From Kastovskya adunca ATA6-11-RM4 (GTDB taxonomy: Bacteria > Cyanobacteriota > Cyanobacteriia > Cyanobacteriales > Coleofasciculaceae), in assembly GCA_019359445.1 (NCBI GenBank), contig JAHHHJ010000005.1, positions 62,001 through 126,000 on the forward strand: a DNA stretch of 64,000 nucleotides, given 5' to 3'. Under the pieces are notes generated by a model that saw nothing but the letters and a program-made list of their open reading frames with translations, did no database searches and was not told the origin of the DNA. Shown one piece after another: positions 1 to 64,000 of this stretch. The translations under genes were made by a program, and so were the position numbers. The first letter of the stretch is position 1, and every line of letters begins with the position of its first letter.

Positions 1-85
1 TGATAAGGCGCTGACGGAAGAGGCGGAGAACCTTCTCAAAGAAGCGATCGCTGAGTACAAGCAGACCTTCCTTGTATCTGCTTAG
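1..85 (+). CDS. atpA: ATP synthase subunit alpha, C-terminal end (partial)
   Basis: An open frame enters from the left edge (first full codon at base 2) and stops with TAG at 83-85. The 27 residues end in KQTFLVSA and contain an acidic helix (TEEAENLLKEAI). This fits the C-terminus of the F1 alpha subunit, which forms the catalytic hexamer with beta at the thylakoid membrane. The identification rests mainly on position: cyanobacterial atp operons place atpA directly before the gamma-subunit gene, which follows here. Only the tail is visible, so no catalytic motif can be checked. Confidence 0.8.
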   Translation, partial: DKALTEEAENLLKEAIAEYKQTFLVSA

Positions 86-111
86 AGGCGCTTGGACTAA
101 GGATTAGGGGC

Positions 112-135
112 TAGGGAGACTAAAGATACTCCCTA
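112..135 (+). other. Stem-loop in the atpA-atpC spacer
   Basis: A 7-bp perfect inverted repeat (TAGGGAG and CTCCCTA) with a 10-base loop lies in the 101-base spacer between atpA and atpC. No T-run follows, so it is not a classical terminator. It could stabilise or process the operon mRNA; that is inference. Confidence 0.35.
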
Positions 136-186
136 CTCCTATTCCTGACTCAGCACTTCCTTACTCAATACTCAGGATTTAGAATT

Positions 187-1134
187 ATGCCTAATCTGAA
201 GTCAATTCGCGATCGCATTCAGTCGGTCAAAAATACTAAAAAAATTACCGAAGCGATGCGCCTCGTCGCCGCCGCCAAAGTGCGACGCGCTCAAGAACAG
301 GTCACTGCTACCCGTCCTTTTGCCGACCGCTTGGCACAAGTGCTCTACGGATTACAGAACCGTCTGCGGTTTGAAGATGCGGATTTGCCCCTCTTAAAGC
401 AACGAGAAGTCAAGACTGTCGGCATTTTGGTAGTCTCCGGCGATCGCGGTTTGTGTGGTGCTTATAACACCAACGTTATCCGTCGTGCGGAAAACCGTGC
501 TAAAGAACTGCAAAAAGAAGGGTTGGACTATAAATTCGTCATCGTTGGACGCAAAGCCTCTCAGTACTTCCAGCGCCGGGAGCAACCAATTGAGGCAAAA
601 TACATCAACCTAGAGCAGATTCCCACAGCATCTGAAGCATCAATGATTGCGGATGAACTGCTGTCTCTGTTCCTATCAGAAACTGTAGACCGGGTTGAGT
701 TAGTCTACACCCGGTTTGTCTCCTTGATTAGTTCTCGCCCAGTGGTTCAAACTCTACTGCCACTAACCCCACAAGGTTTAGAAGCACGAGATGATGAAAT
801 CTTTAGGCTGACTAGTCGTGGTGGTGGATTTGAAGTGCAACGAGAGAAAGTCACATCTCAACTTGCTCCCTTACCCCGCGACATGATTTTTGAGCAAGAC
901 CCCGTGCAAATTCTGGACGCCCTCTTGCCCTTGTATCTAAACAACCAGTTACTGCGGGGATTGCAAGAGTCTGCCGCTAGCGAACTGGCTGCTCGGATGA
1001 CAGCAATGAACAACGCTAGTGAAAACGCCACAGAATTGATCGGCACCTTAACGCTGTCTTATAACAAAGCACGGCAAGCCTCAATTACTCAGGAAATCCT
1101 CGAAGTTGTCGGCGGTGCCGAAGCGTTGGGATAA
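187..1134 (+). CDS. atpC: ATP synthase subunit gamma (photosynthetic type)
   Basis: Central rotor shaft of F1-ATPase, coupling proton flow through the thylakoid c-ring to ATP synthesis. At 315 residues it has the cyanobacterial length. The N-terminal helix carries [12 protein letters not shown] (residues 13-24), the globular domain [12 protein letters not shown] (85-96), and the C-terminal helix ends in [13 protein letters not shown]. Residues about 198-232 form an extra segment missing from non-photosynthetic bacterial gamma. In plants this region carries the thioredoxin-sensitive cysteine pair; here it has no cysteine, as is usual in cyanobacteria. The gene follows atpA and precedes a terminator, so it closes this atp operon. 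The ATG at 187 sits just before the conserved N-terminus. Also called atpG in other bacteria. Confidence 0.97.
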
Positions 1135-1161
1135 AGTCAGTTTCTAACTTAAAAAACCACA

Positions 1162-1191
1162 AGCGTCTGAGAATGCTCAGGCGCTTTTTTT
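1162..1191 (+). terminator. Rho-independent terminator after atpC
   Basis: The inverted repeat AGCGTCTGAG / CTCAGGCGCT (one G-T type mismatch in the stem) closes over a short AATG loop and runs straight into seven T residues, about 30 bases after the atpC stop. It probably ends the atp operon transcript. Confidence 0.8.
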
Positions 1192-1362
1192 AAGTAGCTT
1201 TAACCCGTTGCCCTACAACTACAAGATGATATTTTCTCAGGTAAAATTGATTATTTTGTACTAAGACTAGCGATATTAAGCGTGACCGGGCTTACACTAA
1301 AGTTCGTCTTGCTTCTCTTTCCATCCACTGCAATTTTTATTTTGTCAGAACCGTATTGATTC

Positions 1363-1683
1363 ATGTCTAACATTTATACCGTTCAAATCCAACACGAAGG
1401 ACAAACCTACACCATTGAAGTACCCGAAGATAAAACTGTTCTTGGGGCAGCGGAGGAAGCCGGGATTGATTTGCCCAATTCCTGTAACGCTGGTGTTTGC
1501 ACTACTTGCGCGGCGAAAATTTTGGAGGGAACTGTCGAACAAGGTGAGGGTATGGGAGTTAGCACAGAACTTCAGGCAGAAGGCTATGCACTGTTGTGTG
1601 TTGCCTATCCTCGCTCTGACTTAAAGGTGGAGTCCAACAAAGAAGAGGAGGTGTACGATCGCCAATTTGGTGCGCCTAAGTAA
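1363..1683 (+). CDS. [2Fe-2S] plant-type ferredoxin
   Basis: Small soluble electron carrier of 106 residues. The cluster ligands are visible as C41-x4-C46-x2-C49 and C79, the plant/cyanobacterial spacing. The fold-typical stretches VPEDKTVLGAAEEAG and LLCVAYP are present. An acidic tail (ESNKEEEVYD) ends in FGAPK, which the short photosynthetic PetF ferredoxins lack, so this may be one of the secondary cyanobacterial ferredoxins. It stands alone after the atp terminator with a 180-base upstream spacer, suggesting its own promoter. The electron donor and acceptor cannot be read from the sequence. Confidence 0.93.
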   Translation: MSNIYTVQIQHEGQTYTIEVPEDKTVLGAAEEAGIDLPNSCNAGVCTTCAAKILEGTVEQGEGMGVSTELQAEGYALLCVAYPRSDLKVESNKEEEVYDRQFGAPK

Positions 1684-1807
1684 CTACCTCAGAGCAAATC
1701 AGAACTAATTCTGGCTCCCAGGCGAATGGGCGATCGCTAAATCCTGAGCGTCGGTGATTGATACACTAATTAAGCTCTGATATACACCCAAACAGAAAAG
1801 CGTCATC

Positions 1808-2002
1808 ATGACAACACACTTTATTACGGCAGAAATTGACTTACAAGAAACTCCAACTCAGCTTCAAGAAGCGATTGAGGCGGAACTCAAAGCGCCTGGG
1901 GAACCTCTACGCTGGGCAATTACGAATGTGGACGTAGAGCAGCAAAAAGCCTCCGTTGAGGCAATTGTTACCGTAGCAGAAGCCCATCAACCTCAAGCGT
2001 GA
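1808..2002 (+). CDS. Small conserved-looking hypothetical protein
   Basis: A 64-residue acidic protein with no recognisable domain, predicted alpha/beta (VEAIVTVAEA near the end). It is likely real: an ATG start, neighbour-like codon use, and its TGA stop overlaps the GTG start of the next gene in the sequence GTGA. Such a four-base overlap usually means translational coupling. It therefore probably works with, or is made in proportion to, the DUF3326 protein downstream. Function unknown. Confidence 0.7.
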   Translation: MTTHFITAEIDLQETPTQLQEAIEAELKAPGEPLRWAITNVDVEQQKASVEAIVTVAEAHQPQA

Positions 2003-3060
2003 ATCAACGTCCTTACACCGTTGTCTTAATTGTTCCTACGGGTATTGGGGCATCAATTGGGGGATATGCTGGAGATGCTTTGCCAGTGGCACGAGCGATC
2101 GCGCAAATTTGCGATCGCCTGATTACCCATCCCAACGTCCTCAACGGTGCCCAACTCTACTGGAATCTCCCCAATTCCCTATACGTGGAAGGCTATGGAC
2201 TCGATCAATTTGCTGCTGGAAACTGGGGACTACGCCCCGTCCATCAGAATCGGGTGGGATTAATTCTTGATAGCGGCATTGAACCAGAACTGCATACCCG
2301 GCATCTTCAGGCGGCAGATGCCACCAGAGCCACCTTGGGGTTAAATCTCACTGATTATGTAGTGACGGATGCCCCTTTAAACGTGGAATTGCGAACCGCT
2401 GCTTCCGGGGCAAGTTGGGGAACAATTGGCAATCCTGGCAGTTTATTACGGGCGGCTGAGGTACTGCTTACCCAAGCTAAGGCAGAGGCGATCGCTGTTG
2501 TTGCCCGTTTCCCTGACGATCTCGGTAACGAGGCACTGCAGGCTTATCGTCATGGGCAGGGTGTAGACCCCCTAGCAGGTGCTGAAGCCGTAATTAGTCA
2601 TCTAGTGGTCAAAACCTTCCAAGTTCCCTGTGCCCACGCCCCAGCCCTGCTACCCCTCCCCCTCGATCCCGATTTATCACCGCGTTCAGCCGCAGAAGAA
2701 ATTGGCTATACCTTCCTACCCTGCGTTCTCGTAGGACTAAGTCGGGCACCGCAATTTGTGACTCAACCCTCTCCCCACTCAGAAACTATCTGGGCAGATG
2801 CCGTTGATGCCCTCGTGATTCCCGCTACCGCTTGTGGAGGAAGTGCAACTTTAAGCTTTAGCCAATCGCGCACACAAATTATTGCCGTTGAGGAAAATAA
2901 AACTTCAATGCGAGTTTCCCCAGAAGCGTTAGGGATGAAAGTAATACAGGTACACTCATATTTAGAGGCGCTTGGCGTTTTAGTTGCTCATCGTGCTGGT
3001 ATCAGTACAGACGCCCTCAGCCCCTCGCTATCATCATTGCGTTACTTATCCCCTCTTTAG
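1999..3060 (+). CDS. DUF3326 domain protein
   Basis: A 353-residue protein matching the DUF3326 family of cyanobacteria and algal plastid lineages as I know it. The start reads TVVLIVPTGIGASIGGYAGD and glycine-rich turns recur (WGTIGNPGSLLRAAE). No signal peptide or membrane helix is evident, so it should be cytosolic. The GTG start overlaps the stop of the small upstream gene, and the CPBP protease gene begins three bases after its stop, so the three form a tight operon. The biochemical role of the family is not known to me. Confidence 0.8.
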   Translation: MNQRPYTVVLIVPTGIGASIGGYAGDALPVARAIAQICDRLITHPNVLNGAQLYWNLPNSLYVEGYGLDQFAAGNWGLRPVHQNRVGLILDSGIEPELHTRHLQAADATRATLGLNLTDYVVTDAPLNVELRTAASGASWGTIGNPGSLLRAAEVLLTQAKAEAIAVVARFPDDLGNEALQAYRHGQGVDPLAGAEAVISHLVVKTFQVPCAHAPALLPLPLDPDLSPRSAAEEIGYTFLPCVLVGLSRAPQFVTQPSPHSETIWADAVDALVIPATACGGSATLSFSQSRTQIIAVEENKTSMRVSPEALGMKVIQVHSYLEALGVLVAHRAGISTDALSPSLSSLRYLSPL

Positions 3061-3063
3061 GTA

Positions 3064-3654
3064 GTGTCTAAACAGATTCCCAATTCCCCTGAGATAGAAC
3101 CTTTGACACGTACCCAAGTCTTAATCGCTATGGGGTTCACCGCGATCGTGTTACTTGCTGTTGCCAAACTTTGGCAGCACCTAGGTTCTGTTCCTCTCCT
3201 TCCCCTACAAGGAACTACTGAAGCCATCTTCCTCGGTTTAGCGATCGCTGTCTTCATTACGGGTGCGAGTAGCGTAGTCTACCAGCTTTGGCCAGCTTAC
3301 CGCCAGAGCGCAGATTTTTACTTACATTTAGTCATTAAACCCCTAGTATTTCCTGATCTAATTTGGTTAGGATTACTGCCTGGATTGAGTGAAGAATTGC
3401 TCTTTCGGGGCGTGATGTTACCTGCGATTGGGATGAATGCGGCAGGTCTTATCATTTCCAGTGTGGTATTTGGTATTTTGCACCTGAGTAGCCCCCAGCA
3501 GTGGTCTTACGTCGTCTGGGCATCAGTAGTCGGGTTGCTTTTAGGCTTCAGTGCATTGGCAACAGGTAATTTGCTCGTCCCAATCGTGGCACACGTCGCT
3601 GCCAATCTGATTTCTAGCTGCTTGTGGAAGTTGGATAAGACAAAGTCTGCCTAG
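3064..3654 (+). CDS. CPBP family intramembrane metalloprotease
   Basis: A 196-residue polytopic membrane protein. It has the CAAX-protease/bacteriocin-processing signatures: E110-E111-x3-R115 (SEELLFRG), H140 in FGILH and H177 in PIVAHVAANL. These residues form the metal site in the Rce1/CPBP family. Helices are visible near residues 19-35, 54-72, 98-112, 122-142 and 150-167. The GTG start lies three bases after the DUF3326 stop, so the gene belongs to that operon. The substrate is unknown. Confidence 0.88.
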   Translation: MSKQIPNSPEIEPLTRTQVLIAMGFTAIVLLAVAKLWQHLGSVPLLPLQGTTEAIFLGLAIAVFITGASSVVYQLWPAYRQSADFYLHLVIKPLVFPDLIWLGLLPGLSEELLFRGVMLPAIGMNAAGLIISSVVFGILHLSSPQQWSYVVWASVVGLLLGFSALATGNLLVPIVAHVAANLISSCLWKLDKTKSA

Positions 3655-3757
3655 GCAGGCTTCGCGATCGCAAGATGCTGACTTCTTAAGGTATAGCCAT
3701 CCTTATTTAAGATAGCTATAGACACAATAGACGACAGCCAAAACTCTAATTTCTCCT

Positions 3758-4411
3758 CTATTTTTTGGCAGCAAGCTGTGCTAGTGCTAAGGGTAAAATC
3801 TGATGTTCTTGCACTTGAATTCGGGCATGCAAGCTCTCTAAAGTATCGTCCGGTAGTACAGGTACAGCCGCCTGAATCAAAATCGGGCCGCTATCCACTT
3901 CTAGTCTCACCAAATGCACCGTACAGCCTGTAATTTTCACTCCGGCTGTTAGAGCTTGTTCTATTGCCCGAATTCCCTTGAAACTTGGCAGCAAACTCGG
4001 ATGAATATTCACAATGCGATCGCCAAAGGCATCAATCAGCACAGGCGTGACTAACCGCATCCAACCTGCCATCACGACATACTCCACCTCATACTGCCGT
4101 AATGTCTCAACGATCGCCGCGTCCAACTCTTCCCGTGCTTCGTAGTCGCGGTGATTGAGTAATACTGCTGGAATTCCCCAACTTTTGGCTCTAGCCGCCG
4201 CTTTAATCCCTACATTGTTGTAAATCAACACCTGAATTTGGGCATTGAGTTGCCCAGAGGCGATCGCTTCTGCAACTGCCTTAAAGTTACTGCCACTTCC
4301 AGACGCCATAACTCCCAGCTTCAAAGGAGTAGTGCTCGTTTGGGGAGGAAAAACAGGAGGTGAAATGAGGGATTGAGTGGTTTGAGCGATCGCTGAGTCG
4401 AAATTAGTCAT
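3758..4411 (-). CDS. purN: Phosphoribosylglycinamide formyltransferase (GART)
   Basis: Transfers the formyl group of 10-formyl-THF to GAR in purine synthesis. From the ATG at 4411 it has 217 residues. The substrate loop MASGSGSN is at 35-42. The catalytic triad corresponds to N135, H137 (NIHPSLLPSFKG) and D173 (DSGPI). An in-frame start 15 codons further upstream would run into the preceding gene, so 4411 is preferred; it leaves five bases to the stop of the pilin-like gene on the same strand. A roughly 30-residue polar leader precedes the first beta strand, longer than in the E. coli enzyme. Confidence 0.93.
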   Translation of the reverse strand: MTNFDSAIAQTTQSLISPPVFPPQTSTTPLKLGVMASGSGSNFKAVAEAIASGQLNAQIQVLIYNNVGIKAAARAKSWGIPAVLLNHRDYEAREELDAAIVETLRQYEVEYVVMAGWMRLVTPVLIDAFGDRIVNIHPSLLPSFKGIRAIEQALTAGVKITGCTVHLVRLEVDSGPILIQAAVPVLPDDTLESLHARIQVQEHQILPLALAQLAAKK

Positions 4412-4415
4412 TACA

Positions 4416-5348
4416 TTACTTAACCAGACGAGAGCCAGCAGGACATTGTATTTCACCAGCTTGATCGCTGGAAATAGTCGGCATGGCTGGAGGAGTTGAT
4501 GACGGTGCCTCCGTTTCGCAGATCCCTGCTATTGTTAAATCCTCTTCATCAACTTCGACAAGAAAAACTGCACCTGTCAAGCTTGTTGATTCAGGGCGTT
4601 TAGCGGTTGCGGCGATTATCACGCTCTGCTGTGAATCATCCTGCGGCACAATCTCATAGCGATAATCGCTGGTTTCCGGCTCAATACCGATGCCTAAATC
4701 CTCAATTGTTTGAGCAAATTTACCATATTCAATGTAATAAGCCTGTTGAGCACGATTCAGCGCACCCACATAAACCTTAGCTTCCTCTTGCCTAGAATCA
4801 TTTGCCTGAGCTTCCGGGTCAACCAGAATTTGCGTATCTTCAGGTAATGTCGTTTCCTCAGAAATTTTCTCTAGTAAAACGGCATTAGAAGCAAAAGCGG
4901 TAGGTCTGGGTTGTCCGGGACTGGTATCCGCTAGTTGCAGGCGTAGCTGGTTATCAGCTGTGAATTCAAAAATGGTCATCACCGTTTCAGCATTGGGTAA
5001 CTTTATATCCAGATGCATCGGCTGAAATGTCGGTTCAATGCTGTATCCCAAAGGTAAAGCCACATTGGTTTCCTCATCAAAAGGCAACAGCATGAAAAAT
5101 CTACCATCTTCTGCAAAAACCAACTTCAGCGTCTGACCGGAGGTGCTATCTTTGGCTTCCCATTGACCCCTCAATCTCGTTTGTGCTGCTTGTACATCGC
5201 TGGTTTGGGTGGTGTTTTGAGCAATAGCGCGACCGGGTAAGGCTTGAGCATCAACAGTGGGGAATGTAAAAAGCAACCCCAGCAGGAAACTAAAAGTTAA
5301 GCATTTACCAGAGATACGATTGGCTTGCAGAGGACGGAAATTACTCAT
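4416..5348 (-). CDS. Secreted type IV pilin-like G/H family protein
   Basis: 310 residues from the ATG at 5348 (another in-frame start lies 20 codons upstream). The N-terminus has a hydrophobic signal segment (CLTFSFLLGLLFTFPTVDAQA), so the protein is exported. Residues about 180-300 match the cyanobacterial pilin-like G/H domain: a helix (ALNRAQQAYYIEYGKFA), the LGIGIE turn, and beta strands including TAKRPESTSLTGAVFLVE. No prepilin peptidase site (G followed by FTLIE) is visible, so it is probably soluble or lipid-free periplasmic rather than an assembled pilin. It is followed closely by purN, probably by chance of packing. Specific role unknown. Confidence 0.75.
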   Translation of the reverse strand: MSNFRPLQANRISGKCLTFSFLLGLLFTFPTVDAQALPGRAIAQNTTQTSDVQAAQTRLRGQWEAKDSTSGQTLKLVFAEDGRFFMLLPFDEETNVALPLGYSIEPTFQPMHLDIKLPNAETVMTIFEFTADNQLRLQLADTSPGQPRPTAFASNAVLLEKISEETTLPEDTQILVDPEAQANDSRQEEAKVYVGALNRAQQAYYIEYGKFAQTIEDLGIGIEPETSDYRYEIVPQDDSQQSVIIAATAKRPESTSLTGAVFLVEVDEEDLTIAGICETEAPSSTPPAMPTISSDQAGEIQCPAGSRLVK

Positions 5349-5462
5349 CAGGTTCTTCAGATTCTTCCTCAAGGTCAAATGGCGATGGCAAGCCGAGTAT
5401 TTTAGCATTTGCCTTCTATAGAATAGCCCTATGCTGACAATTGACTATTAGTCAAAATTTGC

Positions 5463-6341
5463 ATGATATTAAAGCGCGATCGCTTCCTCGACAATGATGC
5501 CATTGCTGCTTGGGTGTTTTTAGCCCCAGCTCTAATTCTGCTTGGCATCTTCCTTCTAGCACCGATCGCCTACCTGTTTTACTTGAGTTTTACCACGGGT
5601 AGTTTCACCGCCGCAGGCGTTCAATGGACAGGACTAAGAAACTATATCCGCCTCATCCTCAACCCAGACTTTTGGCAAGTGTTGGGCAACACAGCCTATT
5701 TCACCATCGCCACAGTGATTCCTAGCCTAATCATCCCGCTAGGTTTAGCCGTGTTACTAGACCGCTCCTTTGCCCTGAAGGGAATCTTGCGAACTGCCTA
5801 TTTCATTCCCTCAATCACCTCTCTCGTAGCCGTTGGTTTAGGCTTTCGCTGGTTATTTCAAACAGAAGGCCCCGTCAATTTGCTACTAGGCTTTCTGGGA
5901 GTAGAACCGATTTCCTGGCTTGGCAGTACAACTTGGGCAATGCCTGTATTAATCTTGCTGAGTAGCTGGAAGCAGCTAGGATTCAATATGGTTGTTTTTC
6001 TAGCAGGACTCCAGGCAATCCCCCTAAATCGTTATGAAGCAGCAGAACTTGATGGTGCCGACTCTTGGCAACAGTTCCGGCATGTTACTCTACCAGGATT
6101 ACGCCCCACCTTCGTCTTTGCCGCCGTTACCACAGCCATTTTCACTCTACGAAGTTTCGAGCAAGCTTACATCATTACAGGGGGTGGACCATTAAACTCT
6201 ACAAATGTCCTGGTGTATTACATCTACGAAGAAGCCTTTGCTCTGTTTGATTTTGGCTATGCTGCCGCCGCCGCCACCGTATTACTAGGAGTCACATTAA
6301 TACTGGTGTACTTACAATTGAGAACCTGGGAAGAAGATTAA
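5463..6341 (+). CDS. Carbohydrate ABC transporter permease (MalF/UgpA type)
   Basis: Inner-membrane permease of 292 residues with about six helices; the first, near 16-42, is AWVFLAPALILLGIF. The EAA loop that docks on the ATPase is at 192-216 (EAAELDGADSWQQF). These features place it with the first-permease family of CUT1 sugar importers. The partner permease, binding protein and ATPase are not beside it: the next gene is on the other strand and is a PIN protein. Cyanobacteria often scatter such subunits, so it may pair with proteins encoded elsewhere. The sugar is unknown. Confidence 0.9.
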   Translation: MILKRDRFLDNDAIAAWVFLAPALILLGIFLLAPIAYLFYLSFTTGSFTAAGVQWTGLRNYIRLILNPDFWQVLGNTAYFTIATVIPSLIIPLGLAVLLDRSFALKGILRTAYFIPSITSLVAVGLGFRWLFQTEGPVNLLLGFLGVEPISWLGSTTWAMPVLILLSSWKQLGFNMVVFLAGLQAIPLNRYEAAELDGADSWQQFRHVTLPGLRPTFVFAAVTTAIFTLRSFEQAYIITGGGPLNSTNVLVYYIYEEAFALFDFGYAAAAATVLLGVTLILVYLQLRTWEED

Positions 6342-6441
6342 GACCCCACTTGAAAGGCAATAATTCAGAGTTGATGTCTTAATTGACCAAATCGCGGCTC
6401 TCCGGTGCAGCAACTTGATTATGCCGCGCGATCAACCTCAC

Positions 6442-6864
6442 TTACTCTGATAGCGTAACCACAAACTCCTCTGGCAATACTGCGGAGACTGAAGAGGTAG
6501 CAAAATCGGATGTATTTCGGGTCACAATAACTTCTAATCCTGCGACGTTTGCAGCTTCACTTGTCACGGCATCTTCAAAGTCCGTCATAGAACTTTGTAA
6601 CGCAGCCCGAATAACCTCATCTGTGACGCTAGCGACCTGAAGATGCTGTAACAACCTTGACAAAAGCTTACGTGCTGTTTCACTACCAACTTGACGACGC
6701 AAAATATAGAAAATATTCGTCACAGCATGACCGGAAACATACCCTTGCACTTGCGGCTGTGCCACCCTATTTAGTGCCTGTGCAGAGACAACAAAAAATG
6801 GCTGTCGCTGAGCTAGAACATCGAGCCAAACGTCACTATCAAACAATACGCGCCTCAGTCTCAA
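6442..6864 (-). CDS. PIN-domain ribonuclease toxin (VapC-like)
   Basis: A 140-residue PIN-fold protein. The acidic residues expected for metal binding are D9 (VLFDSDVWLD), D95/E97/D98 (TDFEDAV) and D120 (TRNTSDF). This matches the PIN class that reads SDFEDA followed by TRN-x2-DF. Its ATG overlaps the stop of the upstream antitoxin gene by four bases, the usual layout of type II toxin-antitoxin pairs. It probably cleaves RNA when freed from its antitoxin; the target cannot be inferred. A possible IS200/IS605-type end lies just beyond the antitoxin gene. Confidence 0.88.
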   Translation of the reverse strand: MRLRRVLFDSDVWLDVLAQRQPFFVVSAQALNRVAQPQVQGYVSGHAVTNIFYILRRQVGSETARKLLSRLLQHLQVASVTDEVIRAALQSSMTDFEDAVTSEAANVAGLEVIVTRNTSDFATSSVSAVLPEEFVVTLSE

Positions 6865-7103
6865 CTGTATTTCTCCTCCAGGTAGTCCACATAGGACTCT
6901 GTAGGCTCTTCTGTATCTAACTGAATTACACCAATTAGGCTTTGAGTCCAGGGATCAAGACCAGTCAAGGAGTTCACGTTTGGAGTTGGAGGACTAAACA
7001 CCAGCGTTTCTTGTTGAATCGAACTCAACAACGACTGTACTAAACGCCAGCGATCGCCAATGGGCAATTGCAACGCCTGGTTTTGTAATTCTTGCAATGT
7101 CAT
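6861..7103 (-). CDS. Antitoxin-like partner of the PIN toxin
   Basis: An 80-residue protein, first gene of the pair. An N-terminal helical part (LQNQALQLPIGDRWRLVQSLL) resembles the short helical antitoxins that accompany PIN proteins in cyanobacteria. The C-terminal YVDYLEEKYS is a typical toxin-wrapping tail. No ribbon-helix-helix or AbrB motif is obvious, so its class is uncertain. Location and the four-base overlap with the toxin are the main support. Confidence 0.8.
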   Translation of the reverse strand: MTLQELQNQALQLPIGDRWRLVQSLLSSIQQETLVFSPPTPNVNSLTGLDPWTQSLIGVIQLDTEEPTESYVDYLEEKYS

Positions 7104-7133
7104 TAGCCCTTTCCTAACACCTCTTTATCTATT

Positions 7134-7207
7134 TTGACACTCCCCCACCTGACGGTACAGGGATTCTTTAATCTACGAGCCAACTTGCTTCGACAGGATT
7201 GCTCCAA
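7134..7207. mobile_element. Possible IS200/IS605-type element end (remnant)
   Basis: The stretch starting TTGACACTCCCCCACCTGAC and continuing GGGATTCTTTAATC resembles, as I remember it, the terminal sequence of cyanobacterial tnpB-bearing IS200/IS605 elements. No tnpA or tnpB frame accompanies it, so only an end would survive. It lies between the antitoxin gene and ald. The call rests on memory of these ends and needs a database search. Confidence 0.45.
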
Positions 7208-7259
7208 CCAAAGTAGATGGTAATCATCAAATTCAGGAACAGAAAATTGTTGCTGACCT

Positions 7260-8351
7260 TTAACTTGCTAAATCTGGAAACACTTCCTGTAAAGCTGGGT
7301 GAACCAAACGATGATTCTGCACGTTGACGCCTCTACCTAAAGCGGGGTCGCGTTTCAATGCGCCTAGCCCTTGATTTGCCAGCTTGAGGACGTAGGGTAA
7401 GGTGCTGTTGTTCAAGGCTTGTGTTGCTGTCCAGGGAACGGCTCCGGGCATATTGGGCACCCCGTAGTGAACGACTCCTTCTTCAACATAAATAGGGTTA
7501 GTGTGAGAAGTCGGGTGTAGGGTTTCAATACAGCCTCCCTGATCTACCGCCACATCGACAATCACAGAACCAGGGCACATTTGTTTAACCAACTCGCGGT
7601 TTACTAGCACAGGTGCACGGCGTCCTAGCACTAGTACAGCACCAATAAGTAAGTCAGCCTCAGGTACAGCGGCTTCAATTTGGGCAGAGGTACTGTAGAG
7701 CAACTCAACTCTAGAACCGAACAAAGTTTCTAAATAAGACAGCCGTTCAACGCTGATGTCAATAATCTGAACTCGCGCCCCCATTCCCATCGCCATCCGA
7801 GCGGCTTCTGTACCGACAACCCCGCCACCTAAAATGACGACTCGCCCCGGTCTAACTCCCGGTACGCCGCCTAAAAGCACGCCTCTGCCACCTTGCTGAC
7901 GTTCGAGAAATCTTGCCCCGAATTGCACCGATAACCGACCCGCAATGATACTCATTGGAGTGAGGAGGGGGAGGATATTTTTGTCGGGGAATTCTACGGT
8001 TTCATAAGCGATCGCACTGACGCCAGAATCAATCAAATGCTCCGTCAAAGCTCGGTCTGCTGCTAGGTGCAGATAGGTAAACAGCAGCTGTCCTTTTTGA
8101 AGAAACTGATATTCCGGCTTCAGGGGTTCTTTGACTTTGACGATCAACTCACGCTTCCATGCGTCTGCTGCTTTAGAGACAATCTTTGCCCCGAATTGCT
8201 CATAGTCGGCATCGCTAAACCCAGCCCCCTCACCAGCATTGGTTTCTACGAAAAGTGTATGACCTGCTTCGCACAAAACCCGCACGCTACTCGGAGTTAA
8301 GCCGACGCGAAATTCTTGATCTTTAGTTTCTTTTGGGACACCTATTTCCAT
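7260..8351 (-). CDS. ald: Alanine dehydrogenase
   Basis: NAD-dependent enzyme interconverting L-alanine and pyruvate plus ammonia, 363 residues (usual about 360-370). The N-terminus [20 protein letters not shown] is the family signature. The Rossmann loop [14 protein letters not shown] lies mid-protein, and the C-terminal half has the characteristic [18 protein letters not shown]. It is transcribed away from the HLIP gene and has no same-strand gene close by, so it is probably monocistronic. In cyanobacteria it is linked to nitrogen metabolism. Confidence 0.97.
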
Positions 8352-8665
8352 GTTTTACCTCTATCAATAATCAGTGCGTTTCACGCCTACTTTTAGGGCA
8401 ACAGCTTTGTTACTGAATTACACCGATGGGAGTAAACAGCCCGTGATTGCGAGTAAAGCAGTTACTTGAGCCAAGGGCTGTCAATTATAAGTATGACGAT
8501 TTGTTGAGAAGTTTAATATTAAAGCGCTGCCACCTCATAAGGGCGATCGCCTCAAAAAAGTGACGCTCTCAGGAGAAAAACCTACGGGCTTGACTTGAGG
8601 TGTAATGCAGGATTTACAATTAGTAAAGAATTGTAACCTACTAGAAGTAGGAGATTGGAAACGTT
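8352..8665. other. Divergent spacer between ald and the HLIP gene
   Basis: A 314-base non-coding spacer carrying the promoters of two divergent genes. It has one HIP1-type GGGCGATCGCC and an HLR1-like motif close to the HLIP gene, annotated separately. No RNA gene or other open frame was seen. Confidence 0.6.
8613..8630 (+). promoter_or_regulatory. Candidate HLR1 (RpaB) motif upstream of the HLIP gene
   Basis: TTTACAAT, two bases, then GTAAAGAA. The first half fits the HLR1 consensus (G/T)TTACA(T/A)(T/A) exactly; the second matches about five of eight positions. It lies 35 bases upstream of the HLIP start codon. RpaB and HLR1 are known to control hli genes under high light; binding here is inferred. 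Confidence 0.35.
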
Positions 8666-8836
8666 ATGACACAACCTCAACCCCCAGTTACTCCCCAGTT
8701 AGCAGAACCTAAGTTTGGTTTTAACGAATACGCCGAGCGCTTAAACGGGCGAGCAGCAATGATTGGCTTTGTTTTGACGCTACTGATCGAATACATTTCA
8801 GACCAAGGAATCCTAAGTTGGCTAGGCTTACAGTAG
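8666..8836 (+). CDS. High-light-inducible protein (HLIP/SCP, single-helix CAB family)
   Basis: A 56-residue protein with one transmembrane helix. The chlorophyll-binding motif E24-x2-N27-G-R29-x-AMIGF is intact (ERLNGRAAMIGF), followed by the helix VLTLLIEYIS. HLIPs sit in the thylakoid membrane, bind chlorophyll a and carotenoid and protect photosystem assembly intermediates under excess light. A purine-rich GTAGGAG lies 14-20 bases before the ATG. The upstream HLR1-like site suggests high-light control. The gene is complete despite its size. Confidence 0.95.
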   Translation: MTQPQPPVTPQLAEPKFGFNEYAERLNGRAAMIGFVLTLLIEYISDQGILSWLGLQ

Positions 8837-9004
8837 ACTACTCAGGCTGAGTTTTCTCTACTGGTAACTAAATATCGCCGATTCGAGGCAAGTTAGCATA
8901 GTAGTAAAGCCCTCAGTGGTTCATTGGTCACAATGATTGGGGCGTTGATAGGATAACCTTAAGTTAGATTAAGACTAATTGGAATAGAGTAAGTAGCAGC
9001 CGTG

Positions 9005-9298
9005 ATGAATGCTTTATGGCCTCGATTTTTAAAGGTAGCTTACCGCAAAGAGCCAATTTCTAGCTTTGTTGTTATTTTTGGAGCCGTTGATGCAGTCATT
9101 GGGGGTGTAGGAGAACGCTGGTCATTAATGACCTTTGGGCTAGCGATGGTGGGAATTGCCATTGCCCTGCGTTGGTGGCAAACGCAGCAGCAGGAAGCAG
9201 AATATAGCGATCGCCCCGCCACCCGGTTTCTCCCTGCTAGCCCTTCGCGGACTCCCTTACCGATGTTAAGTACAACCAAGCGTCAGCCGCCTCACTAA
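9005..9298 (+). CDS. Small two-helix membrane protein, hypothetical
   Basis: 97 residues from the ATG at 9005 (a GTG three bases earlier is also possible). Two hydrophobic segments, SSFVVIFGAVDAVIGGVG and LMTFGLAMVGIAIALRWW, form a hairpin in the membrane, followed by a polar proline-rich tail. I do not recognise a named family. It is in the same direction as the HLIP gene, 168 bases downstream, and probably separately transcribed. Confidence 0.6.
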   Translation: MNALWPRFLKVAYRKEPISSFVVIFGAVDAVIGGVGERWSLMTFGLAMVGIAIALRWWQTQQQEAEYSDRPATRFLPASPSRTPLPMLSTTKRQPPH

Positions 9299-9787
9299 AT
9301 GCGTTCTGTAGCTTCTGGTGAATGGCTCTAGATTAGCGATTTCGCCCGTCTCCTCCGCTTGCCGTAAAAACGATTTGCTACTACACAGAGACATTCAACC
9401 CTAAAACCTGATTAAAAAGCTCTGCGTCTGGCTACCGAATGTGCTAGAGCCAAATTGTTAATTGCCTGGCATGGATGAAGCGGGCGCAGGGTTTGAGAGA
9501 TTAAGTGTGAGCTAAATTCAAGAACTTCTTGCCGTTTACAGGTAACGGTGAGCTAGATTGTGGTGAAGTAAAGTAGCATTTTCAGGCGAAAGTTGCTGAG
9601 ATTACGGAACAAATTGAGTCTTGAGAAATTCTCAAGTCTGAGTTGCTAGGTTTGCCGTTTGGTTGGCAAGAACAACTTTCACCGGAACGGATTAACTAAA
9701 CAATCTGCCCTCCCATTCCAAAAAACTCTCCCAACCGTTCTAACTGAACAGGCGATCGCGGACGGGATATTCAGCAGGTATTTGTGG
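9299..9787. other. Gene-poor spacer upstream of the WD40 gene
   Basis: About 490 bases without a convincing gene. The WD40 frame stays open upstream to a TTG at 9659, but those 43 codons (starting MVGKNNFHRN) look like non-secreted filler before a good signal sequence, so they are probably not translated. No hairpin with a T-run or RNA gene was seen. Confidence 0.5.
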
Positions 9788-10870
9788 ATGAACTCCTTAA
9801 TTCATCGTGGCAATAAGAGACGGCTAGTTTTCTTAGGAATGATAGCGGGGATAGGAGCGATCGCACTCAGTGCATCCGTATCCCGTGCTATCGACTCTCC
9901 CATAGTTTCTGCTGAACCCCAAATCCTCATCCAACCCGTAGAAGAGCCTGTCGTCCCAGACTGGACGCAGGTTGAACTGCTGAAAACTTTAGAGGGTCAC
10001 AAAGCAGGTGTAGATTCCCTAAGCTTTAGCCCAGATGGGAAAATTATCCTCAGTGGCGGCGGGTACAATGATGGTCAGCTCAAATTGTGGTGGGTGAGAA
10101 CAGGTACGCAAATTGAAAGCCTACGCGCTCATCGGACTGCTGTGAGTGCTTTGGCGTTAAATCCCAACAGCGAAATTCTTGCTAGTGGCGGTGACGACGC
10201 AGCCGTTAACTTGTGGAACTGGCAAACCGGAGAATATAAGCGGACGTTTCTCGACCATACGAGCAATGTACTTGCCTTAGCCATGACTCCAGATGGTGAA
10301 AACCTTGTCTCCGGTGCCTTAGATGGTATTAGAGTGTGGAATTTAAAAACCCAGCATCTTTTGTACACGCTAGTACGTTATGACAATCAAACTTACGCCC
10401 TCGCTGTTCATCCGAATGGCGAAATTTTGGCAAGTGGCGGCAAAGAAAGAGTCATTAAGCTGTGGAATTTGACAACGGCTCGACTTATAGGTAGTTTGTC
10501 TGGGCATCAGGGAGAAATCAAGGCGATCGCAATTACCCCCGATGGCGAAACTCTCATTAGTGGTAGCGATGACCGCACCTTGAAAGTGTGGAATATGCGG
10601 ACGGGACAACCGATTTATACCCTCACCGGACACACCGGACAGATTCGCGCGATCGCTATTTCTCCCGATGGGCAAACTCTCGCCAGCACCAGCAACGACG
10701 GCATCCGCCTTTGGAATCTGAATACTGGAGAGCAACTCGCCCTACTAACTGGACACAGAGACTGGGTACAATCCGTTGCTTTCAGCCCCGATGGGCGTTT
10801 ATTAGCCAGCGGCGGTGTGGATAGAACCATCAAGCTTTGGCACAATGCCGCCGCAGTGGCAAGAAAATAG
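9788..10870 (+). CDS. Exported or membrane-anchored seven-blade WD40 repeat protein
   Basis: 360 residues from the ATG at 9788, chosen because it directly precedes a basic-hydrophobic segment (RRLVFLGMIAGIGAIALSAS) that acts as a signal or anchor. Seven WD blades can be counted by their ends: LKLWWV, VNLWNW, IRVWNL, IKLWNL, LKVWNM, IRLWNL and IKLWHN. Each is preceded by the typical GHxxxVxxLxxxPDG pattern, so one complete beta-propeller is predicted, probably facing the periplasm or lumen. Such propellers are binding platforms; no partner is indicated. dprA starts 14 bases after the stop. Confidence 0.88.
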   Translation: MNSLIHRGNKRRLVFLGMIAGIGAIALSASVSRAIDSPIVSAEPQILIQPVEEPVVPDWTQVELLKTLEGHKAGVDSLSFSPDGKIILSGGGYNDGQLKLWWVRTGTQIESLRAHRTAVSALALNPNSEILASGGDDAAVNLWNWQTGEYKRTFLDHTSNVLALAMTPDGENLVSGALDGIRVWNLKTQHLLYTLVRYDNQTYALAVHPNGEILASGGKERVIKLWNLTTARLIGSLSGHQGEIKAIAITPDGETLISGSDDRTLKVWNMRTGQPIYTLTGHTGQIRAIAISPDGQTLASTSNDGIRLWNLNTGEQLALLTGHRDWVQSVAFSPDGRLLASGGVDRTIKLWHNAAAVARK

Positions 10871-10884
10871 AGAGGTAAGGGTGA

Positions 10885-12003
10885 TTGCTAGAAGAACGCG
10901 CCTACTGGCTAGCATGGTCAAAAATTGAGCGGATTGGGCCAATCTTATTGAGGCGATTGCAACAGCGCTTTGGAACGTTGGCAATGGCTTGGGCAGCCTC
11001 AGGAAATGATTTGGCGTCGGTTGAAGGGATTGGGCGGCGGCTGGTGGAGACAGTCGTGCAGGAGCGATCGCGCATCCATCCTGAACAACTTCTAGAGCAA
11101 CATACCGCCAAAAATCCTCATTTCTGGACACCTGCCGATGCCGATTATCCCCGTTTACTGCTAGAAATTCCTAATCCCCCCTGTGTGTTGTACTATCGCG
11201 GGCAAGTGCAGCCCCAGGAGAGTCAAGGGATCGCCCCAATGGTAGGAATTGTTGGCACGCGGGAACCTACCGACTATGGCAAACATTGGACGCGGAAAAT
11301 TAGTACTGCCCTGGCGCGGCATGGGTTTACAGTAGTTTCGGGTATGGCAGCGGGAATTGATACTGAAGCCCATCGGGGTTGTTTAGAGGCTGGAGGACGG
11401 ACATTAGCGGTGTTAGGAACGGGAGTGGATGTTGTCTATCCCCCACGCAACCAAACGCTTTATGAGCAAATTCAGCAGCAGGGACTGGTATTGAGCGAAT
11501 ATCCCGCAGGAACCAAGCCAGACCGCGCTCACTTTCCCCAACGCAACCGCATTGTCGCGGGGTTATGTCGTGCCATTTTGGTAATGGAAGCACCAACTAA
11601 ATCGGGTGCTTTGATTACGGCGCACCAAGCTAATGATTATTGTCGAGATGTCTACGTACTACCGGGACGATTAGATGATGAGCAGTCCCAAGGCTGTTTA
11701 GGGCTAATTAATAAGGGAGCGCAGATTATTCCCAGAGAGGAAGGTCAACTGATGGAAATGCTGGGAGCCATTCCCAAACTCGATCCGGTTGAGCAATTAT
11801 CACTGTTTTCCCCCTCCCCTGCACCGGATCTGCCATCAGAACTCGCCCAGGTATTGCAGGCGATCGCCACGCAACCAACTCCCTTTGATATCATTGTTCA
11901 AGAAGCTGGCTTAACCACGGGAGTTGTCTCTGGGGCACTACTACAGTTAGAGCTGGAGGGATTGGTGATTCAGTTGCCAGGAATGATATATCGGCGATGT
12001 TAA
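10885..12003 (+). CDS. dprA: DNA processing protein DprA
   Basis: Loads RecA on incoming single-stranded DNA in natural transformation. 372 residues in three parts: an N-terminal helix-hairpin-helix region (ASVEGIGRRL), the Rossmann-like core (VGIVGTREPTDYGK, VSGMAAGIDTEAHRG, FPQRNRIVAGL, SGALITAHQA) and a C-terminal winged helix (LTTGVVSGALLQLELEGLV). The start is TTG at 10885, supported by the GAGGTAAGG sequence a few bases upstream; no ATG fits the N-terminus. The 3' end overlaps the next gene by seven bases. Confidence 0.95.
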   Translation: MLEERAYWLAWSKIERIGPILLRRLQQRFGTLAMAWAASGNDLASVEGIGRRLVETVVQERSRIHPEQLLEQHTAKNPHFWTPADADYPRLLLEIPNPPCVLYYRGQVQPQESQGIAPMVGIVGTREPTDYGKHWTRKISTALARHGFTVVSGMAAGIDTEAHRGCLEAGGRTLAVLGTGVDVVYPPRNQTLYEQIQQQGLVLSEYPAGTKPDRAHFPQRNRIVAGLCRAILVMEAPTKSGALITAHQANDYCRDVYVLPGRLDDEQSQGCLGLINKGAQIIPREEGQLMEMLGAIPKLDPVEQLSLFSPSPAPDLPSELAQVLQAIATQPTPFDIIVQEAGLTTGVVSGALLQLELEGLVIQLPGMIYRRC

Positions 12004-13058
12004 AACGGTATAAAAAATGGCGGCAATTTAGCTCTTTGATGCTGCTAGCATTAGGCGCTGTTTTGACCTTGTCGTTGATGTGCAGTACTCAAGCCACAAA
12101 TCTCAACTTGCGTTCCCTGGCGCAAAAACAAGGTTTGAATATTGGTGCGGCGGTGCTAACAGGAGTATTACAGAAAGAACCGACCTATCGGCGGGTGTTA
12201 GCACGGGAATTTAACATGCTTACACCTGAGAATCACATGAAGTTCAAGCCTCTGCATCCAGAGCGCGATCGCTACGACTTTGCTCCGGCTGATGTCCTAG
12301 TGGACTTTGCGAAAGAAAATGACATGCAGGTGCGGGGTCACACCCTGGTTTGGCATCATTCTTTACCGGAATGGTTAGAAAAAGGAGAGTGGACGCGGGA
12401 AGAATTGATGGCGATTTTACAAGAGCACATCTACACCGTTGTCGAGCGGTATCGTGGACAGGTGGTGGAGTGGGATGTGGTCAATGAAGCGATCGCCGAT
12501 GATGCTTCGCTGCGGAAATCCATTTGGCTGAACGTAATTGGTTCAGACTATATTGAAATGGCATTTCGCTGGGCACATGAGGCTGATCCTACAGTCAAGC
12601 TGTTCTACAACGACTATGGCAGCGAAGGGATAAATTCCAAATCTGACGCTATCTATGCTCTGGTGAAAAGTTTGCGCGATCGCCATGTTCCCATTGATGG
12701 CGTTGGCTTGCAGATGCATGTAAGAGCCGATAAGCCCCCATCAGCGGAAAAGGTCGCCGCCAATATGAAACGCTTGGGCGAACTAGGGTTGGAAGTGCAT
12801 ATTACTGAAATGGACGTGAAAATCGAGCACGCAACAGGCACTTTAGAAGAGAAATTAACCGCGCAAGCCAATGTGTATCGTGACATGATGCAGGTGTGCT
12901 TAACGGCAGAAAATTGCGACACCTTCGTTTTGTGGGGCTTTACAGACCTCCATTCCTGGATTCCCCGTTACTTAAAGCAGCCAGACTCGCCACTAATTTT
13001 CGACAAATTTTACAACCCTAAGCCAGCCTACGATGCCTTAGTAGAAGTTCTCAACTAG
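11997..13058 (+). CDS. Endo-1,4-beta-xylanase, glycoside hydrolase family 10
   Basis: 353 residues. A hydrophobic N-terminal segment (SSLMLLALGAVLTLSL) indicates export. The GH10 barrel is complete: GHTLVWH (115-120), the acid/base E164 in EWDVVNEA, FYNDYG, GVGLQMH and the nucleophile E271 in HITEMD. The C-terminal WGFTDLHSW is also typical. It should hydrolyse beta-1,4-xylan or related glucans outside the cytoplasm. The ATG lies inside the end of dprA (seven-base overlap), so the two are co-transcribed. A GH10 enzyme is not a universal cyanobacterial gene and may have been acquired or serve own-sheath turnover. Confidence 0.94.
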   Translation: MLKRYKKWRQFSSLMLLALGAVLTLSLMCSTQATNLNLRSLAQKQGLNIGAAVLTGVLQKEPTYRRVLAREFNMLTPENHMKFKPLHPERDRYDFAPADVLVDFAKENDMQVRGHTLVWHHSLPEWLEKGEWTREELMAILQEHIYTVVERYRGQVVEWDVVNEAIADDASLRKSIWLNVIGSDYIEMAFRWAHEADPTVKLFYNDYGSEGINSKSDAIYALVKSLRDRHVPIDGVGLQMHVRADKPPSAEKVAANMKRLGELGLEVHITEMDVKIEHATGTLEEKLTAQANVYRDMMQVCLTAENCDTFVLWGFTDLHSWIPRYLKQPDSPLIFDKFYNPKPAYDALVEVLN

Positions 13059-13254
13059 TGCTAGCTCTAGAACTTCATGGCGATCGCGATCATTAGTATT
13101 TTCCTGGTTTTTCAACTTATCAGTGTAATTTTTTCACTGTCGTAACAGGTATTTAGTATAGAGTTTTTTTATTGATACGCTTCCTTGCACATCGTATTTA
13201 CCCTAGTTCTTGAAGCGATAGAATACAGCTCAATTCACTACTCAAGAGCGGTGT

Positions 13255-13992
13255 ATGCAGTGTAATCGGTTCAAAGTTGCTAATAATTTTCTCAGAGGGC
13301 TAGTTCTAAGCGTGGGGATCGCCAGTGCAAGCGCGATCGCCCAGACACTTCCTCTAGCTCCCGACTTGATTGCTTTCAACTCACCAGAAGGCGAGGAACT
13401 CCTGCTAAAAAGCGATGCGAAGCAGGACTTCTGGAACCTGAGTATGCAGTTCGTCACGCAAATCAACCAAGCCTACTGCGGTGTTGCCAGTATGGTGATG
13501 GTACTGAATGGTTTAGAGATGCCAGCGCCAGAATCACCTCAGTATGCACCTTATCGCGTGTTTACCCAAGAAAACTTCTTTGACAATCAAGCGACTCGAC
13601 AAGCGCTCAGTCCTGCTGTTGTTAAACGTCAGGGTATGACGTTAGATGAACTAGGAAGATTGTTTGACAGTCATGCTGTCAACGTGCAGGTATACCATAG
13701 CGCCGACACCAGCTTAGAGGAGTTTCGCCGATTAGTTGTGGAGAATTTAGACCAGCCGGGAAATTTTGTTGTTATTAACTATCTTCGCAGCGAAATTGGG
13801 CAAGAACGCGGCGGCCATATTTCACCCTTAGCGGCATACAACAAAGAGAGCGATCGCTTTTTAGTTCTGGATGTTGCTCGCTACAAGTACCCTCCTGTCT
13901 GGGTAGAAGCAGAGGATTTGTGGCAGTCAATGGCAACGGTCGATTCCACTTCAGGTAAGACTCGTGGGTTTGTTTTGGTTAGCCGTAAATAG
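13255..13992 (+). CDS. Phytochelatin-synthase-like cysteine peptidase (bacterial short form)
   Basis: 245 residues with a hydrophobic N-terminus (NNFLRGLVLSVGIASASAIAQ) suggesting export. The papain-like triad is visible as C75 (NQAYCGVASM), H188 (GGHISPLAAY) and D206 (LVLDVARYKYPP). Each is exactly five residues beyond the C70/H183/D201 of the Nostoc enzyme as I recall it. Short bacterial forms mainly hydrolyse glutathione to gamma-glutamylcysteine, with weak or no phytochelatin synthesis, because they lack the eukaryotic C-terminal domain. It stands alone with a 190-base upstream spacer. Metal regulation is not evident from the sequence. Confidence 0.92.
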   Translation: MQCNRFKVANNFLRGLVLSVGIASASAIAQTLPLAPDLIAFNSPEGEELLLKSDAKQDFWNLSMQFVTQINQAYCGVASMVMVLNGLEMPAPESPQYAPYRVFTQENFFDNQATRQALSPAVVKRQGMTLDELGRLFDSHAVNVQVYHSADTSLEEFRRLVVENLDQPGNFVVINYLRSEIGQERGGHISPLAAYNKESDRFLVLDVARYKYPPVWVEAEDLWQSMATVDSTSGKTRGFVLVSRK

Positions 13993-14197
13993 AGAGGGTT
14001 ACTGAGAGATTAGTTCTTCTAAGCGATGGAGGCGTCTATATCCAATCTTCCAACACTAGAGTGGGAACTAGGAAGAATGGCTGTAAATCATCGCCTTTAG
14101 TTGTGTGGCTAAAACGCGATCGCTATCTCCTCAACGAATGGATGAGGTAAGAAACCTATGGCGATCGCATCGCCTCTACTTGTCTCTGCGCTTTCAG

Positions 14198-14656
14198 CTA
14201 CTGGTAATGCTCGATTACCTCTTCCATAAATTTTTGCCAAGTTTCATTAGGAACCCAAATTTGATCTAGAGTCTGCTTTGCCTCTTCCTCACTTATGCCT
14301 TCGTTGAGGCGACGATGTAGATACATAAAGGCGGAAACTCGCATATTAGCAGCGCAATGAACAAAAACATTTTTGTCAGCGTTAGCGTCCATGGTGCTAA
14401 AAAAATGCTCGATGTCTTCGAGAGTAGGATTTTCCCAAATTACAGGGATATGCACGTACTGCATCCCTTGATTTTCAACAATTTCTTGCTCCTGCGGCAG
14501 GGCATTTGATGATTCTGGTAAGGCAAGATTAACAACAACTTGGTAGCCTGAATCTCTGATTGCTGAGAACTGTGCTTCCATTGGTTGTCCCGCCGTGGCG
14601 ATAGAATCTGATATTTTTAGAAAGTTATAGATGTTTCCAAGGGCGTCAACAGACAT
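14198..14656 (-). CDS. Tyrosine-phosphatase-fold protein with an HC-x4-R loop
   Basis: 152 residues resembling the small phosphatase family in which GQP near the N-terminus (SIATAGQPM) is followed by a HC-x5-R loop. Here the loop is H100-C101-A-A-N-M-R106-V-S, four residues between Cys and Arg rather than five. The Cys, Arg and Ser are kept, as is IPVIWENP, the stretch where the general-acid loop would lie. I recall the same HCAANMRVS string in other bacterial members, so it is probably a family trait and not an error. Activity is unproven; it may be a binding or atypical phosphatase. Confidence 0.75.
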   Translation of the reverse strand: MSVDALGNIYNFLKISDSIATAGQPMEAQFSAIRDSGYQVVVNLALPESSNALPQEQEIVENQGMQYVHIPVIWENPTLEDIEHFFSTMDANADKNVFVHCAANMRVSAFMYLHRRLNEGISEEEAKQTLDQIWVPNETWQKFMEEVIEHYQ

Positions 14657-14714
14657 ATTCTTCTGTATTTATAGACATGAAAACTGCTGGGTTACAACGG
14701 CAAATTTAGTAGTT

Positions 14715-15440
14715 TTAGGTGAACCCCAATTCGGCTAAACCCAGATAACGAATGCCCTCCGGGGTAATTTCAAAGCGATAGGGTAATAGCTTGACCCCAA
14801 AGGCGATCGCCTCTCGCAATAGTTGACCATAGAGGGGATCAGCGCAGTCCCCAGGAGCAAAGTGAGTACAATCACCACGATTAATGAAGTACAGCATCAC
14901 AGCGCATCCTAGTGGCTCTAGTGCCATTAATTCTCGTAGATGCTTTTGACCGCGAGTTGTCACCGTATCGGGAAATAACACTAGTTCACCCGCCGCCCAG
15001 GTTGTACTTTTTACCTCTACATAAATTGGCGACTCTCCACTCTCACTGGTGAGGAGAAAATCGATCCGACTTTTCTTATCTACCCCGTAAGGCACCTCAG
15101 GACGAATCGTTGAATAGCTGCCTAACTCTGCAAACAAGTGTTTTTCCAAAGCCAGCTTCACAATCCGATTAGGCATTGCGGTATTCACACCAACCCAAGT
15201 CGGTTCATTGTCATAAACCTGAGTCATTTCCCAGGTGTAGGCTAACTTGCGTTTCGGGTTATCGCTGCGGGAAACTTGCACCGGATTGCCAGGGATGCAC
15301 ATCCCCGTCATCGGCCCTGTATTCGGGCAATGAGCGGTAATAATTTCTCCAGAAGTTAACTGAATTTCCGCAAAAAAACGCTTGTAGCGGCGGAGCAGCG
15401 TTCCTGGGTAGAGAGTGGGATAGTGGTAAAGCCAAGTCAT
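14715..15440 (-). CDS. sfsA: SfsA family DNA/RNA nuclease-like protein
   Basis: 241 residues, usual SfsA length. Landmarks in order: RRYKRFFAEIQL near the start, HCPNTGPMTGM, SRIDFLL, YVEVKSTTWA, FPDTVTTRGQKHL and the C-terminal INRGDCTHFAPGD. The D-x-E-V-K arrangement is like a PD-(D/E)XK nuclease core. SfsA was named for sugar fermentation stimulation in E. coli, but its role in cyanobacteria is not established. The upstream spacer is shared with the divergent M20 gene. Confidence 0.93.
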   Translation of the reverse strand: MTWLYHYPTLYPGTLLRRYKRFFAEIQLTSGEIITAHCPNTGPMTGMCIPGNPVQVSRSDNPKRKLAYTWEMTQVYDNEPTWVGVNTAMPNRIVKLALEKHLFAELGSYSTIRPEVPYGVDKKSRIDFLLTSESGESPIYVEVKSTTWAAGELVLFPDTVTTRGQKHLRELMALEPLGCAVMLYFINRGDCTHFAPGDCADPLYGQLLREAIAFGVKLLPYRFEITPEGIRYLGLAELGFT

Positions 15441-15649
15441 TAAACAGGGAAATATTAGGAAGAGAAAACCGTTAAATTTTGGAGCATCATCAGGAATTCG
15501 TCAATAAACTAAGAACAATGCCAAATTGAATTCAGTCACTTCTAGGCACAAAGCGTTGTAGAAATAGCGTCTAAGCTGGAACTAAGCTGAAAGTCTTAGA
15601 ATAAATCCCATTGCAAAGTTTCCGCCATAAGCTCCTTTTAACGTCATCT

Positions 15650-16885
15650 ATGCAAGATATTAATCCTAACTCTGTCTCTGTTGATGCTCTAAAACCGTCG
15701 GAATCTCCGATTTTGAATCGGATTAAAGACATAACAGAGAAACTAGCCCCTCGCTTGATTGAAATTCGCCGTCATATTCATGCTCATCCCGAATTAAGCG
15801 GTCAGGAGTACCAAACAGCAGCTTATGTTGCTGGCGTGCTTTCGTCCTGTGGGGTGCATGTGCAAGAAGCGGTGGGGAGAACTGGCGTAGTGGGCGAGTT
15901 ACCGAACTTGGGAACTGATCGGCGCTGCTTGGCGATCCGCACTGATATGGATGCGTTACCTATTCACGAACGCGCCCCGATTGAGTTTGCCTCTCGTCTA
16001 CCGGGAATCATGCACGCCTGTGGACATGATGTTCATACAACAGTTGGACTAGGAACGGCGATGGTGTTGTCTCAGTTGGGAGAGCAATTGCCAGGACAGG
16101 TACGCTTGATCTTTCAACCTGCTGAGGAAATTGCCCAAGGTGCGAGCTGGATGGTGGAAGCGGGTGTGATGAAAACAGTGGATGCTATTTTGAGCTTGCA
16201 CGTATTTCCTTCTATTCCTTCCGGTTGCGTTGGGATTCGCTATGGGGCATTGACAGCAGCAGCAGACGATCTGGAAATATTGATCATGGGAGAATCGGGA
16301 CATGGTGCGCGTCCCCATGAAGCGATTGACGCGATTTGGATTGCCTCGCAGGTGATTACAACGCTTCAGCAGGCAATTAGCCGGACGCAAAACCCGCTGC
16401 GACCTGTGGTGCTGACTATTGGGCAAATCAACGGGGGTCGAGCACCTAATGTGATTGCCGATCAGGTGCGATTAACGGGAACAGTGCGATCGCTCCATCC
16501 AGAAACCCATGCCAATTTACCCCTGTGGATTGAGCACCTTGTCTCCTCCGTCTGCCAAACTCACGGCGCACGCTATGAATTTCACTATCGCCGAGGTGTG
16601 CCGTCGGTGCAAAATGACTTGGTGTTGACGCAGATGACGGAAGATGTGGTTAGGGAGGCATGGGGAAGCGATCGCGTCCAAATCTTACCTGAACCGTCCC
16701 TAGGGGCAGAAGACTTCGCCCTCTATCTGGAACATGCTCCCGGCACCATGTTCCGCCTCGGCGTCGGTCATCACAACAAGCCCAACTATCCTCTACATCA
16801 TCCTCAATTTGAGGTAGATGAATCCGCGATCGTCACTGGCGTCGTTACTATGGCTTATTCCGCCTGTAAATATTGGTTGAGTTAA
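15650..16885 (+). CDS. M20 family amidohydrolase (IAA-amino acid/N-acyl hydrolase type)
   Basis: 411 residues from the ATG at 15650; a TTG 13 codons upstream is less likely. Metal-binding motifs are MHACGHDVHT (C124, H126, H129), the QPAEEIAQGA general-base region and GAEDFALYLE near the C-terminus. The dimerisation lid contains ESGHGARPHEAIDAI. This is the M20D/peptidase family that cleaves N-acyl amino acids. Substrate unknown. It is followed by a stem-loop at 16930-16963. Confidence 0.92.
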   Translation: MQDINPNSVSVDALKPSESPILNRIKDITEKLAPRLIEIRRHIHAHPELSGQEYQTAAYVAGVLSSCGVHVQEAVGRTGVVGELPNLGTDRRCLAIRTDMDALPIHERAPIEFASRLPGIMHACGHDVHTTVGLGTAMVLSQLGEQLPGQVRLIFQPAEEIAQGASWMVEAGVMKTVDAILSLHVFPSIPSGCVGIRYGALTAAADDLEILIMGESGHGARPHEAIDAIWIASQVITTLQQAISRTQNPLRPVVLTIGQINGGRAPNVIADQVRLTGTVRSLHPETHANLPLWIEHLVSSVCQTHGARYEFHYRRGVPSVQNDLVLTQMTEDVVREAWGSDRVQILPEPSLGAEDFALYLEHAPGTMFRLGVGHHNKPNYPLHHPQFEVDESAIVTGVVTMAYSACKYWLS

Positions 16886-16929
16886 TCAGTCCTGACCTTG
16901 AAAATTCCAGAAAATTGAGCATTAAAAGT

Positions 16930-16963
16930 TTAATCCTCTAGTTTCTAACCCTAGGAGGATTAA
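16930..16963 (+). other. Stem-loop after the M20 amidohydrolase gene
   Basis: A nine-base-pair inverted repeat, TTAATCCTC / GAGGATTAA, extended by TAG/CTA with one bulged base. There is no T-run, so it is a terminator-like or mRNA-end-stabilising hairpin and not a clear intrinsic terminator. Confidence 0.45.
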
Positions 16964-17046
16964 TTGGGCAGTAGCTCCAGCTATCATAGGCTACCAAGAT
17001 GCAATAGCTTGCGTCTGTAGAACATCTATAGATTAGAAAATTGCTT

Positions 17047-17301
17047 ATGGCTTCGCCGACCCCTCTTACAGGATTAGAGCTAGTTGATTGCGCCAAAGCA
17101 AATGCAAAGCAAGGCATTGAAACGGCAGCTCACCAATGTGGCTACGGTAATAAGCTGCAAGTTTTTCAGCAAGAACTCAAGCAAGCGTGCCAAGACATGG
17201 GCGTTAGAGTCAACGAGCTGAGCGATTTAATTACCGATCAAGATAATTTGATTAGAGATGAAGGGGAAATTATTGCTCCTTCTACTGAGTCCGAGTTGTA
17301 G
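17047..17301 (+). CDS. Small hypothetical protein
   Basis: 84 residues from the ATG at 17047 (a TTG two codons earlier is also in frame). It is predicted mostly helical, with VFQQELKQACQDMG and VNELSDLITDQDNLI, and has a polar acidic end. No signal peptide or membrane segment. I do not recognise a named domain. It stands alone between M20 and the convergent WD40 gene. Confidence 0.6.
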   Translation: MASPTPLTGLELVDCAKANAKQGIETAAHQCGYGNKLQVFQQELKQACQDMGVRVNELSDLITDQDNLIRDEGEIIAPSTESEL

Positions 17302-17356
17302 AACATCGATTCATATCTAATAGCGCGAAGATCTAGTAGTTTCTCGCTCTCTATCC

Positions 17357-18940
17357 CTAGCTCTTACCTTCTCGTTGCCAGATTTGAACCGTACCATCTA
17401 CCCTGCCACTGGCGATAATTTGAGCGTCGGGGCTGATAGCGACGGACATAATCGAACTCATCGGTTCGACAGTAAGGACAGTAACTCGTTCTTCTGTCTC
17501 TAAATGCCAAAGGTGTATTGTTCCATCAGAACTACCACTGATTACCATCTGTCCATCGGGGCTAAATATTGCACTAGTTACAGGTGCGTCATGGGCGTAG
17601 ACAACGTGGAGCTGTTCTCTGTCTTCTAGATGCCACAACTTTACGGTTCCGTCTGCACAACTTGCTGCCAACCTTTGACTATCAGGACTGATGGCAAGAG
17701 AAGAAACCGAGCTAATATTTCCTTTCAGAACACCTAGTTGAGAGCGGCTTTGTAGTTGCCAGAGGGTAATGATGCCATCGCCGCCACTACTGGCAATGAG
17801 CTGAGCATCGGGGGACAACGCGATCGCCTCGATCCCTCCTTTGTTCTCGCTTATGCTATCAATCAGCTCACCCTTTTCCAATTCCCACAGCTTAATCGTC
17901 TCGTCAAAGCCACCACTCACCAGCAGTTGCCCATCGTGGCTAATAGATAGCGATCGCACGGAACTCGTATGACCCCTCAATGTACGAATTAATTCCCCGG
18001 TTTCTAGCTGCCATAGTTTAAGGGTTTCGTCCCAACTGCTGCTGACCAAGTATTGCCCATCAGGACTGATAGCAATGGCAAATACCCCCTTAGAATGCTC
18101 AGATAGGGTGCGAAGCAGCTTGCCGCTGACGATGTTCCAAACTTTAATGCTTTTGTCAAAACTACCTGTCACCAACACTTGATTATCGGGGCTAATAGCA
18201 AGGCTACGAACCCAATCAGAATGGGCGGCTAGGGTATAAACAAAGCTCCAATTGGGAGGCGTTGTCCTTTCTGATGAGGTAGGTATTGGGGAGGGTTCAG
18301 GTGGTGGCGTTACTTCTGATAAGGTAGGTACTGGGAAAGGCTCAGATGGGGCTTTTGCTGTGCTGGATGTGGGGGATGCCAATCCTGGGGTAAAAAGGGC
18401 AGGTTGTCGCGGCTCAGGTAGGTTGAGGGAGCTGTCTGATGAGGGGAGGGGCTGGCGGTTAATTCGAGTAATTTCTACTTTTAGTTTAGCGATCGCTGTC
18501 TCTAACATCTCCACTCTGCCAGGTAGGGAGGAACGATTCAAGTATTGAATCACGCCACTGAGAGATTCCTCTAGGCTGGCATACTGTTGTCGAAGTTGGG
18601 CAGATGTTGGAGGGCTTTGTGGCTCAGTAGGAGCTTCCGGTGGCGTCAGGGCTTTTGGTTGTTGAGTTTCTAACTTAGCGAGGGCGGCTTCTAATTCCAA
18701 CTGCTGTTGATCTGCTAATTCTTCTGCTTGGCGATAGAGATGAGCGATCGCCCCATTTGTCAGCCGTCGCACTCGCTGCTCAATGCGTAGCCGATTAATT
18801 AAATTCAGCAACAACGCCAGCGACACTGGCACCAATCCATAGCCTACCTGTCCCAACTCCATCGCCACGGCTGTCCCCAAAATCGACGCCGCGATCGCGA
18901 CATATTCAATAATTTCTAGCCAGTGGCGCTGATTAGTCAT
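17357..18940 (-). CDS. Membrane-anchored WD40 repeat protein with coiled coil
   Basis: 527 residues. Two hydrophobic segments near 8-27 and 30-46 anchor the N-terminus. They are followed by a coiled coil (LEAALAKLETQ and around), a helical region to about 165, a proline/serine-rich linker (about 165-225) and a seven-blade WD40 propeller. Blade ends are IKVWNI, LKLWQL, IKLWEL, ITLWQL, VKLWHL, IHLWHL and VQIWQR. The orientation probably leaves the propeller in the cytoplasm. It resembles cyanobacterial WD-repeat scaffold proteins without a known partner. It is not a close copy of the WD40 protein at 9.8 kb, which lacks the coiled coil and linker. Confidence 0.88.
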   Translation of the reverse strand: MTNQRHWLEIIEYVAIAASILGTAVAMELGQVGYGLVPVSLALLLNLINRLRIEQRVRRLTNGAIAHLYRQAEELADQQQLELEAALAKLETQQPKALTPPEAPTEPQSPPTSAQLRQQYASLEESLSGVIQYLNRSSLPGRVEMLETAIAKLKVEITRINRQPLPSSDSSLNLPEPRQPALFTPGLASPTSSTAKAPSEPFPVPTLSEVTPPPEPSPIPTSSERTTPPNWSFVYTLAAHSDWVRSLAISPDNQVLVTGSFDKSIKVWNIVSGKLLRTLSEHSKGVFAIAISPDGQYLVSSSWDETLKLWQLETGELIRTLRGHTSSVRSLSISHDGQLLVSGGFDETIKLWELEKGELIDSISENKGGIEAIALSPDAQLIASSGGDGIITLWQLQSRSQLGVLKGNISSVSSLAISPDSQRLAASCADGTVKLWHLEDREQLHVVYAHDAPVTSAIFSPDGQMVISGSSDGTIHLWHLETEERVTVLTVEPMSSIMSVAISPDAQIIASGRVDGTVQIWQREGKS

Positions 18941-19091
18941 TAGTTAGGTAGGGTTCAAGATTCAAAACTAATCGCTAATATTCTGTTACCTGTCCTTGTG
19001 GGGTGCAGGAGTACGGGGATGCCGTATCCCTGCTGACCAAATCACCGACTGACCAACTCACCAACTCAGGACTTTCTTTATACTTCATCCT

Positions 19092-20483
19092 CTATAACCT
19101 TAAGATTGCTCGCGCAATGTTGAAGTAAATTAAAACCCCCAAGACATCAACGGCGGTGGTGATAAACGGTGCTGACATCAGAGCAGGATCTAAACGGAGA
19201 TGGTTAAAGAGAAAAGGTAGTGCCGAGCCTGCCAATGAAGCTAGAAGAGCGATCGCTATTAGACTACCTCCGACGCAGAAAGCAACTAATAAATTTCCTT
19301 GCAGTATATATGCCCATACAGTAGCCACACTCCCTAGAATCGTTCCCAGGAGTATTCCTGCCATCGCTTCCCGCAAGATGACTTTAAGTGGCCCTAAATC
19401 TCGAAGTTCGTCAGTATTCAATCCCCTGATCACCACCGTTGAAGACTGAGCACCCACATTACCCCCCGTACCTGTGAGCAAGGGAATAAAGGCAGTAAGG
19501 ATTGCCATTTGCTGCAATATTGCCTCTTGCGACTTAATAATGGTGGCAGTGATGCTGTTTGTCAGTAGCAAGACGAACAACCAAACCACCCGCTTACGAG
19601 CCACGGTGATTAAATTCGTTTGAAAATAATTGTCACCTCCTGATTGAACGCCACCGCCTAAGGCATAGATATCTTCCGTTGTTTCCTCTTCGATAATGTC
19701 AATCACATCATCGACAGTGACAATCCCCACTAAACGCTGCTCCCGGTCTACTACAGGGACAGCCAAAAAGTCATAGCGTTGAATTAGACGTGCTAGTTCT
19801 TCTTGATCGGTATCGGTGTGAACAGACACGACATCCCGCGCCATAATTGACGCCAGAGTGTCTTGCGGCGGTGAAGTCACCAAATCTCGCAACGACACAA
19901 TTCCTGTCAGTTGTCTTGCCGCATCCGTAACGTAAAGGTAGTAAATGGTTTCAGTAACGTGGGCTAAGCTACGTATCCGTTCTAAGGTTTGGGCAACAGT
20001 CAAGCTTTCTTTTAGCGAAACATATTCGGGGGTCATGATCCGACCTGCCGTACCCGCTTCGTAACCCAGCAATAGAGCTGTTGCTTCGCGTTCTTTGGGA
20101 CTAAGTTGTTCCACCAAACGGCGAACCACTTTCGCTGGAAGTTCATCAAACAAACGCGCCCGGTCATCCGGCGACATTTTATCTACAATGTCCAAAACAT
20201 CCTGGCGTCTAAATTCTTCAACCAGCGCCTGCTGGACGCTAGAGTCGAGATATTCGTAGACTTCGATCGCCTCAGCTTTTGATAGCAAGCGAAACGCGAT
20301 CGCCTGCATTGTTTCAGGTAGCCCTTCGATCGCCTCGGCAATATCCACAGGCTGCACGGGTACCAGCAGAGCTTTCGCTCCTTGGAAGTTATTCTGCTCC
20401 AGCAACATTTGCAGTTGTGTTCGCACCAACTGCCTGAGTTCGTTGCGCGATATGGTCTGGAGGGGGATTATGTTCTCAGTCAA
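19092..20483 (-). CDS. mgtE: Magnesium transporter MgtE
   Basis: 463 residues with the MgtE order. First comes the superhelical N domain (FDELPAKVVRRLVEQLSPKE), then two CBS domains (TGIVSLRDLV and LVGIVTVDDVIDIIEEE). The five-helix pore domain follows, with the family sequence TGTGGNVGAQSSTVVIRGL. The protein is a Mg2+-gated channel; the N and CBS domains close it when cytosolic Mg2+ is high. Monocistronic by context. No upstream Mg riboswitch was recognised. Confidence 0.96.
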   Translation of the reverse strand: MTENIIPLQTISRNELRQLVRTQLQMLLEQNNFQGAKALLVPVQPVDIAEAIEGLPETMQAIAFRLLSKAEAIEVYEYLDSSVQQALVEEFRRQDVLDIVDKMSPDDRARLFDELPAKVVRRLVEQLSPKEREATALLLGYEAGTAGRIMTPEYVSLKESLTVAQTLERIRSLAHVTETIYYLYVTDAARQLTGIVSLRDLVTSPPQDTLASIMARDVVSVHTDTDQEELARLIQRYDFLAVPVVDREQRLVGIVTVDDVIDIIEEETTEDIYALGGGVQSGGDNYFQTNLITVARKRVVWLFVLLLTNSITATIIKSQEAILQQMAILTAFIPLLTGTGGNVGAQSSTVVIRGLNTDELRDLGPLKVILREAMAGILLGTILGSVATVWAYILQGNLLVAFCVGGSLIAIALLASLAGSALPFLFNHLRLDPALMSAPFITTAVDVLGVLIYFNIARAILRL

Positions 20484-20568
20484 GTTAAACTCCAGCCGAA
20501 ATAGTTAGGTTTTGCCTTTAGTTTACGTTGCCGTTAGCCTGTTTCTAGACCACCGACGAGGGACTCTT

Positions 20569-21459
20569 TTAAAACTTGCGACCTGAAGGTTGGGATAACC
20601 CCATGTAGGAAAATAATGCCGGGGCAAGGAATGTAATCCATAGGGCGGCAAGAGCAAGTGTGACTACATTAACAACAGGCGAAGAATCCTTTGTGAGATA
20701 AAGAATTGTTCCTAGGATGGCTAACACGCCTAAACCAATTCCGACCTTCAAGGCTTGCTTGCTCCTCGGAACTTGGGCGGGAGAGTAGTGAACATACCAG
20801 TGTTCTAAAGGCATTCCAATACCTGCCCCTAAGGCGACGCCAAAGACTTCCCAGCCCCTATCAGACAAAAAGATAACCGGGAGTGCGCCAATGGGGAAGG
20901 CAAGTCCGATGGTGAGGAAAAAGCGGAAGGGACGACTCTTGAACCACGGTAAAATCTTTGACCACAGACGTTGGTAGAGAACTACCAAGGTGGTGCCAAT
21001 GATGACGCCGCCTAGCAAGTCTCCTGGGTAATGGACGCCCAGATACAACCGGGCGGGCATCATTGCCAGAACAATGACTATAGGAACGGCGATGGGGAGT
21101 TTGTTAAACGCAGCCAGCGAACCCCAAAGCATTGTTGCTGTTACCGTATGTCCACTGGGAAAGGACGATACAACAGGCTTCTTGATATATAGGGTGATAC
21201 GCGGGTCACTAGGGCGAGGTAAGCTGACAAGATTCCATATCAACAAATCTGTCAGAGTTGCCAGCAAAATTGCTCCCAGCAATCCATAAGCAAGCCGCCG
21301 TCCAGAAAGCCATAATGCCAGGGCAAAAACGATCGCGATCGCTGGAATACTCCCTAATAGAGAAATTCCCTCAAACAGCCGCTCCCAACCCGTCCCCAAG
21401 AAGCGCTGGAAGGCAATAATAGGCTCTGGCGACCATAGTTTTTCAATCCCCATCCACAA
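20569..21459 (-). CDS. PAP2 superfamily membrane phosphatase
   Basis: 296 residues with about eight hydrophobic segments. The three PAP2 phosphatase motifs are recognisable: LPRPSDPR, FPSGHTVTA and ARLYLGVHYPGDLLGG (usual form SR-x5-H-x3-D, with Ala in place of the Ser here). Members dephosphorylate lipid phosphates such as undecaprenyl diphosphate or phosphatidate at the outer face of the membrane. The C-terminal 130 residues form extra helices beyond the PAP2 core. Substrate unknown. Confidence 0.9.
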   Translation of the reverse strand: MWMGIEKLWSPEPIIAFQRFLGTGWERLFEGISLLGSIPAIAIVFALALWLSGRRLAYGLLGAILLATLTDLLIWNLVSLPRPSDPRITLYIKKPVVSSFPSGHTVTATMLWGSLAAFNKLPIAVPIVIVLAMMPARLYLGVHYPGDLLGGVIIGTTLVVLYQRLWSKILPWFKSRPFRFFLTIGLAFPIGALPVIFLSDRGWEVFGVALGAGIGMPLEHWYVHYSPAQVPRSKQALKVGIGLGVLAILGTILYLTKDSSPVVNVVTLALAALWITFLAPALFSYMGLSQPSGRKF

Positions 21460-21735
21460 TCACTCCCGTCACCACTAAATTAGATTTGATTATCCTCTTT
21501 CTTGAGATGAGGTGAGTACCAGACTTTTGGTAATACTCACGACTCCAAACTCAAGACTCAGGACGTTAAGTTGGTTAATCCGTACCTCCAGCTTAGAGTT
21601 CTCCCTCCTTCGTCTTTGGAAGTAGGTAGGTAAAATAAAGGCGCTATTTTAATCGGCAGTGTATCGTTTGACTAAATATAGCGACTCTATTTATCTTTGA
21701 GTCTTTGCAATCAACTCTCTTGAGGAAAGCTAATT

Positions 21736-22143
21736 ATGACAACCGATCCTACTCCTAAAGAACGCGCTCTAGTTGAGTACAGCGAAGAAACCAATGCTCT
21801 TGTCGAAACTGAAATGGTAGGAGAATCTGATGAAATCAAAAACGAAACCAAAGCGCTGATCGAAGCCATCAAAAGAAGGGCACAATCAGAAGCCCAAGGT
21901 GCAGGCGATCTAACTCGTGACACCTACCTGAATGCTGTAAGACAAGCCAGAGAAACGATCGAACAAAACAAACTCTTCGATCCTGAGCGAATTGAATACT
22001 CGATTAAGCTGCTGCAAATGGATGCCGAGAAGAATTGGGAGTCCACTCTTAAAGAGGTTTCAACGCTTGGCGATCGCCTCGCTGATGCCGCCAAAGCTGC
22101 CTGGGATGCCCTAACCGCCCCTCGCCCTGATTCTAATCTGTAA
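21736..22143 (+). CDS. Conserved-looking helical hypothetical protein
   Basis: 135 residues, highly charged and mainly helical. There is no signal peptide and no cysteine. Segments such as TRDTYLNAVRQARETIEQ and LADAAKAAWDAL suggest a helical bundle or amphipathic association. It has a TTGAGGAAAGC-type ribosome site 10 bases before the ATG and a clear terminator after it, so it is a self-contained transcription unit. I do not recognise a functional family. Confidence 0.7.
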   Translation: MTTDPTPKERALVEYSEETNALVETEMVGESDEIKNETKALIEAIKRRAQSEAQGAGDLTRDTYLNAVRQARETIEQNKLFDPERIEYSIKLLQMDAEKNWESTLKEVSTLGDRLADAAKAAWDALTAPRPDSNL

Positions 22144-22178
22144 CTTTCTTTGTTGTAGTACCAATCTAGATAGAAAAT

Positions 22179-22213
22179 CTCCGCTTTAACTAACAGTTGA
22201 GCGGAGGTTTTTA
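22179..22213 (+). terminator. Rho-independent terminator after the 21.7-kb gene
   Basis: CTCCGCT and AGCGGAG pair, with inner AACT/AGTT pairs and a short loop, followed by GTTTTTAA. It lies 36 bases after the stop of the helical hypothetical gene. Confidence 0.75.
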
Positions 22214-22366
22214 ATTACATAGGACGAAGCAAATAACTAAAAAATTATAGCAGGGATTTAGCACTCAAAATAAAACCCAGTCCCAACTAAAAACCTACTT
22301 TAAAATTTTACATTCCACCACATAATTTAATTGAGCTTCGCCTACTTACTTATACCGTTCTATCTA

Positions 22367-23029
22367 TCAAACTCGCGGCACCTCACCTAGTCCTTGAAGA
22401 TTGGCAATTATTTCGATTAATTCCCTAGGGTGGTGAATCAAAAAATCTGGATTGTAACTTGCTAAAATTTCTGGAGTATTAAATCCCCAGCTTACAGAAA
22501 CTATTTTGATTTCACTTTTTTGCGCTGACTCAATATCCCTAGTCTCATCACCCACATAAATAACTTCATTATTTTGCAAATTCCTTTGTCTCAGCAACTT
22601 ATTGATGATTCTATGCTTACCAAACAGCGTGGTTCCTGAATAAATAAAATCAAACAGTTCTTGCATTTCGTGCTGTTGCAAGATAAGTCTAGCGTTTTCT
22701 TCTGAGTTAGAAGTAACAATACCCAGCTGGTTGCCTTGATTTTGTAACTCTATAAGAGCTTCTTTAATTCCTGAGATCAAATTAATATTTTTAACCTCTC
22801 TCTTAAGCTCTTTTTCTACTCTTCTCAGTAAAAATGGCAACTTAAAGATAGAAATTCCTGACTGCTTGATGATTTCTCTAGAGCTTAAATTTTTAATTAG
22901 TGCGAATTCTTCTTGAGTGGCTGGCACGTAACCAAATTCTAGTGCCAGACGATTTGTAATTTTTAAAAGGGTATCGAGAGTATCAGCGAGGGTGCCATCA
23001 AAATCGAAAATTATTAATTTATTTGTCAT
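22367..23029 (-). CDS. HAD superfamily hydrolase (phosphoglycolate-phosphatase-like)
   Basis: 220 residues. HAD motifs: DFDGT near residue 9 (IIFDFDGTLADT), TSNSEENAR (motif II), the lysine in the FGKHRIINKLL region and YVGDETRDIESAQKS (motif IV). The helical cap places it in the Gph-like subclass. It probably dephosphorylates a small metabolite; the substrate is not predictable. The gene is clearly more A+T-rich than its neighbours and has no GCGATCGC site, which may mean recent transfer or relaxed composition. Confidence 0.88.
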   Translation of the reverse strand: MTNKLIIFDFDGTLADTLDTLLKITNRLALEFGYVPATQEEFALIKNLSSREIIKQSGISIFKLPFLLRRVEKELKREVKNINLISGIKEALIELQNQGNQLGIVTSNSEENARLILQQHEMQELFDFIYSGTTLFGKHRIINKLLRQRNLQNNEVIYVGDETRDIESAQKSEIKIVSVSWGFNTPEILASYNPDFLIHHPRELIEIIANLQGLGEVPRV

Positions 23030-23125
23030 GGAGACAGATCCTTAGCCAAACTGATATTCTCTATTCTCAAGATTTGCCTTGGTATGGCGCTAAATTGCAG
23101 CAGTTACCGTGATTGGGGCAGAACT

Positions 23126-24079
23126 TTATCCCCTATTTTCCAGGTTTGCTCTAGCATTGCGCCGTAACATTTCGGGCTTGATGCGCCGTAAGGCAGAAGC
23201 AGGAAAGCGCTGGTTCCACTCTTCATCAGAGATTACTGCTAATTCTGCCAGTTTAGGAGCAATATTTTGCGGATAGGGCTGAAATTCACTAATATCTGTT
23301 TCTTTTGCAAAGCGCTGATTCCAAGGGCAAACATCCTGGCAAATGTCGCAACCTGCTACCCAACCCTTTAAGTGGGGAGCGATCGCCTCAGGTAAGGTTT
23401 CGTTCCGATTCTCTATCGTGTGGTAGGCAATGCAGCGATTGGCGTCTACTACAAAGGGTTGAGTAATGGCATTCGTTGGACAAGCATCCAAGCACCGGGT
23501 ACAGGTACCGCAATGTTCGGTATGGGGTTTGTCTGGTGTCAACTCCAGGTTCGTCAGTATTTCCCCCAAAAATACCCAGGAACCGTATTCCCGTGTAATC
23601 ACATTACCATTTTTCGCAATCCAGCCAATACCTGCTTGTTGCGCCCAAACCTTATCCTGCACAGGTGCAGTATCCGCGTAGTAACGCGCCTGTATTCCTT
23701 CTCCTTGCGCTTCTAACCAAGTGTTCAACGCCTTCAGCTTTTTGGGCATCACTTTGTGATAATCCCGTCCCCATCCATACCGGGAAATCTTGGCGTATTC
23801 GTCACTGTTCGGGCGTTGGTGAGGAGTGTAGTAGTTGAGGGCAACGCATAGGATAGAGCGCACCTCTGGCATAACTTGATAGATATCCTGCCGTCTGGGG
23901 TTCTGCATCCATTCCATGTCTGCTTGGTACCCCAAAGCTAGCCACGCTTGCAGCCGCTGCACGGCTGTCTGTGCGACGTCCCGATTTACTGCCGCAATCC
24001 CTACCTTATGAAAACCCAACTCCTGAGCTTTCTGCTTAATTAGAGTGCTGCTGACTGGCAATTTTACGGGTGGTGACAT
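23126..24079 (-). CDS. queG: Epoxyqueuosine reductase
   Basis: 317 residues from the ATG at 24079 (starts MSPPVKLPV; a frame open 30 codons further is unlikely to be used). It performs the last step of queuosine synthesis in tRNA, reducing epoxyqueuosine with cobalamin and two [4Fe-4S] clusters. Cluster ligands are HCGTCTRCLDACPT and GCDICQDVCPWN. Upstream, ALNYYTPH and RYGWGRDYH are family landmarks. Monocistronic by context. Confidence 0.95.
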   Translation of the reverse strand: MSPPVKLPVSSTLIKQKAQELGFHKVGIAAVNRDVAQTAVQRLQAWLALGYQADMEWMQNPRRQDIYQVMPEVRSILCVALNYYTPHQRPNSDEYAKISRYGWGRDYHKVMPKKLKALNTWLEAQGEGIQARYYADTAPVQDKVWAQQAGIGWIAKNGNVITREYGSWVFLGEILTNLELTPDKPHTEHCGTCTRCLDACPTNAITQPFVVDANRCIAYHTIENRNETLPEAIAPHLKGWVAGCDICQDVCPWNQRFAKETDISEFQPYPQNIAPKLAELAVISDEEWNQRFPASALRRIKPEMLRRNARANLENRG

Positions 24080-24306
24080 TGTTCTCTCACTATAGAGAAA
24101 ACGAACAAATATAGTATCTAGGGAGATAGGGTTGAAGGATTTATTCGTATTTTTTACAAAACGTAGCATTTTGAAGGTCAGGTAAGAGACTCCAATCTCT
24201 CCATTGAGACAGTCTGAGTTGATAGCTTTTAAAAAATCCCTCTATAAGGGCAGGTATCAAGCTGCCTTTGTGTTTACTCTAATAGCTGTAGGCAAAGATA
24301 AGTTGT

Positions 24307-24738
24307 ATGACAATTACTGACGATTCGACTCCAACTCCTGAAGTTGCCTCTCCCGACTTAACAATTGAAGGAATTTCTCTACTCGTTATTCAGCGTTACT
24401 TTGAGACGATGAATGCGGGGGAATATACAGCAACAGCGGAGTTGTTTGCCCAGACGGGAGCGATGCAGCCACCTTTTGAGCAGCCGATTGTAGGATCAGA
24501 AGCGATCACTACTTTTTTAGAGGCAGAAGCCAAAGAAATGCAACTCTACCCTCGCCAAGGTGTTACTGAAAATTTAGACGACGGCAATCTGCAAGTTCAG
24601 GTATCCGGTAAAGTGCAGACGCCCCTGTTTGGAGTGAATGTTGCATGGCACTTTCTCCTCAATGCCGAAGAAGAAATTCTTTATACCCGCATTAAGCTTT
24701 TGGCTTCTCCCCAGGAATTACTCAAGCTTCGCCGCTAA
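24307..24738 (+). CDS. OCP C-terminal-domain homologue (CTDH), NTF2-like carotenoid protein
   Basis: 143 residues, a lone NTF2-like domain closely resembling the regulatory C-terminal domain of orange carotenoid protein. Shared stretches include ALQPPF-type GAMQPPFEQPIVG, GKVQTPLFG and LLASPQELL at the end. In OCP a Tyr and a Trp hydrogen-bond the keto-carotenoid; here Y31 and W114 appear to be the equivalents, while the other Trp of QTPWFG is L107. CTDH proteins carry carotenoid and pass it to helical carotenoid proteins or apo-OCP. There is no cysteine, so the disulphide dimer reported for the Anabaena type cannot form. No OCP or HCP gene is adjacent. Confidence 0.9.
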   Translation: MTITDDSTPTPEVASPDLTIEGISLLVIQRYFETMNAGEYTATAELFAQTGAMQPPFEQPIVGSEAITTFLEAEAKEMQLYPRQGVTENLDDGNLQVQVSGKVQTPLFGVNVAWHFLLNAEEEILYTRIKLLASPQELLKLRR

Positions 24739-25255
24739 CCGAAATTCAGCCAGACCCCAAAAATTATTCTTGCTGGATAAATATTTGGAGCCGGGAGAAC
24801 TAGTAACTCGTCAGGGTTTCTGACACGTTCACTCTTTGCTGCCTAGCTACTAAAACAGTTAAAAATAAAATAGTCCAAGTCTAGGTTTAATGATTCACCT
24901 TATTCCTCCCTAACCCCCTCAGTGCATTGAATTGCTAGGGAGAGGAACAAGTCAAGGGAGCAAGGCTTCGCTTAAGCTGGGAACACTGACGTTTAGCAAA
25001 GCCTGATCGAAGAGCTAAAGTTTGCGAGTCCTGCGCGATCGCAATTTGGCTCATAAATGCAAGCAACAGCGAGACAGATCCTGTTACCGCTTGCGATGTT
25101 GATTTCTAAAGTATTTCATGAAGCACAAAAAACCTACAGAAAACTGCAAGACAGTTTGCAGCTATTTGCGCCTTTTTTTGGAGACTCTAAAACCTCTATT
25201 TCTCCCGCCTGGATGGCTGCCAATCAGACCATTCAGCGTATAGGGAGAAGTAGAG
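24739..25255. other. Gene-poor spacer before the MFS transporter
   Basis: About 515 bases. An open frame at 25057-25380 overlaps the MFS gene in another frame and has no family features. No terminator with a T-run or RNA gene was seen. The ribosome site GGAG lies shortly before the MFS ATG. Confidence 0.5.
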
Positions 25256-26614
25256 ATGAAAAAAGCGCATTTAAACTTTTGGCAACTCTGGAACATGAGT
25301 TTTGGATTCCTTGGCATCCAATTTGGCTGGGGTCTGCAAATGGCAAACATGAGTGCCATTTTCGAGTATCTCGGTGCTGATGCTCACCATATCCCGATCC
25401 TTTGGGTTGCTGCTCCCCTTACAGGATTAGTCATCCAGCCGATTATTGGCAATATGAGCGACCACACCTGGGGACGACTCGGCAGACGGCGACCTTACTT
25501 CCTCGTCGGTGCCATTTTTAGCTCCCTAGCACTAATTCTCATTCCTCATTCCTCCACCCTCTGGATGGCGGCGGGATTGCTCTGGGTTTTGGATACCTCC
25601 GCCAATGTCAGCATGGAGCCTTTTCGGGCATTTGTGTCTGATTTGCTCCCGGAAGACCAGCGCACCAGAGGATTTGCGATGCAAAGCCTACTCATTGGCA
25701 TCGGTTCGGTGTCAGCCTCTGCTTTTCCCTGGTTGCTGAGTCATGTTTTTGGGGTTCCCAGCATTACCGTCAGTCAAGAACAGAAAATTCCCCCAACAGT
25801 AGAAATTTCTTTCTATATTGGAGCAGCGCTTTTCTTAGGAACTGTGCTGTGGACAGTACTCAGCACCAAGGAGTACCCACCAGAAGACATGCAAGCCTTC
25901 AAACAGGAACAGGCAAAACATGGGGGTCTAACCAATAGCTTCCGAGAAATTCGTACGGCACTGCAAGCAATGCCGCTAACCATGCGACAGTTGGCATGGG
26001 TACAGTGCTTTACCTGGTCTGGATTGTACTGCTTCTTTCTTTACTTTCCCCCCGCCGTTGCCCACAATATCTTTGGTGCTACCCACGAAAATTCACCGCT
26101 ATATATCCAGGGGATCGAATGGGCAGGCATATGCATTGCTGCCTACAATGCGGTTTGCATCGTTTTTTCCTTTGTCTTACCCCAACTAGCACAAGCAACT
26201 AGCCCCCGGCTCACCCACAGCTTTTGCTTACTGTGCGGTGCGGCAGGTTTGATTTCCCTGATTGGCATCAACAACCAGTACCTATTGCTCTTGCCAATGG
26301 TAGGAGTGGGCATTACCTGGGCAAGTGTTTTGGCAATGCCCTATGCAATCCTAGTAGGTTCCCTCCCGCCGGAGCGAAGTGGGATTTATATGGGCATCTT
26401 CAACCTCTTTATCGTCTTACCAGAGATTTTTATCTCCCTTGGCTTTGGCTGGGTAATGGATCATCTCCTCGACAACAATCGCCTCTTAGCCGTTGTTATC
26501 GGCGGTGGCTTCTTGATTGTTGCTGCGATCCTCATGCAACGGGTAGAGGAAGTTGTACCAGAAGAAGTGCTTGAAGTCGTTGAGATACCAGAAAAATCTG
26601 TTGTCAGAACTTAG
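25256..26614 (+). CDS. MFS sugar transporter (GPH/SLC45-like)
   Basis: 452 residues with about twelve transmembrane helices. The N-terminus LNFWQLWNMSFGFLGIQFGW and the loop GNMSDHTWGRLGRRRPY (MFS signature between helices 2 and 3) match the SLC45/sucrose-proton symporter branch. A second motif, SDLLPEDQRTRGFAMQ, is likewise typical. It probably imports or exports a disaccharide or related solute with protons. A good ribosome site (GGGAGAAGTAGAG) precedes the ATG. The C-terminal tail is acidic. Confidence 0.88.
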   Translation: MKKAHLNFWQLWNMSFGFLGIQFGWGLQMANMSAIFEYLGADAHHIPILWVAAPLTGLVIQPIIGNMSDHTWGRLGRRRPYFLVGAIFSSLALILIPHSSTLWMAAGLLWVLDTSANVSMEPFRAFVSDLLPEDQRTRGFAMQSLLIGIGSVSASAFPWLLSHVFGVPSITVSQEQKIPPTVEISFYIGAALFLGTVLWTVLSTKEYPPEDMQAFKQEQAKHGGLTNSFREIRTALQAMPLTMRQLAWVQCFTWSGLYCFFLYFPPAVAHNIFGATHENSPLYIQGIEWAGICIAAYNAVCIVFSFVLPQLAQATSPRLTHSFCLLCGAAGLISLIGINNQYLLLLPMVGVGITWASVLAMPYAILVGSLPPERSGIYMGIFNLFIVLPEIFISLGFGWVMDHLLDNNRLLAVVIGGGFLIVAAILMQRVEEVVPEEVLEVVEIPEKSVVRT

Positions 26615-26648
26615 CTTTTTGGCTAATGTTTCCAATTTCAAAGTAGCC

Positions 26649-26679
26649 CAGAGTGATTAATCCAGAGCTAATCACTCTG
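26649..26679 (+). other. Strong stem-loop after the MFS gene
   Basis: A perfect 11-bp inverted repeat, CAGAGTGATTA / TAATCACTCTG, with a nine-base loop, 35 bases after the MFS stop. There is no T-run. A second smaller hairpin (CCAGGAA / TTCCTGG) lies at 26716-26735. The first probably defines the mRNA 3' end. Confidence 0.55.
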
Positions 26680-27580
26680 GTTGACTGACAAATCTTCGGT
26701 TTGCCTTATTGTTCACCAGGAAATAAACTTCCTGGCTCAAGGCTAAAGTCATCTTCATAGGATTAAAACGCATTTAGGGCTATCTAAATGGGCTTAGGCT
26801 ATTGGCTCAAAAGTCATTCTGGGCGGATAAGCAACGAATCTTTAGGCTTTTAGCACCTTTGTCAGTCAACCAGGCTAATCACTAGTTAACCCGTTTATGC
26901 TTGTCTTTTTATATCCCCTCCCCCACATTTTCTTCTATATTACTGTCGGCTTCCTACATTTTTTAGTAAATCTTTCCCAAGAAATTCACAAGTTCTTCAC
27001 TTTTTTCATTAATTCGGAAAGATACCTTGACAACAAGAATCAGAACTTGAACTTTTTTGGGGTGCAAGATTTTATGAGAGTACTGATTGTTGAAAAGGAG
27101 CGATCGCTTACAAAGGAGCTTCTAAAAGATCTCAACAAGCACAACTACCTAAGGAGTAAGTATTATTTGTTAGCCATGTTATTGACATACTCTCCCCTTT
27201 GTATCCCTCTGCGTTAAAGAATGCAGAAGTTAGAAGCTTGTTGAGCAAGATGTAAGCATCAAATGAATTTAGCTACAGATTATTTTCTGTAATTAGATCA
27301 TTTATTTACAATTACTAATCTAAGCCAAATAAATTTTTTATATAGAGAATTCTCTATGGTTTGCATATCGATTATGAATATGACGGTTGCCGGAAGCGCA
27401 AAGCTTTGTATTTAAAAGCTTTGGTGGTTTCAAAAGTATTTCCAATGAATTAATCCTCTAGCTATAAAGTTTACTTTTGGTTGACGAACAACTAAGCTGT
27501 TTGAAAAGATTAAAACAAACTTAAGTAAACAAACGACTTAGATTCTTAGCTGGATCGGGTAAGCGTCTAGTGCGTTTGAA
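26680..27580. other. A+T-rich gene-poor region before ndhF
   Basis: About 900 bases with only a truncated receiver-like frame (27074-27217, annotated separately). The rest is A+T-rich and holds the upstream region of the ndhF operon. Motif CAAAGCTTTG recurs as a near palindrome around 27400-27425. A LysR-type (NdhR/CmpR) site could lie here, but no specific match was confirmed. Confidence 0.45.
27074..27217 (+). pseudogene. Truncated response-regulator receiver fragment
   Basis: Starts MRVLIVEKERSLTKELLKDL, the beta-1/alpha-1 unit of an OmpR-type receiver, except that the usual acidic pair has become K-E. After 26 residues the similarity ends and the frame runs out in unrelated residues to a stop at 27217. 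No beta-3 phosphoacceptor is present, so it cannot function as a regulator. It is probably the decayed 5' end of a lost gene. A sequence starting TTATTGACATACTCTCCCC follows and may be an IS-type end. Confidence 0.45.
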
Positions 27581-29443
27581 GTGACGAATGACTTAGAAGT
27601 GATGCCAATTCCTCAACTTTTTGTCGATACCATCTGGTTAGTACCTTGCTACGCCTTAATTGGTGCGATCGCCGCCATACCCTGGTCGCCTGGAATTATT
27701 CGCCTCACCGGGCCAAGACCATCAGGATATATCAATCTCTTGATGACTCTATTGGGATTTGTTCACAGCGTGATCGCGCTGCAAGCCATTTGGAACCAGC
27801 CTCCCCAACATATTGCCTTTACCTGGTTCTCCACGACGGGGTTAGATTTCATCATCCCTATTGAAATTTCTACCGTCACAGTGGGCGCACTTATTTTAGT
27901 TACAGGTTTGAACCTACTCTCACAGACCTACGCCATCGGTTACATGGAGATGGATTGGGGATGGGCGCGTTTCTACACCTTGTTAGCCCTGTTTGAAGCG
28001 GGAATGTCTGCCCTTGCCCTATGCAACTCCCTCTTCTTTAGCTATGTAATTTTGGAAATCCTCACCTTAGGGACTTACCTCCTAATCGGACTGTGGTTTA
28101 ATCAGTCGTTGGTGGTGACAGGGGCGAGAGATGCCTTCTTAACAAAGCGGGTTGGAGACTTGGTGCTGCTGATGGGGGTGGTGGCGTTGTATCCCATCGC
28201 CGGAACCTGGGATTTTTCTGAGTTGGCAGTGTGGGCACAAACAGCGAACTTAGACCCGAAAGTCGCCACGCTGTTAGGTTTAGCCTTAATTGCGGGCCCG
28301 ATGGGTAAATGCGCTCAATTTCCGTTGCACCTCTGGTTAGATGAAGCGATGGAAGGGCCATTACCCTCAACGATTTTGCGGAACTCTGTGGTGGTGGCAA
28401 CAGGGGCTTGGGTGCTGGTGAAACTGGAACCTGTATTAGCCCTTTCTCCCTTTGTTTTATCCGTAACGGTAGGAATTGGTGCGGTAACAGCCCTTGGGGG
28501 AAGCTTGATTGCGATCGCCCAAATTGATATCAAACGCGCCTTATCTTATTCCGTTAGTGCCTACATGGGTTTGGTATTCATTGCCGTGGGAATGCAGCAA
28601 ACGGAAGCCGCACTGCTACTGGTACTGACCCATGCAGTAGCGATCGCCCTTTTGGTAATGAGTATCGGTGCCGTGATTTGGAGTAGCATCACCCAAGATC
28701 TCACGCAGCTCGGTGGCTTATGGTCGCGCCGACCTGTATCCGCACTTGCCTTCATTACCGGAATTTTGGGGTTGATTGCCTTTCCTCCCTTTGGTAGCTT
28801 TTGGGCATTATTACAGCTAGCGGATGGGTTATGGGCGACGAAACCTTGGTTAGTCGGTGTTTTATTAGTCGTTAATTTGCTGACAGCTTTTAGCTTGACT
28901 CGCGTGTTCTGTTTGGTATTTGGCGGTAAACCAAAGCAAATGGCAGTGCGATCGCCAGAAGTACATTGGCCAATGACGTTCCCGATGATGCTCTTGCTGG
29001 GGTTCGTCTTACACCTCCCCTTAGTCTTGCAAAGCTTATCTCTACTACCCGACTGGGCAATCCTCAACAAAGACCTTGCCCTACTGCTGATTTGGTCTAC
29101 TATCTTCGGTTGCAGCATCAGTGCAGTGGTCTACCTAGGCAACACATTACCAAAGCCCGTGCAGCTTCCCTGGAAACCATTGCAAGACTTGTTAGCGTAT
29201 GACTTTTACACTGCCAAACTGTATCGCCTGAGTATTGTCTTTGCCGTTGATTTGGTTTCCAAAATTACCTCTTGGTTTGACCGCCACATTGTTGATGGTG
29301 CAGTTAATTTTGTTGGACTAGCTACTATTTTTGGTGGACAAAGCTTGCGGTACAACGTCACAGGACAAACTCAATTTTATGCCCTAACCATTTTGCTAGC
29401 TGTCTCGCTTTTTCTGGGCTTGCTAACAGTTGGATGGGTTTAA
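27581..29443 (+). CDS. ndhF: NDH-1 subunit NdhF of the CO2-uptake type (NdhF3/F4)
   Basis: 620 residues from GTG 27581; the ATG at 27602 (starting MPIPQLFVDTIWLVP) is an equally good or better start. Polytopic NuoL/Mrp-type proton channel: GVALYPIAGTWDFSELAVWA, GKCAQFPLHLWLDEAMEGP (conserved K and WL in the channel) and YSVSAYMGLVFIAVGMQQTE. It is followed by ndhD and a cup gene, the arrangement of the NDH-1MS complexes that hydrate CO2 to bicarbonate with electrons from the thylakoid chain. Whether it is F3 (inducible) or F4 (constitutive) is not settled; no ndhR or cupS flanks it, which leans towards F4. Confidence 0.93.
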   Translation: MTNDLEVMPIPQLFVDTIWLVPCYALIGAIAAIPWSPGIIRLTGPRPSGYINLLMTLLGFVHSVIALQAIWNQPPQHIAFTWFSTTGLDFIIPIEISTVTVGALILVTGLNLLSQTYAIGYMEMDWGWARFYTLLALFEAGMSALALCNSLFFSYVILEILTLGTYLLIGLWFNQSLVVTGARDAFLTKRVGDLVLLMGVVALYPIAGTWDFSELAVWAQTANLDPKVATLLGLALIAGPMGKCAQFPLHLWLDEAMEGPLPSTILRNSVVVATGAWVLVKLEPVLALSPFVLSVTVGIGAVTALGGSLIAIAQIDIKRALSYSVSAYMGLVFIAVGMQQTEAALLLVLTHAVAIALLVMSIGAVIWSSITQDLTQLGGLWSRRPVSALAFITGILGLIAFPPFGSFWALLQLADGLWATKPWLVGVLLVVNLLTAFSLTRVFCLVFGGKPKQMAVRSPEVHWPMTFPMMLLLGFVLHLPLVLQSLSLLPDWAILNKDLALLLIWSTIFGCSISAVVYLGNTLPKPVQLPWKPLQDLLAYDFYTAKLYRLSIVFAVDLVSKITSWFDRHIVDGAVNFVGLATIFGGQSLRYNVTGQTQFYALTILLAVSLFLGLLTVGWV

Positions 29444-29575
29444 ACTAAAGCTTTGTTTCCTAGGTTTTTAGTTTGGAAACGAACTCCAAGCCTACATAGA
29501 GAAGCACGAGTTAGCCCTGATAAATTAATTTCACTAATCCCTTAAAAACGCTTTGGAAGGAGTCAAATTAAGTTA

Positions 29576-31123
29576 ATGCTGAGTACCTTAATCTGGTTGC
29601 CCGTGCTGGGGGCGCTAATTGTTGGGTTTTCGCCTGGAACTATATCAGCAAAGCGACTACGGTTTGTAGCGTTAGCGATCGCTACTGTGATCTTACTGCT
29701 GACGCTTTGGTTGGGAAGCCAGTTCAACCAAGGCATGGCAGGATTGCAGATGCAGGAGTATCTTCCCTGGATTCCCCAACTCGGCTTAACCTATCGCTTG
29801 GGCATTGATGGCTTATCTTTTCCCTTGGTAGCATTAAGCGGTTTGTTGACCTGGATTGCCCTCTATGGCACTGGCGAAGCCGTTGCCCGTCCCCGGCTTT
29901 ATTACGCCTTGGTTTTGCTCGTCAATGCCGCCTTAGCTGGGGCATTTCTCTCGCAGAATTTGCTGCTATTCATCCTCTTCTACGAAGTAGAACTCATCCC
30001 CTTGTACTTGCTAATTAGTATCTGGGGAGGGCCAAAGCGGGGTTACGCAGCAACGAAATTTCTTATCTATACGGCAGTTTCAGGAATTTTGATTCTGGTA
30101 GCGTTCCTAGGGATAACCTGGTTAAGCGGATCTAGCAGCTTTGATTATGCGTCGATTGTTACTCAGGGCTTACCCCAACAAACGCAACTGATTCTCCTCA
30201 CCCTGCTGCTGATTGGCTTTGGCATCAAAATCCCTCTGGTTCCCCTCCACACCTGGTTACCCGATGCTTATGTGGAAGCGTCTCCTCCCGTTGCTATTCT
30301 TTTAGGGGGGATTCTCGCCAAGCTCGGAACCTATGGCTTGGTGCGGTTTGGGTTGGGGCTATTTCCCGACGCGTGGGCGACTGTTGCCCCTGGACTCTCA
30401 GTTATTGGGGTAGTGAGTGTATTGTATGGAGCATTAAGCGCGATCGCCCAAAAAGATATTAAGCGCATGGTTGCTTACAGTTCCATCGGTCACATGGGCT
30501 ACATCCTCGTTGCAGCGGCGGCGGGTACACCAATGAGTCTAGTCGGTGCGGTTTCTCAAATGGTCGCCCACGGCTTAATCCTGGCAATCCTCTTCTATCT
30601 CGTTGGCATTATTGAGAACAAAGTCGGCACCCGCGAACTGGATGTTCTCAACGGCTTAATGAACCCGATTCGTGGCTTACCTCTTGTCAGCGCCCTCTTA
30701 ATTCTTGGAGGAATGGCAAGCGCGGGAATTCCCGGACTCGTCGGCTTTATCGCAGAATTTCTCGTTTTTCAAGGTAGCTTTTCAGTATTCCCTATTCCTA
30801 CCCTGCTTTGCGTCCTTGCTAGCGGCTTAACAGCTGTTTACTTCGTCATCCTCCTAAACCGCACCTGCTTCGGCAAACTCGACAACAAAATCGCCTACTT
30901 CCCTAAAGTGAAGTGGCAAGAACATACTCCCGCCTTAGTCTTGGCAGCAACCATATTCTTCTTAGGCATTCAACCTACTTGGTTAGTGCGTTGGAGCGAA
31001 CCCACCATCGCCGCAATGGTAGCAGCCATACCCCCCCAACCGAATCAAAAAATTATCCTAAACCCTGACTTCAATTCAGAACTACCCGCAGTAATTCCTA
31101 CTGTAGACAGTCAAACCTTTTAA
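29576..31123 (+). CDS. ndhD: NDH-1 subunit NdhD of the CO2-uptake type (NdhD3/D4)
   Basis: 515 residues, about fourteen helices, NuoM family. Landmarks are RLGIDGLSFPLVALSGLLTW, the channel region IKIPLVPLHTWLPDAYVEA and KDIKRMVAYSSIGHMGYIL. It lies 132 bases after ndhF and before cup in the same direction. The AAGGAG before the ATG is a good ribosome site. With NdhF and Cup it forms the distal proton-pumping arm of the CO2-uptake NDH-1. Confidence 0.95.
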   Translation: MLSTLIWLPVLGALIVGFSPGTISAKRLRFVALAIATVILLLTLWLGSQFNQGMAGLQMQEYLPWIPQLGLTYRLGIDGLSFPLVALSGLLTWIALYGTGEAVARPRLYYALVLLVNAALAGAFLSQNLLLFILFYEVELIPLYLLISIWGGPKRGYAATKFLIYTAVSGILILVAFLGITWLSGSSSFDYASIVTQGLPQQTQLILLTLLLIGFGIKIPLVPLHTWLPDAYVEASPPVAILLGGILAKLGTYGLVRFGLGLFPDAWATVAPGLSVIGVVSVLYGALSAIAQKDIKRMVAYSSIGHMGYILVAAAAGTPMSLVGAVSQMVAHGLILAILFYLVGIIENKVGTRELDVLNGLMNPIRGLPLVSALLILGGMASAGIPGLVGFIAEFLVFQGSFSVFPIPTLLCVLASGLTAVYFVILLNRTCFGKLDNKIAYFPKVKWQEHTPALVLAATIFFLGIQPTWLVRWSEPTIAAMVAAIPPQPNQKIILNPDFNSELPAVIPTVDSQTF

Positions 31124-31130
31124 AAAAGGA

Positions 31131-31173
31131 AACTTTGCTCCGGTTCCCCCCTTTTTTAGGGGGGCTAGGGGGG
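31131..31173 (+). repeat. Dispersed palindromic repeat (CCCCCC...GGGGGGCTAGGGGGG)
   Basis: Directly after ndhD, ACTTTG-CTCCG-GTT is followed by C6, TTTTTTA, G6, CTAG and G6. A second copy, with the same flank and arm sequences, is at 58485-58528. Such G/C-run palindromes are dispersed in many cyanobacterial genomes. Here it could also slow transcription between ndhD and cup. Confidence 0.6.
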
Positions 31174-31228
31174 ATCTCACCGAAAGCTTCCCAAAAAAAT
31201 TATTATTCCCAGAAACTGAAAAAAGACT

Positions 31229-32521
31229 ATGACTAGTGCTGCTGCAACTAAAACGAAGTTACCACCTTCCCAGCATGAATTTGCTGACATCATTCACCGC
31301 CTAGAAGCAGGCGGCGCAATGCTGCCAGATACGCCAGAAAACCTGATGCAGATCATCGGCATTTACAAAGCCTATGCAGTGCCGATGGATTTCTACTGGC
31401 GCGACCTACTTTATATTGCCGAACGAGTATTTCTAGAACCGTTTCCCTTTTTTAAATACTTTCTGCCTGAAGAATATTTAGAACTGCACAATCACTACGC
31501 AGGCGATGATGCCGACTTGCGGATTTGGCGAGGGGAAGCCACCGCCCATCCGGAATTATTAGCTTTTATGGAAAAAGGTGAAACCTTCAAAGCGCCGAAG
31601 CTATTTCATCACTTATGGCACGACCGGATAAACATGGAATTTGCCGAAGCCTGTATGCGGGCGATGCTTTGGCATAGAGATATGGGTGGAAAGTTCGACC
31701 CCTATCTAGATACCCCAGAATACAAAGCCGCTGCCGATAAAGCGATTAAAGCCTACTTCCAAGGCAATCCGGCAATGCTGGGTCTCTACAAGTTGTTCCC
31801 AGAAATGTTCATCGAACAGGTGCGGCAGCTATCCTACTACAGCAACTTGGGCTTGTTCTGGGAAGTGATGGCTCCGGTGTTCTTTGAAATGTCTGACCTT
31901 TATGATGAAGGCAAAATTACCAGCGTCCCAGAGGCAATGGACTTTCTGGTTAATGGGATTTTTGTGATCGCGGGTCGTCCCATTTATCACCACGTCTATA
32001 TTCGCGGCGAACTTTACGAAATTATCCCCAAATCTTGCGGCTTTACTTGGCTTTATGAAGCCGCACTTCCTTACGTAGAAGCTGTATTTTACCGGACTGC
32101 TCCCTTTCGGGGAACCAAGTCTTACAATGCTCAGGCAGAGCAGGTTCCTGAAGACCAAAAGGACTTCCACTTCGGAATTCTCTACGCGGATGTCTTCCCC
32201 GTCGGGACGGCTGGCATTCCACCGACACAGCTAATGCAAGATATGCTCCACTTTCTCCCCCCTTACTTGGTGGAGTATTATCACCAGCATTGCCGGGGTA
32301 AGGATGACATCCTAATTCAGCTAGGGGTTACTTTCCAACGCTCGATGTACTGCGTCACGTCCGCTGTAATTCAAGCCTTGCGGACGGCGCTACTTTATCC
32401 CTTGGATGACTCCAACCCGAAGCATCTGCAAGCCAATCGAGCCTTCTTTGAGGCGCAATTAGACCGCTTCAAGCGTCCAGAAGCTCGTTTGCGCGATATT
32501 CAAAATCAGGAGTATCGCTAA
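31229..32521 (+). CDS. cup: CO2 hydration protein CupA/CupB (ChpX/ChpY family)
   Basis: 430 residues, soluble. The family core is highly conserved: RLEAGGAMLPDTPENLMQII, AVPMDFYWRDLLYIAE, AGDDADLRIWRG, FHHLWHDRINMEFAEACM and GTKSYNAQAEQVP. Cup proteins dock on NdhF/NdhD and act as the carbonic-anhydrase-like centre converting CO2 to bicarbonate. Several conserved His and Asp residues may hold the zinc. No cupS follows, so a constitutive CupB-type complex is slightly favoured, but this is unproven. A 47-codon degenerate copy of the 3' end lies at 33.4 kb. Confidence 0.93.
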   Translation: MTSAAATKTKLPPSQHEFADIIHRLEAGGAMLPDTPENLMQIIGIYKAYAVPMDFYWRDLLYIAERVFLEPFPFFKYFLPEEYLELHNHYAGDDADLRIWRGEATAHPELLAFMEKGETFKAPKLFHHLWHDRINMEFAEACMRAMLWHRDMGGKFDPYLDTPEYKAAADKAIKAYFQGNPAMLGLYKLFPEMFIEQVRQLSYYSNLGLFWEVMAPVFFEMSDLYDEGKITSVPEAMDFLVNGIFVIAGRPIYHHVYIRGELYEIIPKSCGFTWLYEAALPYVEAVFYRTAPFRGTKSYNAQAEQVPEDQKDFHFGILYADVFPVGTAGIPPTQLMQDMLHFLPPYLVEYYHQHCRGKDDILIQLGVTFQRSMYCVTSAVIQALRTALLYPLDDSNPKHLQANRAFFEAQLDRFKRPEARLRDIQNQEYR

Positions 32522-32538
32522 TTGGGTTAGTGCCGCTC

Positions 32539-32571
32539 AGATCCCCGACTTCTTCAAGAAGTCAGGGATCT
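32539..32571. repeat. Dispersed stem-loop between cup and the convergent gene
   Basis: AGATCCC-C-GACTTCTT and AAGAAGTC-A-GGGATCT pair with one C/A mismatch and a two-base loop, giving about 15 bp. Similar GATCCCCGACTTCTT hairpins are, in my recollection, common repeats in cyanobacteria. It lies in the 53-base gap between two convergent genes, so it may end both transcripts. Confidence 0.55.
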
Positions 32572-32574
32572 ACA

Positions 32575-33231
32575 TCAAGTTGCTCTAAACCTCTGTAACG
32601 GAGGACGCAGGCACAGATAGGCTAGTGGGCCAAACAACGGCACTAATGCCACCAGCCAAAAGAGTTGAGAATTGCTGGTCAAGCCCCGACGTGCCATATC
32701 GTCGCTCAATAACGTTGGGTAGGGAAACAGCAGTGCAAACAGGCAAAACGCCAGAGTCATAGCGTGAATGAAACGATTGGTTAGAAACTCTTGCACAAAG
32801 GCAGACCAATCTCCAAAGAACAACGCAAAGACAAGCAGAATAACGGTGCTGACTGTCAAAATCGCTCCAGTCGTTCGCGAATCTAGTAACGCTAACCAGG
32901 CATCTTTTTCTCCAGAGAAACTTTGATTCGGTTCGCGTAGTGCTAGGTAGGGAATCAGTGCGATCGTTCCCGATGCTACAGACGCCAGTATGAAAGCCCA
33001 GGCAGGTAATCGCTGCATCCTGCCATCAGTAAAGACTAGACAACTGTAGATCAAAATCCAGATGCCGATCATACTGAATAACGACACAATTACCGGATTA
33101 ATACTCGGTATTTGTCCTGCAAACAGGGTCTGAATGGGTTGGAAGGTATCCGGCTGTAGCGGAGGAGCAAACAGCAGCACGTAGACGATAAATCCCAGCC
33201 ACACTAACCAAAGCAAAAGTTTTCGTCCCAT
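32575..33231 (-). CDS. Polytopic membrane protein, hypothetical
   Basis: 218 residues from the ATG at 33231, which is preceded by a GGAGAA ribosome site. A GTG at 33294 would add 21 polar residues and is less likely. About six transmembrane segments are visible: LLLWLVWLGFIVYVLLF, IVSLFSMIGIWILIYSC, WAFILASVASGTIALIPYL, ILTVSTVILLVFALFF, FIHAMTLAFCLFALLFPYP and LFWLVALVPLFGPLAYLCL. I recognise no named family. It separates the cup gene from the cup 3' fragment. Confidence 0.7.
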   Translation of the reverse strand: MGRKLLLWLVWLGFIVYVLLFAPPLQPDTFQPIQTLFAGQIPSINPVIVSLFSMIGIWILIYSCLVFTDGRMQRLPAWAFILASVASGTIALIPYLALREPNQSFSGEKDAWLALLDSRTTGAILTVSTVILLVFALFFGDWSAFVQEFLTNRFIHAMTLAFCLFALLFPYPTLLSDDMARRGLTSNSQLFWLVALVPLFGPLAYLCLRPPLQRFRAT

Positions 33232-33377
33232 TTTCTCCAAGTCTCGAAGCGATTTCACGCCTCTATTGTTGAGGCTTGGTCTAAGTTCAAACACTTTCTC
33301 AGGACGGATTGCTAAGTTGGACTTTGTATAAAAGTCAGTTTTTGCACGGTAAAAATCTATCCAGACCCAACACCATC

Positions 33378-33532
33378 CTTCAAGAGTTTTGATGCGGACG
33401 GCGCTACTTCATCCCTTGGATGATCCCAACCCGCAGCCTCTACAAGCTAATCGAGCCTTCTTTGAGGAGCTAGACTGCTTTAAACGTCCAAAAGCTCGTT
33501 TGCGCGATATTCAATGTCAGGAGTATCGCTAA
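33378..33532 (+). pseudogene. Decayed copy of the 3' end of the cup gene
   Basis: Translated from 33393 the frame reads RTALLHPLDDPNPQPLQ and ends RLRDIQCQEYR with a TAA at 33530-33532. This aligns with the last 47 codons of the cup gene (RTALLYPLDDSNPKHLQ ... RLRDIQNQEYR), with one codon lost and about ten changes. Upstream similarity ends near 33378. There is no start codon or 5' part. It is either a partial tandem duplication or the tail of a second cup gene that was deleted; the inverted membrane-protein gene lies between the two copies. Confidence 0.88.
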
Positions 33533-33606
33533 AAGCTAAGGGGTAATGGAGAAAAACCACTAGCCCTTAGCTAAAAGATTAATTAGTAGATTAGCTACTC
33601 GCTCAA

Positions 33607-34005
33607 TTACGCTTTCTTTTCAAATTCCAGAGCAGCAGAGTTCATGCAGTAGCGCTGACCTGTTGGCTGAGGCCCGTCATTAAAAACGTGACCCAAATGA
33701 GCATCACAGTTAGCACAGACGACTTCCGTTCTTCGCATGAATAGGGCGCGGTCTTCTTCTTCCTTGACGCTGTCTTCACTGACTGCTGCCCAGAAACTCG
33801 GCCAACCCGTACCAGAGTCGTACTTAGTCTCAGAGGTAAACAGGGGATTACCACAGCAGACGCATTTATAAACACCTGTCTCTTTGCGGTCATGGTGTTC
33901 GCCTGTAAAGGCGCGTTCCGTCCCCTTTTTTCTCGTTACTTGAAACTGTTGTGGGGTGAGTTGTTGCTGCCACTCTTGATCAGATTTTTGTACTTTGTTG
34001 ACCAT
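33607..34005 (-). CDS. msrB: Peptide-methionine (R)-S-oxide reductase
   Basis: 132 residues. Zinc ligands C48/C51 (CVCCGNPLF) and C97/C100 (CANCDAHLG); catalytic cysteine C120 in QRYCMNSAAL. GTGWPSFW and HLGHVFNDGP are family signatures. It repairs methionine-R-sulphoxide in oxidised proteins, relevant to photosynthetic oxidative stress. It is divergent from gcvT, about 390 bases away. Confidence 0.96.
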   Translation of the reverse strand: MVNKVQKSDQEWQQQLTPQQFQVTRKKGTERAFTGEHHDRKETGVYKCVCCGNPLFTSETKYDSGTGWPSFWAAVSEDSVKEEEDRALFMRRTEVVCANCDAHLGHVFNDGPQPTGQRYCMNSAALEFEKKA

Positions 34006-34394
34006 TTGTTAATACTTATTTTTAGGAATTCTGTGAAGTGTTCTGGTTCACAACAAAAGCGTGAGAACATTCCACAATTTAATTTTAAGGGTGACTCAAC
34101 ATCAATGCAGGTGAGGATTGCCGACATCTGAACAGATATCGTAGGTTTAGGGGCTTGATTGACTGACAAAAACCCTACACGTCTTGATTTACCCATTTGT
34201 TGGCGTCTGCTGTCCGGAAACCTCATAAATCACCAAAAGTATGAGCTGCGTTGGATTCCACGCTGTTCAACTCCATCTACTCAAAAAAATTTGTCAGTCA
34301 GGAGGCAAAACGAAGCCTAAATCCTTGTTAATAACAGGACTTTGATCTGGCTTCTCCTAAGATGAAAGATATTTAACGGCAATTTGGAAAATCA
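34006..34394. other. Divergent spacer between msrB and gcvT
   Basis: 389 bases with promoters for both genes. No glycine-riboswitch core was seen, although gcv genes sometimes carry one. No convincing short gene was found. Confidence 0.5.
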
Positions 34395-35543
34395 GTGGCA
34401 GAGTCAAAAGCAGCGCAAACCGAAACCCCCCTCCTTTCCCGGACGCCTCTCTACGAACTGGCGCTAGAGCAACAAGCTCGCCTCACGGCCTTTTCGGGCT
34501 GGGAAATGCCCGTGCAGTTTGGCGGTATCACCTCAGAACATGAAGCCGTGCGAACATCAGCCGGGATGTTTGATATTTCCCATATGGGGAAGTTTGCGTT
34601 GAAAGGTAGGCAACTGTTAGAACATTTGCAGCCTTTGGTACCTTCCGACTTAACTCGTCTGAAAGCCGGGGAAGCGCAGTACACGGTTTTGTTAAATCCT
34701 CAAGCTGGCATTATTGACGACATCATTATCTACTACCAGGGAGATGGTGAAGCAGGGGAAAAGCGAGGAATGATGATTGTTAATGCGGCAACTTGCACAC
34801 GAGACAAAGCTTGGTTGTTGGGGCATTTAGAAGGTACTTCGGTGGAGTTGCAAGACTTGACTAAAGACAAGATTTTGATTGCTGTACAGGGAGCGCGAGC
34901 TGTGGGTTTGCTTCAGCAGTTTGTGCAGGAAGATTTAACGTCGATTAAAGCTTTTGGGCATCTGGAGGCGACGGTGTTAGGAAAGCCTGGGTTTATTGCC
35001 CGGACTGGTTATACGGGTGAGGATGGCTTTGAAGTAATGGTAGAGCCAGATGTGGGGTTGGAATTATGGCGATCGCTTTTTACGGCTGGTGTCGTTCCCT
35101 GCGGTTTGGGGGCGAGAGATACGCTACGGCTGGAAGCGGCGATGGCACTTTACGGGCAAGATATCGACGAAACCACAACTCCCTTAGAAGCGGGTTTGGG
35201 TTGGTTGGTGCATCTAGACAGTAAAGGGGACTTTATCGGGCGTTCGATTCTGGAACAACAAAAGTCTCAGGGAGTGGAAAAGCGCCTAGTAGGACTAGAG
35301 ATGCAAGGGCGCTACATTGCTCGTCATGGCTACCCAGTTTTGTCAGATGGGAAAGTTGTAGGAGAAGTGACTAGCGGGACAATGTCATTAACCTTGGGAA
35401 AAGCGATCGCGCTCGCTTATATCCCCACGACGCTCTCAAAAGTCGGTCAGCCATTAGAGGTAGAAATTCGCGGCAAAACTTACCCCGCCGTTGTAGTCAA
35501 AAAGCCATTCTATCGTTCGCCGAGTCGCCTGATTAGTAAATAA
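34395..35543 (+). CDS. gcvT: Aminomethyltransferase (glycine cleavage T protein)
   Basis: 382 residues from a GTG at 34395. GcvT transfers the methylene from the H-protein arm to tetrahydrofolate and releases ammonia. Signatures are FSGWEMPVQFGGI, ISHMGKFALKG, TGYTGEDGFEVMV and LGARDTLRLEAAMALYGQD. Cyanobacteria use the glycine cleavage system to recycle photorespiratory glycine. gcvH and gcvP follow in the same direction, but an IS-like remnant of roughly 550 bases separates gcvT from gcvH. Confidence 0.97.
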   Translation: MAESKAAQTETPLLSRTPLYELALEQQARLTAFSGWEMPVQFGGITSEHEAVRTSAGMFDISHMGKFALKGRQLLEHLQPLVPSDLTRLKAGEAQYTVLLNPQAGIIDDIIIYYQGDGEAGEKRGMMIVNAATCTRDKAWLLGHLEGTSVELQDLTKDKILIAVQGARAVGLLQQFVQEDLTSIKAFGHLEATVLGKPGFIARTGYTGEDGFEVMVEPDVGLELWRSLFTAGVVPCGLGARDTLRLEAAMALYGQDIDETTTPLEAGLGWLVHLDSKGDFIGRSILEQQKSQGVEKRLVGLEMQGRYIARHGYPVLSDGKVVGEVTSGTMSLTLGKAIALAYIPTTLSKVGQPLEVEIRGKTYPAVVVKKPFYRSPSRLISK

Positions 35544-35574
35544 GCAATACCTCTCAATAACAATTAATTCACGA

Positions 35575-36130
35575 ATAAGACCTCGCAGCGGGAAGCCCCG
35601 TAACTTCAGTTCGGGGATGAACGCAATTTGCGACTTTAGTCGCCTTGAGCTTGAGATTTTGGTAGTCGTTTGATGAAATCTCGTATCACTTCTGCTGATG
35701 ATAATTGCTTTAATTCTGCATAAACCTCAAGCTGGTGCAACTCTTCGTCCGAAAGTCTAACTTTAAATACATTTGGTCTGACCATGTGTGTCCTCAATAG
35801 ACTACAGTTAGTCTAGACCGAAATGCACTGAAGGCACTCTTCGCTCTGGAGTTAACAGCTACGGCAGTAGGTCAGTGTTTGGCGAGAAGACACGCAAATC
35901 AGAGCAAAATGGGGCTGTCCGAGAGTTTTCTCGGTTGTAGAAACAACATCTGGAGTCCAGGGTCTCGTGTTCCTTGGTGGGAACCCAGAATGCAAGCCAG
36001 CCTAGAGGTTCAAACCATGTGTCAGTTCCACGTAAGGGTGTTGCGGGTACATGGTTTAGGGCTGCTGAAAACGACCGCACTGAAGTATTAGAGCGAAAGC
36101 TCCCGTGCTTCAGCCGGGAGTAAGCTTACA
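35575..36130. mobile_element. Remnant resembling an IS200/IS605 (tnpB-type) element between gcvT and gcvH
   Basis: About 550 bases bounded by two hairpins with the same kind of loop. The first, CCCCG-TAACTTCAGTT-CGGGG, is at 35596-35616. The second, CTCCCG-TGCTTCAGC-CGGGAG, is at 36100-36120. Both have TTCAG in the loop, as in the ends of cyanobacterial IS200/IS605 elements. Between them lie a small ribbon-helix-helix gene and a stretch with several short overlapping frames but no intact transposase. The rest may be a tnpB tail or an omega-RNA-type scaffold. Identification is from layout; a search is needed. Confidence 0.55.
35636..35785 (-). CDS. Small ribbon-helix-helix (CopG-like) protein
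   Basis: 49 residues. It starts MVRPNVFKVRLSDEELHQLE and continues with the helix LSSAEVIRDFIKRLP. This is the beta strand (FKVRLS) plus two-helix arrangement of ribbon-helix-helix DNA-binding proteins. It lies inside the IS-like remnant on the opposite strand to the gcv genes. Such small RHH genes commonly accompany tnpB elements or act as antitoxins; no toxin is adjacent. The frame is intact and free of stops, so it may still be made. Confidence 0.65.
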   Translation of the reverse strand: MVRPNVFKVRLSDEELHQLEVYAELKQLSSAEVIRDFIKRLPKSQAQGD

Positions 36131-36211
36131 AAAGCTGGAGCTAACAACCTGATTGGAAGCTGTAAACTTAGAAGCTGTTTAAGTTAGCTCTAGTAGGCTG
36201 AGGATTGTCTA

Positions 36212-36601
36212 ATGTCTCTGGAATATCCTGAAGATTTGAAGTATCAAGACTCCCACGAGTATGTCCGCTTAGACGGTGAAATTGCGACGATTGGGATTAG
36301 TGCCTACGCTATCGATCAGCTTGGTGACGTTGTGTTTCTGGAGCTACCAGACATTGGTGATGCTTTAGAACGGGGTAAAAGTTTTGGCACTGTAGAATCG
36401 GTAAAAGCTGTAGAGGATATGTATGCTCCAGTTTCCGGTACTGTTGTGGAGCGTAACGATTCGATGGTGGACTCTCCGGAACTTTTAGGAGAAGACCCCT
36501 ATGGCGAAAGCTGGTTACTAAAGTTGCGTATAAATGATGCTGATGAACTAGAAGAGGCTCTATCTGCCGCTGAGTATCAAGCGTTGGTAGAAGGAGAGTA
36601 G
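36212..36601 (+). CDS. gcvH: Glycine cleavage system H protein
   Basis: 129 residues. It carries the lipoyl arm that shuttles the aminomethyl group among P, T and L proteins. The lipoylation site is K65 in [24 protein letters not shown] and [19 protein letters not shown] precede it as in the family. The ATG at 36212 follows the IS-like remnant by about 80 bases, so it may need its own promoter now. Confidence 0.97.
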
Positions 36602-36718
36602 GGAAGAGATAAAGACAGAGTGCTGAGTCTTGAGTAGAGAAGGACGTATGAATAAGGTTGTTGCTTCTCCCCTGCACCCCCGCACCTATTCCTCATCTCC
36701 CAATCTCCCCCGCTCCCC

Positions 36719-36750
36719 GACTCAGGACTCAGGACTCAGGACTCAGGACT
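36719..36750. repeat. Heptanucleotide tandem repeat (GACTCAG)n
   Basis: Four exact copies of GACTCAG followed by GACT, in the 220-base spacer between gcvH and gcvP. Short tandem heptamers of this kind (STRR) are known from filamentous cyanobacteria. Fragments of the same motif (ACTCAGGACT) occur in other spacers, near 19060 and 21555. Confidence 0.85.
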
Positions 36751-36823
36751 AATTTCACTTCCTAACGGGAAAAATTGTTACAAAGAATAAAGAAGTAACG
36801 TAGTCCCCTTGGGAGCATTCAAC

Positions 36824-39760
36824 GTGGCAAATGGTAAGGAGTTGAATCATCAGCGCTATACAGGCGAGGAGCTGGCGCTACTCAAAGAGATGGAGGAACC
36901 AATTTCTTTTGTTCAACGGCACATTGGTTCAACTCCTGATCAAGTCAAGCAAATGCTTCAGGTGTTGGGGCTTTCAAACCTTGAGGAGTTGATTGATAAA
37001 ACCGTACCGCAGGCGATTCGTATGGAGCGATCGCTATTACTTCCTTCTGCCCAAAGTGAGTATGCTGCTCTTGCTAAATTAAAAGCGATCGCCTCCCAAA
37101 ATCAAGTCTTCCGCTCATTTATCGGTGCGGGCTACCACGATTGCATCACTCCTCCTGTCATTCAGCGCAACATCCTAGAAAACCCTAACTGGTACACTGC
37201 CTACACCCCTTATCAGGCAGAGATTGCCCAAGGACGGCTGGAAGCACTACTCAATTTCCAGACGATGATTATTGACTTAACTGGGTTGGAAATTGCCAAC
37301 GCGTCTTTGCTAGATGAAGCCACCGCCGCCGCTGAAGCGATGAGCATGAGTTACGGCATCTGCAAAACCAAGGCAAATGCTTTCTTCATCTCCCAAGATT
37401 GCCACCCGCAAACAATTGATGTAGTGCAAACCCGCGCTAGACCCTTGGAAATTGAGGTAATTGTCGGCAACCATCAAACCTTTAACTTCGAGCCAGGAAT
37501 TTTTGGTGCCCTGCTCCAGTATCCGGCAACTGATGGCACGATTTACGACTACCGAGAGTTTGTAGAAAAAGCTCACGCCGCAGGCGCTTTAGTCACTGTC
37601 GCCGCCGATCCTTTAAGCCTGACTTTACTTACTCCCCCCGGTGAATTTGGTGCGGATATTGCCGTTGGCAGCACCCAACGCTTCGGTGTTCCCTTAGGGT
37701 ACGGCGGGCCTCATGCTGCTTACTTTGCCACAAAAGCAGAGTACAAGCGCCAAGTACCAGGGCGCGTTGTGGGAGTCTCGAAAGATGCTCAAGGGTTACC
37801 TGCCCTACGTTTGGCACTTCAGACCCGCGAACAACATATCCGCCGCGAGAAAGCCACGAGCAATATCTGTACTGCCCAAGTGCTGCTGGCAGTGATGGCG
37901 AGTATGTATGCGGTTTATCACGGTTCCCAGGGCTTGAAACGCATCGCCCAGAAGATTCATCAGCTAGCTGTAATCTTGGCAGCAGGATTGAATCGCCTGG
38001 GATACGAGATGGGATCAGAAGCCTTCTTCGATACCCTACGGGTGGAGTTAGGGACAAAATCTCTGCAACCTATTCTCGAAGCGGCTCAGGCGCAGGGGGT
38101 AAATTTACGGACGTTGAATGAAAAGACTGTTGGCATCAGCTTAGATGAGACAACAACGGTACAGGATTTGCTCCTCCTGTGGCAGATTTTCGCGGGTTCA
38201 GATTCCCTACCCTTCACTGTGGAAGATGTTGTCAGGGATGGTCATCCGCTTCTAGATAATCAACCCTTTGCCCGTACCAGCAACTATCTGACTCATCCCG
38301 TCTTTAACCGCTACCACTCGGAAACTGAGCTGTTGCGCTATCTACATCGGCTAGAAGCTAAGGATTTGTCGCTAACTACCTCAATGATTCCCTTGGGTTC
38401 ATGCACGATGAAATTGAATGCGACAGCCGAGATGATGCCTGTCACCTGGGCAGAGTTTGGCAAGATTCATCCCTTTGCTCCGCGATCGCAAACCCCAGGT
38501 TATCAAATTCTCTTTCAGCAGCTAGAGGAGTGGTTAGCCGAAATCACGGGGTTTGCCGGAATTTCGCTGCAACCAAATGCGGGTTCTCAGGGAGAGTACA
38601 CAGGCTTACTCGTTATTCGTCGCTACCACGAACACCGGGGCGAAGAACATCGAAATGTTTGCCTAATCCCCACCTCAGCTCACGGAACCAATCCCGCCAG
38701 CGCGGTGATGTGTGGGATGAAGGTGGTAGCGGTGAACTGTGACGAACAGGGAAATGTTGACTTAGAAGATCTTCAGGAGAAAGCAGAGAAACATCGCGAT
38801 CGCCTGGCTGCTTTGATGGTGACGTATCCCTCTACCCATGGCGTCTTTGAGGAGCAAATCAAGGAAATCTGTGCTGTTGTCCATTCCCACGGCGGACAAG
38901 TTTATATGGATGGAGCCAATATGAACGCTCAAGTGGGGATTTGCCGTCCGGGAGACTTTGGTGCTGATGTCTGTCACTTGAACTTACACAAAACCTTCTG
39001 CATTCCCCACGGTGGCGGCGGGCCAGGGATGGGGCCAATCGGCGTCATGCCCCATCTGCTGTCGTTTTTACCCGGACATGCAGTTATACCTTTAGGGAGC
39101 GAACAGGCGATTGGGGCTGTTTCTGCTGCCCCTTGGGGAAGTGCGAGCATCTTACCGATTTCCTGGATGTACATCGCGATGATGGGGGCGGCGGGTTTAA
39201 CGACAGCGACTAAAGTGGCAATTCTCAATGCCAACTACATCGCCCATCACCTTGCGCCTTACTACCCGATTTTGTACAAGGGTAAGTCAGGGTTAGTTGC
39301 TCATGAGTGTATTTTGGATTTGCGATCGCTCAAAAAATCCGCCGGAATCGAAGTCGATGATATCGCTAAACGCCTAATGGACTATGGCTTCCACGCCCCA
39401 ACCGTCTCTTGGCCCGTCGCCGGAACGATGATGGTAGAACCGACAGAAAGCGAATCAAAAGCAGAACTGGATCGCTTTTGCGATGCAATGATAGCGATTC
39501 GCCAGGAAATTGAGGCAATTGAACGCCAACAAGCGGACATTCAAGACAATCTCTTGAAGAACGCCCCCCACACTGCTGAAAGCTTGCTCAGTGCAGAATG
39601 GAATCATCCTTACTCCCGCGAACAAGCCGCCTATCCTGCCCCCTGGACGCGAGAGCATAAGTTCTGGGTGCCAGTGGGACGAATTGATAATGCCTTTGGC
39701 GATCGCAACTTCGTCTGCTCTTGTGAACCGATGGAAGCGTATTTGAAGGATGAAGGATGA
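36824..39760 (+). CDS. gcvP: Glycine dehydrogenase (decarboxylating), P protein
   Basis: 978 residues from the GTG at 36824, chosen for the GGGAG ribosome site eight bases upstream; TTG 36809 and ATG 36890 are alternatives. This is the PLP enzyme that decarboxylates glycine and loads the H protein. Both halves of the single-chain type are present. Conserved elements are FVQRHIG, the loop [18 protein letters not shown] and the PLP lysine about residue 723 in HLNLHKTF, followed by a glycine-rich stretch. The C-terminal residues KDEG are encoded by a heptamer repeat that contains the stop. Confidence 0.96.
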
Positions 39761-39775
39761 AGTATGAAGGATGAA
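39748..39775. repeat. Heptanucleotide repeat across the gcvP stop codon
   Basis: GGATGAA, GGATGAA, GTATGAA, GGATGAA in tandem. The TGA stop of gcvP (39758-39760) lies inside the second unit, so the last codons of gcvP come from the repeat. Confidence 0.8.
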
Positions 39776-39813
39776 AGAGGTTATCGTTTCCTCATCACCT
39801 CTATGACAGTTGT

Positions 39814-39838
39814 AGGGGCGCTCTTGTCTTGCGCCCCT
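39814..39838. other. GC-rich stem-loop after gcvP
   Basis: AGGGGCGC and GCGCCCCT pair perfectly (8 bp) around the loop TCTTGTCTT. No T-run follows. Hairpins with TAGGGGCG arms are dispersed in cyanobacterial spacers. It may end the gcv transcript. Confidence 0.5.
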
Positions 39839-39855
39839 GCCTTGCGGTACTGTCA

Positions 39856-40014
39856 TCACTTTCCCCGTAGAAGTTCTAACTCTTCTCGTAAGGATGGTGG
39901 CTCATAGCCTAATTCAAAAGCTTTGGAACTATCCACTGATTTGATGAGGGAGGAGCAATAAATGCAGCGATTCACCGAAGGCTTGGGTTGGTTAAAATCT
40001 TCAAGGTAAGAGGC
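39856..40014 (-). pseudogene. C-terminal remnant of a dehydrogenase-like (SDR) gene
   Basis: An open reverse frame of 52 codons ends ...SSKAFELGYEPPSLREE and LELLRGK. The pattern SxSKAxELGYxP is the C-terminal signature of extended short-chain dehydrogenases/epimerases. No N-terminal part, start codon or NAD motif exists upstream; the frame runs into the region before the pentapeptide gene. It is probably the tail of a deleted gene. Confidence 0.5.
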
Positions 40015-40047
40015 GAAGCCTTTCACCCTGCCTGCCTACTTGAAATT

Positions 40048-41352
40048 ATGACCCCAGAGCCTGATTCTCGCACTTCTAGCCCCGCGCCCGATGGTTCCGA
40101 TAATGCTGTTAATAACGGAGCTGTTACAGAAAGTAGCAGCAATGAGCTGTCATCAACGGTAGAGACGCAGAGTACAACAGAAAAATATTTGGCAGCATTG
40201 CCAGTATCAGAACGAGCAAATCGAGAGGCTCTTGCCCACGGTAAGGCTAATCCTAATCCACCACTTACCTGGATTACTCTAGCCGCGATCGCCACTTTAA
40301 TTGTTGGTTTAACCCTCAATAACTTCTGGATTGGTATCTCAGGCGCGATTGTCACCTTACTCGTATCGCTACCTGTAATTTGGACGCCACTGCGGCGCTG
40401 GCTGAGTAGCGCCCTGTCTCCGGAGGAGGGGGCGCGTTTTGTCGCCACCTTCGGTATCTTATCCGCATTCTTCGGTCTGGCATCCCTCACCGGGATTAAC
40501 GAGCGGTTTGACACTGTACTTAGAGGGCTAGACTCCGACTCTGTTGGCTCCCTTGCCGAGTGGATTGGAGCTTTGGGACAAATTTTAATTGCCGTCCTAG
40601 CTGTTTATATCGCTTGGCGACAGTACGTTATTTCTAGAGATTTAACGATTCAGCAAAACGTTATTACCCAGCAGCAAACCATTGATGCCTACTTCCAGGG
40701 GATTAGCGATCTAGCGCTGGATGATGAGGGATTACTGGAAGATTGGCCCCAAGAACGTGCCTTTTGCGAAGGACGCACCGCTGCAATTCTGGGTAGTGTT
40801 GATGCTCTAGGGAAAGCAAAAGTATTACGATTTTTGTCTCAGTCGCGGTTACTATCGCCTTTAAAACGCGATCGCCACCTAGGACGCCCGATACTTGATG
40901 GTAATGGCGGCTACCAAGAAGACCGCCTTTATGGGGTGCGCGTGATTGACTTGAACGTCATGCTAGCGGGAACTGACTTAGTAGGAACTGACCTGCGTTG
41001 GACAGACCTGAGCGAGGCGAACATGATCCGCATCAACCTCACCGGCTGCGACTTAGTCAGAGCCAACTTCTCTCGCGCCATTTTGTACGAAGCTAATTTA
41101 TCCAATACTGACATAAAAGGCACACGCTTATTCTACGGTGCCGCCGAAACCGCTAGTCCTCGCAGCCGTACCGAGTTTCCCGACTACCGCACAGGTGCAT
41201 TTACTGGTGCTGTTGTCGAAAACGCCGACTTTACAGGTGTGCAACGCTTAGACGAGAAACAGCGTTACTATTGCTGTTCCTGGTGTGGCGATCGCTCCAG
41301 AAAGACAATCCCCGGCGGCTGCGACGGCATTCCTAATAAGCTAGGAAGATAG
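40048..41352 (+). CDS. Pentapeptide-repeat membrane protein
   Basis: 434 residues from the ATG at 40048; an upstream in-frame start at 39988 would run across the SDR remnant and is not preferred. Order: a polar N-terminus, hydrophobic segments around residues 74-107 (LAAIATLIVGLTLN and following) and 130-205, and a cytosolic part. Pentapeptide repeats of the A(D/N)Lxx type follow (LAGTDLVGTDLRWTDLSEAN, LVRANFSRA, LYEANLSNT). The C-terminus has a cysteine cluster (YYCCSWCGDR ... GGC) that could bind metal. Similar proteins occur in many cyanobacteria without a known role. Confidence 0.85.
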   Translation: MTPEPDSRTSSPAPDGSDNAVNNGAVTESSSNELSSTVETQSTTEKYLAALPVSERANREALAHGKANPNPPLTWITLAAIATLIVGLTLNNFWIGISGAIVTLLVSLPVIWTPLRRWLSSALSPEEGARFVATFGILSAFFGLASLTGINERFDTVLRGLDSDSVGSLAEWIGALGQILIAVLAVYIAWRQYVISRDLTIQQNVITQQQTIDAYFQGISDLALDDEGLLEDWPQERAFCEGRTAAILGSVDALGKAKVLRFLSQSRLLSPLKRDRHLGRPILDGNGGYQEDRLYGVRVIDLNVMLAGTDLVGTDLRWTDLSEANMIRINLTGCDLVRANFSRAILYEANLSNTDIKGTRLFYGAAETASPRSRTEFPDYRTGAFTGAVVENADFTGVQRLDEKQRYYCCSWCGDRSRKTIPGGCDGIPNKLGR

Positions 41353-41412
41353 CAAGTTGGCGCTTTATCTACCTTGTTAATAGTCAAAGCGCCAAACTCC
41401 CCTTGCTACCTA

Positions 41413-42759
41413 CTACCTGCTCGAACTAACCGCGCCCTCGACATAGAAGTCAGAACCGAGGGTCAACTTTAGATCTTTTTCGGGGTCAATAATGATCAAA
41501 GTATTTTGAGTTTGAGTTTGCTGAGGGCTGGGGTTGCGACCCAAAATCGTACCCAAAATGTTACCGGCTCCCCTGACACCGCCTCCCAGTACGGTGCCCA
41601 AGATGGCTCTAGCCGCTGCACTGACTGCCGCACCTCCCGGAATTTGTGATTGCACCTCCGCCGCCTTTTCGCCTGTTACCAACGGGGAAGTGGCATTGAG
41701 GTTGGTGTAAACGCGATCGCCCACCATCAACCGCTGCGCGACAAATTGCGTACCCAGGAACCGGGAACCCTCGTAACGAGGCACTAACTGCCCCTCAATT
41801 TGACTGTTAGCGGGAATGAGAATTTCTCCCCGTGAATTTTTGATCTCCTTGGCTACGACAAGCGTCATCTTCATTGTTTCGCCAGGAGCGACAACAACTC
41901 TGTCTGAATTTAGGTACTCCACATCAATCGCTGTCCCTCTAGAGACTTTATATTGAGGAGTGCGATTGCTGGGGTTAGTAACAATAACTTGATTGTTGGA
42001 GCCGCTTGTTGTGCTTTGACTAGTACCTGAGTTAGTCGTTTGAGTCGTACCCGAGTTGGTCGCTTGAGTCGTACCAGGAGTTACCCGCACGATGTAGTTA
42101 GATGCCGCAGCTCGGCTGGAAATCGGAGCTAAAACGCCTTCGTTAGCTAAAGCTTGGTGAATGAAAGCAGCAACATCTGCACGCGTTGCTACTTTAGTGG
42201 GTTCAAGATACGTCACATTGGGATAGTTGACAACGAATCCCTTCTGCGTTGCCACTGCAATGCTGTCGCGGGCATAGTTGGGGATTTTCGACGCATCTCT
42301 ATAGACGTTCAAGGTATTAGCTGTCGAACCACTAGCATTCAATCGCAAACCATTGACTAAAGACACCAATACCTGTCCTCTAGACAGTGGATCAGAGGCA
42401 CGTAACTGACGAGTTGATGAAGTACTACCAAAGTCGCGACTTGACCAATAGTTTGCTGCCTCAATGTCAAATTTGCGGGGCAACATCACATTATTTTCGT
42501 CAAAAGCTTGCTGAACCATGGCATTAAACTGAGCCCGTGTCACAGGTTGATCGGGTCGAAAGGTTCTATCTGAATACCCGTCAATAATGTTCTCTTGTGC
42601 TAAGGCTTCAATAAATGGACGCGCCCAGTGACTCTGAACATCCACAAAGGTTGCGGCTGTGGCTGGTGCTAAGACAACAAGGGGCGCAATAGCACTAGCT
42701 GTCAGTCCTAATGCCAGCAATCCAGCACTTCTTGATGTCCAACGAGAAAAACTAGACAT
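41413..42759 (-). CDS. S-layer homology (SLH) domain envelope protein
   Basis: 448 residues from the ATG at 42759 (starting MSSFSRWTSRSAG). It has a signal peptide (GLLALGLTASAIAPLVVLAPATA). Two or three SLH motifs follow (FVDVQSHWARPFIEALAQE, DGYSDRTFRPDQPVTRAQFN, FVVNYPNVTYLEPTKVATRA). A Thr/Ser/Gln-rich linker repeating TNSGTTQ leads to a C-terminal domain (ILIPANSQIEGQLVPR, LTLGSDFYVEG). SLH domains bind pyruvylated cell-wall polymers or link outer membrane and peptidoglycan. It is divergent from amt. Confidence 0.87.
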   Translation of the reverse strand: MSSFSRWTSRSAGLLALGLTASAIAPLVVLAPATAATFVDVQSHWARPFIEALAQENIIDGYSDRTFRPDQPVTRAQFNAMVQQAFDENNVMLPRKFDIEAANYWSSRDFGSTSSTRQLRASDPLSRGQVLVSLVNGLRLNASGSTANTLNVYRDASKIPNYARDSIAVATQKGFVVNYPNVTYLEPTKVATRADVAAFIHQALANEGVLAPISSRAAASNYIVRVTPGTTQATNSGTTQTTNSGTSQSTTSGSNNQVIVTNPSNRTPQYKVSRGTAIDVEYLNSDRVVVAPGETMKMTLVVAKEIKNSRGEILIPANSQIEGQLVPRYEGSRFLGTQFVAQRLMVGDRVYTNLNATSPLVTGEKAAEVQSQIPGGAAVSAAARAILGTVLGGGVRGAGNILGTILGRNPSPQQTQTQNTLIIIDPEKDLKLTLGSDFYVEGAVSSSR

Positions 42760-43457
42760 AAACAATATCCTCTGTAACCTCACAATATCTATCTAAAATT
42801 ATATCTTTTGTATTTGAAGCAGTTTATAACTTTTGATTTATAAACCATTTTATGTAACGCATAAACGGAAGTTTCTCCATTTACCAAAAACAAAAGATAT
42901 AGCAAATCTAAAGCCTAGTTATTTACCTTTTCCATAAAAGTATTATTTAGCTGGCTTTAAACGAAGTTGTACATAAACTTCAATAGAAGAAGGTTTTTAA
43001 CTAAAAAAGTTCCCCAAACACTAATTTATTGAAAATCACTCCCTACTTAGGTATTTTTCGGGTAATTTCTAACTATTTTGCCTCTAGATCAACAAATTGT
43101 ATATTTTGATACAAATCTTTGTATACTCTGATACAGAAAATAGCGAGGGAGAAAATACAAGATTTGAGGGTTTCCTATGGAGCACTGACCTTTTATGAAG
43201 AGGAATTAAGTCACTTGACGATCTGCCCAGTTGTTTGTACGGTTTTGTCTTAAGATGACGGTTCTAATCCCCGAACCCCCTAAATTCTTAAGCAATCAGC
43301 GACTGAGCAGTTGGTAGTAAAGCGTATAAATGGGAGCAGACTTCCAGATACTGCGACTCTCCCAATAAAGCGGATTCCACATTATTAAATGACTTAATTT
43401 ACAGCTTATTGACTCAAGGTTGGTATTTGTTTTACCCAGTTCAGCAAAGTGAGCGTG
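42760..43457. other. Long A+T-rich divergent spacer (SLH gene / amt)
   Basis: About 700 bases between two divergent genes, A+T-rich. It contains a pair of 18-base dyads near its middle (annotated separately). No exact NtcA site (GTA-N8-TAC) was found. No RNA gene was recognised. Confidence 0.5.
43097..43136. promoter_or_regulatory. Tandem 18-bp dyads, operator-like
   Basis: TTGTAT-ATTTTG-ATACAA (43097-43114, perfect arms) and TTGTAT-ACTCTG-ATACAG (43119-43136, one arm mismatch) are spaced 22 bases start to start, two helical turns. This is the geometry of cooperative binding by a dimeric regulator. Which of the two flanking genes is controlled is unknown. Confidence 0.45.
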
Positions 43458-44975
43458 ATGATGCCTAGATTAACGTCCAAAAAGAGGCAGCTACCTGCCA
43501 AAGGTCGGCGACCTTATTCACAACAGCCATCTCCATTTGTTTGGGATGCGTCCTATTTCAAGCCATTGAAAGCGATCGCTAAATCCTTTTCTTCTGTCTG
43601 GTTAGTCTGCATCCCTTTGGCAGCATTAATTGTTGTCCTCTGGGCTGTGGCGGCTCAGGCTCAGGATGCAACGCCGATCACCACAGAGGAACTGCAAGGC
43701 ACCCTCAATACGGTCTGGATCTTAGTAGCGGCTATTTTGGTGATTTTCATGAATGCCGGATTCGGCATGCTAGAAACTGGCTTCTGTCGCCAGAAGAATG
43801 CGGTCAACGTCCTAGCTAAGAACCTAATTGTATTTGCCCTAGCCACCATTGCCTACTGGATGATTGGTTTTTCCTTGATGTTTGGTGTAGGAAATGCATT
43901 TATCGGTTTAGGCGGCTGGTTCTTATCCGGCGAATCTGCCACCTACGGGTTAGATCCTTTCCCATCGGGTCTTCCTGTCGCCGTCTTTTTCCTCTTCCAA
44001 GCTGCCTTTGCTGGGACAGCGGCAACTATCGTTTCCGGTGCTGTTGCTGAACGAATTAAGTTTACAAGCTTTTTAATTTTCAGCTTACTGCTCGTTGGGC
44101 TTTCCTACGCGATCACGGGACACTGGGTGTGGAGTGCTAGTGGCTGGCTGGCTGAAAGAGGCTTCATTGACTTCGCAGGCTCAACGGTAGTGCATTCAGT
44201 AGGGGGCTGGGCTGCCTTGATGGGTGCGGCGTTCTTAGGCCCTCGTGAGGGCAAGTATACAGATGGTCGCACCAACGCCATCCCCGGTCACAATATGAGC
44301 ATTGCCACACTGGGATGTTTGATTCTCTGGATCGGCTGGTTTGGATTCAATCCTGGTTCAGAACTCGCGGCAAATCAATCAATAGCTTCTATTGCCGTAA
44401 CTACCAATCTGGCAGCCGCCGCCGGAGGGATTACAGCAACATTTACCAGTTGGGCGACCTCTCACAAGCCTGACCTGTCGATGATTATTAATGGTATCCT
44501 TGCTGGCTTGGTGGCCATTACCGCTGGCTGTGCTGGTGTTTCCTACCTGGAGGCTGTAATCATTGGTGGTGTTGGTGGCATCATTGTTGTCTTCGCCGTT
44601 AGCTTTTTTGACCGGATCAGAATTGACGATCCAGTGGGCGCACTCTCAGTTCACCTAGTCAACGGTATCTGGGGAACGCTTGCCGTGGGGATCTTTCACG
44701 AGGAAGCTAGCCTTGCTCAATTCGGCACTCAGCTCCTTGGCATTCTTTCAATTGGAGGCTTCACAGTTCTGTTTAGCACCGTTGTCTGGTTAGCACTAAA
44801 AGCCATCATTGGTATCCGTGTGTCACAGGAAGAAGAAATCCAAGGACTAGATATCAGCGAACACGGGATGGAAGCCTACAGCGGTTTTGTCAAAGAAGCC
44901 GATATTTTTGCAGGTAGCTCCACTACCGGAATTAGAGGTACCACTGGTGATATCGCTCGTGGCTCAGAAGTTTAA
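43458..44975 (+). CDS. amt: Ammonium transporter (Amt/MEP family)
   Basis: 505 residues from the ATG at 43458 (a GTG three codons earlier is also in frame). The long N-terminal leader contains a hydrophobic segment ([21 protein letters not shown]) before the eleven-helix core. Family sites: [54 protein letters not shown], and the pore histidines in VVHSV and [11 protein letters not shown]. It imports ammonium at the cytoplasmic membrane. Followed by a terminator. Confidence 0.96.
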
Positions 44976-45021
44976 ACCTTAAGCAACGGTTGTTGTTGAT
45001 GGTTAAATTGAATTAACTTAT

Positions 45022-45072
45022 CCCGCCTGGAAATTAACATTTTCTGTTTAAGCAAAAGGCGGGTATTTTTTT
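45022..45072 (+). terminator. Terminator after amt
   Basis: CCCGCCT and AGGCGGG pair across a 28-base loop that is itself A+T-rich, followed by TATTTTTTT. It lies about 45 bases after the amt stop. Confidence 0.7.
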
Positions 45073-45100
45073 GGTAGAACAGAGTTGAAGTGCTTTTTGT

Positions 45101-45946
45101 GTGTCTATCGACTTGAAGAATTGTCCCGGTTGGGCTTTTTTATCCCTCGCTGCCAATGGGCTACTCGCATTGACGATCGCCTGGGTGCTAGTGGGCAAGT
45201 ACTATTTCGACACCCCTCCTATCGATAATCAATCGCGATCTATCGTCCGTTTTTTGCCGCCGCCACCAGAACTCCCTCCAGAGTTGGGGCCTCGGCATCA
45301 GCTCAGTTATCGGCAGTGGGTGCGGCTGCTGAAGCAGGAAGCTACCGTAGTTGCCCGTTCAAAGCCCAAAAATCTAACCATCCTCCTTGGCGACTCTCTG
45401 AGCCTCTGGTTTCCGCCTGAGTTGCTACCTCCTGATCGTTATTGGCTCAATCAAGGAATTTCCGGTGAAACCAGCGCTGGATTGCTGAACCGTTTAAACC
45501 TACTGGATCGCACAGAACCAGAGGTAATTTTGTTGATGATTGGGATCAACGATTTAGCCCGGGGAGTGGATGATGTGACGCTGCTAGCAAATCAGCAAGC
45601 AATTATTCGCTATCTGCGGCGGGTGCATCCTGACACCAAAATTGTTGTGCAGTCGATTTTGCCTCACGGTGGTGAAGAAATGAGTGAGGAAAGACGTGAT
45701 CGCTTCTTAAAGATCCCCAATAGCCGCATCCGAGAACTCAATGATAAGTTAGCAGTGATCGCCAAAGCCGAAGAGGTGATCTATCTCGATCTTTACCCCC
45801 TCTTCAGCAATGAAGAAGGTGAGCTAAAAACCGAGCTAAGTAGTGATGGCTTGCACCTGAGTCCCGAAGGCTATCAAGTTTGGCACTACGCCCTGCAAGT
45901 TCTCAGCCAACTGCAACTGAACACGCCAACTGATACTGATAAGTAG
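45101..45946 (+). CDS. SGNH/GDSL hydrolase with an N-terminal membrane anchor
   Basis: 281 residues from a GTG at 45101. A hydrophobic N-terminal segment (AFLSLAANGLLALTIAWVLV) anchors or exports it. A proline-rich spacer (FLPPPPELPPELGPRH) leads to the catalytic domain. The four SGNH blocks are present: GDSLSLWF with S99, G122 in GISGET, N150 in IGINDLA, and D249/H252 in DGLHLSPEGYQ. It probably acts as an esterase on a lipid or polysaccharide acyl group outside the cytoplasm. Confidence 0.9.
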   Translation: MSIDLKNCPGWAFLSLAANGLLALTIAWVLVGKYYFDTPPIDNQSRSIVRFLPPPPELPPELGPRHQLSYRQWVRLLKQEATVVARSKPKNLTILLGDSLSLWFPPELLPPDRYWLNQGISGETSAGLLNRLNLLDRTEPEVILLMIGINDLARGVDDVTLLANQQAIIRYLRRVHPDTKIVVQSILPHGGEEMSEERRDRFLKIPNSRIRELNDKLAVIAKAEEVIYLDLYPLFSNEEGELKTELSSDGLHLSPEGYQVWHYALQVLSQLQLNTPTDTDK

Positions 45947-46121
45947 GTCGCTGTACATCGCGATCGAGATGAACCTACACTGAGGGTGTTGTCTTGCTCA
46001 ACTAGCTGTCAGTTCTACCTTTTTGAGGAAATGCCAAGGCTGACACAGTGGGGGCAAAGTCGGCGGAGTTGCTGACAAACTCAACTACAGACAAGCGATC
46101 GCGCTACAACTGAAGGAAAAT

Positions 46122-47330
46122 ATGGATACAAAAGCATTCAAACGTTCGCTTCATAGCTCCGAAAACTACCACCGCAAAGGGTTTGGTCGTGAAGCTGAAG
46201 TGGCTACCCAACTACAATCGGAATACCAAAGCCACCTGATTCAAGAAATTCGAGACAATAACTATCGTCTGAAACGCGGACTAGTAAGTATCCGTCTGGC
46301 TGAAGCCTTTGGCTTTTGCTGGGGTGTCGAGCGTGCCGTGGCAATGGCGTATGAAACGAGACAACAGTTTCCCACAGAGCAAATCTGGATTACCAACGAA
46401 ATCATCCACAACCCTTCAGTAAACCAGCGCCTCCGGGACATGAAAGTCGGCTTTATTGCCGTTGAGGAGGATAGCAAAGACTTTTCTGTTGTCGGTACAG
46501 GGGATGTGGTGATTTTGCCCGCCTTTGGAGCTAGCGTGCAGGAAATGCAACTGCTCAACGATAAGGGCTGCAAGATTGTCGATACCACTTGTCCCTGGGT
46601 GTCGAAAGTTTGGAATACCGTTGAGAAGCACAAGAAAAGATCCTATACCTCGATCATTCACGGTAAGTACAACCACGAAGAAACGATCGCCACTAGTTCT
46701 TTTGCTGACAAATATCTAGTATTGCTGAACTTAAAAGAAGCGGAATACGTAGCTGAGTATATTCTCAACGGCGGCGATCGTGCTGAATTTCTCACTAAGT
46801 TTAGCCGCGCCGTATCTCCTGGATTCGATCCTGACAAGGATTTGCAGCAAATTGGCATCGCCAACCAAACCACCATGCTCAAGAGCGAAACCGAGCAAAT
46901 CGGGAAGTTGTTTGAGCGGACGATGATGAAAAAGTATGGCCCTAGCGAACTAAACAATCACTTCCAAAGCTTCAACACCATCTGCGACGCTACCCAAGAG
47001 CGGCAAGATGCCATGTTTGAACTGGTGGACGAAAAGCTGGATTTAATGCTGGTTATTGGGGGATTTAACTCGTCCAACACGACTCACCTGCAAGAAATCG
47101 CCATTGAGCGCCAGATTCCTTCCTACCACATTGACAGTGCTGAGCGAATCGGCCCTGGCAATCGGGTAGAGCATAAACCCCTACATCGCGATTTGGAAGT
47201 AACAGAAAACTGGCTTCCTGAAGGGGAGATTGTTGTCGGTGTTACTTCCGGAGCCTCAACCCCTGATAAGGTTGTGGAAGATGCGATCGCCAGAATTTTT
47301 GAGCTAAAAGCTGCAACCGTCACGGTCTAA
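46122..47330 (+). CDS. ispH: 4-Hydroxy-3-methylbut-2-enyl diphosphate reductase
   Basis: 402 residues, the longer cyanobacterial/plastid type. Last step of the MEP isoprenoid pathway, giving IPP and DMAPP for carotenoids, phytol and quinones. The three [4Fe-4S] cysteines are C66 ([13 protein letters not shown]), C157 (VDTTCPWV) and C288 ([13 protein letters not shown]). SGASTPD near the end is the substrate-binding site. GGAAAAT precedes the ATG. Confidence 0.97.
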
Positions 47331-47559
47331 TGGGCAGGAAGATTGCAAAATAGTGCGATCGCTGGTCTGATTCCTCCTGTCTCCAACGAAAGCGCTAAGT
47401 ATCAACTAGTTAGCTCTAGATCTGGGTGACTCCCCACAATAAAAAATGAAAGGCAAAGAGCATTTTGCTCTAGGCTTTGTTCTAAATATCTATCCCAGGA
47501 GAGCAGATTGTTATACTGCGACTGGGAGATACTATTTTAATGGAAGTTAGTTTTAGCCC

Positions 47560-50316
47560 ATGCAGCCTACCGACTCTAGCAAGTTCACCGATCAAGCTTG
47601 GGACTCAATTGTTAAGTCTCAAGATGTTGCCCGCCGCTTCAAAAATCAGCAGCTAGAAGTCGAGCACATAGTAATCGCCCTGCTGGAACAAGACAAAGGA
47701 TTAGCTGCTCAGATTCTTAGTCGAGTTGCTGTTGATATTCCGGCTTTCAAGCAACATTTAGAAGCATTTATCAATCGTCAGCCAAAAGTTGCCACCCTTG
47801 ACCAACTGTACCTAGGGCGTGGCTTGGATGTGATGCTAGATAACGCGGAGGCAGCTAGAGCCGCTTGGCAGGATGACTTTATCGCGGTCGATCACTTGCT
47901 GCTGGGTTTAGCCTCCGACGAGCGCGTAGGACGGCGCTTGTTCAAAACCTTTAACCTGGATGTTCAAAAGCTAGAGGGAGCAATTAAAGCGATCCGTGGC
48001 TCTCAAAAAGTCACCGATCAAGGTTCTGAGTCCCGTTTTGACGCCCTAGAGAAGTACGGACGAGACTTAACAGAACAAGCAAAAGCGGGAAAACTTGACC
48101 CTGTGATTGGGCGGGATGAAGAAATCCGCCGCGTGGTGCAGGTGCTTTCCCGCCGCTCAAAAAATAACCCCGTGCTAATTGGGGAACCTGGGGTAGGAAA
48201 AACGGCGATCGCAGAGGGACTCGCCCAACGTATTATTAGTGGCGACGTTCCCGAATCTTTGAAAAACCGCCAGTTAATCTCTCTAGACATGGGCAGCTTG
48301 ATTGCAGGTGCCAAGTATCGAGGGGAATTTGAAGACCGACTACGCTCCGTGTTGCGGGAAGTTACCCAATCAGGAGGTAACATTGTCCTGTTTATTGACG
48401 AACTACACACTGTCGTTGGTGCGGGAGCGACCCAAGGGGCAATGGATGCCGGGAACTTGCTCAAACCGATGCTGGCGCGGGGAGAATTACGCTGTATTGG
48501 TGCAACCACTCTAGATGAATACCGCAAGCACATCGAAAAAGATGCGGCGCTAGAACGTCGCTTTCAACAAGTTTTTGTTAAACAGCCGGGAGTCGAAGAT
48601 ACAATTTCGATTTTGCGAGGGCTAAAGGAACGCTACGAAGTTCACCACAATGTCACCATTACCGACTCCGCTTTAGTTGCCGCAGCGACGCTATCTGACC
48701 GCTACATTACTGAGCGCTTTTTACCCGACAAGGCGATTGACTTAGTGGATGAAGCTGCTGCCAAGCTAAAAATGGAGATTACCTCCAAGCCTGTAGAGTT
48801 AGAGTCGATTGAGCGGCGGTTGATGCAGCTCAAAATGGAAAAGCTCTCTCTTGATGCCGAAAATCAACAAAATGGTCTGCCCGGGGTTAGCAGTGCTTAT
48901 CGCTCCTCCAAAGAACGCCTAGAGCGGATTGAGCAAGAAATCGCCAGTTTGGAAGAAAAACACTTTGCCCTTGAGGGACAGTGGGAAGGGGAGAAACAAC
49001 TGCGCGAAGATATCAATAACCTGAAGAAAGAAGAAGACCAGATCAAGCTCCAAATTGATCAGGCAGAACGCGCCTACGACCTCAATAAGGCCGCGCAACT
49101 GAAGTACGGACGGTTGGAAAACTTACAACGCGATCGCGAAACCAAAGAGAGCATCCTCCTGGATATGCAGTCCCAAGGACGCGCTTTATCTCGCGAACAA
49201 GTTACCGAAGCCGATATTGCAGAAATCGTCGCCAACTGGACAGGTATTCCGATGAACCGCTTGATGGAGTCGGAGCGCCAAAAGCTGTTGCAACTAGAAT
49301 CCCATCTACACAAACGCGTGATTGGACAAGAGGAAGCTATTTCCTCTGTAGCGGCGGCGATTCGTCGCGCCAGAGCAGGGATGAAAGACCCCGGACGCCC
49401 GATCGGTTCCTTCTTGTTTATGGGACCAACCGGAGTGGGTAAAACCGAACTCGCTAGGGCACTGGCCCAGTTCCTCTTTGACAGCAGTGACGCCCTAGTG
49501 CGGATTGATATGTCGGAGTACATGGAGAAACACGCTGTCTCGCGACTCGTTGGTGCGCCTCCAGGATATGTTGGCTACGAAGAGGGAGGGCAGCTTTCCG
49601 AAGCGATTCGCAGGCGTCCTTACTCCGTTGTCCTCCTTGATGAAGTGGAAAAAGCCCACCCGGATGTTTTCAACATCTTGCTACAAGTGCTGGATGATGG
49701 ACGTATCACCGACTCCCAAGGAAGAACGGTAGATTTTCGCAATACGATTATCGTCATGACCAGTAACATCGGCAGTGAGCATATCCTCAATGTTTCCGGG
49801 GATGACTCAATGTACGAAGAAATGCAGAAACGGGTACTGGATGCTTTGCGATCGCACTTTCGCCCCGAATTCCTCAACCGCGTTGACGACATTATCATCT
49901 TCCACACCCTCAGCCGCAACGAACTGCGCTCCATCGTGAAGATTCAAATGCAACGCATTGAGCGCCTACTTCGCGATCAAAAAATCAAAATTGAACTCTC
50001 CCCTGCCTCCTTGACTTACATTGCCAACGTCGGCTACGACCCCGTCTATGGCGCTCGTCCTCTAAAACGAGCCATCCAGCGGGAATTGGAAAACCCCATT
50101 GCTACAAAGCTACTGGAAAACACCTTCACTGAAGGCGACACAATTTTGGTGGACTGCGTTAAAAACATCCTCAAATTCCGCAAAAAAGCGGTGGAGAAAG
50201 TAGTTCCTCCAGAAGTTGTAGTTGATAATTCTGTTGACGATTTGGCAACGATCAGTCAGATTGATAGTGATACAGAATCCAACACAATTACCATCGTCCC
50301 CAACGCCGAAAGCTGA
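47560..50316 (+). CDS. clpB: ClpB-family disaggregase (ClpB2-like)
   Basis: 918 residues, Hsp100 AAA+ protein that extracts polypeptides from aggregates with DnaK. Order: N domain ([15 protein letters not shown]), first AAA+ domain with GEPGVGKTA, coiled-coil middle domain ([14 protein letters not shown] and on) and second AAA+ domain with GPTGVGKTE and [16 protein letters not shown]. The C-terminal tail of about 50 residues is longer than usual and acidic ([10 protein letters not shown]). Cyanobacteria have a heat-shock-inducible ClpB1 and a constitutive ClpB2. The N-domain is unlike the ClpB1 I remember, and no CIRCE element precedes the gene, so ClpB2 is likelier. Confidence 0.95.
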
Positions 50317-50467
50317 GGGTAAATATTTAGTACTAAATGGAAGAGGTGATTTCTTCTGTAGGGGCGTAAAGTTTTCATCTGGTCAATTTAAGACCTAGCG
50401 AAGGAAATTCGCAGTCAGACAAACGAAGTCCGCTTGCCTAGGACTAACCGAAAAATCAAAGGCTTTG

Positions 50468-50487
50468 AAACCTGTGTAAGCAGGTTT
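50468..50487 (+). other. Stem-loop upstream of the glycan cluster
   Basis: AAACCTG and CAGGTTT pair over a TGTAAG loop, followed by ACTTTG. It lies after clpB and 46 bases before the glycosyltransferase start. It could end the clpB transcript or attenuate the cluster. Confidence 0.35.
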
Positions 50488-50533
50488 ACTTTGTGTAGCT
50501 GTGGTTTGAACCGCCAATCCATCTTGAGCTTGT

Positions 50534-51454
50534 ATGAACTCTAATCCCTTAATCTCGGTGGCAGTCTGTACCTATAACCGAGCCGACCGCTTAATTTTCA
50601 CCCTTGAGGGGCTTTGCTGCCAGTCGTTGCCAATTGAACAGTTTGAAGTTTTAGTTGTGGATAACGCTTCCACAGATAATACTCAGGAAATCTGCAAAAC
50701 CTTCGCCACCAAGCTACCCAATTTTCATTACATCTACGAACCAGTTCAAGGACTATCGAAAGCAAGAAATACCGCTCTCCATCAGGCGAGAGGGGAATAC
50801 CTCGCTTACTTGGATGATGATGCTATCCCTTGCGAGAACTGGTTAGAAACAATCTTGCAGACTTTTCAAACCGTTGAGCCAAAACCTGTTTGTGTTGGTG
50901 GACTAATTTCCCCCCTCTGGGAAATTCCCAAACCAGATTGGGTGCATGAATATATAGAACCGCTTTTTAGTATTCTCGACTATGGCAGTCAGCCCTGCTG
51001 GTTTAGTTACCCGAAGTTTCCCTACGGGGCGAATATGACTTATCGACGTGAGGCTCTTTGCCAACTAGGAGGCTTCAGCGAACAACTAGGTCGTCAGGGA
51101 AAAAACTTGCTTTCTGAAGAAGAACGCCTGCTCAATCGTTTACTAGAAAAACAGGGAGAGCGATTTTACTACAATCCCCAAGCCTCAGTTCAGCACTGGA
51201 TTCCCAAGGAACGTATCAACCCTGTTTGGATAATCCGCCGCAGTTATTGGCAAGGAAGATCGGAAGCCTTAGTTGACCAAATACTAGGAAAATCTTTTAC
51301 TCAACAACGCTGGAATAGCATTTGGACAGTGATGAACTGGATGAACCTCAGAAGGCTGGTTGCTCAAGTTTTACCCGATCCCAAAATTCGCATCAAAACG
51401 CGAGTCTGGCTGGCGTGGAGTTGGGGATACTTTTCTCAAGCTTGGTTTCAGTAA
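50534..51454 (+). CDS. GT2 family glycosyltransferase
   Basis: 306 residues, GT-A fold. The N-terminus ISVAVCTYNRADRLIFTLEG is the nucleotide-sugar site, followed by VVDNASTDNTQ, and the metal-binding motif is YLDDDAIP. A later acidic segment (LLSEEERLLNRLLEKQGERF) carries the expected catalytic region of this subgroup. No membrane segment is evident, so it acts at the cytosolic face. It is the first of four genes, all in one direction, that appear devoted to a surface glycan. Sugar and acceptor unknown. Confidence 0.92.
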   Translation: MNSNPLISVAVCTYNRADRLIFTLEGLCCQSLPIEQFEVLVVDNASTDNTQEICKTFATKLPNFHYIYEPVQGLSKARNTALHQARGEYLAYLDDDAIPCENWLETILQTFQTVEPKPVCVGGLISPLWEIPKPDWVHEYIEPLFSILDYGSQPCWFSYPKFPYGANMTYRREALCQLGGFSEQLGRQGKNLLSEEERLLNRLLEKQGERFYYNPQASVQHWIPKERINPVWIIRRSYWQGRSEALVDQILGKSFTQQRWNSIWTVMNWMNLRRLVAQVLPDPKIRIKTRVWLAWSWGYFSQAWFQ

Positions 51455-51552
51455 ATTTCCTCAAGCATCGGTACTTCAGGTAGCTTAAACTGTGACACAG
51501 TGCTACAAACGCTCCGTTTACTCCTTTCCTGTGGGGAAATTTAGAGCCTGAT

Positions 51553-52662
51553 ATGACAGATCTTTCAACCCCAACCAAGATTAAAGAACTGCTGCATCAA
51601 GCTTGTGGGAACTTAGAATCCTTTGAGCAATGTGCGTTGTTAGATTATCCCGACTATCTCAATATTGGCGATCATCTAATCTGGCTAGGCACGGTTTTCT
51701 ATTTAACAGATGTTTTAAAAACAAAAATTAACTACACGGCAAGTATCAAGGATTTTTCCGGAGAGTTAATGGAGCAAAAGGTCGGAAAATCTCCTATCTT
51801 CCTAAATGGTGGTGGGAACTTGGGGGATCTTTGGCTCCCTTATCAGCAGTTTCGCGAATATATTATTTCTCATTATCAAGACCGCCCCGTTATCATATTG
51901 CCTCAAACAATTTATTTTGAGAACAAAGAAAATTTAATAAACACTGCCAAGATTTTTAACTCACATCCAAACCTAATTTTATTTGTCAGAGACAATTACA
52001 GCTATGACATTGCTCACAAATTTTTCCATAACTGCCGGATAATTAAAGCGCCTGACATGGCTTTTCAAATGGTAAATATGCCAGAGCTGGGTTTGCCTGT
52101 AGAACAAAATAAAACTATCTTGTATCACTGTAGGCAAGACCGTGAGTTTAATCAGCGCTTTTCTCCAGAGTTGGTAAACCTTCCAAATCTTGTAGTAGAA
52201 GATTGGATTTCCTACCAGTGGATTACTCGTGAAATGCTGACCAGTTCTTCAGCTTTGTACTGGAAACTACCAGGAATGGTCAAGCTAGTTCGGGAAGGGT
52301 GGCAGCAAAGACTATCGCGCCCCTTAGAGTGGTTATCTCGGAATCAATGGCAAAGTTTGATAGAGCATAAAAACAAATTTGACGCTATTTATAAGCCAGA
52401 GAGACAGCTAGAATCATGGAGTTTATTGCATAGTGGAATTTACCAGTTTAAGCGTCATCAATTAGTAATAACTAACCGATTGCATGGTCATATTCTCTGC
52501 CTGCTATTAGAGATTCCCCATGTTTTCTTAAGTAACTCTTACCACAAAAATGATTCTTTTTATGAAACATGGACTAGTCAAATTCCCTTTTGTCGATTTA
52601 TTAAGGATGCTTCTCAGATAAATGAAGCGGTTAAAGAACTCAGAGAAAAGTTTATAAATTAG
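51553..52662 (+). CDS. Polysaccharide pyruvyl transferase family protein
   Basis: 369 residues. Characteristic pieces: NIGDHLIWLGT near residue 35, FLNGGGNLGDLW, VIILPQTIYF, LILFVRDNYSYD and VITNRLHGHILCLLLEIPHVFLSNSYHK. These are the nucleotide-like (GT-B-type) signatures of CsaB/WcaK pyruvyl transferases, which add pyruvate ketals from PEP to sugars. The gene is A+T-richer than clpB. Some family members transfer other groups, so the exact donor is uncertain. It lies between the GT2 gene and the asparagine-synthase-like gene. Confidence 0.9.
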   Translation: MTDLSTPTKIKELLHQACGNLESFEQCALLDYPDYLNIGDHLIWLGTVFYLTDVLKTKINYTASIKDFSGELMEQKVGKSPIFLNGGGNLGDLWLPYQQFREYIISHYQDRPVIILPQTIYFENKENLINTAKIFNSHPNLILFVRDNYSYDIAHKFFHNCRIIKAPDMAFQMVNMPELGLPVEQNKTILYHCRQDREFNQRFSPELVNLPNLVVEDWISYQWITREMLTSSSALYWKLPGMVKLVREGWQQRLSRPLEWLSRNQWQSLIEHKNKFDAIYKPERQLESWSLLHSGIYQFKRHQLVITNRLHGHILCLLLEIPHVFLSNSYHKNDSFYETWTSQIPFCRFIKDASQINEAVKELREKFIN

Positions 52663-52679
52663 TAATTGATGTTGATTTT

Positions 52680-54485
52680 ATGGCAAATTTTGTTGTAGTT
52701 GTAGATCCTGATCTAGATAGGCGCTCGCGTTTCGTTCAAACTATCAAACCTTTACTTCCTCCAGTAGAAGGCTTAGTCACCAATATGAGCGCGGTTGGAG
52801 ACTTTCACTGCGTTTGGGCAGCGAATCCTAATGCTCCCATTAGCAAGATAGGTGATGATGATGGCGCAGCGGTAATTTGGGGAGAAGCAATCGTTCAAGG
52901 TGAATCGACTCGTATGGATGCCTTTAATTTAAGGCGACAGTGGAAAGAATCACCCAAAGAGAGCTTACCTTTTTTCGATGGTTTTCATGCGATCGCGCTT
53001 TTTCATCCTCATTTTGGACTAGCTGTAAGTGCAGACATTCTGGGACTCTTTCCCATCTACTACTACACCCACAAAAACGTTGCCTTAGTCGCTTCTAGCC
53101 CCGAACTTTTTCGCTACCACCCACTCTTTAAACCAGAGTTTAACCCCGCTGGCTTAGTCGGAATTCTTCTGACAAATGGATTGGTTGATGGACAAACTTT
53201 ATGGAAGGGAGTTAAACGGCTAGATGCTGGACATTCCCTCCATTGGCAATCGTCGCAAGCTCCCAAAGAATACAAACAATACGAAATACCAGGAAATAGC
53301 GAAAATGACTCCTACAGCAATCTTTCATTCTTAGAGCATCTAGATATCCTCGATCAAACTCTTGACGAAACCCTCAAGCGTCACGTCTTAGATTCGGAGA
53401 AATACGCTCTCATGTTATCTGGAGGGCTTGATTCCCGGATGCTAGCTGGTTTCCTTCACCGCCAAGGCAAAAAGCCTATCGCTTTAACCTTTGGAAACAA
53501 AAGTGATATAGAAATGCAGTGTGCCATTCCAGTTGCTCGCGCCCTTAGCTTAAAACATGTTACTGCTAACACTGGATTAGGTAACTACCCTTTCTATGTT
53601 GACCTAATCGCTAAGTGGGAACATCTTGCTAGTGGCTGTAACGGTATTCGGCGTAGTGGAATGTACTCTGAGTTGAACAACGTAGCAAATAGAGCTATTG
53701 CAGGTTATTCACTCGGCCCGATATTAGGAGTTAAATTAGCCTACCCGCAATCAAAACAAGCTCCATCATTTACAGATTTCTTTAGTAGTGGTATCAACCG
53801 TTGGGGCTTATCGCCACAGTTGCTAGATAAACTACTGAACAAAAAAGTATTTGGCAACTTAGTACCAGAGACTCTAAATCGCCTTCAATGCATTTATGAC
53901 CAATACTCTGATGAAAATTTTAGGCGGGCGTGGTGGTTTGATATTTATCATCGCCAAAGGTTTCATATCGGTTCTTCTGGGTGGAAGCTCTGTTTTGGGG
54001 TTTGGCCAACGCTACCACATCTAGATTGGCAGCTTTTAAAAACTACTGCTGTTTTACCTCCTAAGAGCGTTGGTAATCGACGCGGTCAAAATGAACTGCT
54101 GTGTTCTCGATTTCCAAAGCTAGCTGCACTACCTCTGGATCGTAATGATTTCAATGTTGAGCCACTTCTACCGAGCCGTACCCGACAGCGAATAAATTAT
54201 TTGTTTCGCTTGCAGCGAAAATGGAGACGCTGGCAGCATAAATTAGGATATGAGCGACGCTACTACTACCGAGTGTATGACATCAATAACGCCGGGTGGT
54301 CAAGTGTGCGGCATCACGTAGAACCTTATAAAGAAGTGGTACAGCATCTTTTTCATCAATCAGCATTGGAGGCATTACTTCCACCACCTGATTGTCAAAT
54401 GATGTTGAATGATGACTTGATTGCTGGTGCTTCTGGGCGCAAAGCTTTGTTAGGATTCTTGCTCTGGTCAAAAAATCACCTGTAA
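52680..54485 (+). CDS. Asparagine-synthase-like PP-loop protein lacking the glutaminase cysteine
   Basis: 601 residues. The C-terminal half carries the synthase PP-loop SGGLDS (247-252) followed by FGNKSDIEMQ, as in asparagine synthetase and its relatives. The N-terminal half resembles the class-II amidotransferase domain (FFDGFHAIALFHPHFGLAVSAD, LGLFPIYYY, VALVASSPEL). However, the protein starts MANFVVVVDP with no Cys at position 2, so it cannot use glutamine in the usual way. It may use ammonia or another amine, or form an amide or lactam bond as in beta-lactam synthetase and lasso-peptide cyclases, which share this loss. The stop overlaps the start of the next gene (TAATG), implying a shared function. 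Confidence 0.85.
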   Translation: MANFVVVVDPDLDRRSRFVQTIKPLLPPVEGLVTNMSAVGDFHCVWAANPNAPISKIGDDDGAAVIWGEAIVQGESTRMDAFNLRRQWKESPKESLPFFDGFHAIALFHPHFGLAVSADILGLFPIYYYTHKNVALVASSPELFRYHPLFKPEFNPAGLVGILLTNGLVDGQTLWKGVKRLDAGHSLHWQSSQAPKEYKQYEIPGNSENDSYSNLSFLEHLDILDQTLDETLKRHVLDSEKYALMLSGGLDSRMLAGFLHRQGKKPIALTFGNKSDIEMQCAIPVARALSLKHVTANTGLGNYPFYVDLIAKWEHLASGCNGIRRSGMYSELNNVANRAIAGYSLGPILGVKLAYPQSKQAPSFTDFFSSGINRWGLSPQLLDKLLNKKVFGNLVPETLNRLQCIYDQYSDENFRRAWWFDIYHRQRFHIGSSGWKLCFGVWPTLPHLDWQLLKTTAVLPPKSVGNRRGQNELLCSRFPKLAALPLDRNDFNVEPLLPSRTRQRINYLFRLQRKWRRWQHKLGYERRYYYRVYDINNAGWSSVRHHVEPYKEVVQHLFHQSALEALLPPPDCQMMLNDDLIAGASGRKALLGFLLWSKNHL

Positions 54486-55702
54486 TGCTACAAACTCATA
54501 TCTGGCAAGAAGCATCTGTTGAAGCTAATGGCTCAGTTACGGTTAGTGCCAAGATTGAGCTTCCTAAAAAATCTCTTCGTTTGTGGTACAGCATCCCCGT
54601 TGAGTTTAGTACTCTACTTACCGATAGCTGTGACCCATTTTTAGTGGCGATGATGTTGCCAGCAATGCGGCATTCAGCACCATTGATCGTTCATGGCAAA
54701 GTTTCGCCCTCACTCCTGCAAAATTTAGTGGAGTTTCAAGCTGCTTGGGCTTGCTGGCGCCCTAATGAGTATTACCCCATTGAAATCTCTGCCGAAGTAG
54801 AGGAAGAAATACCTATTATTGCCTCAGAAGTAGCAGTTGCTGCTTTCTCCGGGGGAGTCGATAGCTGCTTTACCGCATTTCGCCACCGTGAGAATCGCTG
54901 TGGCAGACAAGCACGCAACTTACAAGCCGGATTAATGGTTCATGGGTTTGATATTCCCTTAGAAGAATCTTTGGTATTTGATAGAGCCGCTGAAAAGTCA
55001 AGATTAATCTTGGACAGCTTAGGAATGAAGTTAATTCCGATAGCAACCAATTATCGACAGGTGCTGCCAAGCATCAATTGGCTAGATGCCTATGGACCCG
55101 CGATCGCTTCTAGTTTAATGTTGCTTTCAAGAAGCTATAACGTTGGTTTAATCGGTAGCGCCTTCTCTTACCACAATCTGCTGTTGCCTCGTGGCTCTAA
55201 CCCAGTTACCGATCCGTTCCTATCCAGCAAAGCTTTTCAAATTATTCATGATGGTGCCGGCTTTGATCGTTTAGGGAAAATCAAGGAAATTGGTCACTGG
55301 CAAGAAGCGACTCAACATTTGAGAGTGTGCTGGCAAGGCGCTCAAAAAGACCGTAATTGTGGGCGATGCGAGAAGTGTATTCGGACAATTCTAGGTTTTC
55401 GCGCCCTAGGCTTGAGTAAGCCTGCTTGCTTTGATCAAGATGTAACAGACGAGCAAATTATAGGGATCAAGGGATTAACTGCAATTCAGCTTTATGAAAT
55501 GGAGTTAATTTTACAAGCAGTGAAAGGCTCTGTGACAGATTCCTGGGTTAATGCCTTGGAAAAGTGCATTACTCGTAACCGTCGCCAAATGGTACGGGAA
55601 CAGAACTGGACAACCCTAAAACAGAGCTTACCCCCGACTCTACTAAAGCAGTGGCGATCGCTACAGTTGCGCCTGTCTTCTCAATCCCGCTATAAGGATT
55701 AA
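54485..55702 (+). CDS. PP-loop ATPase with QueC-like zinc motif
   Basis: 405 residues. Residues 1-115 form a beta-rich N-terminal part of unknown kind. Then comes the PP-loop AAFSGGVDSCF (SGGVDS at 122-127). Near the C-terminus C282-x9-C292-x2-C295-x2-C298 (NCGRCEKCIRT) is the cysteine pattern that binds zinc in QueC, the 7-cyano-7-deazaguanine synthase. The whole is far longer than QueC (about 225) and no other queuosine gene is adjacent. It probably adenylates a carboxylate for an amide- or nitrile-type product on a glycan, nucleotide or protein. It overlaps the upstream gene by one base, so the two PP-loop enzymes are translated together. Confidence 0.8.
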   Translation: MLQTHIWQEASVEANGSVTVSAKIELPKKSLRLWYSIPVEFSTLLTDSCDPFLVAMMLPAMRHSAPLIVHGKVSPSLLQNLVEFQAAWACWRPNEYYPIEISAEVEEEIPIIASEVAVAAFSGGVDSCFTAFRHRENRCGRQARNLQAGLMVHGFDIPLEESLVFDRAAEKSRLILDSLGMKLIPIATNYRQVLPSINWLDAYGPAIASSLMLLSRSYNVGLIGSAFSYHNLLLPRGSNPVTDPFLSSKAFQIIHDGAGFDRLGKIKEIGHWQEATQHLRVCWQGAQKDRNCGRCEKCIRTILGFRALGLSKPACFDQDVTDEQIIGIKGLTAIQLYEMELILQAVKGSVTDSWVNALEKCITRNRRQMVREQNWTTLKQSLPPTLLKQWRSLQLRLSSQSRYKD

Positions 55703-55818
55703 CTCACTTCATAAAGTAGGGAGATCCGAATCCCTCTGAGGGGGTAATCCGAGAAGCAAAGTTCGGCAAAATCGCGCAAAATCAGTCTTAAAGTCCTTCT
55801 AATAATTGAGCCATACTT

Positions 55819-57837
55819 ATGACAATCCTGGAACAGGGCAACATTACTATCCATACTGAGAACATCTTTCCCATCATCAAGAAGTCTCTCTACACCGATC
55901 ATGAGATCTTCTTGCGGGAACTGATTTCTAACGCCGTGGATGCCATCCAGAAACTAAAGATGGTATCTTTTGCAGGCGAAGTTGACGGTGAGCTGGAGGA
56001 GCCGGAAATTGTCATTAACATTGATAAAGACAAAAAGACTCTCTCCATCTCTGACAACGGTATCGGCATGACCGCCGATGAGGTGAAACAATACATCAAT
56101 CAAGTCGCCTTCTCCAGCGCTGAGGAATTCGTTCAGAAATATCAAAAAGACGCTGACCAGCAGATCATTGGTCACTTCGGTCTAGGCTTCTACTCCTCCT
56201 TTATGGTGGCGAGTCAGGTAGAAATCGATACCCTTTCCTATAAACAAGGAGCCACCGCCGTTCACTGGTCTTGTGACGGTTCGCCAGCCTTTCAACTTGA
56301 AGAGTCAAGCCTTAGCCAGCGCGGAACGACAGTAACTCTCACTCTCCAAGACGAAGAGATTGAGTATCTAGAACCGATTCGGATTCGACAGTTGGTGAAA
56401 ACCTACTGCGATTTCATGCCAGTACCCATCAAGCTTGAGGGTGAAGTCCTTAACCAGCCCAAAGCTCTATGGAAAGAATCGCCCCAAAATCTGACTAAAG
56501 AAGACTACCTAGAGTTCTATAACTACCTGCACCCCTTCCAGGAAGAACCGCTTCTGTGGGTGCATCTGAACACCGACTATCCCTTCCTACTCAATGGCAT
56601 CCTCTATTTCCCTAAGCTGAAGCCGGATGTGGATGTGACTAGGGGACAAATCAAGTTGTTCTGCAACCAGGTATTTGTCAGCGACCACTGTGAAGAAGTT
56701 ATTCCCAGCTTCCTGATGCCACTACGGGGTGTTGTTGATAGTCCTGATATTCCGCTTAATGTCTCCCGTTCTGCCTTAACGAATGACCGCACAGTCAGGC
56801 GAATTTCTGACTATATTGCTCGGAAAGTAGGCGATCGCCTCAAAGAACTCTACAACGAAAATCGCCAAGAATACATTCGCTGCTGGCAAGACGTCGGCAC
56901 CTTCGTCAAGTTTGGCTCCCTCAACGACGAAAAATTCAAAAAACAAATTGAAGATATCGTCATCTTCCGCAGTACTTATGAAGGAGAAAAACACGATAGC
57001 CAGAACACCCCCCCCGTAGCCACTCCAGAAACAGCTCCAGAAGTTGAAGTGCAATCCCAAGAAGGCGATGTCTGGCAAGATGTCACCTCAGCTACTCCCT
57101 CTGAACCTACCGTTACTCAGCAGGGAGAGACTTATACCACTCTCAAAGAGTACCTAGAACGCAACAAAGAGCATTATGAAAACCGCGTCTTCTATTGCAC
57201 CGACCCGGTAGCCCAAGCGACCTATGTACAACTGCACAAGAATCAAGGTTTGGAAGTCCTGTTTATGGACTCCTTTATTGATACTCACTTCATCAGCTTC
57301 CTAGAGCGGGAATATTCTGATGTCAAGTTCTCTCGCGTAGACTCTGACTTAGATCAAACTCTGATTGACCAGGATCAGGCGGGAGAAATTGTTGACCCCA
57401 CAACTAACAAAACCCGCAGCGAAGTAATTAAAGAGCTGTTTGAGACATCTCTTAATAAGCCAAAAGTTGACATTCGTACTCAGGCGCTCAAATCAGATGA
57501 CCCCCAAGGAACTCCACCCGCAATGGTACTTTTACCAGAAGCCTTGCGACGACTACGGGATATGACGGCGCTCATGCAGCAACAAGCGGCACAGTTTCCC
57601 GAAGAACATGTCTTGGTTGTCAATACAGCGCACCCACTGATTGAGAACTTAGCCAAGCTGAGCCAAAGCAGTATTGTGCAGGGGGCAGGTCAGTCGCCTT
57701 CTGGTGAACTAGCTAACTTAATTTGTCAGCACGTTTATGATCTAGCACTGATGGCACAAAAAGGCTTTGATGCTGAGGGAATGAAGACGTTTGTGGAGCG
57801 GTCAAATCAGGTACTCACTCGCCTGACAGAGCGTTAG
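55819..57837 (+). CDS. htpG: Molecular chaperone HtpG (Hsp90)
   Basis: 672 residues. The N-terminal ATPase has ELISNAVDAIQKL, DNGIGMTADEV and GHFGLGFYSSF. The middle domain includes the catalytic arginine stretch RGVVDSPDIPLNVSR, and there is a conserved C-terminal dimerisation domain. An acidic linker-like insert (TPETAPEVEVQSQEGD) occurs mid-protein. Cyanobacterial HtpG supports heat, cold and oxidative stress tolerance and tetrapyrrole and phycobilisome assembly. Confidence 0.97.
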   Translation: MTILEQGNITIHTENIFPIIKKSLYTDHEIFLRELISNAVDAIQKLKMVSFAGEVDGELEEPEIVINIDKDKKTLSISDNGIGMTADEVKQYINQVAFSSAEEFVQKYQKDADQQIIGHFGLGFYSSFMVASQVEIDTLSYKQGATAVHWSCDGSPAFQLEESSLSQRGTTVTLTLQDEEIEYLEPIRIRQLVKTYCDFMPVPIKLEGEVLNQPKALWKESPQNLTKEDYLEFYNYLHPFQEEPLLWVHLNTDYPFLLNGILYFPKLKPDVDVTRGQIKLFCNQVFVSDHCEEVIPSFLMPLRGVVDSPDIPLNVSRSALTNDRTVRRISDYIARKVGDRLKELYNENRQEYIRCWQDVGTFVKFGSLNDEKFKKQIEDIVIFRSTYEGEKHDSQNTPPVATPETAPEVEVQSQEGDVWQDVTSATPSEPTVTQQGETYTTLKEYLERNKEHYENRVFYCTDPVAQATYVQLHKNQGLEVLFMDSFIDTHFISFLEREYSDVKFSRVDSDLDQTLIDQDQAGEIVDPTTNKTRSEVIKELFETSLNKPKVDIRTQALKSDDPQGTPPAMVLLPEALRRLRDMTALMQQQAAQFPEEHVLVVNTAHPLIENLAKLSQSSIVQGAGQSPSGELANLICQHVYDLALMAQKGFDAEGMKTFVERSNQVLTRLTER

Positions 57838-57870
57838 ATAACGCCCACGCAGACAGGCTTAGTTTTATAT

Positions 57871-57896
57871 AGCCCAAGGCTTCTAGCTTTTGGGCT
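57871..57896 (+). terminator. Terminator-like hairpin after htpG
   Basis: AGCCCAA and TTGGGCT pair, with the inner sequence GGCTTCTAGCTT able to extend the stem. Only a weak T stretch follows (TATCG), so it is terminator-like at best. It is 34 bases after the htpG stop. Confidence 0.45.
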
Positions 57897-58012
57897 TATC
57901 GTGTGACTCCTGATTTCGTAAAGGCACAAAGGGTTATGAGGCAGTAGAGCTTGCCAAGGAATTCAAAGGCTCTTGATATGATGGAGAATGGACTAAAATC
58001 TGGAGGAATCTC

Positions 58013-58249
58013 ATGTCCCGTAAATGCGAACTAACAGGCAAAAGGGCAAACAATGCCTACGCTGTTTCCCACTCCCACCGACGCACGAAGAAGCTACAAG
58101 AAGCTAACTTGCAGTCTAAAAGAGTTTGGTGGACGGAAGGCAACCGTTGGGTGAAGCTCAAACTTTCTACTAAAGCAATCAAGACTTTAGAAAAGAAAGG
58201 TTTGCAAGCCATGGCAAACGAAGCGGGACTTAATCTAAATAAGTACTAA
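58013..58249 (+). CDS. rpmB: 50S ribosomal protein L28
   Basis: 78 residues, the usual L28 length. It starts [20 protein letters not shown] and includes [20 protein letters not shown]. Basic, no cysteine cluster beyond the single C5. The ribosome site TGGAGGAATCTC precedes the ATG. Stand-alone in this window. Confidence 0.96.
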
Positions 58250-58484
58250 ATTACCGAAGCAGGAGGAGAAAGCTGGTGCTGTTTTGGTAGATGAGCTGTG
58301 TCATCAAAAACTGCACCTAGCTTGCAAAGAAAGGCTTCCTCCTCTCTCCTACACTTAGGCGATCGCGTCAGTTGTTATCCAGCGATCGCTCCCCCAGCCC
58401 CCTTAGCAATCTACGATGTACAAACATCTTTGTACAGAACCGAAATCCTTAGAGATTCCCCCTCGCATCGCCCTTTTCAAGGGA

Positions 58485-58528
58485 GACTTTGACTCCGATT
58501 CCCCCCTTGCCAAGGGGGGCTAGGGGGG
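58485..58528 (+). repeat. Dispersed palindromic repeat, second copy
   Basis: GACTTTGACTCCGATT is followed by C6, TTGCCAA, G6, CTAG and G6. It matches the copy at 31131-31173 in the flank (ACTTTG...CTCCG) and both arms. Confidence 0.65.
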
Positions 58529-58717
58529 TAAAAAGGATAATTAGCAGGAACACCCCTACCGGAAAATCGTGACTTTCCAGTCTCATTTTGCCGCTTGATG
58601 TCTGGTATTGCTCAAAATACCTGCTCATGGCGGTTTTTTTTAATATTTTGCAAAAGCTTGATATTTTTTTTAGTCTAGCTGGGTAGTATAAAAGCAGTTA
58701 GTGGCATTACCAGCTTA

Positions 58718-58927
58718 ATGCTGAGTTTTGCTAAAGACTGCCTATCCAAGGACTTAACCTACGCCTTTAGGCAGATGGCGAATAAAATAACTTCTATAAT
58801 GAATCCCGCTGAATCTGCCATTCTCCGGAACATCACGGAAAACTTTAATGATTTAGCAACAGGATTAACAAAGCTATTTGTATCTTCCCGGTTGACGACA
58901 AGATTTGCAGTTGTTACGACAGAGTAG
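58718..58927 (+). CDS. Possible small protein upstream of hpsA
   Basis: A 69-codon open frame (MLSFAKDCLSKDLTYAFRQM at the start) with no recognisable domain, signal or membrane segment. It is 130 bases before hpsA in the same direction. Codon use gives weak support only. It could be real or a chance frame. Confidence 0.25.
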   Translation: MLSFAKDCLSKDLTYAFRQMANKITSIMNPAESAILRNITENFNDLATGLTKLFVSSRLTTRFAVVTTE

Positions 58928-59056
58928 AAGCTGCTGGATTTAATGGAACTCTATTAAATCTTTATAAAATAGTCATCGGGTATTACTCAAAAATCTTTAA
59001 TCGCCTCTACAGACCGTTACTGCATCGCGTTTTAACTCCATCTCCAAAGTATCTAC

Positions 59057-62000
59057 ATGTCTGACAGGAAACCTGCCATGTCACGCCGCAAAAAACCAGT
59101 CAACACGCTTCAGAAAATATTTCAGCACCTTTTGAGGTTAAGTAGAATCCTGACCAAAGGGTTGATGAACTGGCTGTTGCGAAGCTTAATGCTTCTGGGA
59201 CGACGTCGCTCTTCAAATCTTGGTAGAGCCGGCTTTGTGCTGCCAACGGTGATCATGGTGATGCTGGTAGTCATTTTGCTGACTACAGCAATCATGATTC
59301 GTTCGTTTGACCGCTCGAAGAATGCCAGCAACTACCGGGTAAATGAGGCGGTTTTGAATGCCACCCAGCCCGCCTTAGACCGTGCTAAGGCGAAGATAAA
59401 TCGTCTGTTTTCTGTAGATGAGACTAATAGACAAGGCAATACTCCCCCAGAATTCAACATTGCGGACATCCTTGAAGAGGAAGTTGGGTCGGAGGGTACC
59501 TATACCTTTGGAGATGAGATTCAGCTACAACTGGAAGCTGACTTTGATGGAACAGCGGGTATAAACACTAACGAAGAAACGCTGAAATCAGCTTGGAAGT
59601 TTCCGGTTGATACTGATAACAACGGTCGGTTTGATAGTTACACACTCTATGGAATTTATTTCCGTTACCCCGAAGGCAGGAAGAAAGGGCCATTAGAAGC
59701 TAGGGCGCTACCAATGTCTGGGGGGGCAACAGGGTGTTCTGTCGGGGCTGGCAACATAGCCGGTTGGTTTAGTACGGGTGGTAAGTCGAAGAAAGCATTT
59801 TTTACTTATGTTGCCACTGTGCCGATTACGGAAGAAGTTACCACCGCTGTCGTTACAGATTCAGGGAGAAGTATTCCACCGACTCAATTTGAAACTTATA
59901 GAGGTAATCGAGGCTTTTCTGCCTTGGAGCTACAACAAGACCAGGCAAGAATAGCGCTGGATAACAACGCTATCTGGTTTGATGATGATATTCAAGTTAG
60001 TAACGCTCCGACCTTTCGTGTCAATGGTCGAATCCACACCAACGGCAACTTGATGTTGCGGTCTGCTAATCCCCTAGAGCTGCATCAAGTCAGTAGCGCC
60101 TACTCCTGCTACTACGACCCAGACAACGCCAAGATTGTTGTTGCTGGTAACGTAGCGACTGGAGATATAAGAAATACCGATGCGGTGGCCAATGACAATG
60201 TCAAAGCTTATTTGTACAGAGGACAAGGTGTAACACCGGGCACCTCTAGCATCAATGACAAAAATAAGACGACTACAGCATTAGGCGGCGCAACCGTCGC
60301 CTACAACAAGACGGCTTATGATCAGCGCATTGGTGTAATGGTGAGGGGCGCTCTTAATCTATATGGTGGCGCTGACCCGGCAGTAGCAACCGTCACGGAA
60401 GTTAATGCCGTAGGCAGATATCCACAAGACCTCAAAGACTTTTTTAAAAGGAGGTTTGACGCTTCCGGAGAGCAAAACCTAGAGAATGTACTAGAGTCTT
60501 ACTTTAAGCAACGGACTCGTCGAGTTCCCTATGCGGAAGTTCCTCTTAATGGAATAGCTACTGCAGTAAAACCGGCAACTACGGCAAAAACAGACGATCC
60601 GGCTTCTGGCGATTTTGTCTTTGGGAGTGCGGGTGAGATTAAACCGCCTCCAGAGTGGATGTTGATTGCAGATCCAGGTACTGGTGCTGTCGGAAACTAC
60701 ACTAATTTGGCGCTGAGGATTAATGCAACTGACGCCCAACCAATGGATTTGGAGGCAGTTGATCCAGATAAGGTAGCGGAAAGAAAGGAATCACTCATTG
60801 GCGATCGCATTTTAGTAGGTAACAACCTACCCTATCGCTGGTATAACGGTTCGACATTCCAAGAGCCAGGAATAAAACAGGATGTATTTAGTGACGGCTC
60901 GACAACTGCTGTCGCGTGGAATAAGGCGGATGGCACTGCTGACACAGGTAACCAGCGCAAACGCCCTAGTCGTGTGCAAATCTTGGATGACTTGGGTGAT
61001 ACCAGCCGGAATGGCTTCTGGGAACGAGCGGCTGCCAAAAACAGCCCTGCGTTTGACCAAGAACAACTGTCTGGTGGGTTGCGAGTGGTAACAGGTGCCG
61101 GAATTTACATTGATGGTTTAGATCAAGGAACAACTGGAACAGGAATACGCGGAACAAATTCCTTCTTGCCTGCTCCTCCAACTGTGGCAGCGTTAACAGC
61201 CGACGGCATAACTGGCTTACCAACAGGGGTAACTGATGCAAATGTGGTGTGGCCCGACACCATGCCGATGTATAAAGATGATGGCGACAACATTGTTAAC
61301 GCCACAGACTTAAAAGGCGACCTGCAAATGCGGGCAACTGTCGTTTATCACTACGCCGCTAATAAAGGTAAAGACCAAACACCTATTGCTTGCATTAACA
61401 GTTACTATGACCCCACCACTGAAGCTACAGCCGGGGCATTTAATAACGGCAAAAATTACCCCATTCCAGCAAGAGACTACACCAATGCTAGGCTCGTAGC
61501 ACAATCTAAGATGGTTTTCCCAGATGGACGCTGGGCAAATAAACCTTTGTATGATGCTCTAAACAGGGCTGTTGCTGATCGCACCCTTGCAGACAATGCA
61601 GCGGTTGATTCTGCCCTGTGCGCTCTGAGCATTTTAGATGGTGCAGCTGCTACACCTGTTCCGGCTGGAACTGCTGGTAAGGTAGCGGATGGTGCAATCA
61701 AAGAAGCGACTTTTCTAGATGCCAGACAAGTGAAGGCACTTCACAAGCCGAAGGAGGATGCTACCGGAAATCCTATTGCTGATGCTACGACACTCGCAAA
61801 TGCTAGAACTCCGGAGCAACTGAGAATAGCTAAACTAGGAGCATTGACAACCGACTATGACTTGCCAATTGAACAGCGCCAACCTCTAGAAATACGGGTT
61901 ACTGAGATCGATCTAAACTCACTCAGGACAACAACAATTGGTTTAGGAGAATACTTATTACCCAACAGCGGCATTATTTACGCTACACGGGATGATGCGC

Positions 62001-63724
62001 TACCAGATATTAGTGCTGGTGAGGGGAAGTTAGAAGGTGCCACAGACTTCAAACTCGATCCCACTCGTCGCCCTAATGGTATTCGACTAATTAACGGTCG
62101 CATTTTAGCCCGTGGCGCTAACAATGCATACAACGCTGATGAAAAGGGCTTGATTCTCGCCTCAGACTTGCCAGTCTATATCAAGGGAGAATTCAACCTC
62201 CACCAAGAGTTCGGAACTACTACTAGGTTAGAAGAGTTCAAGGCTTCAGATGCATTAGCAGCTAATTACAACAACTTCTATACCCGTGGTAGTACGGGAG
62301 CGAATAACAACCGTAATGACAAGTTTGCTTGCCGTCAAAACCAGCAAGGTTGCAGTGGTAACGGTGACCAGTGGCGTGCTGTAAGGATTCTCTCGGATGC
62401 TGTCACCCTGCTATCAGGAGACTTCAAGGATGGTGTTCGCAGTAATGGTAGCTACGACGTAAACAACAATGCTGGGAACTTAGCTGTAGAAAAGCGTCTG
62501 AAGAATGGCTTCTGGTGGAATGGGTTTGCTACCAGTAGACCTTACTGGAACACCACCCCCAACAGTGTTCCAGAACCAACAACACAGCTAACTTCCTATC
62601 TAGCAAATGGTGTAACACCAATTCAACGTCGGGTAAACTTCCCTGAGTACCGAATGGAAATTTGCCGGAAGCTCCCAGTCTCCGAATGTACTCCCACTGA
62701 CTGGGATTTGGCAGGAGCAGGTACAACTGCAACACCACCAGCAGCTCTAGCCGATCAAATCTATCCCCGTCGAGTTGCTTTTGATAGAGATCCGGTTTCT
62801 AAAAATCTTCTTCCGGTTGGTGGCCCTTACCGACCTTTAGGGGTAGGTTGCCCAACTACTGGATGTATATACGGTGGTACAACAGTAGGTACTAACTATG
62901 GCACCCCTAATGACAATGCCCTTTGGTTCTGGACAACAAATTCCACTACCAATCCAGGAGCAATCGGCGATCGCGTTTACACCGCAAACCGACCGCTGTT
63001 CTATCTACCTCCTGCGGATTTAAATAACGATGGTACCCCTGACCCTGACGGTCAACCCCTGTTAGTACCAGTACTACAGCTACACTCTCCAAACGGAGCA
63101 CCTGGTAATAACGGTACGGCTTTTAACGGTTACATCAACGACTCATGGATGCAGCGGGCTACAGAGACAAGATACAATGGCGTCTTCGTCATGGGCGACT
63201 CTCCCGCCAGACCAGCTAATGCTTCTTATGAAGCTGAGACTGGAGGCGGACTGGTTAACTTCCCACGTTTCTTAGAAGCCTGGGAGGCAGTAAATGAAGG
63301 CGCTCCAGCTGCAGCCAGAATCAATGGTAGCTTTATCCAATTCAAGAAGAGCCTCTTTGCTACTGCACCGTTTGAGGCAGTAGATAGCTTTACTGTAGAC
63401 AACTCCCTCTTTTTCGACGGTGCAAATCCTGACCATACCAGTGCGAACTTTGGCGGATTAAACGACTACAGATACAGAGGTGGTGGTGCTTCCCGACGAG
63501 CACCCTACTACCGCGCACCTGACCGGGCATGGGGTTATGATGTTGGCTTGCTGTCTCAGACTCCTGATTTATTCTCCAAACGATTTGCCTCACCGGATGT
63601 CGGTACTCCTAACGAGTACTACCGAGAAGTGGGTCGAGATGACCCCTGGGTTGAAAGCTTGCTGTGTGGAGTGCACGTCAATGACCCGGACGAGCCTGCT
63701 GTTGAGGGGCTGTCCTGTTCCTAA
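59057..63724 (+). CDS. hpsA: Hormogonium polysaccharide secretion pseudopilin HpsA
   Basis: 1555 residues from the ATG at 59057 (ATG at 59078 is an alternative). The N-terminus is basic, then a prepilin-type segment G59-F60-V-L-P-T followed by the hydrophobic helix VIMVMLVVILLTTAIMI. The usual Glu at +5 is a Thr (T64), so it is an atypical pseudopilin. The huge C-terminal part is rich in Asn/Asp-Gly turns and beta structure. HpsA is known from the hps locus of Nostoc punctiforme, needed for polysaccharide export and gliding of hormogonia. A truncated hpsB follows, confirming the locus. Confidence 0.92.
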   Translation: MSDRKPAMSRRKKPVNTLQKIFQHLLRLSRILTKGLMNWLLRSLMLLGRRRSSNLGRAGFVLPTVIMVMLVVILLTTAIMIRSFDRSKNASNYRVNEAVLNATQPALDRAKAKINRLFSVDETNRQGNTPPEFNIADILEEEVGSEGTYTFGDEIQLQLEADFDGTAGINTNEETLKSAWKFPVDTDNNGRFDSYTLYGIYFRYPEGRKKGPLEARALPMSGGATGCSVGAGNIAGWFSTGGKSKKAFFTYVATVPITEEVTTAVVTDSGRSIPPTQFETYRGNRGFSALELQQDQARIALDNNAIWFDDDIQVSNAPTFRVNGRIHTNGNLMLRSANPLELHQVSSAYSCYYDPDNAKIVVAGNVATGDIRNTDAVANDNVKAYLYRGQGVTPGTSSINDKNKTTTALGGATVAYNKTAYDQRIGVMVRGALNLYGGADPAVATVTEVNAVGRYPQDLKDFFKRRFDASGEQNLENVLESYFKQRTRRVPYAEVPLNGIATAVKPATTAKTDDPASGDFVFGSAGEIKPPPEWMLIADPGTGAVGNYTNLALRINATDAQPMDLEAVDPDKVAERKESLIGDRILVGNNLPYRWYNGSTFQEPGIKQDVFSDGSTTAVAWNKADGTADTGNQRKRPSRVQILDDLGDTSRNGFWERAAAKNSPAFDQEQLSGGLRVVTGAGIYIDGLDQGTTGTGIRGTNSFLPAPPTVAALTADGITGLPTGVTDANVVWPDTMPMYKDDGDNIVNATDLKGDLQMRATVVYHYAANKGKDQTPIACINSYYDPTTEATAGAFNNGKNYPIPARDYTNARLVAQSKMVFPDGRWANKPLYDALNRAVADRTLADNAAVDSALCALSILDGAAATPVPAGTAGKVADGAIKEATFLDARQVKALHKPKEDATGNPIADATTLANARTPEQLRIAKLGALTTDYDLPIEQRQPLEIRVTEIDLNSLRTTTIGLGEYLLPNSGIIYATRDDALPDISAGEGKLEGATDFKLDPTRRPNGIRLINGRILARGANNAYNADEKGLILASDLPVYIKGEFNLHQEFGTTTRLEEFKASDALAANYNNFYTRGSTGANNNRNDKFACRQNQQGCSGNGDQWRAVRILSDAVTLLSGDFKDGVRSNGSYDVNNNAGNLAVEKRLKNGFWWNGFATSRPYWNTTPNSVPEPTTQLTSYLANGVTPIQRRVNFPEYRMEICRKLPVSECTPTDWDLAGAGTTATPPAALADQIYPRRVAFDRDPVSKNLLPVGGPYRPLGVGCPTTGCIYGGTTVGTNYGTPNDNALWFWTTNSTTNPGAIGDRVYTANRPLFYLPPADLNNDGTPDPDGQPLLVPVLQLHSPNGAPGNNGTAFNGYINDSWMQRATETRYNGVFVMGDSPARPANASYEAETGGGLVNFPRFLEAWEAVNEGAPAAARINGSFIQFKKSLFATAPFEAVDSFTVDNSLFFDGANPDHTSANFGGLNDYRYRGGGASRRAPYYRAPDRAWGYDVGLLSQTPDLFSKRFASPDVGTPNEYYREVGRDDPWVESLLCGVHVNDPDEPAVEGLSCS

Positions 63725-63782
63725 CCTCGATGATTACAGATAGTGAGGTAGCGTTTTTAAAGTCGTAGCTGGTGACCAAACG

Positions 63783-64000
63783 ATGATGAAGCTCAAACTA
63801 AAGCAACTTCCACCCCAACCCAGTCAGTCAGGTTTCACGATTATTGAGTGTTTACTGGCAATTATCATAGTGGGGATTTTGATGACAGGAATTGCGCCTG
63901 CTATTGCTCTTTCTGTAGCAACTAGAGTGCAGGCGCGACGGGTAGAAATAGGAACCCAAGCGGCTAAAGCTTATATCAACAGCGTCCGTGGTAACCCAGA
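63783..64000 (+). CDS. hpsB: Hormogonium polysaccharide secretion pseudopilin HpsB (partial, 5' part)
   Basis: The first 72 codons only; it runs off the window. A classical prepilin site is seen: G17-F18-T-I-I-E22 with Glu at +5, then the helix LLAIIIVGILMTGIAPAIALS. A minor type IV pseudopilin of the hps locus, directly after hpsA (58 bases). Confidence 0.9.
   Translation, partial: MMKLKLKQLPPQPSQSGFTIIECLLAIIIVGILMTGIAPAIALSVATRVQARRVEIGTQAAKAYINSVRGNP

Follow-up and report, generated by a model that had tools for sequence, protein, structure and literature searches.

The QueC scaffold has recently been found in anti-phage protein modification besides its place in tRNA modification. QueC acts on a carboxylate, which it converts by ATP-dependent reactions that pass through an amide, whereas Cap9 couples a carboxylate to the N-terminus of a protein (PMC13329287); for QatC, from the qatABCD anti-phage system (PDB 9y01, 9y02), the proposed target of modification is the QatB N-terminus (PMC13279940). 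Among enzymes acting on surface glycans, the AsnB-family amidotransferases WbpS and WbqG (TIGR03108) make uronamides in O antigens, and WbpS also makes them in P. gingivalis (PMC7468200, PMC3684757), and Pvg1 and CsaB are ketal-pyruvyltransferases of family PF04230. We compared these systems, together with the cyanobacterial hps locus, with a four-gene cassette in a 64,000-nucleotide stretch of the filamentous cyanobacterium Kastovskya adunca ATA6-11-RM4 (the window).

The cassette comprises four forward-strand open reading frames in the window's ORF list, spanning 50534-55702, as the preliminary description had reported. These encode an HpsE-like GT2 glycosyltransferase (GT2; 50534..51454; 306 aa; PF00535, 105 bits), a ketal-pyruvyltransferase-family protein (PPT; 51553..52662; 369 aa), an asparagine-synthase-like protein lacking the glutaminase Cys2 (ASN; 52680..54485; 601 aa), and a QueC/QatC-like zinc-type PP-loop protein (QUEC; 54485..55702; 405 aa). 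The last two genes share one base, as had been noted previously: the ASN stop codon TAA occupies 54483-54485 and the QUEC ATG 54485-54487, which gives the sequence TAATG at 54483..54487 on the forward strand. Because gene order is kept in related genomes and every ASN gene found lies directly upstream of QUEC, this arrangement is not a product of chance. The earlier assignment to a glycan cluster was also supported: the four genes look like a set for tailoring a surface polymer, and they occupy a variable interval of glycosyltransferase genes.

That interval is bounded on the left by clpB (47560..50316, forward strand) and on its inner right side by htpG (55819..57837, forward strand), both of which form the same flanks in relatives. 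Beyond htpG lies hpsA (59057..63724, forward strand; NF038301, 1474 bits against a cut-off of 400), and just past the end of the window are hpsB (213 bits, cut-off 150) and hpsC (382 bits, cut-off 200), followed by two more pseudopilin-like genes. The order clpB, variable genes, htpG, hpsA, hpsB and hpsC is conserved in relatives, while the content of the interval varies and includes HpsE glycosyltransferases, sulfotransferases and other glycosyltransferases. The end of QUEC is 3.36 kb from the start of hpsA, with htpG between them, in agreement with the 3.4 kb given before. A link between the cassette and hormogonium polysaccharide, which had been raised as a possibility, is thus supported by position, within a variable glycosyltransferase interval beside hpsA-hpsB-hpsC. 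The locus shares with described hps loci the adjacent hpsA, hpsB and hpsC and, in relatives, the HpsE-family glycosyltransferases of this interval; it differs in its PPT, ASN and QUEC genes, a set that a limited literature search did not find at hps loci. GT2 itself scored 147 bits against the HpsE equivalog model NF038302, below the cut-off of 300. Its slot is filled in relatives by true HpsE or by other GT2 proteins, and the true HpsE genes of K. adunca ATA6-11-RM4 are located elsewhere in the genome.

PPT belongs to the PS_pyruv_trans family (PF04230; 118 bits, cut-off 25.3), and its profile matched that of Pvg1 (5ax7) at 1.1e-49. Four residues, Arg146, Arg194, Arg309 and His311, were invariant in all 13 sequences compared, the last three aligning with the PEP-binding Arg/Arg/His of Pvg1. 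By these sequence features PPT is probably an active pyruvyltransferase that takes pyruvate from PEP. It resembles Pvg1 and CsaB in family and in its PEP-site arginines and histidine, but scored only 32 bits against the CsaB equivalog model (cut-off 213) and, unlike either, is paired with QUEC.

The preliminary description called QUEC a QueC-motif PP-loop ATPase, and motifs of the QueC type are indeed present, although the family score is too low. QUEC carries the pyrophosphate-binding motif as SGGVDS (the strict SGGxDS form is found in 19 of 26 homologues) and a C-terminal cysteine cluster, C-x9-C-x2-C-x2-C; its scores, however, fell below the cut-offs of QueC PF06508 (17.4 bits, cut-off 22), TIGR00364 (12.6 bits, cut-off 150.3) and DUF6395 (21.5 bits, cut-off 25). 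The QueC signatures YxQxHxxE, VPxRN and YPDC were found in none of the 26 QUEC sequences, while the same patterns were recovered in four of five QueC controls; the substrate of QUEC therefore cannot be read across from QueC. A PDB sequence search with the single protein gave no match, and one with the QUEC profile gave chance-level matches only. In profile-profile alignment, QUEC and QueC align over the cysteine cluster only, and so we claim no equivalence of their catalytic residues.

The predicted structure (pLDDT 93.8) gave no Foldseek match at E < 0.001, but a second look with VIA produced clear matches to the QueC group: Z was 15.0 for QatC, 14.0 for QueC and 13.1 for Cap9, against 10.9 for MnmA. 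The model contains a QueC-type PP-loop core with a C-terminal Cys4 site, the fold that defines the QueC superfamily. Over the whole model, the match to QatC (Z 15.0 over 295 residues, rmsd 4.8, 9% identity) is level with that to QueC, the gap in Z being too small for ranking. QUEC resembles QatC in chain length (about 400 residues), in having extensions besides its QueC core, and in the PP-loop and C-terminal cysteine cluster; in place of qatA, qatB and qatD, however, its neighbors are glycan genes, clpB, htpG and hpsA. The N-terminal extension of QUEC is roughly 110 residues long. With canonical QueC it shares the SGGxDS PP-loop, the CxxCxxC zinc-type cluster and the core fold, but it is nearly twice as long. 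A canonical queuosine role was discarded because the same genome encodes a separate canonical QueC elsewhere, and a defense-system role was rejected on the basis that PADLOC returned no match to QUEC or ASN and that qat neighbors are absent. QUEC represents a new and as yet unnamed branch, similar to QatC in size, within a known enzyme superfamily, and its locus is of a known kind.

Of 24 genomes, 19 had a PF04230 gene no more than 10 kb from QUEC, where chance alone would give about 0.24. Coordinates were read by hand, and G388 was excluded on account of a contig end lying too near; relatedness among many of the genomes means that they do not amount to 24 independent events. The pair was found in cyanobacteria, Azospirillum, Psychrobacter, an acidobacterium and a spirochaete. 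The annotated Azospirillum pair lies between genes that do not serve glycan assembly; in Psychrobacter, QUEC and PPT are neighbors in a capsule-type cluster; and in Scytonema, PPT, ASN and QUEC form part of what seems to be an EPS cluster of the Wzx/Wzy type. Even a distant QUEC subfamily (29% identity) keeps an adjacent PF04230 gene (G358, G398 and G399). Five of the 24 genomes had no PF04230 gene nearby. In one of these, G386, the two genes are about 60 kb apart, and rearrangement seems to have separated them; Pragia fontium has a QUEC homologue and no PF04230 match in its genome. The widely conserved unit is therefore PPT with QUEC, and not the two PP-loop genes that the preliminary description had treated as a unit: in most lineages QUEC occurs without ASN and keeps to a pyruvyltransferase instead. 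Genomes that have QUEC and no ASN include G403 (of the same family as K. adunca) and G027.

ASN was detected in eight genomes, seven of the 22 from the family plus Scytonema, and is an optional cyanobacterial addition to PPT-QUEC. A single gain of ASN was considered, but the QUEC tree, with its poor resolution, does not support it; in this tree the G027 QUEC groups with ASN-linked QUECs. The protein passes Asn_synthase PF00733 (31.9 bits, cut-off 21) but falls below TIGR01536 (61.3 bits, cut-off 267) and the WbpS family, TIGR03108 (49.5 bits, cut-off 816.9), and its AlphaFold model is poor (pLDDT 56). All eight copies have Ala2 in place of the glutaminase Cys2, and all retain SGG, Asp251 and Ser252 (SGGLDS in the window). 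At position 346, Asp is kept in six of the eight and is lost from the window copy, which has Gly, and from that of G392. ASN shares with WbpS and WbqG its AsnB-like character and its place in a cluster for surface glycans, but differs in its missing Cys2 and low TIGR03108 score. Its profile also matched the hydroxyamidotransferase 7ylz and two further AsnB relatives, beta-lactam synthetase (8e-6) and the carbapenam synthetase CarA (1e-4), although the match to the latter two is very remote and the Asp aligned with the CarA GYGSD motif is absent from window ASN.

We favor, at a probability of roughly 0.45, the reading that the cassette carries out surface-glycan pyruvylation and ATP-dependent amide formation at a carboxylate that the glycan carries. 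We infer this chemistry; amide formation is the natural expectation for the PP-loop fold families of ASN and QUEC. The four genes would make up an exchangeable cassette for glycan tailoring, seen here in one of its variants, within the hps-linked interval. GT2 would add a sugar, and PPT would place a pyruvate ketal from PEP on a sugar, bringing in a carboxylate. QUEC would then adenylate a carboxylate on the same glycan, most economically that of the pyruvyl group, and join it to ammonia or an amine to give an amide. ASN, having apparently lost glutamine hydrolysis, may be an optional partner confined to a clade, either as a helper or as a further amide ligase, co-translated with QUEC. A stronger form of the proposal, which we regard as rather unlikely, gives the QueC/QatC scaffold a further biological use: QUEC would be an ATP-dependent ligase whose product, a carbamoyl-ethylidene or an amine-linked pyruvyl group on pyruvylated surface glycans, is an amide not yet described, and the enzyme would have spread through several phyla together with its own pyruvyltransferase as a unit of two genes. 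In favor of the main reading are the PPT-QUEC linkage, the invariant PEP-site residues, the QUEC fold, the surroundings of the genes in Scytonema and Psychrobacter, and the conserved interval of variable content; against it stand the missing QueC signatures, the five genomes with no PF04230 gene near QUEC, the Pragia fontium homologue, and a term search in a review on pyruvate substitutions (PMC6801904), which returned no amidated pyruvate ketal. The literature searched held no described pathway with this gene set, as the preliminary description had supposed.

Alternatively, and as a tentative possibility, the same glycan may receive two separate decorations, a pyruvate ketal from PPT and, on a different sugar, a uronamide or other amide from QUEC with or without ASN, in the manner of WbpS. 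The uronamide precedents described above fit this reading, as do a sugar-nucleotide epimerase downstream of QUEC in Scytonema and a putative nucleotide-sugar dehydrogenase near QUEC in the acidobacterium. However, no nucleotide-sugar dehydrogenase is annotated beside the two-gene Azospirillum unit, and an ASN without Cys2 that falls so far short of TIGR03108 argues against a WbpS-like function. The preliminary description had suggested, for ASN and QUEC taken as unrelated enzymes, a two-step amide or nitrogen modification of a surface polymer or conjugate, here read as two obligate consecutive steps on one substrate. They are rather distant members of one PP-loop superfamily, and their linkage in other genomes is real: ASN is directly upstream of QUEC in eight of eight copies, with overlapping frames also in G386, G387 and G388. 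That both are needed is nevertheless doubtful, and we consider the two-step scheme quite improbable, since QUEC is retained where ASN is missing, and Cys2 and Asp346 are both absent from the window copy of ASN.

Very unlikely, in our estimation, is a Cap9-like activity in which QUEC attaches 7-deazaguanine or a similar carboxylate to an amine of the glycan or of a partner protein of the polysaccharide machinery. The level structural matches to QatC, QueC and Cap9, and the action proposed for QatC on QatB, would be in keeping with such an activity; against it, YPDC is the substrate-recognition motif and is missing from every QUEC, and qat-like partner genes and PADLOC matches are absent.

If the favored reading of pyruvylation and amide formation is true, a QUEC branch tied to pyruvyltransferases extends the QueC scaffold to surface glycans and predicts a new sugar modification. 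Further, the variable, capsule-like interval beside hpsA may diversify the slime needed for cyanobacterial gliding.

The four cassette genes described previously were confirmed on the + strand at 50534-55702 by the ORF map of the window. Pfam and NCBIfam assigned them, in order, to a GT2 protein, a member of the PF04230 pyruvyltransferase family (PPT), an asparagine-synthase-like protein (ASN), and a protein with QueC-type motifs that scores under the QueC cut-offs (QUEC). Gaps of 98 and 17 bases separate the first three genes, and the last two overlap by one base (TAATG). The genome measures 5.09 Mb; the window is part of its contig C24, and a separate, canonical QueC is encoded on its contig C32. 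The hps genes and the closest named relatives, Scytonema, Gloeothece, and Nostoc, identify the source as cyanobacterial.

The linkage of QUEC to PF04230 genes is much wider than its linkage to ASN. Close QUEC orthologues (54-70% identity) were found in seven further genomes among the family's 22, and orthologues at 49-57% identity in four additional genomes of a 386-genome phylum sample. Based on PF04230 search positions and gene maps, a PF04230 gene lies within about 10 kb of QUEC in 19 of 24 genomes, which are related rather than 24 independent events, whereas the number of PF04230 genes and the genome sizes predict about 0.24. The lineages with this linkage include Gloeothece, Azospirillum, Psychrobacter, and MAGs of a spirochaete and an acidobacterium. 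ASN, where present, always adjoins QUEC (in 7 of the family's 22 genomes and in Scytonema sp. NIES-4073); in the phylum sample, with at most three candidates scored per genome, it was seen solely in the window genome. In a tree of 23 QUEC sequences, the backbone of which has low support, ASN-linked members do not form one clade, and the sequence from G027, a genome of the same class but another order that lacks ASN, clusters with two ASN-linked sequences. Either gain or loss of ASN has occurred on more than one occasion, or QUEC has moved between genomes. One family genome, G386, has no PPT near QUEC; there, ASN-QUEC adjoins htpG-hpsA, while PPT and four GT2 genes lie beside clpB, about 60 kb off, as would result from the splitting of a single locus.

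Several other neighborhoods were noted, with some functions in the Scytonema, Psychrobacter, Pragia fontium, and MAG loci read off the sequence without a family scan. On large Gloeothece plasmids (L017, L018), GT-GT-GT2-PPT-QUEC adjoins non-ribosomal peptide synthetase genes. On a Priestia megaterium plasmid (L025:4940-8828), two diverged QUEC-like genes come after a PF04230 gene, and a DUF6395 gene is close by. The QUEC homologue of Pragia fontium (L062:5246-15171) sits in a gene cluster that includes neither a PF04230 gene nor any evident glycan-assembly genes, among neighbors that by eye resemble an aminotransferase, a DapA-like lyase, a Gfo/Idh-type oxidoreductase, a glyoxalase-like protein, an OYE-like flavoprotein, and an isopropylmalate-synthase-like protein. 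In genome G129 (L046:323-2635), the QUEC gene is preceded by another QUEC-like copy, which is degraded and contains an in-frame TAG.

The QUEC structure model is confident (pLDDT 93.8), and VIA-align gave Z scores of 15.0 over 295 residues for the anti-phage protein QatC and 14.0 for QueC, which we take as tied, followed by 13.1 for Cap9 and 10.9 for MnmA. Canonical QueC motifs, as defined in PMC13329287, were found in four of five QueC controls and in none of 26 QUEC homologues, and the window QUEC is under the cut-off of the Pfam family underlying that 2026 QueC survey. The PPT profile matches the ketal-pyruvyltransferase Pvg1 at 1.1e-49; residues aligned to the Arg, Arg, and His of the Pvg1 PEP-binding site, whose roles are described in PMC10435577, are invariant in 13 sequences. 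The ASN profile matches a hydroxyamidotransferase, beta-lactam synthetase, and the carbapenam synthetase CarA. ASN retains SGG, Asp251, and Ser252, but position 2 is Ala in all eight sequences, so the Ntn glutaminase nucleophile is absent. The Asp of the carbapenam synthetase GYGSD motif, which from the AsnB literature we take to be a metal-binding residue, aligns with Gly in ASN of the window and of G392, another compared genome. The predicted structure of ASN was too poor for use.

This analysis establishes gene content and linkage as well as the conserved residues and the fold class of QUEC; the chemistry we infer. PPT would pyruvylate a sugar, and QUEC may use ATP to activate a carboxylate and then form an amide, by analogy with QueC, which converts a carboxylate to a nitrile via an amide, and Cap9, which conjugates a carboxylate to a protein N-terminus (PMC13329287). 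Only the PPT-QUEC linkage suggests the pyruvyl carboxylate as the substrate of QUEC; this linkage is strongest in Azospirillum, where no glycan-assembly genes are annotated beside the pair. The main alternative is that a uronic acid is amidated instead, as is done in surface glycans by WbpS-type relatives of AsnB (PMC7468200); however, both its score and the Cys2 position place ASN outside that family.

The preliminary description also suggested a link to hormogonium polysaccharide (hps), which is supported by position but not by function. Past the window's end, hpsA is followed by hpsB, hpsC, and two more pseudopilin-like genes. In relatives whose contigs are long enough, the order ispH-clpB-[variable]-htpG-hpsA recurs, and where the cassette is missing, the interval is filled by GT2 and GT4 genes and sulfotransferases. 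At 470-508 bits, several of these GT2s pass the curated cut-off for the glycosyltransferase HpsE, G401 has a true HpsE immediately upstream of PPT-ASN-QUEC, and G027 carries PPT, QUEC, htpG, and hpsA in a matching arrangement; together, the recurrent interval, the HpsE genes, and G027 provide the positional support. HpsE is multi-copy in the family and is therefore no unique marker; in the window's own genome, an HpsE gene also lies close to another PF04230 gene, without QUEC (G000:C37:110196-112383). Between fixed flanks, the relatives' intervals (L106, L107, L109, L111, L112) hold HpsE-type GT2s, GT4s, and sulfotransferases in differing combinations, and the clpB-htpG-hpsA interval looks like a capsule-type diversity locus next to hpsA.
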